Source of the DNA: Actinopolymorpha pittospori
GTDB lineage: Bacteria; Actinomycetota; Actinomycetes; Propionibacteriales; Actinopolymorphaceae
Reading direction: 5' to 3'
NCBI RefSeq assembly: GCF_014873875.1
Contig: NZ_JADBEM010000001.1
Location: 7,626,001 to 7,690,000 of the forward strand
DNA length: 64,000 bases
Each line of letters begins with the position of its first letter. Position 1 is the first letter of the stretch. The translations under genes were made by a program, and so were the position numbers. The notes below the pieces were generated by a model, which did not search any database, was not told the DNA's origin, and was given only the letters and a program-made list of their open reading frames with translations. Positions 1-64,000 of this stretch are shown here, one piece after another.

Positions 1-1
1 C

Positions 2-283
2 CTCGTCCTCGGCGGGACGCAGGCGCTGTCCCGGTCGCTCTACAGCCAGTTCGTCCCGCGCGGACGGGAGGCGGAGTACTTCAGCCTGTACCAGACCTGC
101 GAACGCGGCACCAGCTGGCTCGGCACCCTCGTCTTCGGCGTGGTGCACCAGCTGACGCACTCCTATCGCCCGGCGATCATCGCGCTCATCGCGTTCTTCG
201 TGGTGGGGTTCGTGCTCCTCGCCCGGGTCGATCCCCACCGCGCCATCCGCGACGCCGGCAACGAACCCCCCACAGTCATCTGA
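2..283 (+). CDS. UMF1-type MFS transporter, C-terminal end only
   Basis: Only the last 93 codons are in the window and the gene begins to the left. The visible part starts with a Leu-Val-Leu-Gly-Gly-Thr-Gln-Ala-Leu-Ser-Arg-Ser stretch, followed by Pro-Arg-Gly-Arg-Glu-Ala-Glu-Tyr-Phe. This conserved loop is typical of the UMF1/Atg22-like branch of the major facilitator superfamily. A final hydrophobic helix (about residues 60-78 of the fragment) and a short polar tail follow. The protein would sit in the cytoplasmic membrane, and its substrate cannot be told. It converges with the decayed ABC gene, with only seven bases between the two stops. Confidence 0.75.
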   Translation, partial: LVLGGTQALSRSLYSQFVPRGREAEYFSLYQTCERGTSWLGTLVFGVVHQLTHSYRPAIIALIAFFVVGFVLLARVDPHRAIRDAGNEPPTVI

Positions 284-290
284 CCGAGCC

Positions 291-1000
291 TCATCCGGCC
301 TTGGTGCGGAGCGGGATGCTCCGCACCAGGCCCCAGGTCAGCCCGCCACCGAGCAGCAGGCTGCCGGCACAGATCCCCAGCGCCAGCAGGGCGATCAGGA
401 CCTCCTCGAACAACGGGCTCATCTCCTCGATCAGATGCGTGGAGATGACGACCGTGCGGGGACGGGCCATGAGGTCCTCGAGCAGTGCGTCGTGAAAGGC
501 CGTCCGGGACGGCGCGTCCATGCCGAGGTGGGACTCATCGAACATCGTCACCGGTACTCTGCTGGCCAGGCCGACGACGATCCCGAACGCCGAACGCTGG
601 CCGCGTGACAGGTCACCGATCCGCTTGTCCAGCGGAAGGCTGAAGCGGTCGAGCAGCGTGGCGGCGTAGTTCTCGTCCCAGTCCGGCCGCAGCCGGCGCG
701 CGATCCGCAGCGCCTCGTTCACCTTCTCACTTCGATCCGCCGCGTCGCCGGTCTCCCGGACGAGACAGACCTGGCTGGTGATGGCCGCGTTCTCGAACAC
801 CGGCTGCCCGTCGATCAGCACGGTCCCGGCCGATGCCTTCCGGAACGCCGCGAGCACCGAGAGCAGGCTGGTCTTCCCGAACCGGTCCGTCCGAGCAGTC
901 CGTAGATCCGGCCGCCGGGCAGGGAGAAGGTGACGTCGTCGAGTGCGGTGGTGTCGTCGTAGCTCAGGGGCAGTCTGTCCACGTCGATGCGCAGGGTCAT
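291..1000 (-). pseudogene. Decayed YtrB-like ABC transporter ATPase (frameshift in the Walker A motif, truncated 3' end)
   Basis: The reading frame opens at 1000 with a normal ABC ATPase N-terminus and runs to Gly-Leu-Leu-Gly-Arg-Thr-Gly-Ser-Gly. Near 874-880 the frame is lost and continues in the next one as Gly-Lys-Thr-Ser-Leu-Leu. One base is therefore missing inside the Walker A motif, probably from the short G run. The rest shows the signature Leu-Ser-Arg-Gly-Gln-Arg, a Walker B-like Val-Thr-Met-Phe-Asp-Glu and the His-loop Ser-Thr-His-Leu. After about position 400 the ATPase C-terminus is replaced by a hydrophobic stretch that looks like the end of a permease. This suggests a deletion that joined the gene to its former downstream partner. 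Its start overlaps the stop of the GntR gene (ATGA), as in ytrAB-type operons. A sequencing error could explain the frameshift but not the truncation. Confidence 0.72.
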
Positions 1001-1383
1001 TGGTGGTCCTTGTCGGTCGGGCCACCTGGGCCTGCCAGTTGCTGGAGCCTCGCGATGACGTCGGGCAGCGGAATTCCGATCGTCCGCGCCTCGGCCACCA
1101 TCGGGTCGACGACGGTGGTGAAGAACGCTTCCCGGCGCTTCGCCCGCAGGACCTCGCGCGCGTCCGGGCTCACGAACATCCCGATCCCCCGTCTCTTGTA
1201 GAGGACGCCCTCGTCGACCAGTTGCGCGAAGGCTTTCCCCGCCGTCGCCGGATTGATCCGGTAGAACGCGGCGTACTGGTTGGTGGACATGACCTGCTCG
1301 TCGCCGCCGAGGACGCCGCGCACGACGTCGGACTTGATCCGGTCGGCGATCTGCCGATAGATCGGGCTCTGGTCGTCGAACAT
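997..1383 (-). CDS. GntR-family (YtrA-type) transcriptional regulator
   Basis: A 128-residue protein with an N-terminal winged helix beginning Pro-Ile-Tyr-Arg-Gln-Ile-Ala-Asp-Arg-Ile. The recognition region contains Asn-Pro-Ala-Thr-Ala-Gly-Lys-Ala-Phe. The C-terminal dimerisation part is short, as in the YtrA subfamily, which represses its own ABC transporter operon. It is translationally coupled by an ATGA overlap to the ABC ATPase remnant, so it probably once controlled that transporter. A near-perfect inverted repeat at 1402-1425, just before the start codon, is the likely operator. The regulator itself looks intact although its target gene is broken. The ligand is unknown. Confidence 0.85.
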   Translation of the reverse strand: MFDDQSPIYRQIADRIKSDVVRGVLGGDEQVMSTNQYAAFYRINPATAGKAFAQLVDEGVLYKRRGIGMFVSPDAREVLRAKRREAFFTTVVDPMVAEARTIGIPLPDVIARLQQLAGPGGPTDKDHQ

Positions 1384-1401
1384 CGCGCCCCTGGGTGCCT
1401 T

Positions 1402-1425
1402 GGTTCATTACTTGGGTAACGAACC
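1402..1425. promoter_or_regulatory. Probable GntR/YtrA operator
   Basis: Inverted repeat GGTTCATTAC-TTGG-GTAACGAACC. Nine of ten positions in the arms pair. It lies 19 bases upstream of the GntR start codon and overlaps the expected promoter, which suits autorepression. Assignment to this regulator is inferred from position. Confidence 0.6.
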
Positions 1426-1518
1426 ATACAGCCTCCCCACCCAGGTGGCCCCCGGATGGGGGAGGATGTTTGACTGAGGCCGGACCCGGGCGGATGAAGA
1501 TTCACTTGTGCGCCCCTG

Positions 1519-1546
1519 GGGAATCCTGGGCGGGGGCCCAGACGTT
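1519..1546 (+). promoter_or_regulatory. SigR (ECF, disulfide stress)-type promoter of rbpA
   Basis: GGGAAT (1519-1524), then 19 bases, then GTT (1544-1546). This fits the GGAAT-N18/19-GTT consensus of actinobacterial SigR/SigH promoters. It lies about 45 bases upstream of the rbpA start. Control of rbpA by SigR is established in Streptomyces; here it is inferred from the sequence match. Confidence 0.6.
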
Positions 1547-1591
1547 AGGCCCATCGAGGTCCATACACGATGGAGGGGGATGGAGAGCTTT

Positions 1592-1999
1592 ATGTCGGAG
1601 CGAGCACTACGAGGCTCCAGGCTTGGAGCGGCAAGCTACGAGGATGACCGGGAGATCGCTCCCGCGCCGCGCCAGCTGGTTGGATATGACTGCCCGCATT
1701 CCCACCACTTTGACCTACCCTTCGCCGCTGATGCCGAAGTACCGTCCGTTTGGGAATGCCCGCGCTGCGGGGGCGAGGCCGTCCGTGTCGACGGCGACCG
1801 TCCCGAGGCCAAGCACGTGAAGCCGCCGCGCACACACTGGGACATGCTGCTCGAACGACGCAGCATCGACGAGCTCGAGCAGCTCCTCTCGGAGCGTCTG
1901 GAGTTGCTCCGCTCGGGCCAGATCGGACCGGATCACCTGCACCGTGAGGGTAGTGATCCCAAGACGCCCAAACCGCCGCGTCAGCGCAAGAGCGCCTGA
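1592..1999 (+). CDS. rbpA: RNA polymerase-binding protein RbpA
   Basis: RbpA binds the sigma subunit and the beta/beta' core, and stabilises the open complex of housekeeping promoters in actinobacteria. The protein starts Ser-Glu-Arg-Ala-Leu-Arg-Gly-Ser-Arg-Leu-Gly after Met, the family's usual N-terminus, which decided this start over earlier in-frame codons at 1508 and 1580. GGAGAG at 1582-1587 is the likely ribosome site. Cysteines and histidines in Cys-Pro-His-Ser-His-His and Cys-Pro-Arg-Cys-Gly form the metal-binding or core domain. The sigma-interaction region follows (Thr-His-Trp-Asp-Met-Leu-Leu-Glu-Arg-Arg). At 135 residues it is slightly long because of a Lys/Pro-rich tail. It is monocistronic, between the SigR-like promoter and a hairpin terminator. 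Confidence 0.96.
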   Translation: MSERALRGSRLGAASYEDDREIAPAPRQLVGYDCPHSHHFDLPFAADAEVPSVWECPRCGGEAVRVDGDRPEAKHVKPPRTHWDMLLERRSIDELEQLLSERLELLRSGQIGPDHLHREGSDPKTPKPPRQRKSA

Positions 2000-2010
2000 C
2001 CGAAGCTACC

Positions 2011-2046
2011 TCGAACCGCGTCGCACCCCCCGGCGGCGCGGTTCGA
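2011..2046 (+). terminator. rbpA terminator hairpin
   Basis: TCGAACCGCG and CGCGGTTCGA form a perfect 10-bp stem around a 16-base loop, beginning 11 bases after the rbpA stop. There is no T tract, as is usual in high-G+C actinobacteria. Confidence 0.6.
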
Positions 2047-2134
2047 CGCTGTCCGGACACCGACACACACCCTGAGCGGCGTATCAACGCGCGACGACGA
2101 CACGCCGCCAGCGTGGATGCGGGGGCCTGCGAGC

Positions 2135-2629
2135 CTAGGAGGAGGGGTGGTCGGTCTTCTGATCGGTCTTCTGAATGATCTCCCCCTGGATGACCGGGCC
2201 GGTGGGGCCGGATCCAGGTCCGCCGGGCCCGGGCAGGCCGCCATGGCGCTGCATCATCGCCATTCGGCGGGCGGCGTGCCGGGCCATCGCCCAGGTCAGC
2301 AGGCGCCGCGTGAGCCGCCGGGTGAAGGGCGCCGCCAGCAGCAGTCCCACCACGTCGGTGACGAAGCCGGGGACGACGACCAGGGCGCCACCCACGAAGA
2401 CCAGGCTGGCGTCGACGACCTCGCGGTCGGGTGCACGTCCGCCTTCGACCGCTTCGCGTAGGGCGCGGAAGGTCCGCCGGCCCTCCCGCTTGATCAGCCA
2501 GTAACCGCTGGCGCTGACGGCGAGCAGCAGGCCGACCGTCAGCCAGCCACCGATGAGGTGGGCGACGGTGATGATGACGTAGATCTCCAGGGCCGGTACC
2601 GCGATCAACGCGAGGAGGAACGGCAACAC
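2135..2629 (-). CDS. fxsA: FxsA-family membrane protein
   Basis: A small cytoplasmic membrane protein of the FxsA family, named after an E. coli protein that relieves phage T7 exclusion by F. Its role in actinobacteria is unknown. The N-terminus (Leu-Pro-Phe-Leu-Leu-Ala-Leu-Ile-Ala-Val-Pro-Ala-Leu-Glu-Ile-Tyr) is the family signature. Hydrophobic segments lie at about residues 1-22, 28-46 and 75-100. The last segment includes the conserved Pro-Gly-Phe-Val-Thr-Asp-Val-Val-Gly-Leu-Leu-Leu motif. A polar C-terminal tail rich in Gly, Pro and Thr follows. It is the last gene of a three-gene run with ppm and lnt, ten bases behind ppm, so co-transcription is likely. Confidence 0.88.
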   Translation of the reverse strand: MLPFLLALIAVPALEIYVIITVAHLIGGWLTVGLLLAVSASGYWLIKREGRRTFRALREAVEGGRAPDREVVDASLVFVGGALVVVPGFVTDVVGLLLAAPFTRRLTRRLLTWAMARHAARRMAMMQRHGGLPGPGGPGSGPTGPVIQGEIIQKTDQKTDHPSS

Positions 2630-2639
2630 GATCAGGGCC

Positions 2640-3446
2640 TCACCTTCGCCGGTCCGATGCCAGCCGTCTTCCCGCGGTCACTTCCCGGGCCTGGCGGAGA
2701 CGGTGCTGCAGACCCCAGACCGTGACTCGCCGAAGGGACTCGGTCATGACCTGGAGGTTCATCTTGCTGGTTCCGTACTCGCGCTCGAGGAACACAATCG
2801 GCACCTCGGTGACCCGGTAGCCGGCCCGGTATGCCCGCCAGGCCAGGTCGATCTGGAAGCAGTAACCAAGGGACTCCACGTCGTGGAGCCCGATGCCCTC
2901 CAGGGTAGCTCGACGGAAGGCCCGGAATCCGGCCGTCGCGTCCCTCAGTGGGACACCCAGGGCGATCCGGGCATACAGGTTCGCGCCGCGGGAGAGGACC
3001 TCCCGTAGGTGGGACCAGTTCTCCACCCGACCGCCGGGGATCCAGCGCGAACCGATCACGAGGTCGGCTCCGAGCAGACCCTGCAGCAGTTTGACGAGTT
3101 CCTCGGGCTGGTGTGAGCCGTCGGCGTCCATCTCGCACAGGACGTCGTACCCGCGGTCGAGTCCCCAGTCGAAGCTTTCGCGGTAGGCGGTGCCGAGCCC
3201 GTCCTTGGCGGCACGGTGCAACACGTGGATGTGCGGGTCGGCGGCGGCCAGCCGGTCGGCGATCTGCCCGGTTCCGTCCGGTGAGGCGTCGTCGGTCACC
3301 AGCAGGTCAGCTCCGGGAACCGCCTTGCGCAGGCGGGTGACCGTGCGCTCGATGTTCTCGGCCTCGTTGTAGGTCGGCAGGACGACGAGGATCGAACCGA
3401 GTCCGGCGTAGGTGTTCTCTGCGGAATTGCTCACCCGGTCGCTCAC
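2640..3446 (-). CDS. ppm1: Polyprenol monophosphomannose synthase (GT2)
   Basis: This enzyme transfers mannose from GDP-mannose to polyprenyl phosphate at the inner face of the membrane. The product feeds protein O-mannosylation and lipoglycan synthesis. The GT-A glycosyltransferase domain is seen in Val-Leu-Pro-Thr-Tyr-Asn-Glu-Ala-Glu-Asn, Asp-Asp-Ala-Ser-Pro-Asp-Gly-Thr-Gly and the metal-binding Met-Asp-Ala-Asp-Gly-Ser-His. Arg-Asp-Ala-Thr-Ala-Gly-Phe-Arg-Ala-Phe and Phe-Leu-Glu-Arg-Glu-Tyr-Gly-Thr-Ser-Lys-Met follow, as in dolichol-phosphate-mannose synthases. The GTG start at 3446 overlaps the lnt stop (GTGA) and has a GGAGGGGG site six bases upstream. A second GTG at 3434 is possible. 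In M. tuberculosis the synthase is fused to Lnt; here the two are separate but overlapping genes. Confidence 0.93.
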   Translation of the reverse strand: MSDRVSNSAENTYAGLGSILVVLPTYNEAENIERTVTRLRKAVPGADLLVTDDASPDGTGQIADRLAAADPHIHVLHRAAKDGLGTAYRESFDWGLDRGYDVLCEMDADGSHQPEELVKLLQGLLGADLVIGSRWIPGGRVENWSHLREVLSRGANLYARIALGVPLRDATAGFRAFRRATLEGIGLHDVESLGYCFQIDLAWRAYRAGYRVTEVPIVFLEREYGTSKMNLQVMTESLRRVTVWGLQHRLRQAREVTAGRRLASDRRR

Positions 3447-5068
3447 TCGCTGCCCCCTCCTGTCGGCTGGGCCTTCGGCCCCGCTGGCCCGGCGCCGGCG
3501 GATGGCCGCCGGCGGCGGATGAGGGCGGCCACGATCGCGGCCAGCCCGGCGAGGGAGAGCACCCACTCGGGTACCGGACCGAGCCGAGCCGCCAGCGTCG
3601 GCGTCGTGCGGAGGGGGACGCGTTCGACGTAGACCTGGCGGGTGGCCTCCTTGGACTGCGCGACGATCTTTCCGTCGGGCGCGATGGCGCCGCTGATGCC
3701 GTTGGGTGAAGCCACGAGGGTGGCCTTGCCGTACTCGATCGATCGCAAACGGGTGATCGCGAACTGCTGCTGCGGTTGTCCGGTGTCGGTGTAGGTCGCG
3801 TTGTTGGTTTGGACGGTGAGGAACTGGGAGTTGTTGCCCGCGGCGACCTCCCGCACGATCCCGTCGTAGGCGACCTCGAAGCAGATCACCTCGCCGACCC
3901 GGTAGCCCGCGATCCGCATCTTGCCGGGCTCGGTGCCCGCGTAGGTGTCGCGCCCGACCAGCTGGAGCCGGTCGATGTAGGGCAGCAACTGCCGCCGGAA
4001 CGGGATGTACTCGCCGAAGGGCACCGGGTGCTGCTTGGCGTAGATCTGACCGGGCCCGGTCGTCGGGTCCCAGACCACACCGGTGGTACGCCGGTAGTTG
4101 GGGCCGGGCCCGTCGAGAACCGCCCCCACCAACACCGGGACCCCGGCCGTCTGGACGGCCTGCTCGACGATGGACCGGGTCTGCGCGTCGGTGAACGGGT
4201 CGATGTCGGTGGAGTTCTCCGGCCAGAGGACGAAGTCGGGTTTCGGGAGTTTGCCGGCCCGGACCTCGCGCATGAGCTGCTCGGTCGCCTCGAGGTGGTT
4301 CCGCGTCACGGTGCGAGCCCGCCCGAGGAACTCCAGGCCCTTGGACGGCACGTTCCCCTGGACGATCGCGACGGTCGCGAACCCGATGCCCTCCGTCGGC
4401 AGCGGCACCAACAGCCCGCCGAACGCGAGGGCGCCGGCCACCGCGACCGCGAAGATCCGCGGCACCGGTCCGCGCCTGCTCGCGACGACCGCCCAGAGCA
4501 GGACGTTGCCCGCGAGCGCCACGACGAAGGTGACCAGGGGCACGCCACCCAGGCTGGCGAGAGCCGCCATGGGCGTGTCGTCGAGGGCATAGGCGAGCCG
4601 GCCCCACGGGAAGCCACCGAGGGGGAACGACGCGCGGGCGAACTCCACCCCCACCCAGAGCGCGGCGGCCCACAACGGCCACCACCGCAGGCGGGTGACG
4701 AGGGTGAGGGCGGCTCCGAGCACCGCGATGAACAGCGCCTCGATCAGGCTCAGCGCGAGCCACGCGTCGACCCCGATCACCCGGACCCACTGCAGGAGCA
4801 GGAGCAGGAAGCCCAGGCCGAAGACGAGCCCGAGAAGTGCACCCATCCGCGGCCGGGCGCCCCGGCAGGCGAGGGTGAGGGTGGCGACGGCGAGCGGAGT
4901 CGTCCACTCCCATCCGAACGGCGGGAATGCGAGCGCCAGCGCCACTCCGGACGCGACGGCCAGGACGAGCCGGAGCCAGCCCGGAGTGCCTTCTCCAGCC
5001 GGCTCCGCGATGGTGGTCGTGGGCGCCTCGGAGCGCACCACGGTGCCGTCCTCGAGCCTCAACGCCAC
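3443..5068 (-). CDS. lnt: Apolipoprotein N-acyltransferase
   Basis: Lnt adds the third acyl chain to the N-terminal cysteine of lipoproteins. The first 230 residues form about six to eight membrane helices, starting after a 30-residue polar N-terminus. A nitrilase-like domain follows (about 230-490) with the expected catalytic triad. The Glu is in Leu-Trp-Pro-Glu-Asn-Ser, the Lys in Tyr-Ala-Lys-Gln-His-Pro-Val-Pro-Phe-Gly-Glu, and the Cys in Val-Ile-Cys-Phe-Glu-Val. A final helix and a Pro/Gly-rich tail end the protein. Length (541) is normal. It heads the lnt-ppm-fxsA run and is coupled to ppm by a GTGA overlap. Confidence 0.94.
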   Translation of the reverse strand: MALRLEDGTVVRSEAPTTTIAEPAGEGTPGWLRLVLAVASGVALALAFPPFGWEWTTPLAVATLTLACRGARPRMGALLGLVFGLGFLLLLLQWVRVIGVDAWLALSLIEALFIAVLGAALTLVTRLRWWPLWAAALWVGVEFARASFPLGGFPWGRLAYALDDTPMAALASLGGVPLVTFVVALAGNVLLWAVVASRRGPVPRIFAVAVAGALAFGGLLVPLPTEGIGFATVAIVQGNVPSKGLEFLGRARTVTRNHLEATEQLMREVRAGKLPKPDFVLWPENSTDIDPFTDAQTRSIVEQAVQTAGVPVLVGAVLDGPGPNYRRTTGVVWDPTTGPGQIYAKQHPVPFGEYIPFRRQLLPYIDRLQLVGRDTYAGTEPGKMRIAGYRVGEVICFEVAYDGIVREVAAGNNSQFLTVQTNNATYTDTGQPQQQFAITRLRSIEYGKATLVASPNGISGAIAPDGKIVAQSKEATRQVYVERVPLRTTPTLAARLGPVPEWVLSLAGLAAIVAALIRRRRPSAGAGPAGPKAQPTGGGSE

Positions 5069-5701
5069 CGTCCTTTGCGAGGTAAGCGGACTTCGCCGGC
5101 GGGGCGCCGGTCACGAGCGCCGAGGGCGCACGTGGACGGGCCGGCATCACTGGATGTCAGGACGGTACAACGCGTGGCCGGGTACGGGGGTGCCCGGGCT
5201 CACCCGGAACCAGCCCGGACGAGTGTGGACGTAGGCGACGAGATCCGGCGTAGCGAACCGGCGTACGGAAGCTGCGGAACCGGCGAAGAAGACGGAACGG
5301 TCCGCTCGCCCTTCGGACCGACCCGCGACACGCAGGCTGCGTGCCACGTGGCCGTTGTCTACTGGGCGGCGGACCGCTCCGTGGCCACCCCACCGCGCGG
5401 ACCGAGAGCCGGCTGCCGCGTGACAAGAGAACTGGCTTCGGACTCCTCACGCTTCAGCCCGGACGACGGTCCGAACCGAGTCGGCCTGCGGTGGACAGAA
5501 GACGACGATGGCGATCCGGACACCGCGGTGTCAACCACCCACTGACCTGCGAAGACGACAAAAAGGCGCAGGTCAGCGCCATCTGCGGGCAACTCCTGCG
5601 ATGCCGAGATTTTGTCTTGTGGACGGCGTGTCGACACCCCGGCGTGTCGTCTGGCGATCTTGGTAAGCGCGCCGGTCACGAAGGTTATCGCAGGTGAGGT
5701 G
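5069..5701. other. Non-coding stretch between lnt and kal
   Basis: I see no convincing gene in these 633 bases. The open frames have no recognisable motif and poor start sites. It must hold the promoter of the lnt-ppm-fxsA run on the minus strand and the 3' end of the kal transcript. The only clear structure is the perfect inverted repeat at 5542-5576. Confidence 0.5.
5542..5576 (-). terminator. Hairpin downstream of kal
   Basis: CTGACCTGCG and CGCAGGTCAG form a perfect 10-bp stem with a 15-base loop that is A-rich on the plus strand. It lies 126 bases beyond the kal stop, so it may end the kdd-kal operon or form a structured leader element. The function is inferred. Confidence 0.45.
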
Positions 5702-6142
5702 TCAGGAGTTGGCGGGTACCACCACGGTGGCGCGCCCGATCACCGCGACGAGCGGCGGCTCGAGCAGGCCCGCCGCCGACTCACCACGGCCCGACTCGCC
5801 ACGTGCCACCACCCGGGCTTCCAACTCGAGGTCCCGACTCCGGTTGCCCACTCGGACGACGGTGGCGTGGACCTCGAGGACGTCGCCGGCGTGGACGGGC
5901 GCGAGGAAGCGCACTTCGGCGTAGGAGGCGAGCAGACCCTCGTCACCGTCGGTGCGGATGCACACCTCGGTGGCGACGTCGCCGAACAGGCCGAGTACGT
6001 AGCCGCCGGCCACGAGGTTGCCGGCGTAGTGCGCCTCGGCGTAGGAGACGTACCGGCGGTGGGTCACCGCGAGGCCGAGCCTGGCGTCCGTGACCTCCGT
6101 CGCCGTCGCGGCTCCCGGGGCCTGGTCGGTGGGGTCGCTCAT
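5702..6142 (-). CDS. kal: 3-aminobutyryl-CoA ammonia-lyase (hotdog fold)
   Basis: Kal removes ammonia from 3-aminobutyryl-CoA to give crotonyl-CoA, a late step of the lysine (3,5-diaminohexanoate) degradation route. The 146-residue protein is a single hotdog domain. It includes Ser-Tyr-Ala-Glu-Ala-His-Tyr-Ala-Gly-Asn-Leu-Val-Ala-Gly-Gly, with the Glu and His the likely active-site region, and Ala-Glu-Val-Arg-Phe-Leu-Ala-Pro-Val-His-Ala-Gly-Asp. Hotdog folds are hard to assign alone. The assignment rests on similarity to known Kal proteins and on the position as last gene behind kamE, with an ATGA overlap. Confidence 0.85.
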   Translation of the reverse strand: MSDPTDQAPGAATATEVTDARLGLAVTHRRYVSYAEAHYAGNLVAGGYVLGLFGDVATEVCIRTDGDEGLLASYAEVRFLAPVHAGDVLEVHATVVRVGNRSRDLELEARVVARGESGRGESAAGLLEPPLVAVIGRATVVVPANS

Positions 6143-6933
6143 GCTGTCCTCCCGGGGCTCACGCTGGTCACGGTCCGCGACGTCGCGGAGGTCGTGCGGG
6201 GCGCGGGCACCCTCGCGTGGACGAGATAGCTCGCGACCTCACCCGGCGTCGTCCCTCTGCCGAACACCCGGTCGACGCCGAGGTCCGTTGTCATCGACTC
6301 GTGGAAGCGCGGCCCGCCGACGACGAGCAACGGGCGGTGCTCCTCGTCGTAGGCCTCCCGGAACGCCGCGGCCATCTCCTTGGTGCCGTGGACGTGCGCG
6401 TCCCGCTGGGTCACGACCTGGGAGACCAGGATGGCATCGGCCCGCTCGGTGAGGGACCGGGAGACGAGGTCGGGCACCGCGACCTGTGCGCCGAGGTTGA
6501 CCACCTTGATCTCGCGGTAGTACTCGAGCCCCTTCTCCCCCGCGAAACCCTTGACGTTGAGGATGGCGTCGATGCCGACCGTGTGCGCGTCGCTGCCGAT
6601 GCAGGCACCGACCACCACCAGTCGCCGGCGCAGCCCCGAGCGGATGGCGAGGTTGACCTCCTTGGGACCGAGCAGCGGGTACTCGCGCTCGACGATCTCG
6701 ACCGCGGCCAGGTCGACCAGGTGGCTGACCCGGCCGTAGACGATGAAGAAGGTGAAGTCGGGCCCCATCGCCTTGGCGTGCACCACCATGGCCGGGTCCA
6801 GGCCCATCTTTCCCGCGAGTTGGAGGGCCGCGCCCTCCGCCCGCCGGTCGTGCGCGACCGGCAACGTGAACGACACCTGGACCATGCCGTCCCCGGTGGT
6901 GTCGCCGTACGGCCGTACGACCGGACCACTCAT
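6139..6933 (-). CDS. kamE: Lysine 5,6-aminomutase beta subunit (B12- and PLP-binding)
   Basis: This is the cobalamin-binding subunit of the adenosylcobalamin- and PLP-dependent aminomutase, which moves the terminal amino group of beta-lysine to give 3,5-diaminohexanoate. The B12 motif Asp-x-His-x-x-Gly is seen as Gly-Ser-Asp-Ala-His-Thr-Val-Gly near the middle. The later Leu-Leu-Val-Val-Gly-Gly-Pro-Arg belongs to the same Rossmann-like domain. The N-terminal part (about residues 1-95) is the dimerisation domain with Val-Ser-Phe-Thr-Leu-Pro-Val-Ala. Length (264) matches the clostridial enzyme. ATGA overlaps on both sides couple it to kamD and kal. Confidence 0.95.
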   Translation of the reverse strand: MSGPVVRPYGDTTGDGMVQVSFTLPVAHDRRAEGAALQLAGKMGLDPAMVVHAKAMGPDFTFFIVYGRVSHLVDLAAVEIVEREYPLLGPKEVNLAIRSGLRRRLVVVGACIGSDAHTVGIDAILNVKGFAGEKGLEYYREIKVVNLGAQVAVPDLVSRSLTERADAILVSQVVTQRDAHVHGTKEMAAAFREAYDEEHRPLLVVGGPRFHESMTTDLGVDRVFGRGTTPGEVASYLVHARVPAPRTTSATSRTVTSVSPGRTA

Positions 6934-8507
6934 GCCGGCACCTCCTCCAGCAGGTCGGTCGCGGGGTTGTAGTACAGCGACGACTTCCTCGCGACCCCGT
7001 CGAGCCCCTTGCCTCCGGCCGCGGGTCGGCGCATCAGCCCGAACGTGCCGTCGGCGATGGCGTCGAGCAGGCCGTCGTCCCCGATCCGGGTGAGCAGGTC
7101 GACCGCCTCGCCGAGCACCTGCCGGGCCCGCTGGGCGATGAAGCCGTCCGGTGCGGGCCGGAAGTCCTCGTGCAGGTTTCCGCACGCGGAACGGACGTAG
7201 CGCACGTTCCGTAGGGCGAGGTCGCGGTCGGACAGCCACGGGGTGACCACCGCCTCCGTCATCATCCCGACCAGCAGGATCTGTTGCCCGGTGAGCACGC
7301 CGGCCAGGTTGAAGAAGCCGTCCAGCAGGTAGCCGCGGAAGACGTCGCCGTCCATGTGTCTCGTCGGGGGCATCCACTTCAACGGCGCCTTCGGGAAGAG
7401 CTCCCGGGCGAGCAGTGCGTGGGCGAGTTCGAGCCGGAACGACTCCGGCCGCTCCGGGTCGATCTCGAACGCGTGGCCGAGCCCCAGTTGCCAGTCCCGC
7501 AGGCCGGCCTCCTTGCCGAAGTACTCGTTCAGCAGCTGGGAGACGGTGACCGTGTGCGCCGCGTCCACGGCGTCGGCGGTGGTGAGGTAGTTGTCCTCAC
7601 CGGTGTTGATGATGATGCCGGCCCGGGCATGCACCTGCCGGCTGAACCGCTGGTCGACGAACGTGCGGATCGGGTTGATGTCGCGGAAGAGGATGCCGTA
7701 CATCGAGTCGTTGAGCATCATGTCCAGGCGTTCTAGACCCGCGAGCGTGGCGATCTCGGGCATGCACAGGCCGGAGGCGTAGTTCGTGAGCCGTACGTAA
7801 CGCCGAAGCTCCTTGCTCACGTCGTCGAGGGCCGCCCGCATCAGCCGGAAGTTCTCCTGCGTGGCGTAGGTGCCGGCATACCCCTCGCGCGTCGCGCCCT
7901 CGGGTACGAAGTCGAGCAGCGACTGCCCGGTCGAGCGGATCACGGCGATCACGTCGGCGCCCTCGCGAGCGGCCGCCTGCGCCTGCGGGATGTCCTCGTG
8001 GATGTCGCCGGTCGCCACGATGAGGTAGATCCAGGGCTGTTGCCTCGGGTCGCCCCACCGCCGGACCAGCCGCTCGCGTTCGCGCCGGCGGGCGTCGACG
8101 GCCTTCACGCCGGCACCGACCGCCCGGCGTGCCGACCGGGCCGCCTGGCGGGCCGCCGCCCCCTCGGGCAGGTGGAAACGGACGGAGCCGGCCGACGCCT
8201 TCTGCGCCAGCGCGGCGAGGTCCTCCGCGTCACCGCGCGCGAGTGCGGACCAGACGGGAAGGGCCACACCGTGCTCGAGTCCGACCTCCGCCCGGACCGC
8301 GTCGACGAGTCGGTTGACCCAGGGGGTGCCGTCCGGGTCGGCGCCGCGAAGTCCCGCGAGCCGCAGGACCGCGCGCTCGACGGAGACGGTGGTGTGCGCC
8401 CGGGCGAGTTTCACGATGGGCCGGCCCGCGCGGCGGGCGAGGGTACGTGCCTGGCGGACCGTCGCCGGGTCGAGGTCCAGGTGGCGCCGGAACGCCGTCG
8501 TACTCAT
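6930..8507 (-). CDS. kamD: Lysine 5,6-aminomutase alpha subunit
   Basis: This is the catalytic TIM-barrel subunit that holds PLP and the substrate, and it pairs with KamE. Recognisable blocks are Ile-Tyr-Leu-Ile-Val-Ala-Thr-Gly-Asp-Ile-His-Glu-Asp-Ile, Ile-Arg-Ser-Thr-Gly-Gln-Ser-Leu-Leu-Asp and Asn-Asp-Ser-Met-Tyr-Gly-Ile-Leu-Phe-Arg-Asp-Ile-Asn. Ile-Asn-Thr-Gly-Glu-Asp-Asn-Tyr-Leu-Thr-Thr and Lys-Trp-Met-Pro-Pro-Thr-Arg-His-Met follow. All are strongly conserved in the family. Length (525) is close to the clostridial protein. The start overlaps the amidohydrolase stop by four bases (ATGA), and the end overlaps kamE in the same way. Confidence 0.95.
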   Translation of the reverse strand: MSTTAFRRHLDLDPATVRQARTLARRAGRPIVKLARAHTTVSVERAVLRLAGLRGADPDGTPWVNRLVDAVRAEVGLEHGVALPVWSALARGDAEDLAALAQKASAGSVRFHLPEGAAARQAARSARRAVGAGVKAVDARRRERERLVRRWGDPRQQPWIYLIVATGDIHEDIPQAQAAAREGADVIAVIRSTGQSLLDFVPEGATREGYAGTYATQENFRLMRAALDDVSKELRRYVRLTNYASGLCMPEIATLAGLERLDMMLNDSMYGILFRDINPIRTFVDQRFSRQVHARAGIIINTGEDNYLTTADAVDAAHTVTVSQLLNEYFGKEAGLRDWQLGLGHAFEIDPERPESFRLELAHALLARELFPKAPLKWMPPTRHMDGDVFRGYLLDGFFNLAGVLTGQQILLVGMMTEAVVTPWLSDRDLALRNVRYVRSACGNLHEDFRPAPDGFIAQRARQVLGEAVDLLTRIGDDGLLDAIADGTFGLMRRPAAGGKGLDGVARKSSLYYNPATDLLEEVPA

Positions 8508-10162
8508 GTGTGCTCCCGGTCGTTGTGCCGGTCGTCGCCCCGGTCATCGCCCCGGTCGAACAGAATCCGGCCGCCCGCGACGGTGCGGACGCAGGTCGGA
8601 GACGGCGTACCCGGCGCGAGGCTCGGGAGCCCCGGCAGTTCGGAACCCTCGAGATCCCACACCGCGTAGGTCGCCTCCGCGCCCGGCCGGAGGGCGCCGT
8701 CGTGGTCGTCCAGCGCGGCCCACCGACCGCCTCCGGTGTGCGCGGCGAACGCGTCGGCGACGCTGATCCGCTCGTCCGCGTTGTGGTGCCACGCGGCCGC
8801 ACGGACACCGCCCCAGGGATCGAACGGCGTCACCGGCGTGTCCGAGCCGAACGCGAGCCGTACCCCGGCGCGACGCATCGTCGCCCAGGGGTTGGCCGCG
8901 AGGGCCCGCTCGACACCGAGCCGGGTGGCGTACATGCCGTCGGCACCACCCCAGGCGGCGTCGAACGCGGGCTGACCGCTGACCACGACGCCCCACCGGG
9001 CGAGATCGGCCACGTCCTCCGCTGCGATGAGTTCGACGTGTTCGAGCCGGTGCCGGGCCGCGGTCAGCCGGTCGGCGCCGAGCCGCTTCTCGGCCCGGCG
9101 GAAGCCGTCGACGACCGCCGCCGTGGCGGCGTCTCCGATGCAGTGGAAGCCCGCCTGCAGGCCGGCACGCGTACAGGCAACCACGTGCTCGGCCACCTCC
9201 TCCGCATCGAGGTAGGTCCGTCCCGCGTGGTCGGGGCGGTCGACGTAGTGCGCCGTCAGCGCGGCCGTGCGGGAGCCGAAGGCGCCGTCCGCGCAGAGGT
9301 CTCCCGCGGCGCCGCGGGCACCCAGGGCGCGGGCCCGCTCGACACCACCGGTCGTGGCGAGCTCGCCCCAGTAAGGCACCACCTCCACGACCGGGCGCTC
9401 CGCAGCGATCTCCGCGATGAGCGCGAGGTCGTCGGCCGGGTTGACGTGGGGTGCGGCCATCTCGTGCACCGAAGCGACGCCGTTCGCCGCGGCGGCCGCG
9501 AGCGCCACGGCAATGGCCGTCCGTCGCTGAGTGCGGGTGACCAGCGCGGACGCCGCGTCCCGGGCGACGTGATGGGCCTCCCGCTCGACCCGGGCGGTCC
9601 CGTCCCAGCCTGGCCGCGTCGCCATGGCCGGCGCCCGCTCGTACAGCGCGCCGGAGACCAATCCGGAGTGGACGTCCACCCGCGAGAGGTACACGGGTCG
9701 ACCGGGTGCGGCCCGGTCGATCTCGGCCGCGGACGGGAGCCGTGGATCGGTCCAGCGCGTCTCGTCCCAGCCGAAGCCGAGGATCACGGCGTCGGGGTAG
9801 CCGCGGGCGTACCTCGCGAGCCGGTCGAGCAGGTCGTGCGCACTGGTGGCCGCGGCCAGGTCCAGCCCGCCGAGCCGCAGCCCGGTCTGCGAGGTGTGGA
9901 CGTGCGCGTCGACGAACGCCGGGGTGACCAACCCGCCGGCGAGGTGGAGCACCTCGTCGGCTCCGTCGGCGTACGCGTCGGCCTCCCCCTCGTCCCCGAT
10001 CCAGCTGATCACGTGACCCTCGACCGCCATCGCCGTCGAGGTCGGGCGCGAACGGGGTCCCGGCCCGTCCGGGTGGGCCAGGTGGTGCGTCGGGCCGTCG
10101 GCCCGGTCGTCGCCGGTGAGGATGGTGCCGCCCCGAAGGAGCACGCGGTGGGAGGAGGTCAT
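8504..10162 (-). CDS. Amidohydrolase family 3 (YtcJ-like) embedded in the lysine operon
   Basis: A 552-residue metal-dependent hydrolase of the amidohydrolase superfamily. The metal-binding Val-Asp-Ala-His-Val-His-Thr motif is near residue 90. Gly-Phe-His-Cys-Ile-Gly-Asp follows in the second half, then Arg-Leu-Glu-His-Val-Glu-Leu and a late Ala-Phe-Gly-Ser-Asp-Thr-Pro-Val. These together give the His/Asp metal ligands of the YtcJ/NfdA branch. The family acts on amides, formamides and related C-N bonds, and the substrate here is unknown. The gene overlaps kdd and kamD by four bases on each side, so it is translated as part of the lysine pathway operon. No described step of this route needs an amidohydrolase. 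Confidence 0.85.
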   Translation of the reverse strand: MTSSHRVLLRGGTILTGDDRADGPTHHLAHPDGPGPRSRPTSTAMAVEGHVISWIGDEGEADAYADGADEVLHLAGGLVTPAFVDAHVHTSQTGLRLGGLDLAAATSAHDLLDRLARYARGYPDAVILGFGWDETRWTDPRLPSAAEIDRAAPGRPVYLSRVDVHSGLVSGALYERAPAMATRPGWDGTARVEREAHHVARDAASALVTRTQRRTAIAVALAAAAANGVASVHEMAAPHVNPADDLALIAEIAAERPVVEVVPYWGELATTGGVERARALGARGAAGDLCADGAFGSRTAALTAHYVDRPDHAGRTYLDAEEVAEHVVACTRAGLQAGFHCIGDAATAAVVDGFRRAEKRLGADRLTAARHRLEHVELIAAEDVADLARWGVVVSGQPAFDAAWGGADGMYATRLGVERALAANPWATMRRAGVRLAFGSDTPVTPFDPWGGVRAAAWHHNADERISVADAFAAHTGGGRWAALDDHDGALRPGAEATYAVWDLEGSELPGLPSLAPGTPSPTCVRTVAGGRILFDRGDDRGDDRHNDREHT

Positions 10163-11205
10163 GGCTCCATCCTGGCCTCGAAGAGCCGCCGTACGCCCTC
10201 CTCGGCGCGCACGAGATCGAGCGCGTACTCCGCGTGCCCCGGAACGTAACCGTTGCCGATCAACATCGTGACGTCCGCGGCCAGGCCCTCCGCGCCGAGG
10301 GCGGCCGCGCTGAAGGACGTCGCCATGGAGAAGAAGATCACCGTCCCGCCCGGCGCCGTGGCGAGAATCGCACCGCCCTCGCAGGCAGGTACGTCGACAC
10401 AGACGACCGTCACGTCGGCCGGCCCGCCCGCCTTCTCCACCGCGTCGGCGAGCCCGACCGGGTTCCTGGCGTCGGCGAGCGCGACGACGTCGGCCAGCGC
10501 GGCGCGCTCCAACGCCCGCGCCTCGGTTTCGTTGGGTACCACGCCGATGGTGCGTCCGGCACCCGCCCGCCGGGCGGCGGCCAGGGCGAGCGAGCCCGAC
10601 TTGCCGGCGCCGCCGAGGACACAGACGGTCGGGGCGGCACGGCCCGACACGACCCGGTGGGTCAGCGCCGGTGCTCCACAGACGTCCAGCACCGCGAGCG
10701 CGAGCGGTGACGGCACGTCGGTGGGAAGCCGGGCGGCGATCGAACGGCCGAACAGGATGGCGGATCCGCGACAGGGCACCTGCTCCGAGCGCCCGTCCCA
10801 GCCGGCCAACTCGTCCTCGATCACGAGCGGCGTCAGGGTGAGTGAGACGAGCGTGGCGACGCGGTCGCCCGGAACGAGGCCGAGCGGTGAGGCGGGGCCG
10901 ACCTCCTCGACGGTGCCGACCAGCATGCCGCCGGACCCGGTGACCGGATTCTGCATCTTGCCCCGGCTCGCGATGATGTCCGCCACCGCGCGCCGTACGA
11001 CGGCGCCGTCACCGCCATGGGCGGACCACAGCTGGCGGTAGGACGCGGCATCGAGGTTGAGCCGCTCGACCCGGACCCGCACCTCGTCGGGCCACAGCCC
11101 CTTCCGGGTGTCGAGGCGGGCCGCCGCCTGGGGCAGGGCGCCGGCGGGTTCGCACACACGATGCAGCCCGATCGGCGAACCGGGTAGGGGCGGGGTCTCG
11201 AGCAC
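10159..11205 (-). CDS. kdd: L-erythro-3,5-diaminohexanoate dehydrogenase
   Basis: Kdd oxidatively deaminates 3,5-diaminohexanoate to 5-amino-3-oxohexanoate with NAD(P). A long-chain alcohol dehydrogenase-like Rossmann part shows Cys-Val-Leu-Gly-Gly-Ala-Gly-Lys-Ser-Gly-Ser. Family-specific Pro-Asp-Glu-Val-Arg-Val-Arg-Val-Glu-Arg-Leu-Asn-Leu-Asp-Ala and Gly-Lys-Met-Gln-Asn-Pro-Val-Thr-Gly-Ser-Gly-Gly-Met precede it. I chose GTG 11205 because it gives 348 residues, the family length, with a GGGGAG site about nine bases upstream. Frame upstream of it has no homology. First gene of the operon, divergent from kamA, ending in an ATGA overlap with the amidohydrolase. Confidence 0.92.
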   Translation of the reverse strand: MLETPPLPGSPIGLHRVCEPAGALPQAAARLDTRKGLWPDEVRVRVERLNLDAASYRQLWSAHGGDGAVVRRAVADIIASRGKMQNPVTGSGGMLVGTVEEVGPASPLGLVPGDRVATLVSLTLTPLVIEDELAGWDGRSEQVPCRGSAILFGRSIAARLPTDVPSPLALAVLDVCGAPALTHRVVSGRAAPTVCVLGGAGKSGSLALAAARRAGAGRTIGVVPNETEARALERAALADVVALADARNPVGLADAVEKAGGPADVTVVCVDVPACEGGAILATAPGGTVIFFSMATSFSAAALGAEGLAADVTMLIGNGYVPGHAEYALDLVRAEEGVRRLFEARMEP

Positions 11206-11246
11206 GGGAACCGTCTCCCCTCGGAGATCCTGCGGGCTACAGTCAA

Positions 11247-11257
11247 TTCTGACAGAA
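11247..11257. promoter_or_regulatory. Palindrome in the kdd/kamA divergent promoter region
   Basis: TTCTG-A-CAGAA, a perfect 5-bp inverted repeat, sits in the 122-base space between the kdd and kamA starts. It lies within an A/T-richer patch that also carries flanking ACAG and CTGT. It may be an operator for an unlinked regulator, since no regulator gene lies in the locus. Confidence 0.35.
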
Positions 11258-11327
11258 ATTATCCTGTGCGATTCGGACTCGACAGTACGACATCCGTGAA
11301 ATGGCCGCTTGGTCGGAGGTGTTTTCG

Positions 11328-12758
11328 GTGCCGCTGGAAGTTCAGGAACAGCCGTACGACTACCGCGGTCGGGCACTGGTCGAGCCCGACTGGAGGCGTC
11401 TGCCCGGCTGGCGCGACATCGATGTGGCCGACTGGGAGTCTGCCCAGTGGCAACGCGCACACTGCGTGAAGAACCTCAAACAGCTCAGATCGGTCATGGG
11501 TGACCTACTCGACGAGGAGTTCTACGCCGACCTCGAGCGTGACCAGGCCGAACGCGCCACCATGTCGATGCTGCTGCCGCCGCAGATGCTCAACACGATG
11601 GTTCCGGACGAGGTGCCGACGACCGAGGCGTTCTATGCCGATCCGGTGCGGCGCTACATGCTGCCGGTGTTCTCCGACCGGCGCACCGACTGGCCGTCCC
11701 ATCCACGCGCGACGCGCGACTCGCTGCACGAGCACGAGATGTGGGTCGCCGAGGGGCTGACCCACCGCTACCCCACCAAGGTGCTCGCCGAACTGTTGCC
11801 GACCTGTCCGCAGTACTGCGGACACTGCACCCGGATGGACCTCGTCGGAAACTCCACGCCCCAGGTCGACAAGCTGAAGTTCGCGCTCAAACCGCAAGGG
11901 CGCCTTGACGGCATGCTCGAATACCTGCGCACCCACCGAGGCGTCCGCGACGTGGTCGTCTCCGGCGGCGACGTGGCCAACCTGCCCTGGCCGCGCCTGG
12001 AGGCGTTCCTCTCGGCCCTGCTGGAGATCGACAACATCCGCGACATCCGGCTCGCGACCAAGGCGCTGATGGGCCTTCCCCAGCACTGGCTCCAGGACGA
12101 CATCCAGGCCGGAATGGAGCGGCTCGCCCGGGTCGCGCGCGCCCGCGGCGTGATGATCGCCATCCACACCCACGTCAACGCCGCCCAGTCGGTCACACCG
12201 CTGGTGGCCAGGGCCGCGAAGGCGATGCTCGCCACCGGCATCCGCGACGTCCGCAACCAGGGCGTGCTGATGCGGGGCGTCAACGACTCCACGACGCAAC
12301 TGCTCGACCTGTGCTTCGCCCTGCTCGACGGCGCGACGATCACGCCGTACTACTTCTACATGTGCGACATGATCCCGTTCAGCGAACACTGGCGGGTCTC
12401 CGTGCGCGAGGCACAGCAACTTCAGCACGGCATCCTCGGCTATCTGCCGGGATTCGCGACGCCGCGCATCGTCTGCGACGTGCCCTACGTCGGCAAGCGC
12501 TGGGTGCACCAGGTCGCGGAGTACGACGAGACCCTTGGCATCAGCTACTGGCGGAAGAACTACCGCACCGGCATCGAGCATCCAGGTGACGACGCCCTGG
12601 AGCGGACCTACGAGTACTACGACCCGATCGACAGCCTGCCCGAACGGGGCCAGGCCTGGTGGCGCGAACACGGCGGGGCGCACCTGGCCGTCGCCGAGCA
12701 GCGGGCCGCCGAGTCCCGGTCGGCGTCACGACGTCAACTGCTGATCGACACCCACTGA
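11328..12758 (+). CDS. kamA: Lysine 2,3-aminomutase (radical SAM)
   Basis: KamA converts L-lysine to L-beta-lysine with S-adenosylmethionine, a 4Fe-4S cluster and PLP. The cluster motif Cys-Pro-Gln-Tyr-Cys-Gly-His-Cys begins near residue 160 and fits CxxxCxxC. Two acidic residues that bind the lysine side chain in the clostridial enzyme appear kept, in Met-Cys-Asp-Met-Ile-Pro-Phe and in Val-Cys-Asp-Val-Pro-Tyr-Val-Gly-Lys. In glutamate 2,3-aminomutases these are Lys and Asn. The Lys in the second motif would bind PLP, although the usual Gly-rich loop before it is altered. GTG 11328 was chosen because GGAGGT lies seven bases upstream; the in-frame ATG at 11301 has no ribosome site. At 476 residues it has a longer C-terminus than the clostridial form. 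Confidence 0.92.
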   Translation: MPLEVQEQPYDYRGRALVEPDWRRLPGWRDIDVADWESAQWQRAHCVKNLKQLRSVMGDLLDEEFYADLERDQAERATMSMLLPPQMLNTMVPDEVPTTEAFYADPVRRYMLPVFSDRRTDWPSHPRATRDSLHEHEMWVAEGLTHRYPTKVLAELLPTCPQYCGHCTRMDLVGNSTPQVDKLKFALKPQGRLDGMLEYLRTHRGVRDVVVSGGDVANLPWPRLEAFLSALLEIDNIRDIRLATKALMGLPQHWLQDDIQAGMERLARVARARGVMIAIHTHVNAAQSVTPLVARAAKAMLATGIRDVRNQGVLMRGVNDSTTQLLDLCFALLDGATITPYYFYMCDMIPFSEHWRVSVREAQQLQHGILGYLPGFATPRIVCDVPYVGKRWVHQVAEYDETLGISYWRKNYRTGIEHPGDDALERTYEYYDPIDSLPERGQAWWREHGGAHLAVAEQRAAESRSASRRQLLIDTH

Positions 12759-12797
12759 TCAGACGCCCACTGATCAGACGCTCACTGATCCGACGCC
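12753..12797 (+). repeat. Three tandem 15-bp repeats across the kamA stop
   Basis: CACTGATCAGACGC plus C or T is repeated at 12753-12767 and 12768-12782, with a one-base variant at 12783-12797. The first copy contains the kamA stop codon, and the TGA recurs in the other copies in the same frame, giving repeated stop codons. Confidence 0.85.
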
Positions 12798-12818
12798 GCT
12801 GGTCCGACCCACTGAGCC

Positions 12819-12861
12819 GCGAGCCGTCGCCACCTCCGCCGGGGAGGGGGCGACGGCTCGC
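12819..12861. terminator. Bidirectional terminator between kamA and the GH4 gene
   Basis: GCGAGCCGTCGCC and GGCGACGGCTCGC form a perfect 13-bp stem with a 17-base loop, between two convergent genes. It sits seven bases before the GH4 stop and 60 after the kamA stop, so it can serve both. Confidence 0.75.
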
Positions 12862-12868
12862 GTCAGCG

Positions 12869-14224
12869 TCAGCGGTGGAGTGCCCGCGCGACCTCGGGAA
12901 TCGCGTCGACGTAGCCTCGCAGCAGGGACCGGGCCACAGTCACCGAGTCGACCAGCGGATGGAGGGCGAACGCCTTGAGCGCGGCCTCCTCCGACCCTGT
13001 CGTGGCCGCCTCGATCGCGAGCCGGTCGACCGCCTTGACCTGTTGCATCAGGCCGAGCTGGTGCAGGTCGGGCGCCGACGTGGCGAGCGGGTGCGCGCCG
13101 TTCGCGTCGACCAGCGACGGGACCTCGATCACCGCGTCGGCGTCCAGGCCGGCCAGCGTGCCGCCGTTGCGGACGTTGAGGATGATCGTGGACTTCTCGT
13201 CCCTCGCGATCGCCGCCATCACCGCGAGCGCGACCAGTTCGTAGCCGCCCTCGCTCTCCAGGTCGAAGGGCTCGGCCTCCGGCGAGTCGTCGTGGCGCTT
13301 TCCCTTGGCCTCGGCCATGTAGAGCGCCTTGCGTTCGGCGATGGTGCGCTGCCACAGCTCGAACGCGCGGTCGGGGTCCTTTCCGGCCGCGGCGTAGAAG
13401 TCGCCCTGCTGCGCGACGAGGAACTCACCACGGGTGGTCGGCTGCTCCACGATGGAACGCACGGCGTCGCGGTTGAAGTAGTAGTAGTAGAGGTACTCGT
13501 TGGGGACCACGCCCATCGCCTGGATCCAGGACGGGCCGAAGATGGAGCCCTCCTCGAGGGTGGCGAGGGCCTGCTCGTCGGCCAGGAAGCGCGGCAGGTG
13601 GTCCTCACCGTCGCTGATCAGCCGACGTAGCCAGCCGAGGTGGTTGAGGCCCACGTAGTCGACCTGGATCCGCCCGGCGTCCAGCCCGAGGGAACCCGCG
13701 ATCCGGCGGCCGAGGCCGCCCGGGGTGTCGCAGATGCCGATGACCCGGTTTCCGAGCACCTGCTGCAACGCCTCGGTGATCATGCCGGCCGGGTTGGTGA
13801 AGTTGATGAAGAACGCCTTGGGGGCAAGAGCCTTCACCCGCCTCGCGATGTCGAGCATCACGGGGATGGTCCGCAGGCCGTAGGCGATGCCGCCCGGTCC
13901 GGTCGTCTCCTGGCCGAGCACGCCGAGATCCAGGGCCACCCGCTCGTCGCGGGTGCGGCCTTCCAGTCCGCCGACGCGGATCGCGGAGAAGATGAAGTCG
14001 GCGCCTTCGAGTGCCTTGTCCAGGTCGAGGGTCGCCTCGACGCGCGGAGCGTGGTCCCTGCCCGCGGCCAGCTGGGAGAGGACCGCGGTGATGACCGAGA
14101 GCCGCTCCGGGGACTGGTCGTAGAGCGCCACCTTGTCGACCCGGGGCGAGCCGGTGTCCTGCAGGAGTGCCTTGTAGACCAGCGGAACGCGGAAGCCCCC
14201 ACCGCCAAGAATTGCCAGTTTCAC
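12869..14224 (-). CDS. GH4-family glycosidase (6-phospho-beta-glucosidase-like)
   Basis: GH4 enzymes split glycosides by an NAD- and metal-dependent redox-elimination route in the cytoplasm. The N-terminal Leu-Ala-Ile-Leu-Gly-Gly-Gly-Gly-Phe binds NAD. Asn-Phe-Thr-Asn-Pro-Ala-Gly-Met, Gly-Ile-Cys-Asp-Thr-Pro (metal Cys) and Gly-Leu-Asn-His-Leu-Gly-Trp (metal His) mark the active site. The tetrad after the metal cysteine, Cys-Asp-Thr-Pro, differs from the usual CNVP, CDMP, CHSV and CHEI types, so the substrate is open. Length (451) is normal. The GTG start overlaps the DeoR stop (GTGA). The divergent PfkB-ABC operon suggests joint use of one sugar. Confidence 0.88.
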   Translation of the reverse strand: MKLAILGGGGFRVPLVYKALLQDTGSPRVDKVALYDQSPERLSVITAVLSQLAAGRDHAPRVEATLDLDKALEGADFIFSAIRVGGLEGRTRDERVALDLGVLGQETTGPGGIAYGLRTIPVMLDIARRVKALAPKAFFINFTNPAGMITEALQQVLGNRVIGICDTPGGLGRRIAGSLGLDAGRIQVDYVGLNHLGWLRRLISDGEDHLPRFLADEQALATLEEGSIFGPSWIQAMGVVPNEYLYYYYFNRDAVRSIVEQPTTRGEFLVAQQGDFYAAAGKDPDRAFELWQRTIAERKALYMAEAKGKRHDDSPEAEPFDLESEGGYELVALAVMAAIARDEKSTIILNVRNGGTLAGLDADAVIEVPSLVDANGAHPLATSAPDLHQLGLMQQVKAVDRLAIEAATTGSEEAALKAFALHPLVDSVTVARSLLRGYVDAIPEVARALHR

Positions 14225-14979
14225 GATGTGAGTACCTCTCCACCTGCCTGCCGGCAGATCTCCAGTGTTTCGTTGTCGGCGTCCTCGGTGGTCACGAGAA
14301 CGTCGATGTCCGCGAGGCCGCAGATGCGCAAGGAACCCTTGCCCGGGAACTTCGCGGGATGCGCGACGAGCACCACCGACTCGGCCGCGGCGAGCATCGC
14401 CCGCTTGGCGGACGCCTCGACCTGCATGTTGTCGAGCACCTGACCGTCACGCCGGATCCCAGTACAGGAAAGGAAGAGCCGGTCGGCATGCACCTGCCGC
14501 AGCGCCTCCTCGGTGAGGGATCCGACCAGCGAACGGTAGTGGCGCCGGACGACGCCACCCAGCAGGACCAGCTCGACCACCGGATCGTCGCGAAGCTCGT
14601 CGAAGACCGCGATGTTGCTGGTGATGACGGTGACCTCGCGACCGCGCAGGTGTCGCGCCACCCGCAGGGTGGTGGTTCCGATGTCGAGGAGCAGGACGTC
14701 ACCGTCGTTGACGAGCTTGACCGCGCGTGCGGCGAGAGCGTCCTTCGTCTCGCCCTCCGCGTCGTCGGTGACGGCGAAGGGCATCTCGACGCTGCCTTCG
14801 TCGTCGAGGACGGCGCCGCCGTAGACCCTGGTGAGTTCGCCACCGCGGTCGAGGCGCTGGAGATCGCGACGGATCGTGGCCGTGCTGACACCGAGGTGTC
14901 TGGCCAGCTCCGCCGCTGAGGCCGTGCCCTTGGCGCGCAGAGCACGGACGATGCGTCGGTCCCTCTCGCGCTGCAGCAC
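14221..14979 (-). CDS. DeoR-family sugar operon repressor
   Basis: A 252-residue regulator with an N-terminal helix-turn-helix (Glu-Leu-Ala-Arg-His-Leu-Gly-Val-Ser, then Thr-Ile-Arg-Arg-Asp-Leu). A C-terminal sugar-phosphate sensor domain shows Leu-Asp-Ile-Gly-Thr-Thr-Thr and Val-Ile-Thr-Ser-Asn. DeoR proteins usually release DNA on binding a phosphorylated sugar, here perhaps the product of the divergent PfkB kinase. It is co-transcribed with the GH4 gene through a GTGA overlap, and it faces the PfkB-ABC operon across 106 bases. It most likely controls both directions. Confidence 0.9.
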   Translation of the reverse strand: MLQRERDRRIVRALRAKGTASAAELARHLGVSTATIRRDLQRLDRGGELTRVYGGAVLDDEGSVEMPFAVTDDAEGETKDALAARAVKLVNDGDVLLLDIGTTTLRVARHLRGREVTVITSNIAVFDELRDDPVVELVLLGGVVRRHYRSLVGSLTEEALRQVHADRLFLSCTGIRRDGQVLDNMQVEASAKRAMLAAAESVVLVAHPAKFPGKGSLRICGLADIDVLVTTEDADNETLEICRQAGGEVLTS

Positions 14980-15021
14980 GCGGCGATGTTACAGAAAAAT
15001 TCATGCAGGGTCATCCACTGC

Positions 15022-15050
15022 TTGTCAAAGTCGCTCAACTCTTGCAGACT
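15022..15050 (+). promoter_or_regulatory. Probable promoter of the PfkB-ABC operon
   Basis: TTGTCA (15022-15027), a 17-base spacer, and CAGACT (15045-15050) make a SigA-type promoter 35 bases before the kinase GTG. Similar TTCATGCAGGGTC and TCTTGCAGACTC blocks flank it and may be regulator sites. Confidence 0.4.
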
Positions 15051-15085
15051 CCGTGAACAGCAGTGAGCGATTGGGAGGACTATCG

Positions 15086-16123
15086 GTGTCGAGGCGCAGC
15101 GTTTCCGCGGCACCGGCGACGGAACGACCACAGGTCGACGTCTTCCTGGTCGGCACGTTGTTCTTCGACCTGGTGCTAGCCGGCCTTGACGCCATGCCCG
15201 AGGCGGGCGCCGAGGTCTGGGCCCGTCAACGCGCCGTTTCCCCTGGTGGTGTGGCCAACCGGGCCGTCGCCGCCGCCCGGTTGGGGCTGCACACCGGTCT
15301 CGCCGGCCAGGTCGGCACCGATCTCTTCGGCGACCACCTGTGGCAGACGCTGGGCGAGGTCGACAACCTGGACTTGCGGTGGGCGTCCCGCTCCCCCGAT
15401 GTCCAGACCACCTTGACCGTGTCGGTCGCACACGGTGGCGATCGCCGTTTCCTCAGTCACGGCGAACCCACCTGGCCGGGCGAGGCCGCGCTCGACCTCG
15501 CGCGGCTGCCGCGGGCCAGGGCGGCCCAGGTCGGTCTCGAGGCGGGCGTTCCCGAGTGGGCCAAACACCTGCGCTCGGAGGGCACGAGGCTCTTCGGTGG
15601 CGTCGGGTGGGACCCGTCGGGCCGCTGGTCGACACAGGTGCTGGACGACCTGACGCACTTCGACGCCTTCGTGCTCAACACCGGCGAAGCGATGGCCTAC
15701 ACGCGCACCGACACCCCGGTCGCCGCGCTGCGCCAGCTCGGCGAACGCGTCGCCGTGGTGGCCATCACCGACGGTGACCATGGTGCCCTGGCGGTCGACG
15801 GCATGACCGGCGAGTTCGTCAACGTACCGGCCATTCCGGTCCGGGCCGTCGATCCGACCGGAGCCGGTGACGCCTTCTTCGCGGCCTTCCTGTTCGGCAC
15901 CCTCGCCGAATGGCCGCTGCGAGAACGGCTACTCTTTGCGAACCTGTGTGCTGGCCAGTCGGTCCGCGGCCTGGGCGGCGCGGTCAGCGCACCGGGCTGG
16001 GACGACATTGCCGCCTGGCTCGAATCCAGGGAACAAGAAGCCGCTGCCTTCAGCTTTCTGGGACCCGAGTTGGCCCGGCGCCGCTCGAACCCGCGACAAC
16101 AATCCAGCAAGAAGGTGTCTTGA
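15086..16123 (+). CDS. PfkB-family carbohydrate kinase
   Basis: A ribokinase-fold sugar kinase. The N-terminal Val-Ser-Pro-Gly-Gly-Val-Ala-Asn-Arg-Ala-Val-Ala-Ala-Ala-Arg-Leu-Gly binds the sugar. The C-terminal Asp-Pro-Thr-Gly-Ala-Gly-Asp-Ala-Phe contains the catalytic Asp and the anion hole. The GTG start has GGAGGAC about six bases upstream; coding upstream of it in the same frame has no homology. Its stop overlaps the ATG of the binding protein gene. It is first in the sugar ABC operon, so it probably phosphorylates the imported sugar, which would supply a phosphorylated substrate to the GH4 enzyme or the DeoR ligand. Confidence 0.88.
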   Translation: MSRRSVSAAPATERPQVDVFLVGTLFFDLVLAGLDAMPEAGAEVWARQRAVSPGGVANRAVAAARLGLHTGLAGQVGTDLFGDHLWQTLGEVDNLDLRWASRSPDVQTTLTVSVAHGGDRRFLSHGEPTWPGEAALDLARLPRARAAQVGLEAGVPEWAKHLRSEGTRLFGGVGWDPSGRWSTQVLDDLTHFDAFVLNTGEAMAYTRTDTPVAALRQLGERVAVVAITDGDHGALAVDGMTGEFVNVPAIPVRAVDPTGAGDAFFAAFLFGTLAEWPLRERLLFANLCAGQSVRGLGGAVSAPGWDDIAAWLESREQEAAAFSFLGPELARRRSNPRQQSSKKVS

Positions 16124-17499
16124 TGAGCAGTAGACGAAGGACGGTCCTCGCTCGGGTCGGCGTCGGCCTGGCCGCCGTACCGTTCGTTTTCGTGGCGGCC
16201 TGCGCGCCCGGCGGCACCAGCACCAGCGGGCCGACGAGCAAGCCCTCCAGCGAGATCGCGACCGATCCCGCCAAGGCTGGCAAGGTCAGCTTGACGGTGT
16301 GGGACATCAACACGTCCGGCGGCGCCAACGACGCGATGATCAAGCTCAACGACGAGTTCGAGAAGAAGTACCCGAACGTCAAGATCAACCGGGTCTCCCG
16401 GACGCTGAACGACACCAAGACCACACTGAAGCTGGCGCTCTCGGGCGACAACCCACCCGACGTCGTGCAGGCCAACCAGGGCTACCCGGACATGGGCGCC
16501 TTCGTCAAGGCCGGCCTGCTCACCCCGCTCGACCAGTACGACAAGGTCTACAAGTGGGACCAGAAGTTCCCCAAGCAGCTGCTCGACCTCAACAAGTTCT
16601 CGACGGACGGCAAGACCTGGCAGTCCGGCAGCCTCTACGGCGTCTCCCAGACCGGTGAGATCGTCGGCATCTTCTACAACAAGAAGCTGCTGCAGCAGGC
16701 CGGTCTGGAGCCGCCGAAGACCTTCGCGGAGTTCGAGTCCGACCTGCCCAAGATCAAGGCTGATGGCCTGCTGCCGATCCAGTTCGGCACCTCCGACAAG
16801 TCGCCGGCCATTCACCTGTTCGGCGTCGTCCAGGCGGCGACCGCGGGCAAGCAGGCCGTCCGTGACCTCGTGACCTCCAGCGGCGACGCCACCTGGAGCG
16901 ATCCGGGCACCACGCAGGCGGCCCAGAAGGTCAAGGACTGGGCTGCCAAGGGCTACCTGACAGCCGGCGCCAACGGCCTCAGCGGTGACGGCGCCTCCTC
17001 GAACTTCACCAAGGGTCAGGGCGTCTTCCGGATCGACGGCACGTGGCGGCTCGCCGAACTCGAGAAGGCCATGGGCAAGAACGTCGGGTTCATGACTCCT
17101 CCCCCTGTCAGGGCCGGTGGACAGAGCGTCACCGAGGGCGGGGTCGGTCTTGCTTGGTCGATCACCTCCAAGAGCAAGAACCCCGACGTGGCCGGCGCCT
17201 ACCTCAACTTCATCACGAACGCGCACGCCGACGACGTCCTCGCCCAGACGGGCAACGTTCCCGCGGTGGCTCCGAAGAACTACCAGCCCCCGGCCGGAAC
17301 GCTGAGCGCCGACGTGTTCAGCGCCTGGAAGAGCATCAGCGAGAACGACGGACTGACGCCGTACCTCGACTACGCGACCCCGACGTTCTACGACACGCTG
17401 ACGTCCAACCTTCAGCAGTTGATCGGCGGGAAGCTCCCGGTCAAGCAGTTCACCGGGAACCTCGACGCTGACCAAGACGCGTTCAAGACGTCGAAGTAA
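16123..17499 (+). CDS. Sugar ABC transporter substrate-binding lipoprotein
   Basis: An extracellular binding protein of the CUT1 type (SBP family 1). Residues 1-28 form a twin-arginine-like basic start, a hydrophobic core and the lipobox Val-Ala-Ala-Cys, so the mature protein is anchored by a lipidated Cys. The rest has the two-lobe pattern, starting Leu-Thr-Val-Trp-Asp-Ile-Asn. It contains Phe-Arg-Ile-Asp-Gly-Thr-Trp-Arg near residue 305 and Ala-Tyr-Leu-Asn-Phe-Ile-Thr later, typical of sugar binders. The ATG shares a base with the kinase stop, and the two permease genes follow at 11 bases. Confidence 0.93.
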   Translation: MSSRRRTVLARVGVGLAAVPFVFVAACAPGGTSTSGPTSKPSSEIATDPAKAGKVSLTVWDINTSGGANDAMIKLNDEFEKKYPNVKINRVSRTLNDTKTTLKLALSGDNPPDVVQANQGYPDMGAFVKAGLLTPLDQYDKVYKWDQKFPKQLLDLNKFSTDGKTWQSGSLYGVSQTGEIVGIFYNKKLLQQAGLEPPKTFAEFESDLPKIKADGLLPIQFGTSDKSPAIHLFGVVQAATAGKQAVRDLVTSSGDATWSDPGTTQAAQKVKDWAAKGYLTAGANGLSGDGASSNFTKGQGVFRIDGTWRLAELEKAMGKNVGFMTPPPVRAGGQSVTEGGVGLAWSITSKSKNPDVAGAYLNFITNAHADDVLAQTGNVPAVAPKNYQPPAGTLSADVFSAWKSISENDGLTPYLDYATPTFYDTLTSNLQQLIGGKLPVKQFTGNLDADQDAFKTSK

Positions 17500-17510
17500 G
17501 GACCGCTTTT

Positions 17511-18458
17511 GTGTCGGTGTCCTCGCAGATGACTACCGCGGCGGAGGTGGGCGCCCGGACGGCGCCCACCTCCAAGAAGAAGAGGTCGAGGCGCGGCTCG
17601 GACCGGGTCGCCTACCTCTACCTCCTCCCGGCGTTCGTGGTGTTCGGGGCGTTCCTGCTCTACCCCCTGCTCCACGGGCTGTGGATCTCGCTGTACGACT
17701 GGGACGGCCTGACGCCCGCCACCTGGGTCGGGCTCGGCAACTACACCGACGCCCTCGGTGACCCGGCCCTGCGGACGGCGTTCGCGCACTCCGCCGTGCT
17801 CATCCTCTTCTACGCCGTCCTCCCGATCCTGCTCGCGCTGATGCTCACGGGCGTGATGACCCACGCGACGAAGTTGCGCCACCTGTCGTTCTTCCGGGTG
17901 GTCATCTTCCTGCCGCAGGTGGTCGCCTCGGTCGTGGTGGCGACCACCTGGACGGCGATCTACGCACCGGACGGCGTCCTCAACAACGTGCTGTCGGCCG
18001 TCGGGCTGGAGGTCATCGCCAGGCCGTGGCTCGGCGACTTCGGCCTGGCCCTCCCGGCCGTCGGCCTGATCGGCACCTGGCTCGAGATCGGTCTGTGCCT
18101 GGTGCTCTTCCTGGCCGGGGTGTCGCAGATCAACCCCGAGCTCTACGAGGCCGCCCGCCTCGACGGTGCTGGTCCGGTGCGGGAGTTCTTCGCCGTGACG
18201 CTGCCGGGCCTGCGTCCCCAGATCGCCGTGGCACTGACCCTCACCGTGATCGCGGGCCTGCGCAGCTTCGACCTGATCTTCGTCGCGACACGAGGTGGCC
18301 CGGGCACGTCCACCACCGTGCCCGGCTTCGAGGTCTACCACCGGGCCTTCGACCTCAACCAGGTCGGCTCGGCGTGCGCCGTCGGCATCCTGCTGACGGT
18401 GGTGATCCTCATCGTCACCACGCTGATCAACCGGATCGACCCTGGAGAGCAAGCATGA
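17511..18458 (+). CDS. Sugar ABC transporter permease (MalF-like)
   Basis: A CUT1-type inner membrane permease of 315 residues. A 35-residue basic N-terminus precedes six predicted helices, the first at Val-Ala-Tyr-Leu-Tyr-Leu-Leu-Pro-Ala-Phe. The EAA loop that docks the ATPase is Leu-Tyr-Glu-Ala-Ala-Arg-Leu-Asp-Gly-Ala-Gly. It forms a heterodimer with the product of the next gene, to which it is coupled by ATGA. The GTG start lies 11 bases after the binding protein stop. Confidence 0.93.
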   Translation: MSVSSQMTTAAEVGARTAPTSKKKRSRRGSDRVAYLYLLPAFVVFGAFLLYPLLHGLWISLYDWDGLTPATWVGLGNYTDALGDPALRTAFAHSAVLILFYAVLPILLALMLTGVMTHATKLRHLSFFRVVIFLPQVVASVVVATTWTAIYAPDGVLNNVLSAVGLEVIARPWLGDFGLALPAVGLIGTWLEIGLCLVLFLAGVSQINPELYEAARLDGAGPVREFFAVTLPGLRPQIAVALTLTVIAGLRSFDLIFVATRGGPGTSTTVPGFEVYHRAFDLNQVGSACAVGILLTVVILIVTTLINRIDPGEQA

Positions 18459-19273
18459 TCTCCAAGCGGGAAGCCGCTCTCAACTACCTCATCCTCGGGG
18501 TCTTCGCGATCATCGCGCTCTTCCCGCTCCTCGGGGTGCTGTCCTCCGCGCTGACCGACCCGTCGCAGTCGGGCGCGTCGCTGTCGTTCCCCTCGTCTCC
18601 CCACTTCGCCAACTTCGCGACGGCGTGGAACGAGGGGCACTTCGGCACCTACATGCGCTCCAGCGTCATCGTGACGGTGAGCGTCGTCGTCATCGCCGGC
18701 GTGCTCGCGATCCTCGCCGGGTACGCCTTCGCCACCATGCGTTTTCCCGGTCGGTCGGTGCTCTTCTACATCCTGCTGCTCGGCCTGATGGTGCCGAGCG
18801 AGGCGCTGATCATCCCGCTGTACTACGACCTGCGCGGTGTCGGGCTCACCGACACCTACTGGTCGCTCATCTTCCCGCAGGTCGCGCAGTCGCTCGCGTT
18901 CTGCACGTTCTGGATGCGGTCGTTCTTCCGCGGTGTCCCGAACAGCCTCATCGAGGCGGCCAAGCTCGACGGCGCCACCCGCTGGTCGGTCCTGTGGCGG
19001 ATCCTCGTCCCCATCAGCCGTCCCGCGTTGCTGACGATGGCGATGCTCATCTTCATGTGGACGTGGAACGAGTTCCTGATGCCGTTGGTGATGATCACCA
19101 ACGAGAACCTCCGGACCGCACCGCTCGGCCTCGCGTTCTTCCAGGGACAGCACACCTCGCAGTTCGCGCTCCTCGCGGCCGGAGCGACCATCGTCGCCTT
19201 CCCTGTCGTGATCGTCTACCTCTTCCTGCAGCGACACTTCATCGCGGGAATGTTGGCCGGAGCGGTCAAGTAG
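18455..19273 (+). CDS. Sugar ABC transporter permease (MalG-like)
   Basis: The second CUT1 permease, with 272 residues and six helices. The EAA loop reads Leu-Ile-Glu-Ala-Ala-Lys-Leu-Asp-Gly-Ala-Thr. Trp-Asn-Glu-Phe-Leu-Met-Pro-Leu-Val in the fifth helix is typical of MalG-type partners. The start overlaps the previous permease by four bases. No ATPase gene follows; the next gene is an AraC regulator. As in many actinobacteria, a shared ATPase of the MsiK/UgpC kind elsewhere in the genome probably powers it. Confidence 0.93.
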   Translation: MISKREAALNYLILGVFAIIALFPLLGVLSSALTDPSQSGASLSFPSSPHFANFATAWNEGHFGTYMRSSVIVTVSVVVIAGVLAILAGYAFATMRFPGRSVLFYILLLGLMVPSEALIIPLYYDLRGVGLTDTYWSLIFPQVAQSLAFCTFWMRSFFRGVPNSLIEAAKLDGATRWSVLWRILVPISRPALLTMAMLIFMWTWNEFLMPLVMITNENLRTAPLGLAFFQGQHTSQFALLAAGATIVAFPVVIVYLFLQRHFIAGMLAGAVK

Positions 19274-19360
19274 GAGTCTCCACCGCACGCCGCGGGCGCG
19301 TTAGCGTGAGTTCTTCGGTGGTCGCGAAGGCGACACCAGTCGATCTTCGCGGGCGGTCCG

Positions 19361-20257
19361 ATGACGACGTTGGCTCCGACAGTCGCCGGGCGCCGGAGCG
19401 CGCCGTCCACGCTCCGTGCGCCCGTCGACGACCAGTTCGGCCTGGCCTGCTGGAGCGGCCGGTCACGGTTGATGGAGTGCGCGCACCGGCATGACGACAT
19501 CGAGGTCAACCTCGCCGAGGGCGGTGAGCTGACCTACCTCTTCGGAGGCGTCCCGGTCGAGATCGCGTCGGGGACCGCGGCGGCCTTCTGGGCCGCCATT
19601 CCGCACCAGCTCATCCGCGCGCCCGCGCACGCCCGGGTGCACTGGATCACGATCCCGCTCGGTCGCTTCCTGCGCTGGGGCCTCACCGGCGCCCTGGTCG
19701 GTCGGCTGCTCCAGGGGCAGCCGCTGCTGGCGCGTACGGAGTCGGGGAGCCTCGACGCGAGTCCCTTCGGGCGCTGGGCGGACGACCTCGCGACCGGTGA
19801 CCCGGACCTGCGTGGGATCGCCTCGCTGGAGATCCAGGCCTGGATCCGGCGGCTGGGTCGGCACGCCGCACCGATGGACGACGTCTCCGCGGCCGGAGGC
19901 GGCACGACTTCCGACTCCGACGGTACGACCGTGGGTCGCGCCGCCGGGATGGCGCGGTTCATCGCCGTACGCTTCCGGGACCCGATCAGCGTCGGCGAGA
20001 TCGCGGCGAGCGTCCATCTCCATCCGCACTACGCGATGGGCGTCTTTCGCGAGGTGGTCGGCACGACGCTCGGCGCCTACCTCACGCAGTGCCGTGTCGC
20101 CGAGGCCCAACGGCTCCTGCTCACCACGAGCGCGACGATGGGAGAGATCGCCCACGCATCCGGGTTCGGCTCACAGAGCAGGTTCTACTCCTGTTTCACC
20201 ACGGCGTGCGGCGTTCCACCGGGCAGCTATCGCCGGATCCACTCCGGCCCTTTCTGA
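19361..20257 (+). CDS. AraC-family regulator with cupin domain
   Basis: A 298-residue protein. The first half is a cupin sensor with His-Arg-His-Asp-Asp-Ile-Glu-Val-Asn and Ile-Pro-His-Gln-Leu-Ile. The C-terminal 95 residues form the two-helix-turn-helix AraC domain, beginning Ile-Ala-Val-Arg-Phe-Arg-Asp-Pro-Ile-Ser. The second helix motif contains Ile-Ala-His-Ala-Ser-Gly-Phe-Gly-Ser-Gln-Ser-Arg-Phe-Tyr. It lies 87 bases downstream of the sugar permeases on the same strand, so it may be a second regulator of the sugar locus beside DeoR. The ligand is unknown. Confidence 0.87.
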   Translation: MTTLAPTVAGRRSAPSTLRAPVDDQFGLACWSGRSRLMECAHRHDDIEVNLAEGGELTYLFGGVPVEIASGTAAAFWAAIPHQLIRAPAHARVHWITIPLGRFLRWGLTGALVGRLLQGQPLLARTESGSLDASPFGRWADDLATGDPDLRGIASLEIQAWIRRLGRHAAPMDDVSAAGGGTTSDSDGTTVGRAAGMARFIAVRFRDPISVGEIAASVHLHPHYAMGVFREVVGTTLGAYLTQCRVAEAQRLLLTTSATMGEIAHASGFGSQSRFYSCFTTACGVPPGSYRRIHSGPF

Positions 20258-20335
20258 GCGTGGCGAGCGTGCCGTTCGGTCCGGTGCGCGCCAGCGGTTT
20301 GGCCGAAGGTGCCCCACAGCTGGCTCGCATAGCAT

Positions 20336-21193
20336 GTGAGCGTGTGGTCCACGGTGCACGCACGTGACGTTGTGGCTGCGTGGGACGTCGCATCCCCCGA
20401 GCGACCCAGCCGGGTGGCCGGTGTCACCATGGCCGGGTTCGGCGTCCATAGCATCACGGCGCCCCTTCGGATGGTCCCCCACCCTGGCCTGACACTGGTT
20501 CTGGAGTTCGGCGCCGGTCAGCCCATCGTGGACGACGTCGCCGGGCCACGGCCGTGGGGAAGTCTCGTCGCCGGACTCGGGTTCGGGTTCGGGGGGGCGG
20601 TCCTGGTGCGGGGTGAGAACGTCGAGTGTGTGCAGGTGCGCCTCTCCCCGGCGATCGCACGTGCGGTTCTGGGTGTCTCCCCCGCCGACCTGGACGGCGC
20701 GGTGGTCTCCCTCGACGATCTGTGGGGCCGGGAGGCGGCGCGGATCCGGGAGCGACTGGGCGAGGTCTCCTCGTGGGAGGAGCGCTTCGCGTTGACCGAC
20801 GCGTTGCTCGCCCGCCGGAACGAGGCGGCGTCGGCCATCGACGCGGAGGTGTCCTGGGCCTGGCACCGGATCCTCGCCGGCCGTGGCCTGGTCCGGATCG
20901 ACGCCCTGGCGACCGAGCTCGGATGGAGCCGTAAGCGACTGTGGTCCCGGTTCCGTTCGCAGCTTGGTATGCAGCCCAAGCTCGCCGCGAAGCTGGTCCG
21001 CTTCGACCATGCCGTCCACCGCCTGGTCGCGGGTGAAGGCGCGGCCCGCGTCGCGGCCGACGGCGGTTATGCCGACCAGTCCCACCTGCATCGCGACGTC
21101 GTGGCGTTCACCGGAGTGACCCCCGGAACCGTGGTCGACGAGCCGTTCCTGGCAGTCGACGACACCGCATGGCCCACCCGCGCCGCTCGCTGA
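20336..21193 (+). CDS. AraC-family transcriptional regulator
   Basis: A 285-residue regulator with an unassigned N-terminal sensor domain and a C-terminal AraC domain. The latter shows Leu-Ala-Thr-Glu-Leu-Gly-Trp-Ser-Arg-Lys-Arg-Leu and, in the second helix, Ala-Ala-Asp-Gly-Gly-Tyr-Ala-Asp-Gln-Ser-His-Leu-His-Arg-Asp. This is the subtype with Gly-Trp-Ser-Arg and Tyr-Ala-Asp-Gln-(Ser/Ala)-His-Leu, shared with the regulator at 41807-42643. The start is GTG; a second in-frame GTG lies six bases on, just after a TAGCAT sequence, so a leaderless start at 20342 is possible. It converges with the acetyltransferase gene. Confidence 0.85.
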   Translation: MSVWSTVHARDVVAAWDVASPERPSRVAGVTMAGFGVHSITAPLRMVPHPGLTLVLEFGAGQPIVDDVAGPRPWGSLVAGLGFGFGGAVLVRGENVECVQVRLSPAIARAVLGVSPADLDGAVVSLDDLWGREAARIRERLGEVSSWEERFALTDALLARRNEAASAIDAEVSWAWHRILAGRGLVRIDALATELGWSRKRLWSRFRSQLGMQPKLAAKLVRFDHAVHRLVAGEGAARVAADGGYADQSHLHRDVVAFTGVTPGTVVDEPFLAVDDTAWPTRAAR

Positions 21194-21196
21194 GCT

Positions 21197-21706
21197 TCAT
21201 CCACGAGTCGCGCTCAGCCCACCACCGAGCGCGGCCAGTGGGTCGTCGGCGAGCCGGAACACCGTCCACTCGTCCATGGGGACCGCGCCGAGCGAGCGGT
21301 AGAAGCCGATGGAGGGCGCGTTCCAGTCCAGGACCGACCACTCCAGCCGGGAGTATCCGTGGCGTACGCACTCCTCGGCGAGTGCTGTCAACAGCGCCTT
21401 GCCCAGCCCGGCACCCCGGTGCTCGGGCTGGACGTAGAGGTCCTCGAGGTAGATGCCGTGCGTCCCCCGCCAGGTCGAGAAGTTGAGGAACCACAGTGCG
21501 CAGCCGACGACCTGCCCGCCCACCTCGGCGACGTGGCCGAACACCGCTGGTGATGGGCGAAACAGGGCGTCCCGGAGCTGGTCGGCGGTCAGCTCGCACT
21601 CCTGCGGCGCGCGTTCGTAGGCCGCGAGTTCGTGCACCAGCCCCACCACGGCGTCCACGTCGGACTCGCGGACGCGGCGGATGCGCTGGTCGGGGACGTC
21701 GGTCAC
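21197..21706 (-). CDS. GNAT N-acetyltransferase (diamine/spermidine type)
   Basis: A 169-residue GCN5-fold acetyltransferase. The acetyl-CoA loop is Glu-His-Arg-Gly-Ala-Gly-Leu-Gly-Lys-Ala-Leu, preceded by Tyr-Leu-Glu-Asp-Leu-Tyr-Val. Trp-Asn-Ala-Pro-Ser-Ile-Gly-Phe-Tyr-Arg-Ser-Leu-Gly-Ala follows. The Glu-Asp-Leu-Tyr-Val block and the Asn-x-Pro-Ala/Ser-Ile-x-Phe-Tyr tail match the spermidine/thialysine acetyltransferase branch, so an amine substrate is likely but not shown. It stands alone, convergent with the AraC gene and divergent from the ArsR gene. Confidence 0.83.
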   Translation of the reverse strand: MTDVPDQRIRRVRESDVDAVVGLVHELAAYERAPQECELTADQLRDALFRPSPAVFGHVAEVGGQVVGCALWFLNFSTWRGTHGIYLEDLYVQPEHRGAGLGKALLTALAEECVRHGYSRLEWSVLDWNAPSIGFYRSLGAVPMDEWTVFRLADDPLAALGGGLSATRG

Positions 21707-21788
21707 GACTGCTCACCACTCCTTCGTCGGGTGCCCTCATGCTGGCACGCCGGAGTTCTGCCCACCCGGGTGCGTCGCGCGACGTGGG

Positions 21789-21818
21789 TTGCGTCGTATA
21801 TGCCGTCGTGGTTATATG
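21789..21818 (+). promoter_or_regulatory. Promoter of the ArsR-SRPBCC pair, leaderless
   Basis: TTGCGT (21789-21794), an 18-base spacer and TATATG (21813-21818). The ATG at 21824 is six bases beyond the -10 box, so transcription should begin at or next to the start codon. Partly symmetric GTATAT and ATATGAC blocks overlap it and may bind ArsR. Confidence 0.55.
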
Positions 21819-21823
21819 ACGTC

Positions 21824-22195
21824 ATGGCGACCCACTTCGAGGTGCTGGCCGAGCCCACCCGCCGGCGCATCCTGGACCTCCTGCTGGAGCGACCACGTTC
21901 GGTGGGAGAGCTCGTCGACCAACTCCAGCTCAGCCAGCCGGGCACGTCCAAGCACCTGCGGGTGCTCCGCGAGAGTGGCTTCGTCCGGGTGCGCCAGGAC
22001 GCGCAGCGCCGCTGGTACGAGCTGCGCCCCGAGCCGCTCGCCGAGGTGGACGCCTGGCTCGCGCCCTACCGGCGGCTGTGGGAGAACCGGCTGGACGCCC
22101 TCGAACGTCACCTCGACACCATGCCCGACTCCCCCGACCTGCCCGACTCCCCCGACTCTCCGGCCGCGCACCGACGCCAACGAAGGACGGACTGA
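21824..22195 (+). CDS. ArsR-family regulator
   Basis: A 123-residue winged-helix regulator. It reads Phe-Glu-Val-Leu-Ala-Glu-Pro-Thr-Arg-Arg-Arg-Ile-Leu then Leu-Leu-Leu-Glu-Arg-Pro. The recognition helix is Gln-Pro-Gly-Thr-Ser-Lys-His-Leu-Arg-Val-Leu. There is no CxC metal site, so it belongs to the metal-free subgroup that is often paired with SRPBCC proteins. The C-terminus carries a Pro-Asp-Ser/Leu repeat. The chosen ATG starts the conserved domain and follows the -10 box directly. The SRPBCC gene begins four bases after the stop. Confidence 0.9.
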   Translation: MATHFEVLAEPTRRRILDLLLERPRSVGELVDQLQLSQPGTSKHLRVLRESGFVRVRQDAQRRWYELRPEPLAEVDAWLAPYRRLWENRLDALERHLDTMPDSPDLPDSPDSPAAHRRQRRTD

Positions 22196-22199
22196 CCAG

Positions 22200-23174
22200 A
22201 TGGACGGCACCTTGCGCACGGCGGACGGCCGCTGCGTCCTGCGCTTCGAACGCCACCTCACCCACCCCGTGGAGAAGGTGTGGCGGGCGATCACCGAACC
22301 CGACGAACTCCGCCACTGGTTCCCGGCCGAGGTGGAGATCGAGTTCCACAGCGGCGGGAAGATCCGCTTCACCCAGGGCGCCGCGGCGACGACCGGAGAG
22401 ATCCTCGAACTCACCCTCCACCGCGTCTTCGCGTTCAGCTGGGACGCCGACATGCTCCGGTTCGAGCTGCATCCGGAGCCGGGCGGCTGCAGCCTCGTCT
22501 TCACCCACGCCTTCGACGACAAGTACGGCGCGTCGAGCTTCGCCTCCGGCTGGCACCACTGCCTCGACGGGCTCGCGGCCCGGCTCGTGGGCCAGACCAT
22601 GGACTGGCCCACGGGTCTCGGTGACCTGCACGAGAGGTACGTCGTCGACCTCGGCCTCGACGAGGGTGTCCTGCGCGAGACCGGCGGCGGGTACGAAGTG
22701 CGGTTCGAACGCCAGCTGATCCGCCCGGTCGAGCAGGTCTGGGACTTCCTGACCGGTGCGGCCGAGCCACCCGCGGCAGCCGACGCGTCGGCCACGTCCG
22801 CCACGTCGACTGATCGTCCGCCCGCCACACGACCCCAACGTGGCGCCCTACCGCCGGTCAGTTTCCGCAACGACCAGGCGCCCGCCGGGTCGGTCACCGT
22901 ACTCGAGCCGCCGAACGTCCTGGAGTACGCCTGGCTGGCGGACGACGTGGAGGCCGGCAAAGTGCGCTGGGAACTCGCGCCCGGGCCGGGAGGGTCCCGG
23001 CTCCTCCTCACCCAGTCGGTGCCGACGGCGTTCGTCGACCGGGTGCCGGCGGTGTTGGCCGCCTGGCACACCCACGTGGAGCTGCTGGCCGGCTGGCTTC
23101 GAGGCGAGGGCCGGTGCTGGCCGGAGGGCCGGACCGAGGAACTCACCCGGCACTACGCGTCAACGAAACCCTGA
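22200..23174 (+). CDS. Tandem SRPBCC (AHSA1-type) domain protein
   Basis: A 324-residue cytoplasmic protein with two START-like/AHSA1 domains. The first (about residues 10-150) opens with Phe-Glu-Arg-His-Leu-Thr-His-Pro-Val-Glu-Lys-Val-Trp-Arg-Ala-Ile. The second (about 160-310) opens with Phe-Glu-Arg-Gln-Leu-Ile-Arg-Pro-Val-Glu-Gln-Val-Trp-Asp-Phe and is split by an Ala/Ser/Thr/Pro-rich insert. The fold binds hydrophobic ligands; no ligand can be named. It is coupled to the ArsR gene, the usual arrangement for this family. Confidence 0.85.
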   Translation: MDGTLRTADGRCVLRFERHLTHPVEKVWRAITEPDELRHWFPAEVEIEFHSGGKIRFTQGAAATTGEILELTLHRVFAFSWDADMLRFELHPEPGGCSLVFTHAFDDKYGASSFASGWHHCLDGLAARLVGQTMDWPTGLGDLHERYVVDLGLDEGVLRETGGGYEVRFERQLIRPVEQVWDFLTGAAEPPAAADASATSATSTDRPPATRPQRGALPPVSFRNDQAPAGSVTVLEPPNVLEYAWLADDVEAGKVRWELAPGPGGSRLLLTQSVPTAFVDRVPAVLAAWHTHVELLAGWLRGEGRCWPEGRTEELTRHYASTKP

Positions 23175-23192
23175 CGCGAGGCTGCCGAGGAC

Positions 23193-23226
23193 AGCCGTGC
23201 GCCCGTAACCGTGGGCGCACGGCTGC
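23193..23226. terminator. Bidirectional terminator between the SRPBCC gene and sdhB
   Basis: CAGCCGTGCGCCC and GGGCGCACGGCTG form a perfect 13-bp stem with an eight-base loop. It is placed 18 bases after the SRPBCC stop and three bases from the sdhB stop. Confidence 0.8.
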
Positions 23227-23229
23227 GGC

Positions 23230-23972
23230 TCAGCGACCGCGCTTGGTGCTCGCCCGGAGGAACTCGCGGTTCATGTCGGCGATGCTCTGCAGGGGAATGC
23301 CCTTCGGGCAGGCCAGCGTGCACTCACCGGTGTTGGTGCAGCCGCCGAACCCCTCCTCGTCCATCGCGGAGACCATGTCCAGCACGCGGCTCTCGCGTTC
23401 GGGCGCTCCCTGCGGCAGGACGTTGAGGTGGTTGATCTTCGCGCTGGTGAACAGCATCGCCGAGCCGTTCGGGCAGGCCGCCACACAGGCGCCGCACCCG
23501 ATGCACTCGGCGTGCTCGAAGGCGTAGTCCGCCGCGGCCTTGGGGACCGCGGTGGCGTGCGCGTCCGGGGCACTGCCCGTGGGTGCGGTGATGTAGCCGC
23601 CGGCCTGGATCACCCGGTCGAACGCCGAGCGGTCGACAACGAGGTCCTTCACGACAGGGAACGCCGAGGCCCGCCAGGGCTCGATGTCGATGGTGTCCCC
23701 GTCGGAGAAGTGCCGCATGTGCAGCTGACAGGTGGTGGTGCGTTCGGGTCCGTGTGCCTGGCCGTTGATGACCATGCCGCACGCCCCACAGATCCCCTCG
23801 CGGCAGTCGTGGTCGAACGCGACCGGCTCCTCCCCACGCAGGATGAGGTCCTCGTTCAGGACGTCGAGCATCTCGAGGAAGGACATCTCCGGACTGACGT
23901 CCTCGACCCGGTAGGTGACCATGGAGCCCTTGTCCTCGGGCGAGCGCTGGCGCCAGATGCGCAGGGTGAGGT

Positions 23973-23976
<4 letters not shown>
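23230..23976 (-). CDS. sdhB: Succinate dehydrogenase iron-sulfur subunit
   Basis: The electron-transfer subunit of complex II. The 2Fe-2S ligands are in [11 protein letters not shown], with a distal Cys in Thr-Thr-Cys-Gln-Leu. The C-terminal domain has [12 protein letters not shown] and [12 protein letters not shown] for the other clusters. The spacing of the second motif is that of the group with SdhC of the single-subunit type. Length (248) is normal. It overlaps the sdhA stop by four bases. Confidence 0.96.
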
Positions 23977-25919
<1,943 letters not shown>

Positions 25920-25920
25920 G

Positions 25921-26625
25921 TCAGCTCACAACTCCGGTCATGACTGCGACCGGTACGACGATGAAACCGGCGGTGAGGGCGACCGCCAGGACGTTCGCCA
26001 CGACCTTCAGGCTGCGGTCGCGACCACGGTTGTTGGCGCCGATTGTCTGTGCGGCACTCCAGAAGCCGTGCCGAATGTGCAGGCCCAGGGCGAGCATGGC
26101 GACGATGTAGATGATGTTGACCCACCAGACCCGGAAGTCCGCGACGACGTTCTCGTAGGGGTGGTGGGCCTGGCCGAGCGGATTCACGGTGAGCGTCGTC
26201 AGGTCGAGGATGTGCCAGATGATGAAGAGGCCGAGGATGACGCCACCCCAGCGCATGGTGTGAGTGGCGTAGCTCGCGCGCGCCGGCGGCCGGTGCTGGT
26301 AGCGCTGGGGACGGGCGGCGCGGTCACGCCGACTGAGCTGGTAGGCGGTGATCGCGTGAAGTACGACACACACCACCAGGACGAAACGCTGCACCCAGAG
26401 GTACCACGAATTGTGCAGGACCGGTTCACCGATCGTGCGCAACCAACCGGCGTAGGAGTTGAACTCGGCCGCACCGAAGAAGATCTTGAGATTGCCGAGC
26501 ATGTGCACGACCAGGAAGAGCAGCATGATCACGCCGGTGCCGGCCATGACCGCTTTCTTGCCTAGAGTCGACGCCCACAGAGTGCGTACGGCGGACGGTC
26601 GAGCCGTCCCAGTCGCCAGTGCCAT
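25921..26625 (-). CDS. sdhC: Succinate dehydrogenase cytochrome b subunit (type B)
   Basis: The single membrane anchor of a type B complex II, 234 residues with five predicted helices. The first helix holds [15 protein letters not shown]. Histidines in this and the later helices (for example Ile-Trp-His-Ile-Leu-Asp-Leu) are expected ligands of two haems b. There is no separate SdhD gene, as expected for this type. It is first in sdhCAB and diverges from the LysR gene over 84 bases. Confidence 0.93.
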
Positions 26626-26684
26626 GATTCCTCACGGTAGGGCCCAGGCAGCCACAGGTCTAAGACATGATCCGCCTGGTTTCA

Positions 26685-26699
26685 ATAGCTGCTCGCTAT
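26685..26699. promoter_or_regulatory. LysR-type box between sdhC and the LysR gene
   Basis: ATAGC-TGCTC-GCTAT, a perfect 5-bp inverted repeat with the T-N11-A core of LysR-type sites. It resembles the OxyR-like ATAG-N7-CTAT pattern. It lies 10 bases before the LysR start and about 60 upstream of sdhC. Confidence 0.6.
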
Positions 26700-26709
26700 C
26701 CTGGGACGT

Positions 26710-27807
26710 GTGCAGTTGCAGCAGTTGGCCTACTTCGTAGCAGTCGCCGAACTCCGGCATTTCACCCGTGCCGCCGAGCGTGTGCACGTAGCGCAACCTT
26801 CGCTTTCGCAGCAGATCCGGGCGCTGGAGCGCGAACTCGGTGCGGAACTCTTCCGCCGGGCCAGGGGCAACATCGCCTTGACGGACGCCGGTGAGACGCT
26901 GCTTCCCCTTGCCCGCCGCATCCTCGCCGACACCGACACCGCCCGCCTCGAGGTGCAGGAGCTCGTCCAGCTCCGGCGCGGCCGGGTCCGCCTGGGCGCA
27001 ACTCCGAGCCTGTGCACGGGCCTGCTCCCCGACGTACTCCGCGCCTATCACCTGCAGTACCCCGGGATCCAGCTGCAGGTGGAGGAGGCCGGGGCGCGGG
27101 ATCTCATTCGTGAGCTCGCGACCGGCAACCTCGACCTGGCCCTGGTGATCCTGCCCCTACAGAGCCACGACCCCGCCCTCGCGACCACCGAGCTGCTCCG
27201 GGAGGACCTGGTGGTGGTCTCCTCCGCCGCCGAGCCGGCCCGATGGGAGGGAGGATCACTGCGGATCGAGGACCTGCGGGACCAGCCGCTGGTGATGTTC
27301 CGTCGCGGCTACGACCTTCGGGAGTTCACCCTCGGCGCCTGCCGCGCGGCCGGCTTCGAGCCGACGTTCGCCGTCGAGGGCGGTGAGATGGACGCCGTGC
27401 TCGGGTTCGTCGAGGCCGGGCTCGGCATCGCCGTGGTTCCCCGGATGGTGGCCGACCGGCGCGACACCGTACGCGTGACCTCGTTCGCCGGATCGGAGGT
27501 GCACCGGACGATCGGGCTGGCGCACCGCAACGACGTCGAGCCGCCGCGGGCGGCCCGCGAGCTGCGCCGGGTCCTGGTCGACTACCTCACCCGGGCGGCG
27601 GACGCGGGAGCGCTCCCCCCCGGCACGCGCCTGTTGCGGGAGGGCGCCGGTCGGTCCCGGCGTGGTCGCGCGGACACCGCGGGTCGGGAGGCCGGAGCTC
27701 AGAAATCTGGAGGTCAGGAAAGTGGAGGTCAGGAAACTGGAGCTAAGGAGACCGGGGCTAAGGAGACCGGGGCTAAGGAGACCGGGGCTAAGGAGACCGC
27801 CAGTTAG
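26710..27807 (+). CDS. LysR-family regulator, divergent from sdhCAB
   Basis: A 365-residue LysR-type regulator. The N-terminal winged helix reads Gln-Gln-Leu-Ala-Tyr-Phe-Val-Ala-Val-Ala-Glu. It continues with Ala-Gln-Pro-Ser-Leu-Ser-Gln-Gln-Ile-Arg-Ala-Leu-Glu. A two-lobe effector domain spans about residues 90-300. No redox Cys pair of the OxyR type is evident. The last 37 residues are a low-complexity tail of five-residue repeats ending Gly-Ala-Lys-Glu-Thr, encoded by a minisatellite. The GTG start lies seven bases after a possible TATCCT -10 box, so the mRNA may be leaderless. It probably controls itself and sdhCAB. Confidence 0.88.
   Translation: MQLQQLAYFVAVAELRHFTRAAERVHVAQPSLSQQIRALERELGAELFRRARGNIALTDAGETLLPLARRILADTDTARLEVQELVQLRRGRVRLGATPSLCTGLLPDVLRAYHLQYPGIQLQVEEAGARDLIRELATGNLDLALVILPLQSHDPALATTELLREDLVVVSSAAEPARWEGGSLRIEDLRDQPLVMFRRGYDLREFTLGACRAAGFEPTFAVEGGEMDAVLGFVEAGLGIAVVPRMVADRRDTVRVTSFAGSEVHRTIGLAHRNDVEPPRAARELRRVLVDYLTRAADAGALPPGTRLLREGAGRSRRGRADTAGREAGAQKSGGQESGGQETGAKETGAKETGAKETGAKETAS
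27694..27798 (+). repeat. 15-bp minisatellite in the 3' end of the LysR gene
   Basis: Seven tandem 15-base units run from 27694. The last three are identical (GGGGCTAAGGAGACC), the one before differs at one base, and the first three are more diverged (GGAGGTCAGGAAACT-like). The order of divergence suggests recent expansion at the 3' side. Every unit keeps the reading frame. Confidence 0.92.
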
Positions 27808-27810
27808 GTC

Positions 27811-27849
27811 GTGCCCCGGGCTCGTGGTCGAGCAGTGGTTCGGGGGCAC
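27811..27849. terminator. Hairpin between the LysR and ligase genes
   Basis: GTGCCCC (27811-27817) and GGGGCAC (27843-27849) can pair across a 25-base loop, between two convergent stop codons. The stem is short and the loop long, so this is a weak call. Confidence 0.35.
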
Positions 27850-27857
27850 GCGCACCC

Positions 27858-28856
27858 CTACGGCTCCCGCGTCACCTCGGCGGGGTCGCGGTCGGCCCGC
27901 AGGCCGCGCCAGGCGGGGTTGCGCAGCCGGCCCTCCCTGGTCCACTCGGTGAACGCGACCTCGCCCACCAGCACCGGGCGTACCCAGTGGGCGCCGCGGG
28001 CGTCCGGCCTCGGGAGGGGTTCGTCGAACGCCGAGACCGGCTGCTCCAGCGGGGCCAGCCGGGCCATCAGCTCGACCAGCCGCTCCTGCGTGAACCCCGT
28101 TCCGACCCGGCCCGCGTACCGGAGTCGCCCTCCCTCGTAGACACCGCACAGCAGCGCGCCGAACGTCCCGGCCCGGGAGCCCTCCCCGACCCGCCAGCCA
28201 CCGAGGACGACGTCCTGCGTCCGCAGGTGCTTGACCTTGAGCCAGGTACCCGCGCGCCGGCCGGGTTCGTAGCTGGAGTCCAGCCGCTTCGCGACGACTC
28301 CCTCCAGGAGCTGGGCCGCGCTGGTCCGCAGGGCCGCCTCACCGGAGCCCTCGAACGCCGGCGGCACCTGGTACTGAGGGCCGGCGAGTCCGAGACCCTC
28401 CAGCGTCTGCCGACGGGCGGCGTAGGGCTCCCGCAGCAGCGATACGCCGTCCAGATGGAGGACGTCGAACACGAGGTAGACCACCCCGGGGGGCGCCACC
28501 GGCTCCCGCCCCGGCGGGCGGCGCCGACCCCGACCCGCGCCCAGACCGTGCATGCGTGACTGGAGCAGCTCGAAGCTCGGCCGGCCCTGCTCGTCCAGCG
28601 CCACCACCTCACCGTCCAGCACGCACGGGCGCCCCGGCAACGCGGCGCCCACGGCGGAGACCTCCGGATACGTACGCGTGAAGTCGCGCCCGGACCGGCC
28701 CAACAGGACGACCTCGCCGGACGCGACGTAGGCGACCGCCCGGACACCGTCCCACTTCATCTCGAAGGACCACCGGTCCTGCTCGCGCTCGGCCGGCATG
28801 CGACCTGCCGTCGCCAGCATGGGCGCGATGTGGGGCAGCCCGAGGACGTCGGTCAT
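27858..28856 (-). CDS. ATP-dependent DNA ligase, LigD ligase-domain type
   Basis: A 332-residue stand-alone ligase. The AMP-binding Lys is in Phe-Glu-Met-Lys-Trp-Asp-Gly-Val-Arg-Ala. Later motifs are Tyr-Leu-Val-Phe-Asp-Val-Leu-His, Glu-Gly-Val-Val-Ala-Lys-Arg and Trp-Leu-Lys-Val-Lys-His. An OB-fold C-terminal domain follows, with Val-Leu-Gly-Gly-Trp-Arg-Val-Gly-Glu-Gly. It resembles the ligase module of LigD but lacks the polymerase and nuclease modules, and no Ku gene lies in the window. It may act in repair in the manner of mycobacterial LigC or LigB/D-like ligases. Confidence 0.9.
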   Translation of the reverse strand: MTDVLGLPHIAPMLATAGRMPAEREQDRWSFEMKWDGVRAVAYVASGEVVLLGRSGRDFTRTYPEVSAVGAALPGRPCVLDGEVVALDEQGRPSFELLQSRMHGLGAGRGRRRPPGREPVAPPGVVYLVFDVLHLDGVSLLREPYAARRQTLEGLGLAGPQYQVPPAFEGSGEAALRTSAAQLLEGVVAKRLDSSYEPGRRAGTWLKVKHLRTQDVVLGGWRVGEGSRAGTFGALLCGVYEGGRLRYAGRVGTGFTQERLVELMARLAPLEQPVSAFDEPLPRPDARGAHWVRPVLVGEVAFTEWTREGRLRNPAWRGLRADRDPAEVTREP

Positions 28857-28863
28857 GCCCCGA

Positions 28864-30000
28864 TCATCGTCGTTCGTAGGCCCAGATGGTGCTGGTCATC
28901 CCGAGCAGCCTGACCTGGTGCCGGTCCCGCAGCCGCAAGGTGGGCGGCACGGCCTCCTTCGGAAGCTCCGGAACGAGCAGGACGACCCGACCGCCGGGTC
29001 GGGTCACGCGGGCAAACTCGGCCATCACGTCCTTGATCCAGACCCGGGGGTCGCCCTGCACGGAGTACTGCCGGCCGAACGGGAGGTTGGACACGCACGC
29101 GTCGACGGACGCGTCGTCGAGGTCGAGGTCGCGAGCGTCCCCGTCGTGGACGTGGGAGGTGTCGGCGTTGCGGCGGCTGCTCGAGACGGCGCTCGAGTCG
29201 ATGTCGCGCCCCTCGACCGCCCAGCCCATCGCCTTGGCCTCCACCAGGATCGTTCCCGATCCGCAGCACGGGTCCAGGAGCGTGCCGGGCGCGCCGCGCG
29301 GGCCGTCGACGTCGGGTCGACCGGCCAGCGCGACCATCGCCGCCGCGATCGGGGGACGCAGTGCGCCTGGTCGCTCAGTGCCTCGGCCACCGTGCTGGCG
29401 CATCTGGGCGGTGGTGAGGCGGAGTCCCGCGACGAACCGTCCCTTGGTGTACTCGAGCGCCCACACCTCGAGCTGGGCCGGATCGGCCGGGCGCCACCCG
29501 GGCTCGGCCGCCGCCACCCCGGCGTCCAGGGCACGGCGGAGCTCGGTGCGCTTCCAGGTGCGTTCCTGCAGGACGCGCACCACGGCCCGGTAGGTCAGCC
29601 GGGGCTGACGACCACCGCGCCGGCCCGAACCGGCCCTGTTCCCCCGCCACAGCTGGAGACCGGCGGCCAGTCGCCCTGGGCGCAACAACCTGCGGACGAT
29701 CCATGGGGGCTTGTCCCCCTCGGAGCGGAAGGTCCGGCCCAGCTCGGCGAACACGTCCTCGACGCTGCGCAGACCGAGCAGGGCGCGTTCGCGCCCGGCG
29801 GCGACCTCGCAGAGGAGGACGTCGGCGCGGCCGTCGTTGCCGACGTCGCTGACCTCGACGCCGGGTAGGTCCGAGAGCTCCCGCCGGACCAGCGGAGCGA
29901 GGCCGGGAGCAGCGAGAACGAACATTCGGGTCGTCGAGCGGGCGGGACCAGAGCTCGGCCCGGAGCGCTCGACCGATCGCGTGCCTGACCGGTCTGCCAT
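28864..30000 (-). CDS. UPF0020/THUMP-type nucleic acid methyltransferase
   Basis: A 378-residue protein. The N-terminal half contains a THUMP-like RNA-binding region (Phe-Val-Leu-Ala-Ala-Pro-Gly-Leu-Ala-Pro-Leu-Val-Arg-Arg-Glu-Leu). The C-terminal half is a Rossmann methyltransferase with Leu-Leu-Asp-Pro-Cys-Cys-Gly-Ser-Gly-Thr. The catalytic motif Ser-Asn-Leu-Pro-Phe-Gly takes the place of the N6-adenine/N2-guanine Asn-Pro-Pro-Tyr motif. This pairing is seen in Trm14/TRM11-like tRNA and rRNA N2-guanine methyltransferases. The exact target is unknown. It precedes the ligase by seven bases on the same strand. Confidence 0.83.
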   Translation of the reverse strand: MADRSGTRSVERSGPSSGPARSTTRMFVLAAPGLAPLVRRELSDLPGVEVSDVGNDGRADVLLCEVAAGRERALLGLRSVEDVFAELGRTFRSEGDKPPWIVRRLLRPGRLAAGLQLWRGNRAGSGRRGGRQPRLTYRAVVRVLQERTWKRTELRRALDAGVAAAEPGWRPADPAQLEVWALEYTKGRFVAGLRLTTAQMRQHGGRGTERPGALRPPIAAAMVALAGRPDVDGPRGAPGTLLDPCCGSGTILVEAKAMGWAVEGRDIDSSAVSSSRRNADTSHVHDGDARDLDLDDASVDACVSNLPFGRQYSVQGDPRVWIKDVMAEFARVTRPGGRVVLLVPELPKEAVPPTLRLRDRHQVRLLGMTSTIWAYERR

Positions 30001-30096
30001 AAGTCGGCAAGCCTAGCGATCCAGCCGGGACCGTGCGGGCCCGCACCCGCCTGGGCCCGCACGCTCCCTCCGTCGGGGCTCCCCGTCAGGGCGCCC

Positions 30097-30531
30097 TCAT
30101 CCCCCCGACGGGGGTCCGACCGGGACTTCGGCCAGGCCCGGGTCGGCGGCCACGACGGGTCGAAGCTCGTAGCGGACGGGAGTGTCGCGGTAGATCACCC
30201 GGTAGACGAACACCCAGAACCTGGCCTCGAACGATCGGGCCTCCCCACCGTCGAGTCGGTGGGCCGTGCACTCCACCCACGCGCCGGTCACGCGTCCCCG
30301 CCTCGTACACGGAGCCACCCGCACGCGCGGGCTTCGGGCCAGTCGGCGGACCTTCCAGGTCTTCGCGCGGGTGGTGAAGAACGCCTGGTCCCTGCCCACC
30401 TGAATGCCCACCGGCGTGTCCACACCGCGCCCGTCGCGGCGGTACGTCGTGAGCAGGGCGACGCGCGAGGTACGCAGGGGGTCCAGCGCCCTGGCCGCGT
30501 CGTTCGCGGGCGCCGGCGAGGGCGAGGTCAT
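30097..30531 (-). CDS. PPOX-class F420-dependent oxidoreductase (Rv2061-like)
   Basis: A 144-residue split beta-barrel protein of the pyridoxamine oxidase-like family, in the branch that often uses F420. The N-terminus is Leu-Arg-Thr-Ser-Arg-Val-Ala-Leu-Leu-Thr-Thr-Tyr-Arg-Arg-Asp-Gly. It continues with Phe-Phe-Thr-Thr-Arg-Ala-Lys-Thr-Trp-Lys-Val-Arg-Arg-Leu and Pro-Arg-Val-Arg-Val-Ala-Pro-Cys. The substrate is unknown. The ATG overlaps the stop of the upstream SnoaL-like gene (ATGA), so the two form an operon. Confidence 0.8.
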   Translation of the reverse strand: MTSPSPAPANDAARALDPLRTSRVALLTTYRRDGRGVDTPVGIQVGRDQAFFTTRAKTWKVRRLARSPRVRVAPCTRRGRVTGAWVECTAHRLDGGEARSFEARFWVFVYRVIYRDTPVRYELRPVVAADPGLAEVPVGPPSGG

Positions 30532-30989
30532 GGCCGCTCCCCCGCCCCCACGCCGACACCGTCGCCGACGCCGCCGAGGCCCGGAGGCGTCGAACGGCGG
30601 GTGTTCTGGAACGACGCGAAGCTCCACTCGCCGTCCTCGCGCACGGCGACGAAGGTCAGGATGGAGTCCCGGCTCGGATCCGGTGCTGACGCGCCCTGCA
30701 GGGTGGAGCCACCGGTCGCGACCACGAGGGCCACGTCCGGGCGGAGAAAGCGGATCTGGACGCCATCGTCACCTGTCGAACCACCGGTGAGACGGGAACC
30801 CTTCAGCGGACCGGCGAACAACGGCCGGTGGACCTCCTCGATGGCGGCACGGCCCTGGCTGTGCAGGCCGAAGAAGGTGATGTAGTCGGCGTCCTCGGTG
30901 AACACCTGCGCGAACGCGTGCGCGTCCCCGTCGTTCCACGCGTCGGCCAGTCGGCCCATGAGGGCGCGGACAGCGGTCTGGTCGGACAT
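30528..30989 (-). CDS. SgcJ/SnoaL-like NTF2-fold protein
   Basis: A 153-residue protein of the NTF2 fold, SgcJ/EcaC family. It has Leu-Ala-Asp-Ala-Trp-Asn-Asp-Gly-Asp-Ala-His-Ala-Phe-Ala, then Phe-Thr-Glu-Asp-Ala-Asp-Tyr and Asn-Thr-Arg-Arg near the end. Such proteins are small cyclases, isomerases or binders of unknown substrate. I chose ATG 30989 because AGGAG lies seven bases upstream; an in-frame ATG at 31010 is possible. A Gly-Val-Gly-rich tail follows the domain. It is coupled to the PPOX gene. Confidence 0.8.
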   Translation of the reverse strand: MSDQTAVRALMGRLADAWNDGDAHAFAQVFTEDADYITFFGLHSQGRAAIEEVHRPLFAGPLKGSRLTGGSTGDDGVQIRFLRPDVALVVATGGSTLQGASAPDPSRDSILTFVAVREDGEWSFASFQNTRRSTPPGLGGVGDGVGVGAGERP

Positions 30990-31241
30990 CTGCGTACTCC
31001 TGTCGGTCATGCCCGCTCGAGCGATCAAGCCCGGTCGAGCACCATCGGATGGTCAGGCGTCGTCGACGACGCCTGCTCCGCGAAGCCGCAGGTGGATATC
31101 CTCGTGGGTGCACTGCCCTGAACGAGGCCGCGCCCGCGGGTGCGGAGTCGGTTGGGTCGACTCGGCCGGGTGTTGACGCACCCGGCCGAGGTCGTGTCGG
31201 GCCATGCTCGGGCCGGCTCACGGTCGTGCCGGCCCGCTGTG

Positions 31242-31901
31242 TCACGTTGGGTCCTGCTGGTCCGCTCGCCCTGGGTGCGGACGCTCCCCCTTCCAGAAGG
31301 TCTCGTGATGTATCCCGAGATCGTCACCCTGGAGTGGTGCCGACCACCGCAACTCCCCCGACCGCACGTCGGCGAGGACGCCGCGGACCCAGTCGAGTTC
31401 GGCCGCCAGCAGGGCGCGCTCGTACTCGAGTTCCAGGACCAGCAGCCGTGGCAGGCCGCCCTCGCGCAGGCTCGCGGCAACACCGTCGAGCGTGGCGATG
31501 CCTCCCTCCAGCGAGGCGATGCGGGTGCCCAGGCTGCGTTGGACGTCCTCCGGAGGCAGGCAGCCGAGCATCGAGATGGCCGCGGTGAACGTCGGGTTCT
31601 CCCGCTCCGGCCGCTCCAGCAGTCGGCGCAGTCGGGCCGCGAGTTCGGCCCGGCCTTCCGGAGTGATCTCGTAGACCGTCCGCTCGGGTCGACGACCTTC
31701 CCGGCTCGTCTCGACCGGGGTGATCAGCTCGTCGCGGGCGAGCCGGTCGACGGCGTGGTAGAGGCTGCGCGGGAGCCCGGTGACGTAGTCCTTGTGGGTG
31801 TCGACGATGAACCGGTGGAGCTCGTAGGGATGGCGCGGGCCCTGTAGCAGCAGGGCGAGCACGGTGAGCCCGACCAGGTCGCCGGACGGCTTCCGAACCA
31901 T
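31242..31901 (-). CDS. PadR-family regulator
   Basis: A 219-residue regulator. The N-terminal winged helix is typical of PadR: Leu-Thr-Val-Leu-Ala-Leu-Leu-Leu-Gln-Gly-Pro, then His-Pro-Tyr-Glu-Leu and Leu-Tyr-His-Ala-Val-Asp-Arg-Leu. A coiled C-terminal dimerisation region follows (about 115-190). ATG 31901 is preceded by AGGAAGAGG; longer upstream frame has no homology. An inverted repeat at 31995-32017 is the likely operator. The genes around it are not obviously linked, so its target is unclear. Confidence 0.88.
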   Translation of the reverse strand: MVRKPSGDLVGLTVLALLLQGPRHPYELHRFIVDTHKDYVTGLPRSLYHAVDRLARDELITPVETSREGRRPERTVYEITPEGRAELAARLRRLLERPERENPTFTAAISMLGCLPPEDVQRSLGTRIASLEGGIATLDGVAASLREGGLPRLLVLELEYERALLAAELDWVRGVLADVRSGELRWSAPLQGDDLGIHHETFWKGERPHPGRADQQDPT

Positions 31902-31994
31902 GTCGAGCCTCTTCCTGTCCCCGCCACCGTCGTACGGCCGTCGACGCTCCTCGCGGATCGGGTCGACGAGCAGGTAGGATGGCGCAGCCTCCGA

Positions 31995-32017
31995 GTTGCA
32001 GAAGTCTTTATTGCAAC
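31995..32017. promoter_or_regulatory. Probable PadR operator
   Basis: GTTGCA, 11 bases, then TGCAAC (within TTGCAAC), followed by a third TTGCA at 32018-32022. It lies 94 bases upstream of the PadR start. It resembles dyads bound by PadR-type autorepressors, but this is inferred. Confidence 0.5.
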
Positions 32018-32166
32018 TTGCACTATGGCGTGAGGCTAGTCGAGCGAGTGGGCGCTGGCAAGCGTTCCGACGTCGGAGGACCGGCGACGAGCGCCTACTG
32101 GCCCTACCTCGGGCCAGCACAGGAGACACCAGGAGCACGTGGGGCGCGCGCGCCCGTGGCCGGCCG

Positions 32167-32248
32167 AGGCCGCTGGGGCCCGGGCCGGCCCAGGCGGTGT
32201 GCTGGCGGGCCTCAGCGGCCCAGCGGCCGCCTCAGCGACCCAGCGGCC
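32167..32248 (-). terminator. G+C-rich inverted and direct repeats after the LLM oxidoreductase gene
   Basis: AGGCCGCTGGG at 32167-32177 pairs with CCCAGCGGCCT at 32239-32249 and with a near copy around 32220. Short direct copies of CTCAGCG-x-CCCAGCGG lie between them. The block touches the stop codon of the gene above and could end transcription. Confidence 0.35.
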
Positions 32249-33166
32249 TCAGCGACCGGCGGGAACGATCGCCTCGATGGCCGGCAGGATCTCGCCGAGC
32301 GCCTCGAGCATCGCCTCACTCCACGGGCCGGACGGGGCCAGGATCACGTGCTCGAATCCGAGCGCGGCGAGTCGTCCGAACCGGTCGAGCAGCTGCTCCC
32401 TGCTCTCGGTGCCGCCCTTCCCTTCCCCGGACAGCGAGACGCTTCCGGTCACCGTCTTCTCGATCTCGTCATAGGACCGCCCCTGCTCCGCGCAGTGGTC
32501 ACGCAGGACGGCGAGCTTGTGCTTCAGGACGGTCTCGCCATCCGGAGTGTGGAGGATGTCGAACAGGTTGCAGGCGTCGGCATACTTCGCGACGAACCGC
32601 AGCGTCTTCTTCTCCCCCATTCCACCGATCAGGATCGGCGGGCGCGGGTGCTGCAGCGCGTTCGGCGAGTTCAGCGGATCGCCCAGGTGGTAGTGGGTTC
32701 CCTCGAACGCCGAACGGTCACCCGCCCACATCTGGTGCGCGATCCGCAGGGTCTCCTCCAGCCGTTCGAACCGCTCGGCCATCGGGGGGAACGGGATGCC
32801 CAGACCGGCGGACTCGACCGCGTTCCAGGCCGCTCCGATCCCGAGCCAGGCCCGGCCGCCGGAGAGGACGTCGAGACTGGTCACGGTCTTGAGCAGGACG
32901 CCGGGATGGCGGTATGGCGCGCCGGTCACCAGGGTGCCGAGCCGGATCCGCTCGGTCTGGCCGGCCACGAACGCGAGCGCGGTGTAGCCCTCGAGCATCG
33001 GATCCTCCGGCGGGCCGTTCATCCCGATCTGGAAGAAGTGGTCCATGACCCACAGGGAGTGGAATCCGGCCTGGTCCGCGATCCGCGCGAGGCGACCGAC
33101 GTGGGACCCGATGCGCTCTGGCCCGTCCGGCCAGGAGAAGTCGGCGATCGACATGCTCGTACGCAA
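32249..33166 (-). CDS. LLM-class F420-dependent oxidoreductase
   Basis: A 305-residue luciferase-like TIM-barrel oxidoreductase expected to use F420. Motifs include Leu-Trp-Val-Met-Asp-His-Phe-Phe-Gln-Ile, Leu-Gly-Thr-Leu-Val-Thr-Gly-Ala-Pro-Tyr-Arg-His-Pro and Arg-Ala-Trp-Leu-Gly-Ile-Gly-Ala-Ala-Trp. Ile-Leu-Ile-Gly-Gly-Met-Gly-Glu-Lys-Lys-Thr-Leu follows. The TTG start was chosen because AAGGAG lies seven bases upstream; the ATG at 33154 is too far from it. A palindrome sits just upstream at 33181-33192, and the MarR gene next to it may control it. The substrate is unknown. Confidence 0.88.
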   Translation of the reverse strand: MRTSMSIADFSWPDGPERIGSHVGRLARIADQAGFHSLWVMDHFFQIGMNGPPEDPMLEGYTALAFVAGQTERIRLGTLVTGAPYRHPGVLLKTVTSLDVLSGGRAWLGIGAAWNAVESAGLGIPFPPMAERFERLEETLRIAHQMWAGDRSAFEGTHYHLGDPLNSPNALQHPRPPILIGGMGEKKTLRFVAKYADACNLFDILHTPDGETVLKHKLAVLRDHCAEQGRSYDEIEKTVTGSVSLSGEGKGGTESREQLLDRFGRLAALGFEHVILAPSGPWSEAMLEALGEILPAIEAIVPAGR

Positions 33167-33180
33167 CGAAGCACTCCTTA

Positions 33181-33192
33181 TTAGCTGGCTAA
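33181..33192. promoter_or_regulatory. Palindrome upstream of the LLM gene
   Basis: TTAGC-TG-GCTAA, two perfect 5-bp arms, immediately upstream of the ribosome site of the LLM gene. It is a MarR-type operator candidate given the neighbouring MarR gene. Confidence 0.5.
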
Positions 33193-33333
33193 CGTTGTCC
33201 GGCTCATCATAGCCGCGACGGCGGCTCCCTCAAGCCCCATGGCGATTGGCCACCGACCGCTCAGTCCGCCAACATCCCCTCTCCGACGTCGAGCTCGCCC
33301 GGGCGCGACTCGGCGCGCGACTCCGCGCCCGAC

Positions 33334-33816
33334 TCAGCCGCCGAACCAACCGGCCACGTCGAGCCGGAACGCCTCCGCCGGTACGACGGTTCGCAGGTCG
33401 GCCTCGAGTTCGCCCAGCCTCCGCGCGCCGAGCGCGTCCGCCCAGCGCTCGCGCAGGTCCTCGAAGATCACCGCCGACCGGGCGAGGGAGTCCATCCCGC
33501 GCGGGGTGAGCCTGATCAGCTTGCGACGCGCGTCAGTCGGGTCGTCGACCCGCTCTGCGTAGCCGAGATGCTCGAGGCGATCGACAGTCTTGCCGGCGGC
33601 CTGCTTCGACACCCCGAGCCGACGACCCACCTCGGTGGCGGTTGCCCCGTCAAGGCCGATCGCCTGCATCGCGAAGCCGTACACCGGGCGTACCTCGGGA
33701 TGCCCCTGCCGGGCCAACTCGGCGTGAAGTTCGTCGATGAGCGAGCGGAAGCCGGCGAGCAGCAACAGGGGCAACTCGAAGGCCGGACCGCCCTCTCGTC
33801 CGCGGGAGTCAGGCAT
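33334..33816 (-). CDS. MarR-family regulator
   Basis: A 160-residue winged-helix regulator. It has Ala-Thr-Ala-Thr-Glu-Val-Gly-Arg-Arg-Leu-Gly-Val-Ser, Lys-Thr-Val-Asp-Arg-Leu-Glu-His-Leu-Gly-Tyr and the wing Asp-Pro-Thr-Asp-Ala-Arg-Arg. These motifs are standard for MarR. ATG 33816 gives the usual length. On its own strand a TTGACA box, 17 bases and GTAAAC upstream make a fair promoter. It is divergent from the AhpD-like gene and follows the LLM gene's promoter region, so it may control both. Confidence 0.88.
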   Translation of the reverse strand: MPDSRGREGGPAFELPLLLLAGFRSLIDELHAELARQGHPEVRPVYGFAMQAIGLDGATATEVGRRLGVSKQAAGKTVDRLEHLGYAERVDDPTDARRKLIRLTPRGMDSLARSAVIFEDLRERWADALGARRLGELEADLRTVVPAEAFRLDVAGWFGG

Positions 33817-33868
33817 TGCCAAACTCGACAACCCGGTTTACGGTTTCGTCAACCACGTTGTCAATTTT

Positions 33869-33889
33869 AGCGGGCGGGTTCCGCCCGCT
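33869..33889 (+). other. Leader hairpin between the MarR and AhpD-like genes
   Basis: AGCGGGCGG and CCGCCCGCT form a perfect 9-bp stem with a GTT loop, 48 bases upstream of the AhpD-like start. It may be a regulator site or an mRNA leader structure. Confidence 0.45.
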
Positions 33890-33937
33890 GGCAACAGATC
33901 ACCCATACGCAAGGATTCCTTGACAGGAGGACCAGCC

Positions 33938-34510
33938 GTGTCCGAAGGCACGTTCCCCGACCACACTCTCGAGTCCGCACCCCCCGCCGCCCGCCGCTCG
34001 ATGGAGGCGATGGTCCGAAATCTCGGCTACCTGCCCGCGCCTGCCGGGCGGCTGGCCACCTCACCCGCGCTCCTGAACGGATTCCTGAAGCTCAGCGGAC
34101 TCTTCGAGGCCACCACCTTGGAGCCACTCGCGCGTGAGGTCGTGATTCTGACCATGGCGACGCGCAATCGCTGCCACGTCTGCGTCGCCATGCACACCGC
34201 GAAGCTGACCGCGCTCGGCGCGGACGCCGACCTCATCGCGGCGCTGCGAACGCAGGAGCCCCTGGCGCAGGAGCGGTTGGAAGCCATCCGCTCCTTCACC
34301 CTCGACGTCCTCGCGAGCGCCGGCGCGGTCGGCACCAGCCGGATACGGGAGTTCATCGCCGCCGGCTACACCGCCCAGAACGCACTCGAGGTCGTCCTCG
34401 GTATCGGCGCCTACACCACCTCGACGCTTGCCAACCGGATGGTCGAGGCACCTTTGGACGAGCAGCTCGAACCCTTCGCCTGGACCGAGCCGGAGCGGGT
34501 GGCGAGCTGA
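33938..34510 (+). CDS. AhpD-like carboxymuconolactone decarboxylase-family protein
   Basis: A 190-residue alpha-helical protein of the CMD/AhpD family. The redox motif is Arg-Cys-His-Val-Cys-Val-Ala-Met-His, a CxxC pair with a following His, preceded by Leu-Ala-Arg-Glu-Val-Val-Ile-Leu. It may act as a thiol peroxidase-like or disulfide reductase protein. The GTG start has AGGAGG seven bases upstream. It is divergent from MarR, which suggests an oxidative or electrophile stress role. The partner reductase is not in the window. Confidence 0.87.
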   Translation: MSEGTFPDHTLESAPPAARRSMEAMVRNLGYLPAPAGRLATSPALLNGFLKLSGLFEATTLEPLAREVVILTMATRNRCHVCVAMHTAKLTALGADADLIAALRTQEPLAQERLEAIRSFTLDVLASAGAVGTSRIREFIAAGYTAQNALEVVLGIGAYTTSTLANRMVEAPLDEQLEPFAWTEPERVAS

Positions 34511-34548
34511 CCTGTGAGCCGGCCGGCGTCCAGGGTGTGGGAGAGGAC

Positions 34549-34998
34549 TCAGATGGCCGGCGGGCGGTGCTCGTAGGGCGTGGACAGCACGATCAGTGAA
34601 CGGGTGGAGACGTTGGCCTTGGACCGGATCCGGGCCAGCAACTCCTCCAGCGCGCCAGGGCTCGCGACGCGCACCTTGAGGAGGTAGTTCTCGTCGCCCG
34701 CGACCGAGTGGCAGTCCTCGATCTCGGGGACGTCCATCAGGAGGTCGGGTGAGTCGTCGGGCTGGCTCGGATCGATCGGCTTGATCGAGATGAACGCCGT
34801 GAGCGGGAGCTCGAGCGCCTCGTAGTCGACCACGGCGGCATAGCCCCGGATGATGCCGCGCTGCTCCAACCGGCGTACGCGCTGGTGCACGGCGGACGTC
34901 GAGAGGCCGGTCATCTTGCCGAGGTCGGTGTAGGACATCCGCCCGTTGGAGGCGAGCAACCGGACGATCTGGCGATCGATCTGCTCCACGCGGGTCAC
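34549..34998 (-). CDS. Lrp/AsnC-family regulator
   Basis: A 149-residue regulator. The N-terminal helix-turn-helix has Asp-Leu-Gly-Lys-Met-Thr-Gly-Leu-Ser-Thr-Ser-Ala-Val-His-Gln-Arg-Val-Arg-Arg-Leu. A RAM ligand domain follows, with Glu-Asp-Cys-His-Ser-Val-Ala-Gly-Asp-Glu-Asn-Tyr-Leu-Leu-Lys-Val-Arg-Val. The ligand is probably an amino acid. It lies 24 bases downstream of the M24 peptidase gene on the same strand, so control of peptide or proline use is possible. Confidence 0.9.
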   Translation of the reverse strand: MTRVEQIDRQIVRLLASNGRMSYTDLGKMTGLSTSAVHQRVRRLEQRGIIRGYAAVVDYEALELPLTAFISIKPIDPSQPDDSPDLLMDVPEIEDCHSVAGDENYLLKVRVASPGALEELLARIRSKANVSTRSLIVLSTPYEHRPPAI

Positions 34999-35022
34999 CG
35001 TACCGCGCCGGAACGGGGCAGG

Positions 35023-36150
35023 TCAGCCATCGATGAGCCGTAGATCGTGGGGCCGAAGGTTGAGGGCTTCGACCCCGGTCTCGGTGACCACCACGATGTC
35101 CTCGATCCGGGCGCCGTGACGTCCTTCGAAGTAGATGCCCGGCTCCACGGAAAAGGCCATGCCCGGCTCCAGCGGAAGGGCGTTGCCGGCCACGATGTAG
35201 GGATCTTCGTGGCCCTCCATGCCGATGCCGTGGCCGGTGCGGTGGATGAAGGCGTCGCCGTATCCGGCCTCGGTGATGATGTCGCGCGCGACGGCATCCA
35301 CCGACTCGGCGGTGACGCCGGGCCGGACGTGGGCGCAGGCGGCCTCCTGGGCACGTTGGAGGACGTCGTAGAACCGGGTGAACTCCTCCGGCACGGGTCC
35401 GCCGACGGCGTAGGTGCGGGTCTCGTCGGAGCAGTAACCGGCCGCGTTGGTGCCGCCGATGTCGACGACGACCGGCTCGCCGGCCTGGATCACCCGGTCG
35501 GAGACCTCGTGGTGGGGCGAGGCGCTGTTGGGGCCCGAGCCGACGATCACGAAGTCGACCTGGACATGGCCCTCGGCAATGATCGCGTCGTAGATGTCGC
35601 GACCGACCTCGGCCTCGGTGCGGCCGGGCCGCAGCCACTCACCGATCCGTGCGTGGACCCGGTCGATCGCGGCGCCGGCGGCCCGCAGCGCCTCGATCTC
35701 GGCAGGCGTCTTGCGCATCCGCAGCTCACGCAGGATCTCTCCGGCGAGGGTCTGCTCGACCCCCGGCAGCGAGGCGCGGAACGCGAGGACCTTCTCCGCC
35801 CACATGTGGTTGTCGAGGGCGACCCGGCGTACGTCGGCCGGCAACAGCTTCGCGACGAGGGCGTAGGGGTCGTCGGTCTCCTGCCACGGGACGATCTCGA
35901 GCCCGAGGTCGCCGACACCCGAGGCCGTGGCCGCGGGGCGCTCGAGACCGGGTACGACCAGCGTCGGGACGCCCTCCGCCGGCAGGATCAGGCAGGTGAG
36001 CCGCTCGAGCGGCTTCGCGTCGTAGCCGGTGAGGTAGCGAAGATCGGATCCGGGCGATACCAGGAGGGCGTCGACGCCCGCGGCGGCGGCCGACGTCCGG
36101 GCACGGTCGAGCCGGTGCCTGAGGTCGGCCGAAGGCGGAGTGGAGGTCAC
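35023..36150 (-). CDS. M24-family Xaa-Pro peptidase
   Basis: A 375-residue cytoplasmic metallopeptidase with a creatinase-like N-terminal domain and a pita-bread C-terminal domain. Metal ligands can all be seen: Asp in Val-Val-Asp-Ile-Gly-Gly-Thr, Asp in Ser-Asp-Glu-Thr-Arg-Thr, His in Thr-Gly-His-Gly-Ile-Gly, Glu in Val-Glu-Pro-Gly-Ile-Tyr and Glu in Arg-Ile-Glu-Asp-Ile-Val. Such enzymes split Xaa-Pro dipeptides or N-terminal residues before proline. It is paired with the Lrp gene downstream. Confidence 0.92.
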   Translation of the reverse strand: MTSTPPSADLRHRLDRARTSAAAAGVDALLVSPGSDLRYLTGYDAKPLERLTCLILPAEGVPTLVVPGLERPAATASGVGDLGLEIVPWQETDDPYALVAKLLPADVRRVALDNHMWAEKVLAFRASLPGVEQTLAGEILRELRMRKTPAEIEALRAAGAAIDRVHARIGEWLRPGRTEAEVGRDIYDAIIAEGHVQVDFVIVGSGPNSASPHHEVSDRVIQAGEPVVVDIGGTNAAGYCSDETRTYAVGGPVPEEFTRFYDVLQRAQEAACAHVRPGVTAESVDAVARDIITEAGYGDAFIHRTGHGIGMEGHEDPYIVAGNALPLEPGMAFSVEPGIYFEGRHGARIEDIVVVTETGVEALNLRPHDLRLIDG

Positions 36151-36248
36151 CGGATCACTCTAGAGCGTGTCGAGGACATGGCGACGGCCCGGCTCGCGCG
36201 GGAAATCCCGGTGCCCTGGCTACCGGCGCTCGGTTAGGTTCACCAGTC

Positions 36249-36716
36249 ATGAGTGCGCAAAGTGACCAGGTGGAGGCCGTCCTCCGCCGACTCGGTGCCG
36301 CCGGCACCGTCAGGACGTTCGATCAGGAGGTGCCCACCGCCGCGGCCGCCGCCGAGCGGCTTGGCTGCGACGTGGGCGCGATCGCCAACAGCCTGGTCTT
36401 CGTGGCCGGTGACGAGCCGCTCCTGGTCCTGACGAGTGGAGCACATCGGGTCGACACCGGACATCTCGCCCGGCTGCTCGGCGTCGCGAAGATCCGCCGA
36501 GCCTCCCCCGAGCGGGTACTCGAGGCCACCGGACAGCAGGTCGGAGGCGTCGCGCCGGTGGGTCACCCGGCCCCGCTGCGGACCGTCGTCGACGTCTGGC
36601 TGGAGAAGTACGACGTCGTCTGGGCCGGCGCCGGCGACCACCTGAGCATGTTCCCGACCAGCTTCGCCGAGTTGGTCCGGCTCACCGGCGGCCAGCCCGC
36701 CCATGTGAGCCCCTGA
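36249..36716 (+). CDS. YbaK/EbsC-family aminoacyl-tRNA deacylase
   Basis: A 155-residue single-domain protein of the YbaK fold, the editing domain that removes wrong amino acids from tRNA. It shows Val-Arg-Thr-Phe-Asp-Gln-Glu-Val-Pro-Thr-Ala, then Ile-Ala-Asn-Ser-Leu-Val-Phe and Gly-Gly-Val-Ala-Pro-Val-Gly-His. The specificity may be Cys-tRNA-Pro or another pair. It is monocistronic, with a hairpin just after the stop. Confidence 0.88.
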   Translation: MSAQSDQVEAVLRRLGAAGTVRTFDQEVPTAAAAAERLGCDVGAIANSLVFVAGDEPLLVLTSGAHRVDTGHLARLLGVAKIRRASPERVLEATGQQVGGVAPVGHPAPLRTVVDVWLEKYDVVWAGAGDHLSMFPTSFAELVRLTGGQPAHVSP

Positions 36717-36719
36717 GCC

Positions 36720-36740
36720 CCCGAGCCCGGGAGGCTCGGG
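36720..36740 (+). terminator. Terminator after the YbaK gene
   Basis: CCCGAGCC and GGCTCGGG form a perfect 8-bp stem with a five-base loop, three bases after the stop codon. Confidence 0.65.
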
Positions 36741-36769
36741 TGTCCCCGGCGGCTGGTAGAACCCTCGCT

Positions 36770-37933
36770 GTGAGACGCATCGGAGTCGACGAACGCCGGG
36801 CCCGGCTCGGGGTCCGCCACCGGTTGGCCCTTGCCGCACCCACGCCGGTCACGGCCGCCGCCTCGGTCGTCGCGCTGCACGCGACCGATCCCGCCACCGT
36901 GTTCCTGTCCGTTCGCGCGAGGGTCGCCTCGGTCGACGTGGAGGCCATCGAGCGCGCGCTCTACGACGAGCGCACGCTGCTGCGGATGCTCGCCATGCGC
37001 CGCACGATGTTCGTGGTGCCCACCGACTCGGCACCGGTGGTCCAGGCCGCCAGCTCCGACGCGATCGCCGCGACCCAGCGCCGCAAGTACACCCAGTTCA
37101 TCGAGGGCGCGGGCCTGGGCGACGGCGCCTGGCTGAGGGACGTCGAGGACTCCACCGCCCGCGCCCTCGCCGCCCGGGGCGAGGCGACCGGCGCCGAGCT
37201 GTCCACCGACGAACCGCGGCTGCGTTCCCAGGTGTCGATGGCGGAGGGCAAGTCCTACGGCCGGTCGCAGAACATCACCACCTGGGTGCTGCTCCTGCTC
37301 GCCGCCGACGGGCGGATCGTGCGCGGGCGGCCGCGAGGTTCCTGGACGAGCACCCAGTGGCGCTGGTCGCCGATCGAGTCCTGGCTGCCCGCCGGGATGC
37401 CCCGGCTCGCGGCGGAGACGGCCCGGGTCGAGCTGGCGCGCCGCTGGCTCGCCGCCTACGGTCCCGCCACCGTGGAGGATCTGCGGTGGTGGACCGGGTG
37501 GACCGCCCGCCACGTCAAGCAGGCCCTGACAGAGCTCGACCCGGTGGAGGTCGACCTCGACGGCGAGCCCGGTCTGGTCCTGCCCGGCGACCACGAGCCC
37601 GTGCCCGAACCGGAGCCGTGGGTCGCCTTCCTGCCGGCCCTCGACCCGACGGCGATGGGCTGGTCGCGTCGGGAGTGGTACCTCGGCGACCACCGCGCCG
37701 CGCTCTTCGACCGTTCCGGCAACGTCGGACCGACGGTGTGGAGCGACGGCCGCATCATCGGCGGCTGGGCACAACGGGCCGACGGGGAGATCACCTACCG
37801 GTTGCTCGAGGACGTCGGCCGCGCGTGCGCCCAGGCGGTGGAGTCGAGCGCGGGCGAGGTCGCCAAGTGGATCGGAACGGCCCGCGTGATCCCGAGGTTC
37901 CGAACACCGCTGGAGAAGGAGCTGAGCGCCTGA
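36770..37933 (+). CDS. Winged-helix HTH_42 (AlkZ/YcaQ-like) family protein
   Basis: A 387-residue protein of the HTH_42 superfamily, which includes the crosslink-repair glycosylases AlkZ and YcaQ. It has the tandem winged-helix framework, Leu-Arg-Met-Leu-Ala-Met-Arg-Arg-Thr-Met-Phe-Val-Val-Pro near residue 75, and Glu-Asp-Leu-Arg-Trp-Trp-Thr-Gly-Trp later. Where the catalytic Gln-x-Gln or Gln-x-Asp would sit, it reads Leu-His-Ala-Thr-Asp-Pro. Glycosylase activity is therefore uncertain. The start is GTG 36770, the first codon with the conserved N-terminus. Confidence 0.78.
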   Translation: MRRIGVDERRARLGVRHRLALAAPTPVTAAASVVALHATDPATVFLSVRARVASVDVEAIERALYDERTLLRMLAMRRTMFVVPTDSAPVVQAASSDAIAATQRRKYTQFIEGAGLGDGAWLRDVEDSTARALAARGEATGAELSTDEPRLRSQVSMAEGKSYGRSQNITTWVLLLLAADGRIVRGRPRGSWTSTQWRWSPIESWLPAGMPRLAAETARVELARRWLAAYGPATVEDLRWWTGWTARHVKQALTELDPVEVDLDGEPGLVLPGDHEPVPEPEPWVAFLPALDPTAMGWSRREWYLGDHRAALFDRSGNVGPTVWSDGRIIGGWAQRADGEITYRLLEDVGRACAQAVESSAGEVAKWIGTARVIPRFRTPLEKELSA

Positions 37934-38005
37934 GGCTCGCCGGCACGGGTCGCGCGACGCGGTGTCGTCGGGCGGTCGTCGGCACTCTCGTCTAGGTTGT
38001 TCGGC

Positions 38006-38965
38006 ATGCCGAGCCCCACCGCTGGTGAGAAGACGCTGCTCCTCGACACCGCCTCGCTCTACTTCCGAGCCTTCTTCGGCGTGCCCGACTCCGTCCGCGC
38101 ACCCGACGGCACGCCGGTCAACGCCGTGCGGGGCCTGCTGGACTTCATCGCCCGGCTGGTGAGCGACCACCGGCCGACCCACCTGGTCGCCTGCTGGGAC
38201 GACGACTGGCGACCGCAGTGGCGGGTCGACCTGCTGCCGACCTACAAGTCGCACCGCGTCGCCGAGGAGGTGCCCGGCGGTCCCGACGTCGAGGAGGCGC
38301 CGGACGCCCTGGAGACCCAGGTGCCGATGATCCGTGCCGCCCTCGCCGCGCTCGGGATCGCCGTCGTGGGCGCGCCGGGCTGCGAGGCCGACGACGTCAT
38401 CGGCACGCTGACCGCCCGCTCGCCGCGACCGGTCGACGTCGTGACGGGTGACCGCGACCTCTTCCAACTGGTCGACGACGCGCGTGTCGTCCGCGTCCTC
38501 TACACCGCCCGGGGCGTCGGCCGGCTCGACGTCGTGGACGAGGCGTGGGTCGAGAAGAAGTACGCCATCCCCGGCCGTTCCTACGCCGACTTCGCGGTGC
38601 TGCGCGGCGACCCCTCCGACGGCCTGCCCGGCGTCCCCGGCGTCGGCGACAAGACGGCGGCCGGACTGATCTCGAAGTACGCGAGCCTCGACGAAGTGAT
38701 CGCCGCCGCCGCCGACGAGGGGAGCGGTCTCGCACCGGCGCTCCGCCTCAAGCTTCGGCAGGCGGCCGACTACCTCACCGCTGCCCGCGCCGTCGTGAGG
38801 GTCCTTCCCGACGCGGAGCTTCCCGAGGTCGACGCGACGGTCCCGAAGGCACCGGCCGACCCCGACCGCTGGGCCGAGCTGGTCCGGCGCCTCGGTCTCG
38901 GCGGGTCGGCCGAACGCGTCACCGCCGCTCTCGCCGCCAACGCGGGCAACGCGGGCAACGGCTGA
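38006..38965 (+). CDS. 5'-3' exonuclease (Pol I N-terminal-like)
   Basis: A 319-residue FEN-type 5'-3' exonuclease. Metal-binding residues appear in Leu-Leu-Leu-Asp-Thr-Ala-Ser-Leu-Tyr-Phe-Arg-Ala, Cys-Glu-Ala-Asp-Asp-Val-Ile-Gly-Thr-Leu and Thr-Gly-Asp-Arg-Asp-Leu-Phe-Gln-Leu. The helix-hairpin-helix is Gly-Val-Pro-Gly-Val-Gly-Asp-Lys-Thr-Ala. It is a stand-alone version of the Pol I exonuclease domain, present beside polA in many actinobacteria. The start could be the TTG at 37997 instead of ATG 38006. The tail ends in Asn-Ala-Gly repeats. Confidence 0.9.
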   Translation: MPSPTAGEKTLLLDTASLYFRAFFGVPDSVRAPDGTPVNAVRGLLDFIARLVSDHRPTHLVACWDDDWRPQWRVDLLPTYKSHRVAEEVPGGPDVEEAPDALETQVPMIRAALAALGIAVVGAPGCEADDVIGTLTARSPRPVDVVTGDRDLFQLVDDARVVRVLYTARGVGRLDVVDEAWVEKKYAIPGRSYADFAVLRGDPSDGLPGVPGVGDKTAAGLISKYASLDEVIAAAADEGSGLAPALRLKLRQAADYLTAARAVVRVLPDAELPEVDATVPKAPADPDRWAELVRRLGLGGSAERVTAALAANAGNAGNG

Positions 38966-39031
38966 CCCGCGCGCCCGCGATCGCCGGCCTCGCTGTCGCC
39001 ACCACGGGTCGCCGGCTGACCGGCGACGTCC

Positions 39032-40120
39032 TCACGGCTCCAGCAGGTCACGTTCCGGCAGCGTCGGGAAGGGCGCGTGGGGTTCGGTCTGGTACCAGAA
39101 CGCGGTCGAGGCGATGTCGTCCTCCAGTGGCCGGAACCGCCCCTTCCCGTTCAGCGGGGACTTGAAGCCGAGCGCCTGGACCGTCACCTTCAGGTCGCTG
39201 GTGAAACGGATCGGATCCTGCACGTGCCAGCGGTAGAGGCCGAACCGCTGCTGGGTGCGCATGAAGCCGTCGGGGAGCAGGATCTGCGGCATCCCGAGGT
39301 ACGGCGTGCTGAACTCGGCGTACGCACCCTTGGGGTGCTCGAACGCCCACGCACCGCCGAAGTAGTCCTCCGTGCCGGTGCCACAGATCGTCGGAAACTC
39401 CTGGTCGCCGTCGAGGTAGAACTTCAGCTCGCCCTCGCCCCACCAGCCGTCGTGGTGGACCTCCCAGGCGAGATAGGTGCCCACGTAGTGGCCCTGCCCA
39501 CGAACACCGTCGAGCAGCGTGTGCACCTCGCCGTGCGGAAGGGGATCGTTACGCCGCCACTGCGCATGCAGGTAGGCGCGATCCTCCTCGACCTCGGTGA
39601 GCGCGTAGGTGATCTGGTAGAAGAAGCCCCGCACCGGCTCCGGGTCGAGGTTCTCGATGGTGACGCGAGCATGCTGGCGGAACGGCATCTCCCAGTAGGA
39701 GTTGAAGCCGCCCGTCGGGTTGACCGCCACGGGCAGCGAGTTGACCTGCGCGAAGCTCCCCCAGCCGTGGCAGAAGAAGTCGCCGAGCGGCACCTCGATC
39801 GACGGGCTCTCCTCGCCATCCCAGTAACACCGCAACACAAGACGCCGCCACGCCGCCGAGGTCACCGTGATCCACATGTGCTGGATCGCACCGGGACCCT
39901 CGATGTCCGCAAGGGTCACCACCGACTCCCCGTCGAGGTCGATGCACGGCCGCACCTTCCAGCCCTGGCCGAGTTCGCGGGCCGCGTCCAGGCCCTCCGT
40001 GGCACGCGCACCGCCGGCCCGTGCGCCGTCGGGGTTCTCCGCGCTGATCGAGCGTGTCTGTGCGGACGAGAGTCGACTCAGGTTGCCGAGGTGCAGCCCG
40101 AGGCCGTTGAAGTTGGACAA
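39032..40120 (-). CDS. GH172 (DUF2961) glycoside hydrolase
   Basis: A 362-residue single-domain member of GH172, the family of difructose-anhydride and arabinofuranan-active enzymes. It has two jelly-roll halves. The active-site signature Gly-Thr-Gly-Thr-Glu-Asp-Tyr-Phe-Gly-Gly is near residue 250, with Asn-Ser-Tyr-Trp-Glu-Met-Pro-Phe before it. There is no signal peptide, so it should be cytoplasmic and act on imported short glycans. No transporter gene is adjacent. An inverted repeat (40131-40145) lies directly upstream of the start. Confidence 0.88.
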   Translation of the reverse strand: MSNFNGLGLHLGNLSRLSSAQTRSISAENPDGARAGGARATEGLDAARELGQGWKVRPCIDLDGESVVTLADIEGPGAIQHMWITVTSAAWRRLVLRCYWDGEESPSIEVPLGDFFCHGWGSFAQVNSLPVAVNPTGGFNSYWEMPFRQHARVTIENLDPEPVRGFFYQITYALTEVEEDRAYLHAQWRRNDPLPHGEVHTLLDGVRGQGHYVGTYLAWEVHHDGWWGEGELKFYLDGDQEFPTICGTGTEDYFGGAWAFEHPKGAYAEFSTPYLGMPQILLPDGFMRTQQRFGLYRWHVQDPIRFTSDLKVTVQALGFKSPLNGKGRFRPLEDDIASTAFWYQTEPHAPFPTLPERDLLEP

Positions 40121-40130
40121 CGTCCCTCCT

Positions 40131-40145
40131 ACATGCGACGTATGT
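40131..40145. promoter_or_regulatory. Dyad upstream of the GH172 gene
   Basis: ACAT-GCGACGT-ATGT, four-base arms with the odd-spaced centre CGACG. It sits 11 bases before the start and next to a TTGACA on the minus strand. The binding regulator is unknown. Confidence 0.35.
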
Positions 40146-40363
40146 CAAGGTCTGCTTGCCTACGCCAGCCAAGCGAATCCGGAGGTCGGGCGCGAGCGGG
40201 CCGCGGGATCATGGCCAGGCTGGTCAGCGCGGGTACCGGCCACAGTCGGCTCAGTCGCGCGCCAGCGCCAGCGGGCCCAGTCGGCCCTCGGCCCCAGTCG
40301 GTCACCGCTGACAGCCTCGCCCCGCGGGTGCCGCGGATCGGGCCGGTTGGGATCATCGAGGTC

Positions 40364-41368
40364 ATGTCCGACGACCTCGACTCGGTACTGGACAGTTGGC
40401 GGGTCCGGCCCATCGCTCCGATCGCGCGGGCCACCTCCGGCACCATGAACGAGACGTTCCTCGTTCCGACCGCGACGGGGCCTGTCGTACTCCGGCGCCA
40501 TCAGCGCACCGACCGCCGCGAGATAGAGCACGAGCACCAGGTCATCGCGCACGCCATCGGGCGGGGCCTCCCCGTCCCTGCGATCCTCGTGACGGCGGCC
40601 GGGGAACGGCTCGTCGAGCACGGCGGACGGTTCTACTCGCTGTTCGCGCACGCTCCGGGGACCCAGGTCACCAAGGCCGAGCTCACTCCCCCGCACGCGC
40701 ACGCCATGGGCACCATGCTGGCGCGACTCCATCTCGTGCTCGCCGACTTCGACAGCGGCGCCGCGGCCCACTCGGAACCGTCGGCTGCCTCACCGGCGAC
40801 TGCGGCCAGGGTTCCGGTGCCCACCCGAGCCGCGACGCTTCGGCGACTGCGTGACCTGCTCGCCGAGGTCGAACGTCGCGAGCAGGGTCCGGACGAACGC
40901 CTGGCGGCCGGGCAACTGCGCGGGTGGGTGGCCTGGTGGGAGGCGAACGCGGGGCCACGGTTGCCCGACCCGCCGGGCGCCGACACCACGCAGCCGATCC
41001 ACGGCGACTTCCAGGAGACCAACCTGTTCTTCGAGGGTGAGCGCATCGTCGCCGTCATCGACTGGGACCGGGCCCGCCACCACTGCCGGGCCGAGGAGGT
41101 CGTACGGACGTGGGACCTGTCCTTCCAGCTGCGGCCCGCGCTCTGTACGGCGTTCCTCGCCGGATATCGCACGCTGCTCGAGTTGACGTCGGAGCAACTC
41201 GACGCGGCGGCCGCGAGGTACGGATTCTCCCGGCTGCACGCGCCGTGGCTGCACGAGACCATCTACCTGCGTGGCGAGAACCGGCTGCGGGTGTTCCTGC
41301 GGGCGGCCGGGCCCGGCTTCACACCGTTCCCGGACAGCTGGGCCATCCTGCGCGGTCAGCTCGCCTGA
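40364..41368 (+). CDS. Aminoglycoside phosphotransferase-fold kinase
   Basis: A 334-residue protein kinase-like phosphotransferase. It has a Gly-rich start region (Ala-Thr-Ser-Gly-Thr-Met-Asn-Glu-Thr-Phe) and Val-Val-Leu-Arg-Arg-His. The catalytic Ile-His-Gly-Asp-Phe-Gln-Glu-Thr-Asn-Leu-Phe and metal-binding Val-Ile-Asp-Trp-Asp-Arg complete the set. Members act on small molecules such as homoserine, choline or aminoglycosides. A resistance role is not implied. The substrate cannot be read from the sequence. It is alone on its strand. Confidence 0.85.
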   Translation: MSDDLDSVLDSWRVRPIAPIARATSGTMNETFLVPTATGPVVLRRHQRTDRREIEHEHQVIAHAIGRGLPVPAILVTAAGERLVEHGGRFYSLFAHAPGTQVTKAELTPPHAHAMGTMLARLHLVLADFDSGAAAHSEPSAASPATAARVPVPTRAATLRRLRDLLAEVERREQGPDERLAAGQLRGWVAWWEANAGPRLPDPPGADTTQPIHGDFQETNLFFEGERIVAVIDWDRARHHCRAEEVVRTWDLSFQLRPALCTAFLAGYRTLLELTSEQLDAAAARYGFSRLHAPWLHETIYLRGENRLRVFLRAAGPGFTPFPDSWAILRGQLA

Positions 41369-41381
41369 TCGTCTCGGACGC

Positions 41382-41801
41382 CTACTCGGCGGCGGGTTCG
41401 GGCGCGCCCCGGTAGGTGCCGAAGCTCCAGACGCCGCCCTCGGGGTCCCGGACGACGAAACCGCGCGAGCCGTAGTCCTCCTCCCGCATCTCGCGGGCGA
41501 TCTCCGCTCCGGCGGCGACACAGCGTTCGTGGACCCGGTCGGGGTCGTCGGTGACGACGTACACCGAGCTCATCCCCGGCTTGGTCGGCATCAGCTCGTT
41601 GGCCTCGTCGTGGCTGCCGAGCATCACGCCGCCGCCCTCGGGCCAGCGCAGCTCGGCGTGGACGATCTCGCGTCCGTTCTCACCGGGCACCACCAGGGTC
41701 TCGGTGAAACCGAGCACGTCGACCAGGAACCGGATCGCGGCCGGCGCGTCGACGTAGCTCAGGCCAGCCCAGACGGTGGGTGTGGGTGTTGTCGTGGTCA
41801 T
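41382..41801 (-). CDS. VOC (glyoxalase/bleomycin resistance fold) protein
   Basis: A 139-residue single VOC domain. It has Leu-Ser-Tyr-Val-Asp-Ala-Pro-Ala-Ala-Ile-Arg-Phe-Leu, Glu-Ile-Val-His-Ala-Glu-Leu and Gly-Phe-Val-Val-Arg-Asp-Pro-Glu-Gly-Gly-Val-Trp-Ser-Phe-Gly. The last block is the typical end of the fold. Metal ligands may be the His and Glu of these strands. Function unknown. It follows the AraC gene by five bases, so it is probably controlled with it. Confidence 0.83.
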   Translation of the reverse strand: MTTTTPTPTVWAGLSYVDAPAAIRFLVDVLGFTETLVVPGENGREIVHAELRWPEGGGVMLGSHDEANELMPTKPGMSSVYVVTDDPDRVHERCVAAGAEIAREMREEDYGSRGFVVRDPEGGVWSFGTYRGAPEPAAE

Positions 41802-41806
41802 GGCGG

Positions 41807-42643
41807 TCACGATTCCACGGCGCCGCCTGACCCGTCTTGGACAAATGGAAGCTCCTCCGCGATCCAGGTCGTCGGGGTGCAGCCGGCGAACGCGGTCCAG
41901 TCCCGGTGCAGATGGGCCTGGTCGGCATACCCGCAGCGGACCGCGACCTGCGCCAGGCTCATGCGTTCCGGCCCGGCCACGAGCCGCCGTGCCGCCTCGA
42001 ACCGCATCAGCCGGGCGGCGACCTTCGGGGTCAGGCCGTACTCCGCCCGGAACGACGTCCGCAGGTGCTGGCGGCTCCACCCCACCTCGGCCGCGAGCGC
42101 CGCGACCTCGACCCCGCCCGCCGACTCGGCGAGCCGCCGCCACACCCAGCCAACCTCGGGCGCGGGCGCCGACTCCGGTGCCGACGCGGCGAGCCGCTCG
42201 AACGCCGTGTCGAGGTGGGCGAACCGCTGCCCCCAGGTGGTCGCGGTACGCACCCGGTCGACGAACTCACCCGTACGGCGACCGAGCAGGGTCTCCAGGT
42301 CGACGTCGGTGCCCGCCAGCTCGCCGGCGGGCAGCCCGAACAGGATCCGCGCACCGAGCGGCGTGAGGTCTGCCTGGATGCCGTACTGGTGGCCGTCGTG
42401 GGCGATCGAGACCGGTACGTCGCGCAGACCTCCCACGATCCGGTCGAACGACCGGACCGAGCCGGTGGGACCCACCAGGTCGACCGTGCCCTCGATCGTC
42501 ACGACGAACGTCAGGTGCCGCGACGGCAGCCCGCGATGCGTCCCGGCCGCTGAGCGGGCGCGGTAGCCGTGGTAGCCGGCCACCAGCGACCGCAGCGGCG
42601 GCCGCGGCGCGGAGCGCACCAGCTCGGTCTGGACCTCCGTCAC
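41807..42643 (-). CDS. AraC-family transcriptional regulator
   Basis: A 278-residue regulator. The C-terminal domain has Leu-Ala-Ala-Glu-Val-Gly-Trp-Ser-Arg-Gln-His-Leu and, in the second helix, Val-Ala-Val-Arg-Cys-Gly-Tyr-Ala-Asp-Gln-Ala-His-Leu-His-Arg-Asp-Trp. It shares this subtype with the regulator at 20336-21193. The N-terminal half has Pro-Ser-Arg-His-Leu-Thr-Phe-Val-Val-Thr-Ile, a sensor of unknown ligand. It is co-directional with the VOC gene just behind it, and ends the block that follows helY. Confidence 0.87.
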   Translation of the reverse strand: MTEVQTELVRSAPRPPLRSLVAGYHGYRARSAAGTHRGLPSRHLTFVVTIEGTVDLVGPTGSVRSFDRIVGGLRDVPVSIAHDGHQYGIQADLTPLGARILFGLPAGELAGTDVDLETLLGRRTGEFVDRVRTATTWGQRFAHLDTAFERLAASAPESAPAPEVGWVWRRLAESAGGVEVAALAAEVGWSRQHLRTSFRAEYGLTPKVAARLMRFEAARRLVAGPERMSLAQVAVRCGYADQAHLHRDWTAFAGCTPTTWIAEELPFVQDGSGGAVES

Positions 42644-42652
42644 GGGAACCGC

Positions 42653-45394
42653 TCAGGTGGCGTCGGAACCGACGGAGGCGTAGGCGACGACACCGCGCCG
42701 CAGGGCCTCCACCGTCGCCCGGGCGGTGGTGCGCAACGGGCCCGCGCCCGCCGCGTCGGCCACCTGGTCGGCCAGGTCGAGGATCTGCTTGATCCAGCGT
42801 ACGAAGTCGCCCGCGGCGAACCCGGTCTCGTCGAGCACGTTGGCCAACGACATCCCGGACGCCCAGCGGTAGGCCGCCCAGGCGAAGCCGAGATCGGGCT
42901 CCCGTAGGAAGTCGACGTGGAAGTCGCGTTCGAGCGCCTCCAGGTCGCCCCAGATCCGGACCAGGGAGCCGAGCGCCTCCTTGGCCGCGCCGCCGGGCAG
43001 CTTGGGTGGTCCGACGTCGTCCGGCGTACGGGACTCATACGCCAGCGCCGACAGCGACGCCGCCAGTTCGGGCGGGGTCAGCTTGTCCCAGGTCCCCTGC
43101 CGGAGGGCCTCGGCCGCCACGAGGTCCAGTTCGGTGTAGATCCGGGACAGTCGGTCGCCCGCCTCGGTGGTGCGGTCGCCCTTGAGATAACCGAGTTCGT
43201 CCAGCACCTCGCACACCCGGTCGAACTGGCGCGCGATCGTGTTGGACCGGGCGTCGACGCGGCGTTGCAGGCCTTCGGTCTCCCGCTCCAGCCGGAGGTA
43301 CCGCTCCGACCAGCGGGCATGGTCCTCCCGCTCGTCGCACCCGTGGCAGGGATGCGCCCGCATCGCCGCGCGCAGATCCTGCAGGGTCTGGTCCTCCTCC
43401 GCCGGCGAGCCTCCGCGCCGCCGACGCATCGGTGGCAGCTCTTCGGGAGCCTTCTGGCGTAACGTCGAGGCCAGGTCACGCCGTTGCTGGGCGTTGCGTG
43501 GGTTGAACGAGCGCGGCAGCCGCATCCGGGTCAGGGCCTCCACCGGAAGCGGGAAGTCGACCAACGACAGCCGGCGTACCCGGTGGTCCTCCGTCAGGAC
43601 GGTCGGTCGCGGACCGTCGCCACCCGCGGCGTGGCCCGGGTCGAGAACGACGGCGATGCCGGCCTGCCGACCTGCCGGGACCTGGATGACGTCACCCGAG
43701 CGGAGCCGTCCGAGCGAGTCCACGACCTCGGCCCGCCGGTCGGCCCGGTTGCGCCGGGACAGCTGGTTCTCCCGCTCCTTGATCTTCCGCCGGATCGTGG
43801 CGTACTCCAGGAAGTCGCCGAGATGGCACTGCATCGCCTCGCGATACCCCTCGAGCGCCTCCTCGCTACGCCGTACCTGACGAACGAGACCCACGACCGC
43901 ACGGTCGGCCTGGAACTGGGCGAACGACGACTCGAGCAGTTCGCGGGCGCGTTCACGGCCGACCTGCCGGACCAGGTTGACGGCCATGTTGTACGAGGGC
44001 CGGAAGCTGGACCGGAGCGGATAGGTGCGGGTCGACGCCAGACCCGCCACCGACCCGGGGTCGAGCCCTGGCTGCCAGAGCACCACGCCATGTCCCTCGA
44101 CGTCGATGCCGCGGCGGCCGGCGCGTCCGGTGAGCTGGGTGTACTCCCCCGGCGTGACGTCGGCGTGCGTCTGGCCGTTCCACTTGACGAGCTTCTCCAA
44201 AACCACCGAGCGCGCGGGCATGTTGATGCCGAGCGCGAGTGTCTCGGTGGCGAAGACCAGCTTGACCAGGCCTCGGGCGAAGAGCACCTCGACAACTTCC
44301 TTGAACGTCGGAAGCATGCCGGCGTGGTGCGCGGCGATCCCGCGTTCGAGGCCCTCCAGCCATTCGTAGTAACCGAGTACGGCGAGGTCGTCGGCTGGCA
44401 GGTCGGCGGTTCGGGACTCGACATAGGCCCGGATCTCGGCCGCCTGGTCGGGGCGGGTGAGCCGGATACCGGCGTACATGCACTGCAGGACCGCCGCGTC
44501 GCAGGCCTGTCGGCTGAAGATGAACACGATCGCCGGAAGCAGCCCTTCGCCTTCGAGCTTCTCAGCGACCTGGGCCCGGCTCGGAGTGAACGCGATCCGG
44601 TTGCCGCCCCGCGGCTGCCGCGTCCGACGCGGTCCACGGTCGTCGCGCTTGGCGAACCGCCAATGGTCGCGCACGATCCGCGCCAGCTCCGGGTTGACCT
44701 TCGCGGGCGCGTCCGGGCGACCGGTGTCGGCGAACAGGTCGTACATCCGCCGGCCCACCATCACGTGCTGGAAGAGCGGCACCGGGCGACGTTCCTCGAC
44801 CACGATCTCGGTGTGACCGCGTACGGTCGCGAGCCACTCGCCGAACTCCTCGGCGTTGGAGACGGTGGCGGACAACGAGACGAGTTGCACCGACTCCGGG
44901 AGATGGATGATCACTTCCTCCCAGGTGGCACCGCGGAACGGGTCGGCGAGGTAGTGCACCTCGTCCATGACGACGTAGGACAGACCACGCAGGGTCGAGG
45001 AGCCGGCGTACAGCATGTTGCGCAGCACCTCGGTCGTCATCACGACGACCGGCGCCTCACCGTTGATCGTGTTGTCGCCGGTGAGCAGACCCACCTGGTC
45101 GGAGCCGTATCGCTGGGCGAGTTCGGCGAACTTCTGGTTGGACAGAGCCTTGATCGGGGTCGTGTAGAAACACTTACCGCCGGTTTCCAGCGCGCGGTGG
45201 ACGGCGAACTCGCCCACCACGGTCTTTCCGGAGCCGGTCGGTGCGGCCACCAGAACGCCTCTGCCCTCCTCCAGAGCGCGACAGGCGGTGACCTGGAACG
45301 GATCGAAGTCGAAGTCGTAGAGCTGTCGAAACGCCTGGAGCGAGGTGCCGTTGCCGTCCTGGAACCGGGCGTACCGCTCCGCCGGGGAGCTCAT
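42653..45394 (-). CDS. helY: Ski2-like DEVH RNA helicase (HelY)
   Basis: A 913-residue superfamily 2 helicase of the Ski2/Mtr4 type, conserved in this position in actinobacteria. Walker A is Ala-Pro-Thr-Gly-Ser-Gly-Lys-Thr-Val, Walker B is Val-Met-Asp-Glu-Val-His-Tyr-Leu, and motif VI is Gln-Leu-Thr-Gly-Arg-Ala-Gly-Arg-Arg-Gly-Ile-Asp. Motif III is Ser-Leu-Ser-Ala-Thr. The long C-terminal region (about 480-913) holds the Ski2-like helical domain. It probably acts in RNA turnover. It starts close to dagK on the same strand and is part of the tat-paf block. Confidence 0.93.
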   Translation of the reverse strand: MSSPAERYARFQDGNGTSLQAFRQLYDFDFDPFQVTACRALEEGRGVLVAAPTGSGKTVVGEFAVHRALETGGKCFYTTPIKALSNQKFAELAQRYGSDQVGLLTGDNTINGEAPVVVMTTEVLRNMLYAGSSTLRGLSYVVMDEVHYLADPFRGATWEEVIIHLPESVQLVSLSATVSNAEEFGEWLATVRGHTEIVVEERRPVPLFQHVMVGRRMYDLFADTGRPDAPAKVNPELARIVRDHWRFAKRDDRGPRRTRQPRGGNRIAFTPSRAQVAEKLEGEGLLPAIVFIFSRQACDAAVLQCMYAGIRLTRPDQAAEIRAYVESRTADLPADDLAVLGYYEWLEGLERGIAAHHAGMLPTFKEVVEVLFARGLVKLVFATETLALGINMPARSVVLEKLVKWNGQTHADVTPGEYTQLTGRAGRRGIDVEGHGVVLWQPGLDPGSVAGLASTRTYPLRSSFRPSYNMAVNLVRQVGRERARELLESSFAQFQADRAVVGLVRQVRRSEEALEGYREAMQCHLGDFLEYATIRRKIKERENQLSRRNRADRRAEVVDSLGRLRSGDVIQVPAGRQAGIAVVLDPGHAAGGDGPRPTVLTEDHRVRRLSLVDFPLPVEALTRMRLPRSFNPRNAQQRRDLASTLRQKAPEELPPMRRRRGGSPAEEDQTLQDLRAAMRAHPCHGCDEREDHARWSERYLRLERETEGLQRRVDARSNTIARQFDRVCEVLDELGYLKGDRTTEAGDRLSRIYTELDLVAAEALRQGTWDKLTPPELAASLSALAYESRTPDDVGPPKLPGGAAKEALGSLVRIWGDLEALERDFHVDFLREPDLGFAWAAYRWASGMSLANVLDETGFAAGDFVRWIKQILDLADQVADAAGAGPLRTTARATVEALRRGVVAYASVGSDAT

Positions 45395-45482
45395 GGCTAC
45401 AGGCTACGGCCTGCGCGGGCCGGCGTCGGCGACGCGGGTGGCTTCCCGGGATGTCCGCGCGCGACGGCGTGTCCGCGATCGC

Positions 45483-46367
45483 CTAGCGGGGCGGCGGCGC
45501 GAAGACCCGGAGCGCTCCGGGCACACACTGCACCGTGACCGGCAGCGGGCCGACCCGCTCGCCGTCGGCGTAGGCGGTGAGCCCGGCCGAGGCGAGGCTC
45601 ACGCGCTTCGCGCGGTACATCGTCACCGCGGGATGCCCCACATGCGTGCCTTTGGACAGTTTCGGGAAGAGTGGCACCAACTCGTGCAGGGGCAGTGCAC
45701 CGATCACCGCGACCTCGAGCAGCCCGTCGGTCGGGTCGGCACCCTCACAGATGCGGAGTCCGCCGCCGTAGGAGTTCGTGATGCCGACCGCCACCAGGAG
45801 CGCCTCGGCATGCTCTTCCTCGTCGTCGAGCTCGATGACGAAGTGCTGCGGCTTGAACGACCTCAGCTCCGCCACGACCGCCATGTCGTAGCGCATCCGA
45901 CCGCGCGGCCAGCTGATCTTCCCGACGCGTTCGGCGACCTTGGAGTCGAAGCCCGCACCGAGCACCGTCGCGAACCACTCGGAGCCGACCTTGCCGAGGT
46001 CCTGGGAACGCGTGAACCCCGCGACGACGACGTCGACGGCGGCGAGTGGATCGCGGAGTGGGAGGCCCAGAGCACGGGCGAGATCGTTGCCGGTGCCGGC
46101 CGGGATCACGGCCAACGGCGTCGTGGTCTCGGCGACGGCCTGCAGGGCGAGGTGCACCATGCCGTCACCGCCGATCACGACCAGTCCGTCGACTCCACGT
46201 GCCACGGCACGACGCGCCATGTCGAGGGCTTCGGAGGCGTCCCGTCCGGCTTCCCAGCGGGCACGCAGACCGGCTTCGCCCAACCGCTTGGTGACGGGAT
46301 CGGCGAGCCGCGCGCCACGGCCACGGCCGGACGTGGGGTTGACGAGGACGGCGATCTCACGGGCCAC
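45483..46367 (-). CDS. Diacylglycerol kinase-family lipid kinase
   Basis: A 294-residue protein of the DagK/YegS fold. The nucleotide-binding motif is Val-Ile-Gly-Gly-Asp-Gly-Met-Val-His, and the next is Val-Ile-Pro-Ala-Gly-Thr-Gly-Asn-Asp-Leu-Ala-Arg. It begins Ile-Ala-Val-Leu-Val-Asn-Pro-Thr-Ser-Gly-Arg-Gly, as usual. It phosphorylates a diacylglycerol or related lipid at the membrane. It lies between helY and tatC in the conserved block. Confidence 0.92.
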   Translation of the reverse strand: MAREIAVLVNPTSGRGRGARLADPVTKRLGEAGLRARWEAGRDASEALDMARRAVARGVDGLVVIGGDGMVHLALQAVAETTTPLAVIPAGTGNDLARALGLPLRDPLAAVDVVVAGFTRSQDLGKVGSEWFATVLGAGFDSKVAERVGKISWPRGRMRYDMAVVAELRSFKPQHFVIELDDEEEHAEALLVAVGITNSYGGGLRICEGADPTDGLLEVAVIGALPLHELVPLFPKLSKGTHVGHPAVTMYRAKRVSLASAGLTAYADGERVGPLPVTVQCVPGALRVFAPPPR

Positions 46368-46502
46368 GCGGCGAGCGTAGCGCCCTGGACGGCTGTCTGC
46401 TCACCGCGGTCTCAAACTCACAGCGGAGCGTCACCGATTCGTCCAGGCGGGGCGCCCGGGCATTCCGGGTGCACTGGTGCGCTGGCCGTGCCGGGAGATG
46501 GC

Positions 46503-46535
46503 GAAGGGGGCCGACCCATGGGCCGGCCCCCCTTC
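46503..46535 (-). terminator. Terminator after tatC
   Basis: GAAGGGGGCCG and GGCCCCCCTTC-type arms around CCCATGGG form a strong G+C-rich stem, 14 bases beyond the tatC stop. One base in the arms is bulged. Confidence 0.65.
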
Positions 46536-46548
46536 ACAGGTCCTTGGC

Positions 46549-47412
46549 TCAGTCGTCGTCGAGGCGACCGGCGCGCTCGATGTCGTCCAGATCGATGCCC
46601 TGGGCGATCAGCCGTGCCCGGCGGCGCCGCTCGGTGAACCGCGCGATGAGTTCCGACAGGAGGAAGAGCACCGTCATCGGGGCGGCGAGCAGGAGCATCG
46701 TGATCGGGTCCGTCGAAGGCGTCGCGATCGCGGCGAAGACGAAGATGCCGAAGATGATCCAGGCACGCATCCGGCTCAGCCGCGCCACCGACAGGATGCC
46801 GACCAGGTTGAGCAGGACGACGAACACCGGAATCTCGAACGCGACGCCGAAGACCAGGAGCAGCCGCAGGACGAACGACAGATAGACGTCCACGCTGGCG
46901 TAGTTCGCCACCCCGATCGGGGTGAAGTCGATCAGGACGTTGAGGCCCTTGGGCAGCGCGAGGTAACCGACCAGGATGCCGCCGATGAACAGCGGCGCGG
47001 CCGAGCCCATGAACACCATCGTCCACTTGCGCTCGTTCCGGTGCAACCCAGGAACGATGAACGCCCACAGCTGGTACAGCCAGACCGGCGACGAGAGCAC
47101 CAGTCCCGCGATCAGCGAGACTTTCAGCTGCATCATCAAGGGGCCGGCGACGTTGTTGAACGTCAGCTTGGCATCGAGAGCGCGCTTCGCGTTCAGGTTG
47201 GCGATCGCGTCATCGAGTGGGTGCTTGAGCAGGTCGAACAGCTGGCTGTAGAAAATCCAACCCAGGATCCCACCGATGACCATCGCGCCGACAGCCTTGA
47301 AAAGGCGCGAACGCAACTCGCGCAGGTGCTCGACGAGCGCCATCCGACCCTCAGGGTCCGGCGGCGGCTTCGGCGTGCGCCGGACCTTCATCCGGCCGAG
47401 GGACAGGCTCAC
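46549..47412 (-). CDS. tatC: Twin-arginine translocase subunit TatC
   Basis: The receptor subunit of the Tat system, which exports folded proteins. The 287-residue protein has six predicted helices. The N-terminal Met-Ala-Leu-Val-Glu-His-Leu-Arg-Glu-Leu-Arg-Ser-Arg is the conserved binding site for twin-arginine signals. Phe-Glu-Ile-Pro-Val-Phe and Leu-Pro-Lys-Gly-Leu-Asn-Val-Leu are also conserved. The long C-terminal tail is typical of actinobacteria. tatA lies upstream by 111 bases on the same strand. Confidence 0.96.
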   Translation of the reverse strand: MSLSLGRMKVRRTPKPPPDPEGRMALVEHLRELRSRLFKAVGAMVIGGILGWIFYSQLFDLLKHPLDDAIANLNAKRALDAKLTFNNVAGPLMMQLKVSLIAGLVLSSPVWLYQLWAFIVPGLHRNERKWTMVFMGSAAPLFIGGILVGYLALPKGLNVLIDFTPIGVANYASVDVYLSFVLRLLLVFGVAFEIPVFVVLLNLVGILSVARLSRMRAWIIFGIFVFAAIATPSTDPITMLLLAAPMTVLFLLSELIARFTERRRRARLIAQGIDLDDIERAGRLDDD

Positions 47413-47523
47413 GACACCCCCAAGTTCGCGCCACTCACGTCAGGGGGACCTGGTGGCAAGGACCTTCACGTCACCGGTAGATCGGACTTCACTGCATGGT
47501 GTTGCTCGCCATTGAGGCGGGCG

Positions 47524-47790
47524 TCACCGGTTGGTGTGCTCAGCGTCCTCAGCGGTCTGACGGACGACCGGGGTGCCGTTGACGCCGTTGACGTTCGGCT
47601 GGATCGCCGGCGACTGGACCGGCGCCTGCGCGGCGACGTCCTGAGGCTTGTCCTCGTCGCGGACTTCCTTCTTGAAGATCTTGAGCGCCTGGCCGAGGCC
47701 CTTGGCGGTCTGCGGGAGTCGCGTCGCACCGAAGAGCAACACGAGGACGACGCCGATGATGATCAGCTCGGTCGGTCCAAGAGATCCCAT
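47524..47790 (-). CDS. tatA: Twin-arginine translocase subunit TatA
   Basis: The pore-forming Tat subunit, 88 residues. The conserved N-terminus is Gly-Pro-Thr-Glu-Leu-Ile-Ile-Ile-Gly-Val-Val-Leu-Val-Leu-Leu-Phe-Gly. A Phe-Gly hinge and an amphipathic helix (Leu-Pro-Gln-Thr-Ala-Lys-Gly-Leu-Gly-Gln-Ala) follow, then an acidic, Pro-rich tail. The start is set by this N-terminus; upstream frame has no homology. It is in the order tatA-tatC. Confidence 0.96.
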   Translation of the reverse strand: MGSLGPTELIIIGVVLVLLFGATRLPQTAKGLGQALKIFKKEVRDEDKPQDVAAQAPVQSPAIQPNVNGVNGTPVVRQTAEDAEHTNR

Positions 47791-47861
47791 GATTAGCCTC
47801 TCAGTCAGCGATTCTCGCTTGATGGTACGCCCTGACGGCAAGTTTGCGGCGAGGGCTTGGT

Positions 47862-48113
47862 TCAGCTGTGATGACCGGCCCCGGCCTTCAGGTGGCGGCC
47901 TCGCTTGCCCGGATGAGTCGCGCGATCAGCCGACGCGTCCGGTTCGACCTCATGGTGACCCGCCGGGCCACCTGCCACCACCTGCAGCTTCCGCTCGGCT
48001 GCCTCGATCTCGGCGAAGAGTCCCTTCGCCCGACGCCACAGCCACGCGCCGAGCAGGGCGTACAGAACCACCGCGAAGACGGCGATTCCGCCGAAGATCA
48101 GGACCCACCTCAC
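47862..48113 (-). CDS. Small single-helix membrane protein between pafC and tatA
   Basis: A protein of about 83 residues. One membrane helix (Val-Leu-Ile-Phe-Gly-Gly-Ile-Ala-Val-Phe-Ala-Val-Val-Leu-Tyr-Ala) is followed by a Lys/Arg-rich stretch, a short amphipathic helix (Leu-Phe-Ala-Glu-Ile-Glu-Ala-Ala-Glu) and a His-rich tail. I do not recognise a family. The position between pafC and tatA is like that of a hypothetical gene in other actinobacteria. The start is uncertain: GTG 48122 or 48113. Confidence 0.55.
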   Translation of the reverse strand: MRWVLIFGGIAVFAVVLYALLGAWLWRRAKGLFAEIEAAERKLQVVAGGPAGHHEVEPDASADRATHPGKRGRHLKAGAGHHS

Positions 48114-48227
48114 GGGCAGCACACTAGCGGCCCGAAGCTTCCGCCGCACCCGCCCGCAAGTGTCCTCAGGGTTGCCCCTTGGCGACATCCAGGATGACCA
48201 GGACCGGAGAACGGGGGTTGACGCCGG

Positions 48228-49241
48228 TCAGCCGGCCGCGCCGGTCGTCTCGTAGGCGGCCAACGCCTCTACCGCGTCCCGACGGACGGACTCCGCCATC
48301 TCGGCCGGTTCGACCACCCGGGCCGCTCCCCCGAGCCGGAGCGCGAGCCGGCGGAGCCACCGCGGATCGGCCACCCGCATGCGCACCCGCAGGGATCCGT
48401 CGGGCAACTCGGTGACCTGTTCGCAGGGGTAGTACTCCGCCACCCAGGCGACTGGTGGATCGAGCTCGAGGGTGACCACGGCGTGGTCGGGCGAAGGCTG
48501 GAACACGCCTTCGGTCAGGTCGCGTGGCCGCGCCTGCGGCGGAGGCGCGGAGGGCTCGTCGAGCACCCGCGCAGAGGTGACACGGTCGAGCCGGAACAGC
48601 CGGACGTCCTGGGCCCGGTGGCACCAACCCTCGAGATAGGTGAACCCGTCGGCCTGCACGAGTCGCATCGGGTCGACGTCGCGGTCGGTGGTCTCATCGC
48701 GCGAGGGCACCCAGTACCGCAGATGCAGCCGCCGGTCGTGGTCGAGGGCTTCCTTCACCGTGGCCCGAACCTCCGGGTCCTCGAAGGTGTCGACTCGGAC
48801 GGCGACCTTGTCGACGCCGCTGTTGACCTGCCCGGCGGCCTCCTCCAACCGGCTGATCACCGGGTCGAGCAGGCATCGCTCCGCCTCGGCGCCGGTCTCG
48901 CGAAGGACGCGCAGCGCCACGAGCAGTCCCAGCGCCTCGTCGGCCGACAGGCGCAGGGGTCGGGCGAGGAAGTCGGCGTTGGACACGTGGATGACGCCTT
49001 CGCCCTCCACGGCGTCCATGTCGACCTCGATGTAGTCGCCCGGCATCATCCCGGGCAGACCGCAGAACCACAGCACCCCGAGGTCGGAGACGAGCTGTTT
49101 CTCGGTGATCCCGAAGACCCGCGCGACGTCGGCGACCCGGGCACCGGGATGGGCAAGGAGGTAGGGCAGCAGCGCGAGCAGGCGGCGTACCTGTTCCTTG
49201 GCACCGCCCGGGCCGGGCGTACGGGCGAACTCAGGTGCCAC
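48228..49241 (-). CDS. pafC: PafC, WYL-domain transcriptional regulator
   Basis: PafC joins PafB in a heterodimer that activates DNA damage genes in mycobacteria and other actinobacteria. The 337-residue protein has an N-terminal winged helix (Arg-Val-Ala-Asp-Val-Ala-Arg-Val-Phe-Gly-Ile-Thr-Glu-Lys-Gln) and a WYL domain. The latter shows Tyr-Leu-Glu-Gly-Trp-Cys-His-Arg, Arg-Leu-Phe-Arg-Leu-Asp-Arg-Val and a WCX extension. The GTG 49241 has GGAGGTGG just upstream, inside pafB, and the two genes overlap by 11 bases. Confidence 0.94.
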   Translation of the reverse strand: MAPEFARTPGPGGAKEQVRRLLALLPYLLAHPGARVADVARVFGITEKQLVSDLGVLWFCGLPGMMPGDYIEVDMDAVEGEGVIHVSNADFLARPLRLSADEALGLLVALRVLRETGAEAERCLLDPVISRLEEAAGQVNSGVDKVAVRVDTFEDPEVRATVKEALDHDRRLHLRYWVPSRDETTDRDVDPMRLVQADGFTYLEGWCHRAQDVRLFRLDRVTSARVLDEPSAPPPQARPRDLTEGVFQPSPDHAVVTLELDPPVAWVAEYYPCEQVTELPDGSLRVRMRVADPRWLRRLALRLGGAARVVEPAEMAESVRRDAVEALAAYETTGAAG

Positions 49242-50205
49242 GTGCCACCTCCACAAGCAGGTCCTTCAGATGCCGGATGACCGCCTCACGCAGGTCGGGC
49301 GGCTCGAGAGCGACCGCGTCGGCCGCGTAACCGGCGACCTCCTCCGCGAGCGACATCGCGTCCTGGAAGGCGACGTCCACGATGTCCCAGCCCTCGCCGT
49401 CGGGTGTGACGGCGGCGGCGCGACGACGGAGTCCGTTGCCGGCGCCGGAGCGTACGCGGATGCGGGCCGTGCGTCCCGGGTCCTCCGGAGGCGACAGGCT
49501 CGCCGCCTCGGCGCGGATGTCGACCCCGTCGGGAACGGTGAACGCGCGCGGCCTGCTGACCAACTGGACCTGCCCGACGATCCGGGACAACCGGAACATT
49601 CGGGTCGCGTCCCGGTCACGGTCGTGGCCGACGACGTACCAGCGGCTGCGCCAGTTGAGGATGCCCCACGGCTCCAGCGTCCGGTGCTGGGGTCCCCCGG
49701 TGCCCGGCCGCCGGTAGTCGAAGGACACGACGCTCCGAGCCTGGACAGCACGCCACAGGGGCTCGAACGCCGGCTCGCTGGCCGGTAGCCGGGGTTCGAG
49801 GTCGGAGAGCGCACCGGGATCGGTCTCGACGCCTTCGGCTCCGAGTTTCAGAACCGCGCGGGAGGTGGCCTCGGCCAGGCCGGCGTTCTGCCAGACCCGG
49901 GCGGCGAGGCCGAGGACGGCAGTCTCCTGGGCGGTGAACGTCAGGGGCGGCAGCTCGAACTCACTGCGCCGGATGCGGTAGCCCACCTCGTCGTCGAAGC
50001 CGGTGGCAACGGCGCCGACCTCGATCGGGATGCCGAGATCGCGGAGCTCTTCCTTGTCGCGCTCGAACATCTTCTCGAAGGCGTCCGGAGTCTGCTCGCG
50101 GTAGTCCTCCACCAGCTGGCGCAGCTTGGCCTTGGGCACGAAGTGGCGGGAGACGAGCAGGCAGATCACGAGGTTCATCAGTCGCTCGGACTTGCGGGGC
50201 ACCAC
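49231..50205 (-). CDS. pafB: PafB, WYL-domain transcriptional regulator
   Basis: PafB is the partner of PafC. The 324-residue protein starts Pro-Arg-Lys-Ser-Glu-Arg-Leu-Met-Asn-Leu-Val-Ile. It has a winged helix up to about residue 70 and the WYL core Glu-Pro-Trp-Gly-Ile-Leu-Asn-Trp-Arg-Ser-Arg-Trp-Tyr-Val-Val-Gly-His-Asp. Arg-Met-Phe-Arg-Leu-Ser-Arg-Ile and a WCX domain follow. GTG starts at 50205 or 50202 are both served by GGAAGGGGG. It is upstream of pafC and divergent from the DUF3866 gene. Confidence 0.94.
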   Translation of the reverse strand: MVPRKSERLMNLVICLLVSRHFVPKAKLRQLVEDYREQTPDAFEKMFERDKEELRDLGIPIEVGAVATGFDDEVGYRIRRSEFELPPLTFTAQETAVLGLAARVWQNAGLAEATSRAVLKLGAEGVETDPGALSDLEPRLPASEPAFEPLWRAVQARSVVSFDYRRPGTGGPQHRTLEPWGILNWRSRWYVVGHDRDRDATRMFRLSRIVGQVQLVSRPRAFTVPDGVDIRAEAASLSPPEDPGRTARIRVRSGAGNGLRRRAAAVTPDGEGWDIVDVAFQDAMSLAEEVAGYAADAVALEPPDLREAVIRHLKDLLVEVARGT

Positions 50206-50359
50206 GCGCGCTCACCCCCTTCCGCGCGGCGGGATCCACTCGAACAGAGTAGCGACCATCGGCGTGAGGCTACCGCACGCGGAGCGGCGACACGGCCGGA
50301 AAGCGCGGCCATGCCGGATATCCCAGGCAAACCAGGACCAGCCGGTAGCCTCGCGAGCT

Positions 50360-51436
50360 GTGATCCGATGGCGGGAAGGCGTGGCGGGCCAGATACGCCG
50401 GTCGTGGGCGGGGGCGGTCGAGCTCGACGTCCAGACCACGGAGGGCCTGGTCCCGGCCCTGGCCTACGTCGATCTCGTCGGCCGGCCCGAGCCCGGCGAC
50501 CGGGTCCTGCTCAACACCACGGCCTACGCCCTCGGCCTCGGCACGGGCGGGTTCGCCCTGGTCGTGGCGCTTCCCGACCGGCTGCCGCCGGACCAGGACG
50601 GACCCGGACATCTCGTCAAGGCCCGCTACTCGCCGCTGCAGGCGACGGTGCTCGGCATCGACGAGCAGGACTCCCCCGCCCACGGGATTTTGCAGGACGC
50701 GGACGACCTGGCCGGGATGCCGGTCGTGATCGCCGACCTGCACTCGGCCCTCCCCGCCGTTCTCGCCGGCCTGTACGACGCCCGGCCCGGCACGACCGTC
50801 GCCTACGTGATGACCGACGGTGCCGCCCTCCCCCTGGCGCTGTCACGGACCGTCGCTGGGCTGGTGGACGCCGGCTGGCTGGGTGCCGGAACGGTCACGG
50901 TCGGGCAGGCCTTCGGCGGGGACCTGGAGGCCGCCACCCTGCACACGGGTCTGCTCGCGGCCCGGCTCGTGCTCGGGGCGGAGGTCGTGGTGGTGACGCA
51001 GGGGCCGGGCAACCTCGGCACCGGCACCCGGTGGGGCTTCACCGGTGTCGCGGCCGGCGAGGCGGTCAACGCGGTCGCGGTCCTGCGCGGCCGGCCCGTC
51101 GCTGCTCTGCGCGTCTCCGAGGCCGATCCGCGCACCAGGCACCAGGGCGTCTCGCACCACAGTCTGACGGCCTACGGCCGGGTCGCGCTGGCCGCCGCCG
51201 ACGTGGTGGTCCCCGAACTTCCCGGAACGTTCGGCGAACGCGTACGCAAGGCGGTCGGGCCGCTGGGCGAACGCCACCGCCTCGTCGAGGTGCCGACCAG
51301 GGGCCTGGACGCGGCTCTGCGCCTGTGTCCCGTCACGCTCTCGTCCATGGGCCGAAACCTCGCGCGTGACCACGCCTACTTCGTCGGCTGTGCTGCGGCC
51401 GGACGCCACGCCGCCCGGCTCCTCGACCATCGGTGA
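50360..51436 (+). CDS. DUF3866-family protein
   Basis: A 358-residue protein found in actinobacteria beside the proteasome genes. It reads Val-Pro-Ala-Leu-Ala-Tyr-Val-Asp-Leu-Val-Gly and Leu-Leu-Asn-Thr-Thr-Ala near the N-terminus, then Gly-Pro-Gly-Asn-Leu-Gly-Thr-Gly-Thr near residue 210. It ends with Gly-Arg-Asn-Leu-Ala-Arg-Asp-His-Ala-Tyr-Phe. The conserved glycines and polar residues look enzymatic, but no function is known. GTG 50360 was chosen by the domain start. It is the only plus-strand gene among the paf genes, so it may be independently controlled. Confidence 0.8.
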   Translation: MIRWREGVAGQIRRSWAGAVELDVQTTEGLVPALAYVDLVGRPEPGDRVLLNTTAYALGLGTGGFALVVALPDRLPPDQDGPGHLVKARYSPLQATVLGIDEQDSPAHGILQDADDLAGMPVVIADLHSALPAVLAGLYDARPGTTVAYVMTDGAALPLALSRTVAGLVDAGWLGAGTVTVGQAFGGDLEAATLHTGLLAARLVLGAEVVVVTQGPGNLGTGTRWGFTGVAAGEAVNAVAVLRGRPVAALRVSEADPRTRHQGVSHHSLTAYGRVALAAADVVVPELPGTFGERVRKAVGPLGERHRLVEVPTRGLDAALRLCPVTLSSMGRNLARDHAYFVGCAAAGRHAARLLDHR

Positions 51437-51484
51437 GGGGCCGGGCGGCGTCGGTCTCGGTTCGGCGAGTCCGGGGTCGTCCCG

Positions 51485-51525
51485 TGTCGCTGAGCGGGCC
51501 CGCGGTGCGGCCCCGGTCAGCGACA
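51485..51525. terminator. Terminator between DUF3866 and the FKBP gene
   Basis: TGTCGCTGA (51485-51493) and TCAGCGACA (51517-51525) form a perfect 9-bp outer stem around a G+C-rich inner loop, between two convergent stops. Confidence 0.7.
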
Positions 51526-51531
51526 GGTGAA

Positions 51532-52506
51532 CTACTGCGCTCCGAGGACGTCCACCACGAAGACGACCGTGTCGGTCTTCTTCACGTCGGTGTTGGGGAG
51601 GTCCTGACCAAAGCCCTTGCTCGGCGGCACGATGAGCAGCACACGGCTACCGACGGGCTGGCCGGTGAGTCCCTCGGTCAGACCCTTCACGGTGGTCTGT
51701 CCGAGCGGGAGGTTCTCGAAGTTGCCGCGCTTCCAGGAGTTGTCGAACTCCTTGCCGGTCCGCCAGTTGACGGCGACGTAGTGGAAGTTGATGGTCTGGG
51801 TCGCCTTCACCTTGGCGCCCTCGCCCTTGATGAGCGGCTGGGTGACGAGCTCCTTGGGAGCGGCCGCGCCCTTCGGGATCGTGATGGTGGTCGGGACACC
51901 CTTCGCGTCGGTCTTGACCACCGGCAGGTTCGCGGGGGGCGTGACAGCTTCACCCTTGGCCTGGCTGAGGGGCTTGTAGGCGCTCTTCACGTCGATGACG
52001 AAGATGAGGCTGTCGGTGCCCTGGATGCCGGCCTGCGGCTGGCCGGCCGTTCCGTAGCCGTCCTTCGGCGGGATCGTGATGAGCACCCGGCTACCGACGG
52101 TCTTGCCGACCAGGCCGGTGACGAAACCGTTGATGAGCTGACCCTTGGCGAGGCCGAAGGTGGCGGGTTGGCCGCGCTGCCAGGAGGAGTCGAACTCCTT
52201 GCTGTCGCGTCCGTTGATGCCGACGTAGTCGACGACGACCTGCTGGCCCTCGGTGATCTTCTCCCCAGTGCCTGCCTTCAGCACCTTCGACTGGGTGTTG
52301 GTCGCCTTGAAGGGCTTCGGGAACGACACCGCGGGCTTCTTGCCCTGATCGCCGGTGACCTTGACCGCCTCGATGGAGCTGCTGGTCTTGGCCGTCGCGC
52401 TCGGTGAGGCGTTGGACGTCTTACTGCCGCTATCGGCGGACGACCCGCAGGCTGCCGCCACCAGGAGCAAGGACGTCAGGAGTACGGCTAGGAGTCCACG
52501 ACGCAC
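51532..52506 (-). CDS. FKBP-type peptidyl-prolyl isomerase lipoprotein, two domains
   Basis: A 324-residue secreted lipoprotein. The signal peptide is followed by the lipobox Val-Ala-Ala-Ala-Cys, then a Ser/Thr-rich linker. Two FKBP domains follow, at about 80-170 and 210-320. Each has Val-Asp-Tyr-Val-Gly or Phe-His-Tyr-Val-Ala, then Gly-Ser-Arg-Val-Leu and a terminal Val-Phe-Val-Val-Asp or Ile-Phe-Val-Ile-Asp. Such proteins fold proline-rich targets outside the membrane. GTG 52506 has GAGGTG seven bases upstream. It is in the paf run downstream of pafA by 124 bases. Confidence 0.92.
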   Translation of the reverse strand: MRRGLLAVLLTSLLLVAAACGSSADSGSKTSNASPSATAKTSSSIEAVKVTGDQGKKPAVSFPKPFKATNTQSKVLKAGTGEKITEGQQVVVDYVGINGRDSKEFDSSWQRGQPATFGLAKGQLINGFVTGLVGKTVGSRVLITIPPKDGYGTAGQPQAGIQGTDSLIFVIDVKSAYKPLSQAKGEAVTPPANLPVVKTDAKGVPTTITIPKGAAAPKELVTQPLIKGEGAKVKATQTINFHYVAVNWRTGKEFDNSWKRGNFENLPLGQTTVKGLTEGLTGQPVGSRVLLIVPPSKGFGQDLPNTDVKKTDTVVFVVDVLGAQ

Positions 52507-52630
52507 AAGAACACACCTCAAGAAGACGGCCGACAGGGAACAGTGGCTCACCCTAGACCTCGAACCTTAGACGTCCCTGAGCGACCCATCGATGCACAGA
52601 ACGTAACCGTTTTCGAGGGAGCGCGCGGAT

Positions 52631-53992
52631 TTACATGCTTTGAATGAGTTTTTCCACACGCTCGTCGACGCTGCGGAACGGGTCCTTGCACAGGACCGTG
52701 CGCTGGGCCTGGTCGTTGAGCTTCAGGTGCACCCAGTCGACGGTGAAGTCACGTCGACGCTCCTGCGCCCGCTTGATGAACTCTCCGCGCAGCCGGGCCC
52801 GGGTCGTCTGCGGAGGCACCGACTTCGCCTCGAAGACCTGCAGGTCGTTGGTCAGTCTGGTGACCGAGCCGCGGCGCTCGAGAAGGTAGTAGAGGCCACG
52901 ATCGCGGTGGATGTCGTGGTAGGCGAGGTCGAGCTGGGCCACCCGCGGGCTGTTCAGCGACAGCCCGTGCTTGGTGCGGTAGCGGTTGATGAGGCGGTAC
53001 TTCGCCACCCAGTCGATCTCGCGTTCGACCAGCGAGAGGTCGCCGGAGTCGACGGCCTTCAGGGTCCGCTCCCACAGATCGAGCACCTTGGTCACGATGG
53101 GCGTGGCGAGTTCGCGGCGTTCGACGAAGTCGCGTGCCTTCGTGAAGTACTCCTCCTGGATCTCCAGGGCGCTCGCCTCCCGGCCGTTGGCGAGGCGAAC
53201 CTTGCGGCGACCGGTGATGTCGTGCGAGATCTCCCGGATGGCCCGGATCGGGTTCTCCAGCGTGAGGTCGCGCAGGACCAGGCCGGACTCGATCATCCGC
53301 AGCACCAGGTCGGTCGCGCCGACCTTGAGCAGCGTCGTCGCCTCGGACATGTTCGAGTCGCCGACGATCACGTGGAGGCGGCGGTAACGCTCGGCGTCGG
53401 CGTGTGGCTCGTCCCGCGTGTTGATGATGGGCCGGGAGCGGGTCGTCGCCGAGGAGACGCCCTCCCAGATGTGCTCGGCCCGCTGGCTCACGGCGTAGAC
53501 GGCGCCCCGCGGTGTCTGCAGGACCTTGCCGGCACCGCAGATGATCTGCCGGGAGACCAGGAACGGGATGAGCACGTCAGCCAGCCGAGAGAACTCCCCA
53601 TGCCGGCTGACGAGGTAGTTTTCGTGGCAGCCGTAGGAGTTTCCGGCCGAGTCCGTATTGTTCTTGAAGAGGTAGACATCGCCAGCGATGCCCTCCTCGC
53701 GCAGCCTCCGCTCGGCGTCGACGAGGAGCCCCTCGAGGATGCGTTCGCCCGCCTTGTCGTGCGTCACCAGGTCGGTGATCGAGTCGCACTCGGGCGTGGC
53801 GTATTCGGGGTGACTGCCCACGTCGAGGTAGAGCCGGGCGCCGTTGCGTAGAAAGACGTTGCTGCTCCGCCCCCAGGACACCACCCGCCGGAAGAGGTAG
53901 CGCGCCACCTCGTCCGGCGACAACCGCCGCTGACCGCGGAAGGTACAGGTGACGCCGTACTCGTTCTCGAGGCCAAAGATGCGGCGGTCCAT
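52631..53992 (-). CDS. pafA: Pup--protein ligase PafA
   Basis: PafA joins the C-terminal Glu of Pup to lysines of target proteins, using ATP. The 453-residue protein starts [12 protein letters not shown] and has [13 protein letters not shown]. [16 protein letters not shown] and [10 protein letters not shown] follow. All are shared with Dop. ATG 53992 matches the length and start of the M. tuberculosis protein. prcA lies 69 bases upstream on the same strand. Confidence 0.97.
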
Positions 53993-54061
53993 GGTCACCA
54001 CACTATGTCGTCGGAAGTGCCTGGGGGTGAAGCAAGCGAAGTCGATCTGGTCACGATGCGG

Positions 54062-54838
54062 CTACGCGGGGTCCGGGGGTGGGTTCGCGGTGCCGCCCTC
54101 GGGCGCGCCACCCGGCTCCGCGCTCGTAGCGATCGTCGACTCCCCTGACGCGAGGAGCCGCTCCAGCGCGGGGCCGACGAGACGACGGAACTTTCGCTTC
54201 TGCGTCCGAGTCCGGTCGAGGACGGCGACCTCGAGTTGGGTGGCCCCGAGCTGACGTGTCGCGTCGCCGTCCTGGCCGAGCGCCTCGACCGCGAGCGCCA
54301 GGGCGGCCGAGAGGGGCTGGCCGGGCTGGTAGCGCTGCTCGAGGTAGGCGTTGATCTGCTCGGTCGAACCACCCATCACGGCGAATCCGCGCTCGTCGGC
54401 GACGGAACCGTCGTAGGTGAGGCGGTAGATCTGGTCCTGGTCGGCGGTTGCGCCGACCTCGGCCACGAACAGCTCCACCTCGTAGGGCTTCTCGGTCACG
54501 CTGGAGAAGATCGTGCCGAGCACCTGGGCGTAGAAGTTGGCGAGCCCACGAGCGGTGACGTCGCGTCGGTCGTAGGAGTATCCCCGCATGTCGGCGCTGC
54601 GCACGCCGGCCACCCGGAGGTTCTCGAACTCGTTGTAGCGGCCGACCGCCGCGAACACGATCCGGTCGTAGACCTCGCTGATCTTGTGCAGGGCCGGGGA
54701 ACGGTTTTCGGCAACCAGAACGATGCCGTTGTCGTACTGCAGCACGGCCACTCCGCGGCCGCGGGAGATGTTCTTCCGGGCGAAGTCGGCCCGGTCCTTC
54801 ATCTGCTGCTCGGGTGAGACGTAGAACGGCATCGTCAT
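54062..54838 (-). CDS. prcA: Proteasome subunit alpha
   Basis: The outer-ring subunit of the 20S proteasome. The 258-residue protein has the N-terminal gate region ending [10 protein letters not shown]. [12 protein letters not shown] and Phe-Val-Ala-Glu-Val-Gly are typical of alpha subunits. There is no N-terminal catalytic Thr. A Pro-rich C-terminal tail follows. The ATG overlaps the prcB stop (ATGA), giving coupled synthesis. Confidence 0.96.
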
Positions 54839-55707
54839 GAGGCGGCACCGCTCTCAGGCTCGGGAAGGACGGGGGCGGTGGGTCCGTCGGGGCTATGCAT
54901 CCGGCCCGTGAGAAGTCGCTCGACGAGCGCCGCGACCTCGCTCTCGGGCAGCCGGTGGAAGCCGGCCTCGCTCACCGTGGCGACCAGGGGGTAGATGCGA
55001 CGGGTGACGTCGGGTCCGCCGGTGGCGGAGTCGTCGTCAGCCGCGTCGTACAGCGCCTGCAGGCAGGCGGCCACGGCGTCCTCCTGTGGAGCGCCGACGC
55101 GGAAGAGCTTCTTCAGCGCGCCCCGGGCGAACGGCGAGCCCGAGCCGATCGAGTGGAAGTCGCGCTCTTCGTAGCGCCCGCCGGTGACGTCGTAGGAATA
55201 GATGCGGCCGTGGTTGGTCTCGAGGTCGTAGCCGGCGAAGAGGGGTACGACGGCGAGCCCCTGCATCGCGAGCCCGAGGTTGGATCGCAGCAGCATTCCG
55301 AGCCGGTTGGCCTTGCCCTCGATCGAGAGCACGGTGCCCTCGAGCTTCTCGTAGTGCTCCAGCTCCACCTGGAACAACTTGATCAGCTCCGCGCCCATCC
55401 CCGCGCTGCCGGCGAAGCCGACGACGGAGTGCTCGTCGGCCTGGAAGACCTTCTCCACGTCGCGGACGGCGATGAGGTGGCCAGCGGTGGCCCGCCGGTC
55501 GCCCGCCATCACCACACCGTCGGCATAGGTGGTGGCGACGATGGTCGTTCCGTGCGGGGCCTCGTCGGTCACCGGGGTTCCAGGTGGCGTGAGGTTGCCG
55601 GGCAACAGCTGCGGGGCGTGTGCGCCCAGGAAGTCGGTGAACGACGAATTGCCCGGGACGAAGAGAGCATGAGGAAGACGTTCGGCTCCTGCTTGTTCGG
55701 TGCCCAC
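54835..55707 (-). CDS. prcB: Proteasome subunit beta (catalytic)
   Basis: The catalytic inner-ring subunit. The 290-residue precursor has a 53-residue propeptide. Processing before Thr54, in [10 protein letters not shown], exposes the nucleophile. [14 protein letters not shown] and [11 protein letters not shown] complete the active site. It is 213 bases downstream of pup on the same strand. Confidence 0.97.
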
Positions 55708-55921
55708 GCATCTCCTTCCAGATCGTGCGCAGCCCAGCGGACTGTCAACGGATTCATCGTGAACTTACCGGGGCGCCGCCGAACGTGGAACGCAGGACGC
55801 CGGACATCGCCGACCTGTTGTCGTCGCGCGAACGAAGACCGCCTGGTCGGCGGCCTTCGTCCGGCGCGGCTTCCGCAGGTTCGCTCGCGCGTCCACACGG
55901 CGGATTCGGGGCACGGGGCCC

Positions 55922-56143
55922 CTACTCGCCGCCCTTCTGCACGAAGCTCCGCACGAAGTCCTCGGCGTTCTCCTCGAGCACCTCGTCGATTTCGTCGAGG
56001 ATCGAGTCGACGTCCTCGTCCATCTGGTCCTTGCGTTCCTTCGTGGCCTCGTCAGCCTGGACGTCGGTCAGCTCCTCCTCTTCGGAGTCCTTGCGCGTCG
56101 TCCGGTGCTGCTGGCCGCCTCCGCTACCGTCTCGTGTCGCCAT
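55922..56143 (-). CDS. pup: Prokaryotic ubiquitin-like protein Pup
   Basis: The small protein modifier, 73 residues. The helical core Asp-Glu-Ile-Asp-Glu-Val-Leu-Glu-Glu-Asn-Ala-Glu-Asp-Phe-Val-Arg-Ser-Phe-Val is recognised by Mpa. The protein ends Lys-Gly-Gly-Glu, encoded with GAG before the stop. Many Pups end in Gln and need deamidation by Dop; here the Glu is encoded, so the protein is ready for PafA. dop follows upstream by 160 bases. Confidence 0.97.
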   Translation of the reverse strand: MATRDGSGGGQQHRTTRKDSEEEELTDVQADEATKERKDQMDEDVDSILDEIDEVLEENAEDFVRSFVQKGGE

Positions 56144-56303
56144 CTCCGCCCTCCCCGACTGCTCTCGCAGGGGTTGCCTTGGTAACGCCTACTTGGACCC
56201 TACAAGCGCATACCGACGTGGGGCAGGTACCCAGGGCACTCGACTCGACACACAACCGGGTTTGTCGGACACAAACCGCCGCTCAGATGGCGAAAACGGG
56301 AAG

Positions 56304-57815
56304 CTACCCTCCGGTAATGGTGCGAACCAGCTCCTCCGCCGTACGACACCGGTCGAGGAGGTCGCCGACGTGCTTCTTGGTTCCCCGGAGCGGCTCCAGC
56401 GTGGGGACCCGCTGCAGCGACTCGTTGCCGGGCAGGTCGAAGATCACGGAGTCCCAGGACGCCGCCGCGACGTGCTCGGCGTACTGCGCGAGGCACCGGC
56501 CACGGAAGTACGCCCGGGTGTCCTCGGGAGGCTGCTGGACGGCCCGGGCGATCTCCTCCTCGGTGAGGAGGCGTTCCATCCGGCCGCGCTCGGCGAAACG
56601 GGGGTAGAGGCCGCGCTCGGGACGCAGGTCGGCGTACTGCAGGTCGACCAGCTGCAGCTTCGGGTGGCTCCAGTCGAGGTTGTCGCGCTCGCGGTACTGG
56701 TTGAGGACCGACAGCTTCGCCACCCAGTCGAGCTCGCGGGACAGTGACATCGGGTTGGACTCGAGTCGGGTCAGGACCGACTCCCACTTGTCCAGGACGT
56801 CACGCGTCTGTGGGTCGGTGTCGGCTCCCGTGCGGTCCTCGACGTACTTCCGGGCGTTCTCGAGGTACTCCATCTGCAGCTGCACCGCCGTGAGCTTGCG
56901 CCCGCTCTTGAGGGTCAGCAGGTGCTTGAGGCCCGGGTCGTGGGAGACCTCGTGCAGGGAGGTGACGGGGTGCTCGACGCTGAGGTCGACGGTGAGGAAG
57001 TCGTCCTCGATCATCGCGAGCACCAGCGCCGTGGTGCCGGCCTTGAGGTAGGTCGCCATCTCCGAGAGGTTCGCGTCACCGATGATGACGTGCAGCCGCC
57101 GGTACTTGTCGGCGTCGGCGTGCGGCTCGTCGCGGGTGTTGATGATCGGGCGCTTGAGCGTCGTCTCCAGCCCGACCTCGACCTCGAAGAAGTCGGCGCG
57201 CTGGCTGATCTGGAAGCCGTGCCGGCTGCCGTCCTGGCCGAGCCCGACCCGACCGGCTCCGCACACGACCTGCCTGCTCACGAAGAAGGGCGTGAGGTTG
57301 CGCACGATGTCGGCGAACGGCGTCGAGCGCGCCATCAGGTAGTTTTCGTGGCAGCCGTAGGAGGCGCCCTTGTTGTCGGTGTTGTTCTTGTAGAGCAGGA
57401 TCGACGTCGACAGCGGCGGTTCGCCGGCCCGACGCGAGGCCTCCAACATGACCCGCTCGCCCGCCTTGTCCCAGAGGACCAGATCGCGCGGGTTCGTCAC
57501 CTCCGGGGAGGAGTACTCCGGGTGGGCGTGGTCGACGTAGAGGCGGGCACCGTTGGTGAGGATGGCGTTGGCGAGGCCGACCTCCTCGTCGGTGAGTTGG
57601 CTGTCATCGGCGACGTCCCGTGCCAGGTCGAACCCTCGGGCGTCGCGAAGCGGGTTCTCTTCCTCGAAGTCCCAGCGGGCCCGGCGGGCCCGAATCACTT
57701 TGCCCGCGTACGCGTTGACCACCTGGGATGACGAAAGCATCGGGTTGACGGTTGGTTGTCCGGCGACGGAGATGCCGTATTCGGTCTCCACGCCCATAAC
57801 CCGGTGCACGCTCAT
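56304..57815 (-). CDS. dop: Pup deamidase/depupylase Dop
   Basis: Dop removes Pup from modified proteins and in other species deamidates Pup-Gln. The 503-residue protein has the same fold as PafA: [10 protein letters not shown], then [16 protein letters not shown]. [16 protein letters not shown] and [10 protein letters not shown] follow. The Dop-specific loop (about residues 36-75) is present. With Pup-Glu, the likely job is depupylation only. Confidence 0.97.
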
Positions 57816-58200
57816 GAGACTCCTCGTCGGCAGTGCTGGCCGTCGCCAGGGAGGTCCACCCGCGTCGGCGAGCCGATCGACTCAGGTGCCGTCCGACTCA
57901 CTATCGAGCGTACGCGGACAGACCACCTGAGTAGCGCTGGGTTAGTCGATTATCGGGGAAGAGAGCAGGGTCGCGAGGCGGCCTCAGGACATCGGTCACC
58001 ACCGCTTCCACCTCGCCGAGACCGGCCGGGTGTGGGCCCACCTGCGGTGAATGCCGGAAGCTCATGCTCTGACCCGAGCCTGACCTGGTTCGTGGCCGTC
58101 AGCGGCCATCGGCACGCTCGGGCGTGTTTCGTCGCCCCGCACCCGAACGGCACGGGCCGACGCACGCGGGTCGCACCGTGGGCCGGTCCCCTCGCAGATG
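57816..58200. other. Non-coding stretch between mpa and dop
   Basis: I see no gene in these 385 bases. It follows the mpa terminator and should hold the dop promoter near 57900-57960 on the minus strand, where an A/T-richer patch lies. No repeat or RNA motif stands out. Confidence 0.5.
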
Positions 58201-58242
58201 TCGAAGGGGCCTCGACCCGCAGTGGAGTCGAGGCCCCTTCGA
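58201..58242 (-). terminator. mpa terminator
   Basis: TCGAAGGGGCCTCGAC and GTCGAGGCCCCTTCGA form a perfect 16-bp stem with a 10-base loop, 20 bases beyond the mpa stop. It is the strongest hairpin in the window. Confidence 0.85.
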
Positions 58243-58261
58243 AGGGGGTGATGGGAGCGGC

Positions 58262-60040
58262 TCAGAGGTACTGACCGGTGTTGGCGACCGTGTCGATCGA
58301 ACGTCCGGCCTCCGAACCCTCCTTGCCCTGGATGAGCGTGCGGATGAAGACGATCCGCTCGCCCTTCTTGCCCGAGATCCGCGCCCAGTCGTCCGGGTTG
58401 GTCGTGTTGGGCAGGTCCTCGTTCTCCTTGAACTCGTCGACGCAGGCCTGCAGCAGGTGCTGGATCCGGATGCCCTTCTGCTGCTGCTCGAGGAAGTCCT
58501 TGATCGCCATCTTCTTGGCCCGGTTGACGATGTTCTCGATCATCGCGCCGGAGTTGAAGTCCTTGAAGTAGAGGACTTCCTTGTCACCGTTGGCGTAGGT
58601 GACCTCCAGGAAGCGGTTTTCCTCCAGCTCGGCGTACATCCGCTCGACCGTGCGCTGGATCATTCCGCTGACGCAGGCGCTGGCGCTGCCGGCGAACTCG
58701 GTGAGGTCGTCGCCGTGCAGAGGCAGGCCGGCGGTGAGGTACTTCGCGAAGATGTCGCGAGCGGCCTCGGCGTCGGGACGCTCGATCTTGATCTTCACGT
58801 CGAGTCGGCCCGGACGCAGGATCGCCGGGTCGATCATGTCCTCGCGGTTGGAGGCGCCGATGACGATGACGTTCTCGAGGCCTTCCACGCCGTCGATCTC
58901 CGACAGCAACTGCGGGACGATGGTGTTCTCGACGTCGGAGGAGACACCGGAACCGCGGGTGCGGAACAGCGAGTCCATCTCGTCGAAGAACACGATGACG
59001 GGCGTGCCCTCGCTGGCCTTCTCCCGCGCACGCTGGAAGACCAGGCGGATGTGCCGCTCGGTCTCACCGACGTATTTGTTCAGCAGCTCGGGGCCCTTGA
59101 TGTTGAGGAAGTAGCTCTTGCCCTCGGTCTTGGCGTCGCGCACCGCCACCTGCTTGGCGAGGGAGTTGGCGACGGCCTTGGCGATGAGGGTCTTTCCACA
59201 GCCGGGGGGACCGTAGAGCAGTACGCCCTTCGGAGCCTTCAGCTCGTGCTCACGGAACAGGTCGGCGTGCAGGTAGGGCAGCTCCACCGCGTCGCGGATC
59301 TGCTCGATCTGCCCGCGGAGCCCGCCGATGTCCTCGTAGCGGATGTCCGGGACCTCTTCGAGGATCAGCTCCTCGACCTCGGTCTTGGGGATGCGCTCGT
59401 AGACGTAACCGGAGCGGGGCTCGAACAGCAGCGAGTCACCGGCCCGGATGGGCGTGTCACGCAGGGGTTCGGCGAGCCGGGCGATGCGTTCGTCATCGGT
59501 GTGGCCGATCACCAACGCGCGATCGCCGTCCTCGAGGAGCTCCTTGAGCATGACGACTTCGCCGACCGTCTCGTAGGAGAGAGCGCGGACGACGTTGAAC
59601 GACTCGTTGAGCATGACCTCCTGGCCAGGCCGCAACGTCTCGAGGTCGATGCTCGGACTCACCGTGACGCGAAGCTTGCGGCCGCCGGTGTAGACGTCCG
59701 CGCTGTCGTCGTCGTTACGGCTGATGAAGATCCCGAAGCTCGCCGGTGGCTGGGCCAGCCGGTCCACCTCTTCCTTCAAGGTGACGATCTGCTCCCGGGC
59801 CTCGCGCAGAGTCGCGGCCAGACGTTCGTTCTGGGCCGTGACATTGGCCAGCATCGCTTGCGCCTCGGCGAGTCGCTGCTCGAGTTGGCGGCTGTCTCTT
59901 GGCTGTTCCGCGAGGCGTCGCCTGAGCGCTGCGACCTCTTCCTCGAGGTAGGTGATCTGGCTGGCGAGCTCGTCCGGCGAGCGCGCCGCACGTCGGTCAT
60001 CCTGTGCGGGCACGTCCCTCACCTCCCCAGTCCCTTCCAT
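58262..60040 (-). CDS. mpa: Proteasome-associated ATPase Mpa/ARC
   Basis: The hexameric unfoldase that feeds pupylated proteins to the proteasome. The 592-residue protein has a coiled coil at about 20-100 for Pup binding, two OB-fold regions at about 100-240, and an AAA+ domain. Walker A is Gly-Pro-Pro-Gly-Cys-Gly-Lys-Thr and Walker B is Val-Phe-Phe-Asp-Glu-Met-Asp-Ser. The tail ends Gly-Gln-Tyr-Leu, which docks into the alpha ring. It is monocistronic, with its own terminator. Confidence 0.97.
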
Positions 60041-60604
60041 GGACTTCCATGGTTGAGTCCCGCTGGTGTCTCAACGCCGAGCCACTGCGCCGACGCCTCT
60101 GACCTTATATCTCCCCACCGCCGACAGGTCACGCCCACAAGTCAGAACGTCACATTGTGATGGCGAATTGTGGCCCTTTCTTACATGGCAGGGGCCTACG
60201 GCCTTCAACACTACGGTCCTTGGCCGCATGCGCCACCCTTCCAGCACGGGTCGTCCCGCCGGCTTGCGCGCTCCGACCTGGTCGGATCCGAACTTCGCGA
60301 ATGCTCCGTATACGTGGCCGAGGAGAATTCGGGGGTCTGGGGTTGCCCCACGGTCGCCCGAACGAGGCACTTCCCCGCGTAGGCGTCGTCACTCTCGCGA
60401 AGAACGGTTTCGACGACAAACGCCGATCCGCGCCAGAAGGTTCCCGGCGTCCCGTTCCGGCGGACCACCCACCCGCGAACGGCACCCGGCCAACCCACCC
60501 GCGCAGGGTGGAGTGGCCGGGTGGAGTGGCCCGGGCGACTTCGGCGGAGGCGGTCCGGGGACGTGGACCTCGGCTTCGGGGTGGCGTGGGTTCGACTCGG
60601 TGGA
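60041..60604. other. Non-coding stretch upstream of mpa
   Basis: These 564 bases hold no gene I can support; open frames are Pro/Arg-rich without motifs. The minus-strand mpa promoter lies here. A 13-base tandem duplication (GGTGGAGTGGCC plus G or C) is at 60507-60532. Confidence 0.5.
60104..60109 (-). promoter_or_regulatory. Possible -10 box of mpa
   Basis: TATAAG on the minus strand, in an otherwise G+C-rich region, 64 bases upstream of the mpa ATG. A TGACCT-like -35 element lies about 16-17 bases further upstream. Confidence 0.35.
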
Positions 60605-61693
60605 TCAGAAGATCTCGCCGGCGGGCCGCGGGCCGTCGTAGTTCTCGCCGTAGGCCCCCGGCGCCGGGCGGCGTTGCCGCCGAGGCGCGCTGACGCCCGG
60701 GGCCAGTCGACGGGTGGTCATCAGGAAGCCGGTGTGGCCGATCATCCGGTGGTCGGGCCGGATCGCGAGTCCCTCGACGTGCCAGGTGCGCAGCAGGGTC
60801 TCGGTCGCGATCGGCTCGGTGAAGCCACCGAAGGCGCGGGCGGTCTCCACGACCCGGCCGAGTTGGGTGGTGGTGGCGACGTAGCAACACAGGACGCCGC
60901 CGGGCACCAACGCCTCCGCCGCCCAGGTCACGCAGTCCCAGGGGGCGAGCATGTCGAGGACGACACGGTCGACCCGCGGGCGGGTCGGCGCGGTGACGAC
61001 ATCACCGACCGTGAGCTCCCAGTCGTCCCGCGGGCCGCCGAAGAACCGTTCGACGTTGCGGCGGGCGATCGCGGCGAAGTCCTCCCGGCGCTCGTAGGAG
61101 GAGACTCGTCCGTCCGGCCCGACCGCCCGCAGCAGGGCACAGGTCAGCGAGCCCGAGCCGGCGCCGGCCTCGATCACGTGGGCGCCCGGGAAGATGTCGG
61201 CGGCCACCAGGATCTGGGCGGCGTCCTTGGGGTAGACGACCGCCGCACCACGCGGCATGGACAGCACGTAGTCGGACAGGAGGGGACGAAGGGCGAGATA
61301 GGGTACGCCGCCGCTCGTCTTCACCACGATGCCCTCGGGCCGGCCGATCAGTTCGTCCAGCAGCAGGCCGCCGCGGTGCGTGTGGAAGGTCTTGCCCGGC
61401 TCGAGGGTGACCATGTGGCGGCGGCCCTTCGGGTCCTCCAGGCGTACCTGCTCACCGGCCCGCAGCGGACGGGCGTCCTCCTCGGCCAGCTCGCCGACCA
61501 GGTCGTCGGCCCGGTCCTCGGCCCGGTCCTCAGCTGGGCCATCGCCCGCCTCGGCCTCGGCCGAGGGGTCCCGTGCGGTGTCGGCGGGCGGCACGACCGG
61601 GCGTTCCCCGGCCGCGTCGTCGCGTTCCCCGGCGTCGTCGGCGGGCGGCGGGACAGGCGGCTGCTCCCCCTCGTAGGGGTCTGTCGGCGGCAT
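60605..61693 (-). CDS. trmI: tRNA (adenine-58-N1)-methyltransferase TrmI
   Basis: TrmI methylates A58 in the T loop of tRNAs. The 362-residue protein has an acidic, low-complexity N-terminus (residues 1-80) and the family's small beta domain (Leu-Arg-Ala-Gly-Glu-Gln-Val-Arg-Leu-Glu-Asp). The SAM-binding Val-Ile-Glu-Ala-Gly-Ala-Gly-Ser-Gly-Ser-Leu-Thr and Val-Leu-Asp-Met-Leu-Ala-Pro-Trp-Asp follow. It is co-directional with the site-2 protease, as is common in actinobacteria. ATG 61693 is the likely start, but the poorly conserved N-terminus leaves it open. Confidence 0.93.
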   Translation of the reverse strand: MPPTDPYEGEQPPVPPPADDAGERDDAAGERPVVPPADTARDPSAEAEAGDGPAEDRAEDRADDLVGELAEEDARPLRAGEQVRLEDPKGRRHMVTLEPGKTFHTHRGGLLLDELIGRPEGIVVKTSGGVPYLALRPLLSDYVLSMPRGAAVVYPKDAAQILVAADIFPGAHVIEAGAGSGSLTCALLRAVGPDGRVSSYERREDFAAIARRNVERFFGGPRDDWELTVGDVVTAPTRPRVDRVVLDMLAPWDCVTWAAEALVPGGVLCCYVATTTQLGRVVETARAFGGFTEPIATETLLRTWHVEGLAIRPDHRMIGHTGFLMTTRRLAPGVSAPRRQRRPAPGAYGENYDGPRPAGEIF

Positions 61694-61773
61694 GACCGGA
61701 AGCGTAACGAGAGGTGGTCCGGCGGGCTCAGGTGCGGTTCCGGGAACGCGCGCGGCGGGTCGCGGCGGCGGGC

Positions 61774-62928
61774 TCAGGAGCGGGCCAGCGCGCCGTCGAC
61801 GTCGGCCGTGGCCAGCACGCCGAAGACCTGGCCGTTGGGCTCGACCAGGAGGTACTCGGTCGCCGGGGTCCCGCCCATCGCCCGCACCAGAGCTTCGCCG
61901 GTCAGATCGACGTTGAGGACCAGGCCGGGCTCGATCCGGCGGGCAACGTCGCCGACGGCGATCCAGGGCCGCCGGTGCTCCGGTGTCGCGAGCACCGCCG
62001 CCTCGCTGACCAGCCCGGTCGGCCGGCCGTCGGTGTCGACCACGACCAGCGAACCAGCATGGGTCTGCTGGGCCCGCCGGATGGCCTCCGACAGCGGAAG
62101 CTCCGACGGGACGGGCACGCCGCGCCGGGCGAGGGTGCGGGCCTGGACGGCGGGAAGCTTGCGGCGGATCCGCGCGGACATGAGCGCCTGGCTCGACCCT
62201 GCCCAGAGGAAGACCGCGAGGAAGACGCTCCAGACGACGTAGAGAAGGTTCGGCGAACCCACGCTGGTGGTGAGCAGCGTCCAGGGCAGGAGCACCACGA
62301 GGACGGCGACCCCACGGCCGGCCCAGCCCGCGACGGTCGTGCCGAGGTGCGGGCGCTTGCTGACCGCCCAGACGCCGGCGCGCAGGATCCGACCCCCGTC
62401 CAGGGGCAGTCCGGGCAGCAGGTTGAACGCGCCGACCAGCACGTTTGCGACGGCGAGCTGGTAGAGAAGAACCTCGAGCAGCGGTGGACCGGACACGGCG
62501 GTGTAGCCGACCCAGCCGATGGCGCCGAGCGCGATCGAGGTCAACGGGCCGACGACCGCGACGGCGAACTCCCGCCACGGCGTCTGGGGCTCCTCCTCGA
62601 TCTCGGACAACCCGCCCAGGAACTGCAGCGTGATCGCGCGCACCGGCAGGCCGAACTTGCGGGCCACCACGACGTGCGCGATCTCGTGTACGAGGACCGA
62701 GGCGTAGAGCAGCACGGCGAAGACGAAGGCCACCACGAACGACCAGCCGCCGAGGCCGGGCACCTGGTTCTCGAACGTCCCCCGCAGATAGAAGGCGATC
62801 AGGAACGCGACGAGGATCCAGGACAGGTTGACGTAGACGGGAACCCCGGCAATACGGGCGATCTGGATCGAACCGGGTCGCCGCTGGGAAACCTGGCGTG
62901 GCCGGTTGTCGGAGGAAGGCTCGCTCAC
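61774..62928 (-). CDS. Site-2 protease (M50) with CBS domains
   Basis: An intramembrane metalloprotease of 384 residues. The zinc site His-Glu-Ile-Ala-His lies in the second or third helix, and Leu-Pro-Leu-Asp-Gly-Gly-Arg supplies the third ligand. Six hydrophobic segments are visible before about residue 250. A pair of CBS domains follows, with Gly-Ser-Leu-Val-Val-Val-Asp-Thr-Asp-Gly-Arg-Pro-Thr-Gly. This is the family near trmI and mpa in actinobacteria; its substrate is unknown. The GTG start at 62928 begins the conserved part. Confidence 0.91.
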   Translation of the reverse strand: MSEPSSDNRPRQVSQRRPGSIQIARIAGVPVYVNLSWILVAFLIAFYLRGTFENQVPGLGGWSFVVAFVFAVLLYASVLVHEIAHVVVARKFGLPVRAITLQFLGGLSEIEEEPQTPWREFAVAVVGPLTSIALGAIGWVGYTAVSGPPLLEVLLYQLAVANVLVGAFNLLPGLPLDGGRILRAGVWAVSKRPHLGTTVAGWAGRGVAVLVVLLPWTLLTTSVGSPNLLYVVWSVFLAVFLWAGSSQALMSARIRRKLPAVQARTLARRGVPVPSELPLSEAIRRAQQTHAGSLVVVDTDGRPTGLVSEAAVLATPEHRRPWIAVGDVARRIEPGLVLNVDLTGEALVRAMGGTPATEYLLVEPNGQVFGVLATADVDGALARS

Positions 62929-63282
62929 CGTGTGGCCCCGTTCGCTGTGCGGTCCGGTCTGGGCGCGGCACGGCGCCCGCGGGCGGGATGCCGTACGGCG
63001 GTGTGCTCCACGTCGTGCACCATCGCGTGCCTCATGCCTGCTTCCATCGCGGTTCGATCGCGGTTCCATCGCATACGTGGACTCGACGTTCGGCGAACGA
63101 CCAGGTCACGCTTGGTGTTCCCGACCCCGGTCGCGCGTCCCGCCGAGGGCGTGCGGACGTATGGCCGAGAGCCCATGAGAAAGGGCACACGCTACCGCCC
63201 GAAGCGCCCGTGGCAGTCCGGGCATGCCCGGCAAGCCGGGCATCCCAGGCGGTGTCGGTGGCCAGGCCTAGGCTTGCACGTC
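62929..63282. other. Divergent region between the site-2 protease and the RecB-like gene
   Basis: These 354 bases hold no gene. They carry the promoters of both flanking genes. A perfect 8-bp hairpin, ATGCCCGG and CCGGGCAT with a CAAG loop, is at 63224-63243, 40 bases before the RecB-like ATG. Confidence 0.5.
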
Positions 63283-64000
63283 ATGGCGGCAATGAGGTTC
63301 GACGCGACGACGTTCGAGTCCGACTCCACCACCGACGGCGGCCGGACCGCTGACCGGGGAGCCACGGAGCCGGACGCGCGGTCTGACGCGGAGACCGACG
63401 TGCGCGGTGCGGAGACCGACGTGCGCCCCGGCGCGGAGACGGACCGCAAGACCGGCCCGGGACGACACCACCAGCGCGACGCCAGCGACACCGGCGGGCG
63501 GCCCACCATCCCCCTCCGAGTCCTGTCGCCCTCCCGGGCGAGCGACTTCCTCACCTGTCCGCTGCGTTACCGCTTCCGGGTCATCGACCGGATCCCCGAG
63601 CAGCCGAGCCGGGAGGCGGTGCGCGGCACGGTGGTGCACGCCGTTCTCGAGCGTCTCTACGACCTTCCCTCCGACGGCCGGACGATCGAGCAGGCGGTCA
63701 CTCTGCTCGAGCCACGGTGGCAGGCACTCGTCGAGGCCGAGCCCGACCTGGCCACGTTGTTCGGTGCCGAGGACGGCACGTTCCAACCGGAGCGCCTCGA
63801 GGAGTTCCTCGCGGGTGCGCGGCTGCTGCTCGACCGCTACTTCACGCTGGAGGACCCGACCCGTCTGGAGCCGGCCGAGCGCGAGATGTACGTCGAGTGC
63901 GAGCTCGAGTCCGGACTCCGGCTGCGCGGCTACATCGACCGGCTCGACGTGGCACCCGACGGGGCCCTGCGGGTGGTCGACTACAAGACCGGCCGGGCCC
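63283..64000 (+). CDS. RecB-type PD-(D/E)XK nuclease, 5' part
   Basis: The gene runs off the right edge; 239 codons are visible. The first 80 residues are an acidic low-complexity region with Gly-Ala-Glu-Thr-Asp-Val-Arg repeats. The domain then begins at Leu-Ser-Pro-Ser-Arg-Ala-Ser-Asp-Phe-Leu-Thr-Cys-Pro-Leu-Arg-Tyr-Arg. It continues to Leu-Arg-Gly-Tyr-Ile-Asp-Arg-Leu-Asp-Val and Val-Val-Asp-Tyr-Lys-Thr-Gly-Arg, the Asp and Lys of the nuclease core. This is the RecB-family exonuclease common in actinobacteria near trmI. It is divergent from the site-2 protease. Confidence 0.88.
   Translation, partial: MAAMRFDATTFESDSTTDGGRTADRGATEPDARSDAETDVRGAETDVRPGAETDRKTGPGRHHQRDASDTGGRPTIPLRVLSPSRASDFLTCPLRYRFRVIDRIPEQPSREAVRGTVVHAVLERLYDLPSDGRTIEQAVTLLEPRWQALVEAEPDLATLFGAEDGTFQPERLEEFLAGARLLLDRYFTLEDPTRLEPAEREMYVECELESGLRLRGYIDRLDVAPDGALRVVDYKTGRA

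Follow-up and report, generated by a model that had tools for sequence, protein, structure and literature searches.

Glycosidases of family GH4 that act on 6-phospho-glycosides are usually tied to import through the PTS. A locus of Actinopolymorpha pittospori in which a GH4 gene lies among genes for an ABC importer and a sugar kinase raises the question of how, and from which compound, a phosphorylated substrate might be supplied. In the window (the whole stretch of 64,000 nucleotides that was analysed), six genes form two divergent operons, one with a DeoR-family regulator and the GH4 gene, the other with a PfkB-family kinase, a lipoprotein and two permeases (Table 1). A first-pass annotation had already proposed a set of GH4, PfkB and ABC importer, and each of its genes was confirmed in position and backed by Pfam; its placing of the kinase first in the operon holds for the plus-strand operon, but the GH4 gene sits in the divergent operon of DeoR. 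No PTS genes were found by Pfam among the six genes. Among 139 orthologue loci, 93 combine GH4, PfkB, DeoR and ABC genes, and the set is therefore beyond chance. An AraC gene (19361-20257) was considered as a further member and rejected: it lies 3' of permease B in four other loci (L044, L190, L191 and L192), and was not found in L045 or in L193, the duplicate of L045.

Table 1. Features of the locus, with positions in the window.
Feature	Position	Strand	Basis
GH4 NAD/metal-dependent glycosidase, 451 aa, predicted 6-phospho type, tetrad CDTP (C165-P168)	12869..14224	-	Pfam, PDB sequence search, fold search, invariant residues
DeoR-family regulator, 252 aa	14221..14979	-	Pfam DeoRC and HTH_DeoR
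Intergenic region between the divergent operons, with a probable DeoR operator (spaced CGCTCA...TGAGCG)	14980..15085	.	Half-sites by eye
PfkB-family sugar kinase, 345 aa, DPTGAGD from residue 256; proposed glycoside kinase	15086..16123	+	Pfam, motif, GH4 coupling, ribokinase-type fold
Solute-binding lipoprotein (SBP), 458 aa, lipobox VAAC	16123..17499	+	Pfam SBP_bac_8/1
ABC permease A, 315 aa	17511..18458	+	Pfam BPD_transp_1
ABC permease B, 272 aa	18455..19273	+	Pfam BPD_transp_1

Both GH4 domains exceeded their Pfam cut-offs (PF02056, E 2.7e-41; PF11975, E 6.6e-48), and sequence, fold and motif all placed the protein nearer to 6-phospho than to plain-glycoside members, as the first-pass annotation had supposed. 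Nine 6-phospho entries led the PDB sequence search (E 1.5e-68 to 8e-44), followed by plain types (7e-22 to 3e-19), while Foldseek returned 6-phospho GH4 chains at ranks 1-38 and other GH4s at ranks 39-49. The motif R90-xx-D93-E94...GQET recurs as a strict pattern in 132 of 137 near-full-length orthologues; it is shared with Escherichia coli ChbF and absent from MelA and from the CHSV/CHGx paralogues. R90, D93, E94, C165, D166 and H195 are invariant in 35 orthologues, C165 and H195 being, we assume, the GH4 metal ligands. These comparisons support a predicted membership in the 6-phospho side of the family.

The tetrad after the metal Cys had been read correctly as C165-D166-T167-P168, but its description as unlike known groups was overstated, the Asp being common to 6-phospho-alpha enzymes. 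Throughout the clade the tetrad is CD(T/S)P (CDTP in 82 and CDSP in 53 of 139 loci), with Asp kept in 139/139 and Thr, Ser or Gly standing where GlvA has Met (L158 read by eye), so that the clade does not carry the CDMP of the 6-phospho-alpha-glucosidase group. D166 aligns with Asp in 1u8x (GlvA) and 6dux, and with Asn in 1s6y, 5c3m and 1up4; the invariant Asp would thus match alpha-type enzymes (GlvA, CDMP) and not beta-type ones (CNVP). A literature search on GH4 tetrads and phosphate-binding residues yielded nothing usable.

The kinase is a clear PfkB protein (Pfam E 2.4e-32) whose nearest NCBIfam model is ribokinase (87.2 bits), with IolC second (82.4 bits, cut-off 300). Its predicted structure (pLDDT 90.9) matched ribokinases and other PfkB kinases alone among the 50 matches listed, at 21-29% identity, and the fold search was set aside as a guide to the substrate. 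A PfkB gene lies within 8 kb of GH4 in 115 of the 139 loci, and a copy was found elsewhere in the genome in all nine genomes tested among those with no local one. Of 396 genomes of the phylum, 25 had GH4 and 37 had PfkB, with an overlap of 22; all 20 genomes with a strong PfkB match also held GH4, although 10 of these had fed the profile. Functional coupling of GH4 and PfkB is supported by this pattern of co-occurrence. Against an order in which the kinase acts first we counted the 24 loci with no local PfkB, three GH4 genomes with no PfkB at the cut-off (G173, G300 and G330), 15 PfkB genomes with no GH4, and the generic ribokinase character of the kinase in both sequence and fold matches.

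Because the GH4 appears to be of the 6-phospho type and is coupled to PfkB, the best reading is nevertheless that an unphosphorylated amino-sugar glycoside is imported by the ABC system, phosphorylated inside by PfkB and then cleaved by GH4, a scheme which, judged from sequence and gene content, we regard as on balance probable. The lipoprotein and both permeases, served by an ATPase presumably encoded elsewhere, would bring in the glycoside; PfkB would act on its sugar unit, most likely at O6; and GH4, using bound NAD+ together with a metal ion, would open a probably alpha linkage of the 6-phospho-glycoside by C3 oxidation, beta-elimination, water addition and reduction, releasing an aglycone and a hexosamine 6-phosphate, most likely GlcN-6-P. 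PMC10628242 describes this chemistry for GH4 enzymes and reports that GlvA and BglT require a 6-phospho substrate.

The first-pass observation that no ATPase gene is present stands for the six genes, and is unremarkable because the genome encodes two UgpC/MsiK-type ATPases outside this set (466.6 and 445.4 bits, curated cut-off 432), either of which may serve the importer, and relatives have one beyond the second permease (directly past it in eight mycobacterial loci and in L160). The regulator, which may sense a sugar phosphate and control both divergent operons, matched DeoRC (E 2.5e-43). Among NCBIfam models it came closest to GlpR (168.7 bits) and AgaR (165 bits), in each case below cut-off. 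Candidate half-sites CGCTCA...TGAGCG were seen by eye in the divergent gaps of the window, L044 and L045, and the same gap of L047 holds the palindrome TGCTCAACTATGAGCA.

Alternatively, GH4 might cut a plain imported glycoside and PfkB phosphorylate the freed sugar, e.g. glucosamine, as its resemblance to ribokinases, which act on free sugars, would allow; gene content cannot reveal the order of the two steps. We nonetheless hold this improbable, given that both sequence and fold ally GH4 with the 6-phospho enzymes and that it keeps the motif that MelA and the CHSV/CHGx paralogues lack.

As regards the compound imported, an amino sugar is suggested because NagB-type (glucosamine-6-phosphate-deaminase-like) genes occur in 8 loci, in 7 of them directly downstream of GH4 and co-directional, because a PIG-L deacetylase gene directly adjoins the system in 26 loci, and because the lipoprotein lies near chitin-oligosaccharide binders. 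Its nearest solved structure is the chitin-oligosaccharide-binding NagB2 (7eho, E 6.6e-29), and its nearest NCBIfam model is NgcE (90.1 bits, cut-off 399.65). We infer that the substrate would be a GlcN glycoside yielding GlcN-6-P. Weighing against the kinase-first amino-sugar reading, the NagB-type proteins scanned from L095 and L100 fell below curated cut-offs, and no substrate-hinting gene adjoins the window copy. Two further neighbours fit none of the readings: nucleoside hydrolase genes, one directly adjoining GH4 in L157 and a second close to the system in L160, and, in L164, a gene following GH4 whose product resembles alpha-amylase.

Beta-linked GlcN/GlcNAc disaccharides, from chitosan or N-glycan cores, could also be imported, phosphorylated and cleaved. 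The csnREFGHK operon follows the same logic, the lipoprotein is nearest to chitin-oligosaccharide binders, and GH29/GH2 genes in L148 and a GH123 gene in L186, single or paired loci that count against our best explanation, point to more complex glycans; moreover, if the leaving group is good, GH4 enzymes can accept either anomer (PMC10628242). We consider this rather unlikely all the same: the tetrad has Asp and not Asn, the GH4 of a csn-like cluster (L125) carries the tetrad CNVA and clusters with ChbF in the tree, outside the clade studied here, and the regulator and kinase families differ.

Other neighbours hint that the glucosamine of the imported compound may be joined to inositol. Inositol genes flank four loci, and IolE was counted in 4 loci where 0.5 would be expected (Poisson 0.002, or 0.015 as three lineages; the background of 67 matches in 57 genomes does not come from the same genera), a signal which, taken alone, is modest. 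Genes of alpha-mannosidase families recur (GH38 in 9 loci, GH76 in 9, GH125 in 3), and MshA directly follows GH4 in one locus (L155). Glycosyl-inositols as one substrate family would connect most recurrent neighbours, including this MshA. Tentatively, and as a possibility only, we propose an actinobacterial route in which the GH38/GH76/GH125 enzymes, type I phosphodiesterase and PIG-L/LmbE deacetylase of relatives would trim molecules resembling GPI, fungal inositol sphingolipids or mycothiol down to the pseudodisaccharide GlcN-alpha-inositol, which the importer would take up; PfkB would then form GlcN-6-P-inositol, and GH4 would split it into GlcN-6-P and inositol, substrates for NagB and the iol pathway. 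Where GH4 and PfkB are unlinked, in Streptomyces-like genomes, the pseudodisaccharide may instead arise from mycothiol within the cell. Turnover of endogenous mycothiol alone was rejected: MshA is present in the window's own genome (637 bits), but GH4 also occurs in five genomes (G073, G126, G256, G279 and G330) outside the 150 MshA-positive ones (match at E<=1e-100; draft assemblies, best four candidates per genome scored). That PfkB phosphorylates the aglycone, e.g. inositol, or a later intermediate is very doubtful, for the second-best rank of IolC and the inositol genes flanking four loci are set against a slightly better ribokinase model and a 6-phospho-type GH4 left without its phosphate.

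The pairing of this GH4 clade with PfkB across actinobacteria opens the order of kinase before glycosidase to a test that needs two purified proteins and has a clearly predicted product. Were the substrate a glycosyl-inositol, the system would serve to break down the sugar core of GPI anchors, of fungal inositol sphingolipids or of mycothiol; searches of openly licensed PMC papers, at the level of their listings, showed no description of such a route.

Among known systems, the GlvA-type 6-phospho-alpha-glucosidases (1u8x, 6dux) share the 6-phospho GH4 and the CD-x-P tetrad, but depend on PTS import and have Met where the window clade has Thr/Ser; by sequence the window GH4 is nearer to 1s6y (E 1.5e-68) than to GlvA (1u8x, E 9.6e-52). 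ChbF of E. coli, encoded beside the deacetylase ChbG (record annotation), is likewise a GH4 for an amino-sugar 6-phospho-disaccharide and has the R-xx-DE and GQET motif, whereas its import is by PTS (chbBCA), its tetrad is CNIP and its clade is another. BglK is a ROK kinase. As described in PMC10628242, it phosphorylates beta-glucosides before the GH4 cut, an order like the one proposed here with a different substrate. The NAD-dependent sulfoquinovosidases of GH188 were considered as a parallel and set aside (PMC10755693). Closest in logic is the chitosan-oligosaccharide operon csnREFGHK, for which PMC5635096, PMC6097792 and PMC6520443 describe an ABC importer, a GH4 and a "putative oligosaccharide kinase" with no PTS, amino-sugar oligomers being imported unphosphorylated. 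Its regulator is of the ROK family, in contrast to DeoR in the window, and L125, csn-like by gene order only, has a NagK-like kinase in place of PfkB; regulator, kinase family and GH4 clade, the last two judged through L125, rule out membership of the window system in csnREFGHK. The joint use of ABC import, a kinase and a GH4, as predicted here, would therefore not be new in principle, with csnREFGHK as its precedent.

The observation of a GH4 glycosidase paired with a PfkB kinase and an ABC importer was confirmed, and the six-gene set has the order and positions assigned to it by the first-pass annotation. DeoR then GH4 form a minus-strand operon and PfkB, the lipoprotein and permeases A and B a plus-strand operon, both diverging from a 106-base gap. 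Within them, three gene pairs overlap by 1-4 bases: DeoR and GH4, PfkB and the lipoprotein, and permeases A and B. The half-sites in the gap are also present in L044 and L045 (L numbers denote loci, G numbers genomes), and can be compared with the compact palindrome TGCTCAACTATGAGCA of L047. The host genome is 10.56 Mb in a single contig, and its closest named relatives by GH4 are Actinopolymorpha rutila (84% identity) and A. alba (81%). The KamA-like gene, so assigned by eye, also lies beside GH4 in L044, L045, L138 and L190-L193.

Coordinates of the system and of further features of the window's genome and of related loci
Feature	Location	Coordinates	Strand
GH4	window	12869-14224	-
DeoR	window	14221-14979	-
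Divergent gap, spaced CGCTCA...TGAGCG half-sites	window	14980-15085	
PfkB	window	15086-16123	+
Lipoprotein	window		+
Permease A	window		+
Permease B	window		+
KamA-like aminomutase gene	window	11301-12758	
Third kinase-GH4 unit	L010 (G000:C1:1769500-1786500)	5375-9486	
Short GH4-like match	G000:C1 (L007, L013)	240753-240932	
CehA/McbA-family metallohydrolase	L154	12298-13866	

Both its sequence and its model place the window GH4 with the 6-phospho kind. Nine 6-phospho enzyme sequences lead the PDB sequence search (E 1.5e-68 to 8e-44), among them 6wbt, named a cellulase in the sequence listing and a 6-phospho-alpha-glucosidase in the fold listing, and are followed by AglA, LplD, 3u95 and TM0752-type chains (E 7e-22 to 3e-19). 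A fold search with the AlphaFold model (mean pLDDT 93.4) gave the same order, 6-phospho GH4 chains occupying ranks 1-38 and others ranks 39-49 of the best 50 matches listed. R90, D93, E94 and GQET are invariant across 35 aligned orthologues, and of 137 near-full-length ones 132 agree with the strict motif pattern, in which Glu is also permitted at 93. R-xx-DE, whose conserved Arg we take to bind the substrate phosphate, is present together with GQET in Escherichia coli ChbF, and both are missing from MelA and from the CHSV/CHGx paralogues of the window's genome.

The CDTP tetrad (C165-P168), described in the first-pass annotation as unlike known groups, is real but shared by a whole clade: CDTP and CDSP account for 70 and 10 of the 80 loci from named organisms, and the full set of 139 orthologue loci, with 138 different proteins, comprises 82 CDTP, 53 CDSP (that of L158 read by eye), three CDGP and one CDSA, with the Asp kept throughout. 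In a tree of 65 proteins, for which the tool flagged long branches (ChbF, MelA, L157 and others), this clade forms one group (53 rows, 100/99). ChbF groups elsewhere with three csn-like GH4s (98/97), and the CEGP proteins, which include a paralogue of the window's genome, and the MelA side are likewise separate. Among the five PDB alignments listed, the tetrad Asp aligns with Asp in 1u8x (GlvA) and 6dux and with Asn in 1s6y, 5c3m and 1up4. An alpha linkage is likely, not certain, because GlvA and BglT, which prefer alpha and beta respectively, can each act on both anomers when the leaving group is good, according to passages of PMC10628242.

PfkB and GH4 go together. Of the 139 loci, which include one duplicate pair and some cut by contig ends, 115 have PfkB no more than 8 kb from GH4; GH4, PfkB, DeoR and ABC genes co-occur in 93, and 17 have GH4 and PfkB without ABC genes. 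For the 24 loci without PfkB within 8 kb, all nine genomes tested (G163, G238, G217, G389, G249, G301, G407, G006 and G007) encode it elsewhere, at 46-50% identity, several copies sitting by eye amid housekeeping genes. In a phylum sample of 396 genomes (GH4 E<=1e-70, PfkB E<=1e-45), 25 had GH4, 37 PfkB and 22 both (Fisher p 3e-23, the genomes not being independent and scoring being confined to the top four or five candidates of each); G173, G300 and G330 had GH4 without PfkB and 15 genomes PfkB without GH4. GH4 was present in 20 of 20 sampled genomes with PfkB at >=250 bits, 10 of which supplied a row to the PfkB profile, itself built from GH4-linked rows. In many genomes of the same order (L139-L141, most of L165-L178) GH4, DeoR and PfkB are accompanied by an ABC importer of another kind, and these copies adjoin genes resembling, by eye, ribosomal and RNA-maturation genes.

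The six-gene set contains no ATPase gene, as had been claimed, but this absence is ordinary, since two UgpC/MsiK-type ATPases above cut-off are encoded elsewhere in the genome and relatives carry such a gene directly past the second permease, namely eight mycobacterial loci (L063, L078, L085, L090, L095, L107, L109, L111) and likewise L160.

Neighbouring genes point to glucosamine as a probable theme and, more speculatively, to glycosyl-inositols. The survey covered 1,525 genes outside the system across the 139 loci, with families assigned by phmmer against references and some then confirmed with Pfam or NCBIfam. PIG-L genes directly adjoin the system in 26 loci, 19 of them Actinomadura, the others being L102 (Kribbella), L106 (Segeticoccus), L119 (Janibacter), L160, L162, L164 and L185; PIG-L, NEW3 and CBM9 domains occur in all four proteins scanned (L113, L102, L119, L106). 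BshB1, Mca and MshB were the best NCBIfam models for the two closest proteins (L113, L217), all far below cut-off, and none matched that of L160. MshB and PIG-L deacetylate GlcNAc-inositol and GlcNAc-PI, according to parts of PMC4101496. In Actinomadura L079, L081, L082 and L113 the gene after PIG-L encodes a trypsin-like protein, which in L079, the one scanned, has an alpha-lytic-protease prodomain.

NagB-type genes occur in eight loci, in seven of which (two Streptomyces, two Leifsonia, two Mycolicibacterium, one Propionibacteriaceae) they are co-directional with and directly downstream of GH4, and in the eighth, L154, the gene closes the PfkB operon; the two proteins scanned, those of L095 and L100, match glucosamine-6-phosphate deaminase models below cut-offs. 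In the same L154 operon the metallohydrolase gene (80.0 bits, at cut-off) separates PfkB from the transporter genes. Further neighbours are GH38 (nine loci, eight adjoining; L186 and L116 confirmed), GH76 (nine loci, eight Actinomadura; L056 confirmed), GH125 (three loci) and type I phosphodiesterase (four loci; L186 confirmed). Inositol genes flank four loci of three genera (L046, L050, L084, L105; IolE expected 0.5); the IolG, IolE and IolC proteins scanned fell below curated cut-offs and the L105 methylmalonate-semialdehyde dehydrogenase above. MshA, of mycothiol synthesis, directly follows GH4 in L155 (513.4 bits, cut-off 462.5). Fisher tests of adjacency gave 4e-5 (NagB) to 2e-20 (PIG-L), values that are overstated because loci of one genus are not independent.

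Some observations are at odds with a single story. L148 carries GH29 and GH2, L147 a GH2 relative and L186 GH123, enzymes that suggest complex glycans. Near L051, L054 and L082 there are an SIS protein, a 1-PFK-like kinase and a class II aldolase, and near L157 and L160 nucleoside hydrolases. Beside the window copy none of the PIG-L, NagB, GH38, GH76, GH125, inositol or MshA genes is found. The window's genome encodes MshA, an unlinked PIG-L protein much like that of Actinomadura (913 aa, 937 bits, 4.45 Mb) and NagB-type matches all below cut-off (best 119.6 vs 236.9 bits). One in-frame TGA falls within its short GH4-like match, which is perhaps a remnant.

The mechanism first proposed is the best supported, and it varies a theme already in print. 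Most likely, an unphosphorylated substrate would be imported, PfkB would phosphorylate it, probably at O6, and GH4 would cleave it with NAD+ and metal, releasing GlcN-6-P for a NagB. What is new is the CD(T/S)P clade, the link between this clade and a PfkB kinase, and a neighbourhood that points to glucosamine and, more speculatively, to glycosyl-inositols.

The third kinase-GH4 unit of the window's genome comprises a NagB-like protein, a CEGP-tetrad GH4, a NagK-like kinase and, by eye, a GntR-like regulator, and the CEGP type with similar neighbours also occurs in L131, L133, L134 and L135. Genomes of the same order have, in addition to a CDSP GH4 system like the one described here, a csn-like cluster; the cluster of L125 (G025), so called from gene order alone, comprises ROK, SBP, two permeases, GH4 and a NagK-like kinase. 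As described in portions of PMC5635096, PMC6097792 and PMC6520443, the chitosan-oligosaccharide operon csnREFGHK follows the same logic of import, kinase and GH4 with other parts, and in E. coli the ChbF gene adjoins that of ChbG, in parallel to the deacetylase gene beside the system in relatives.
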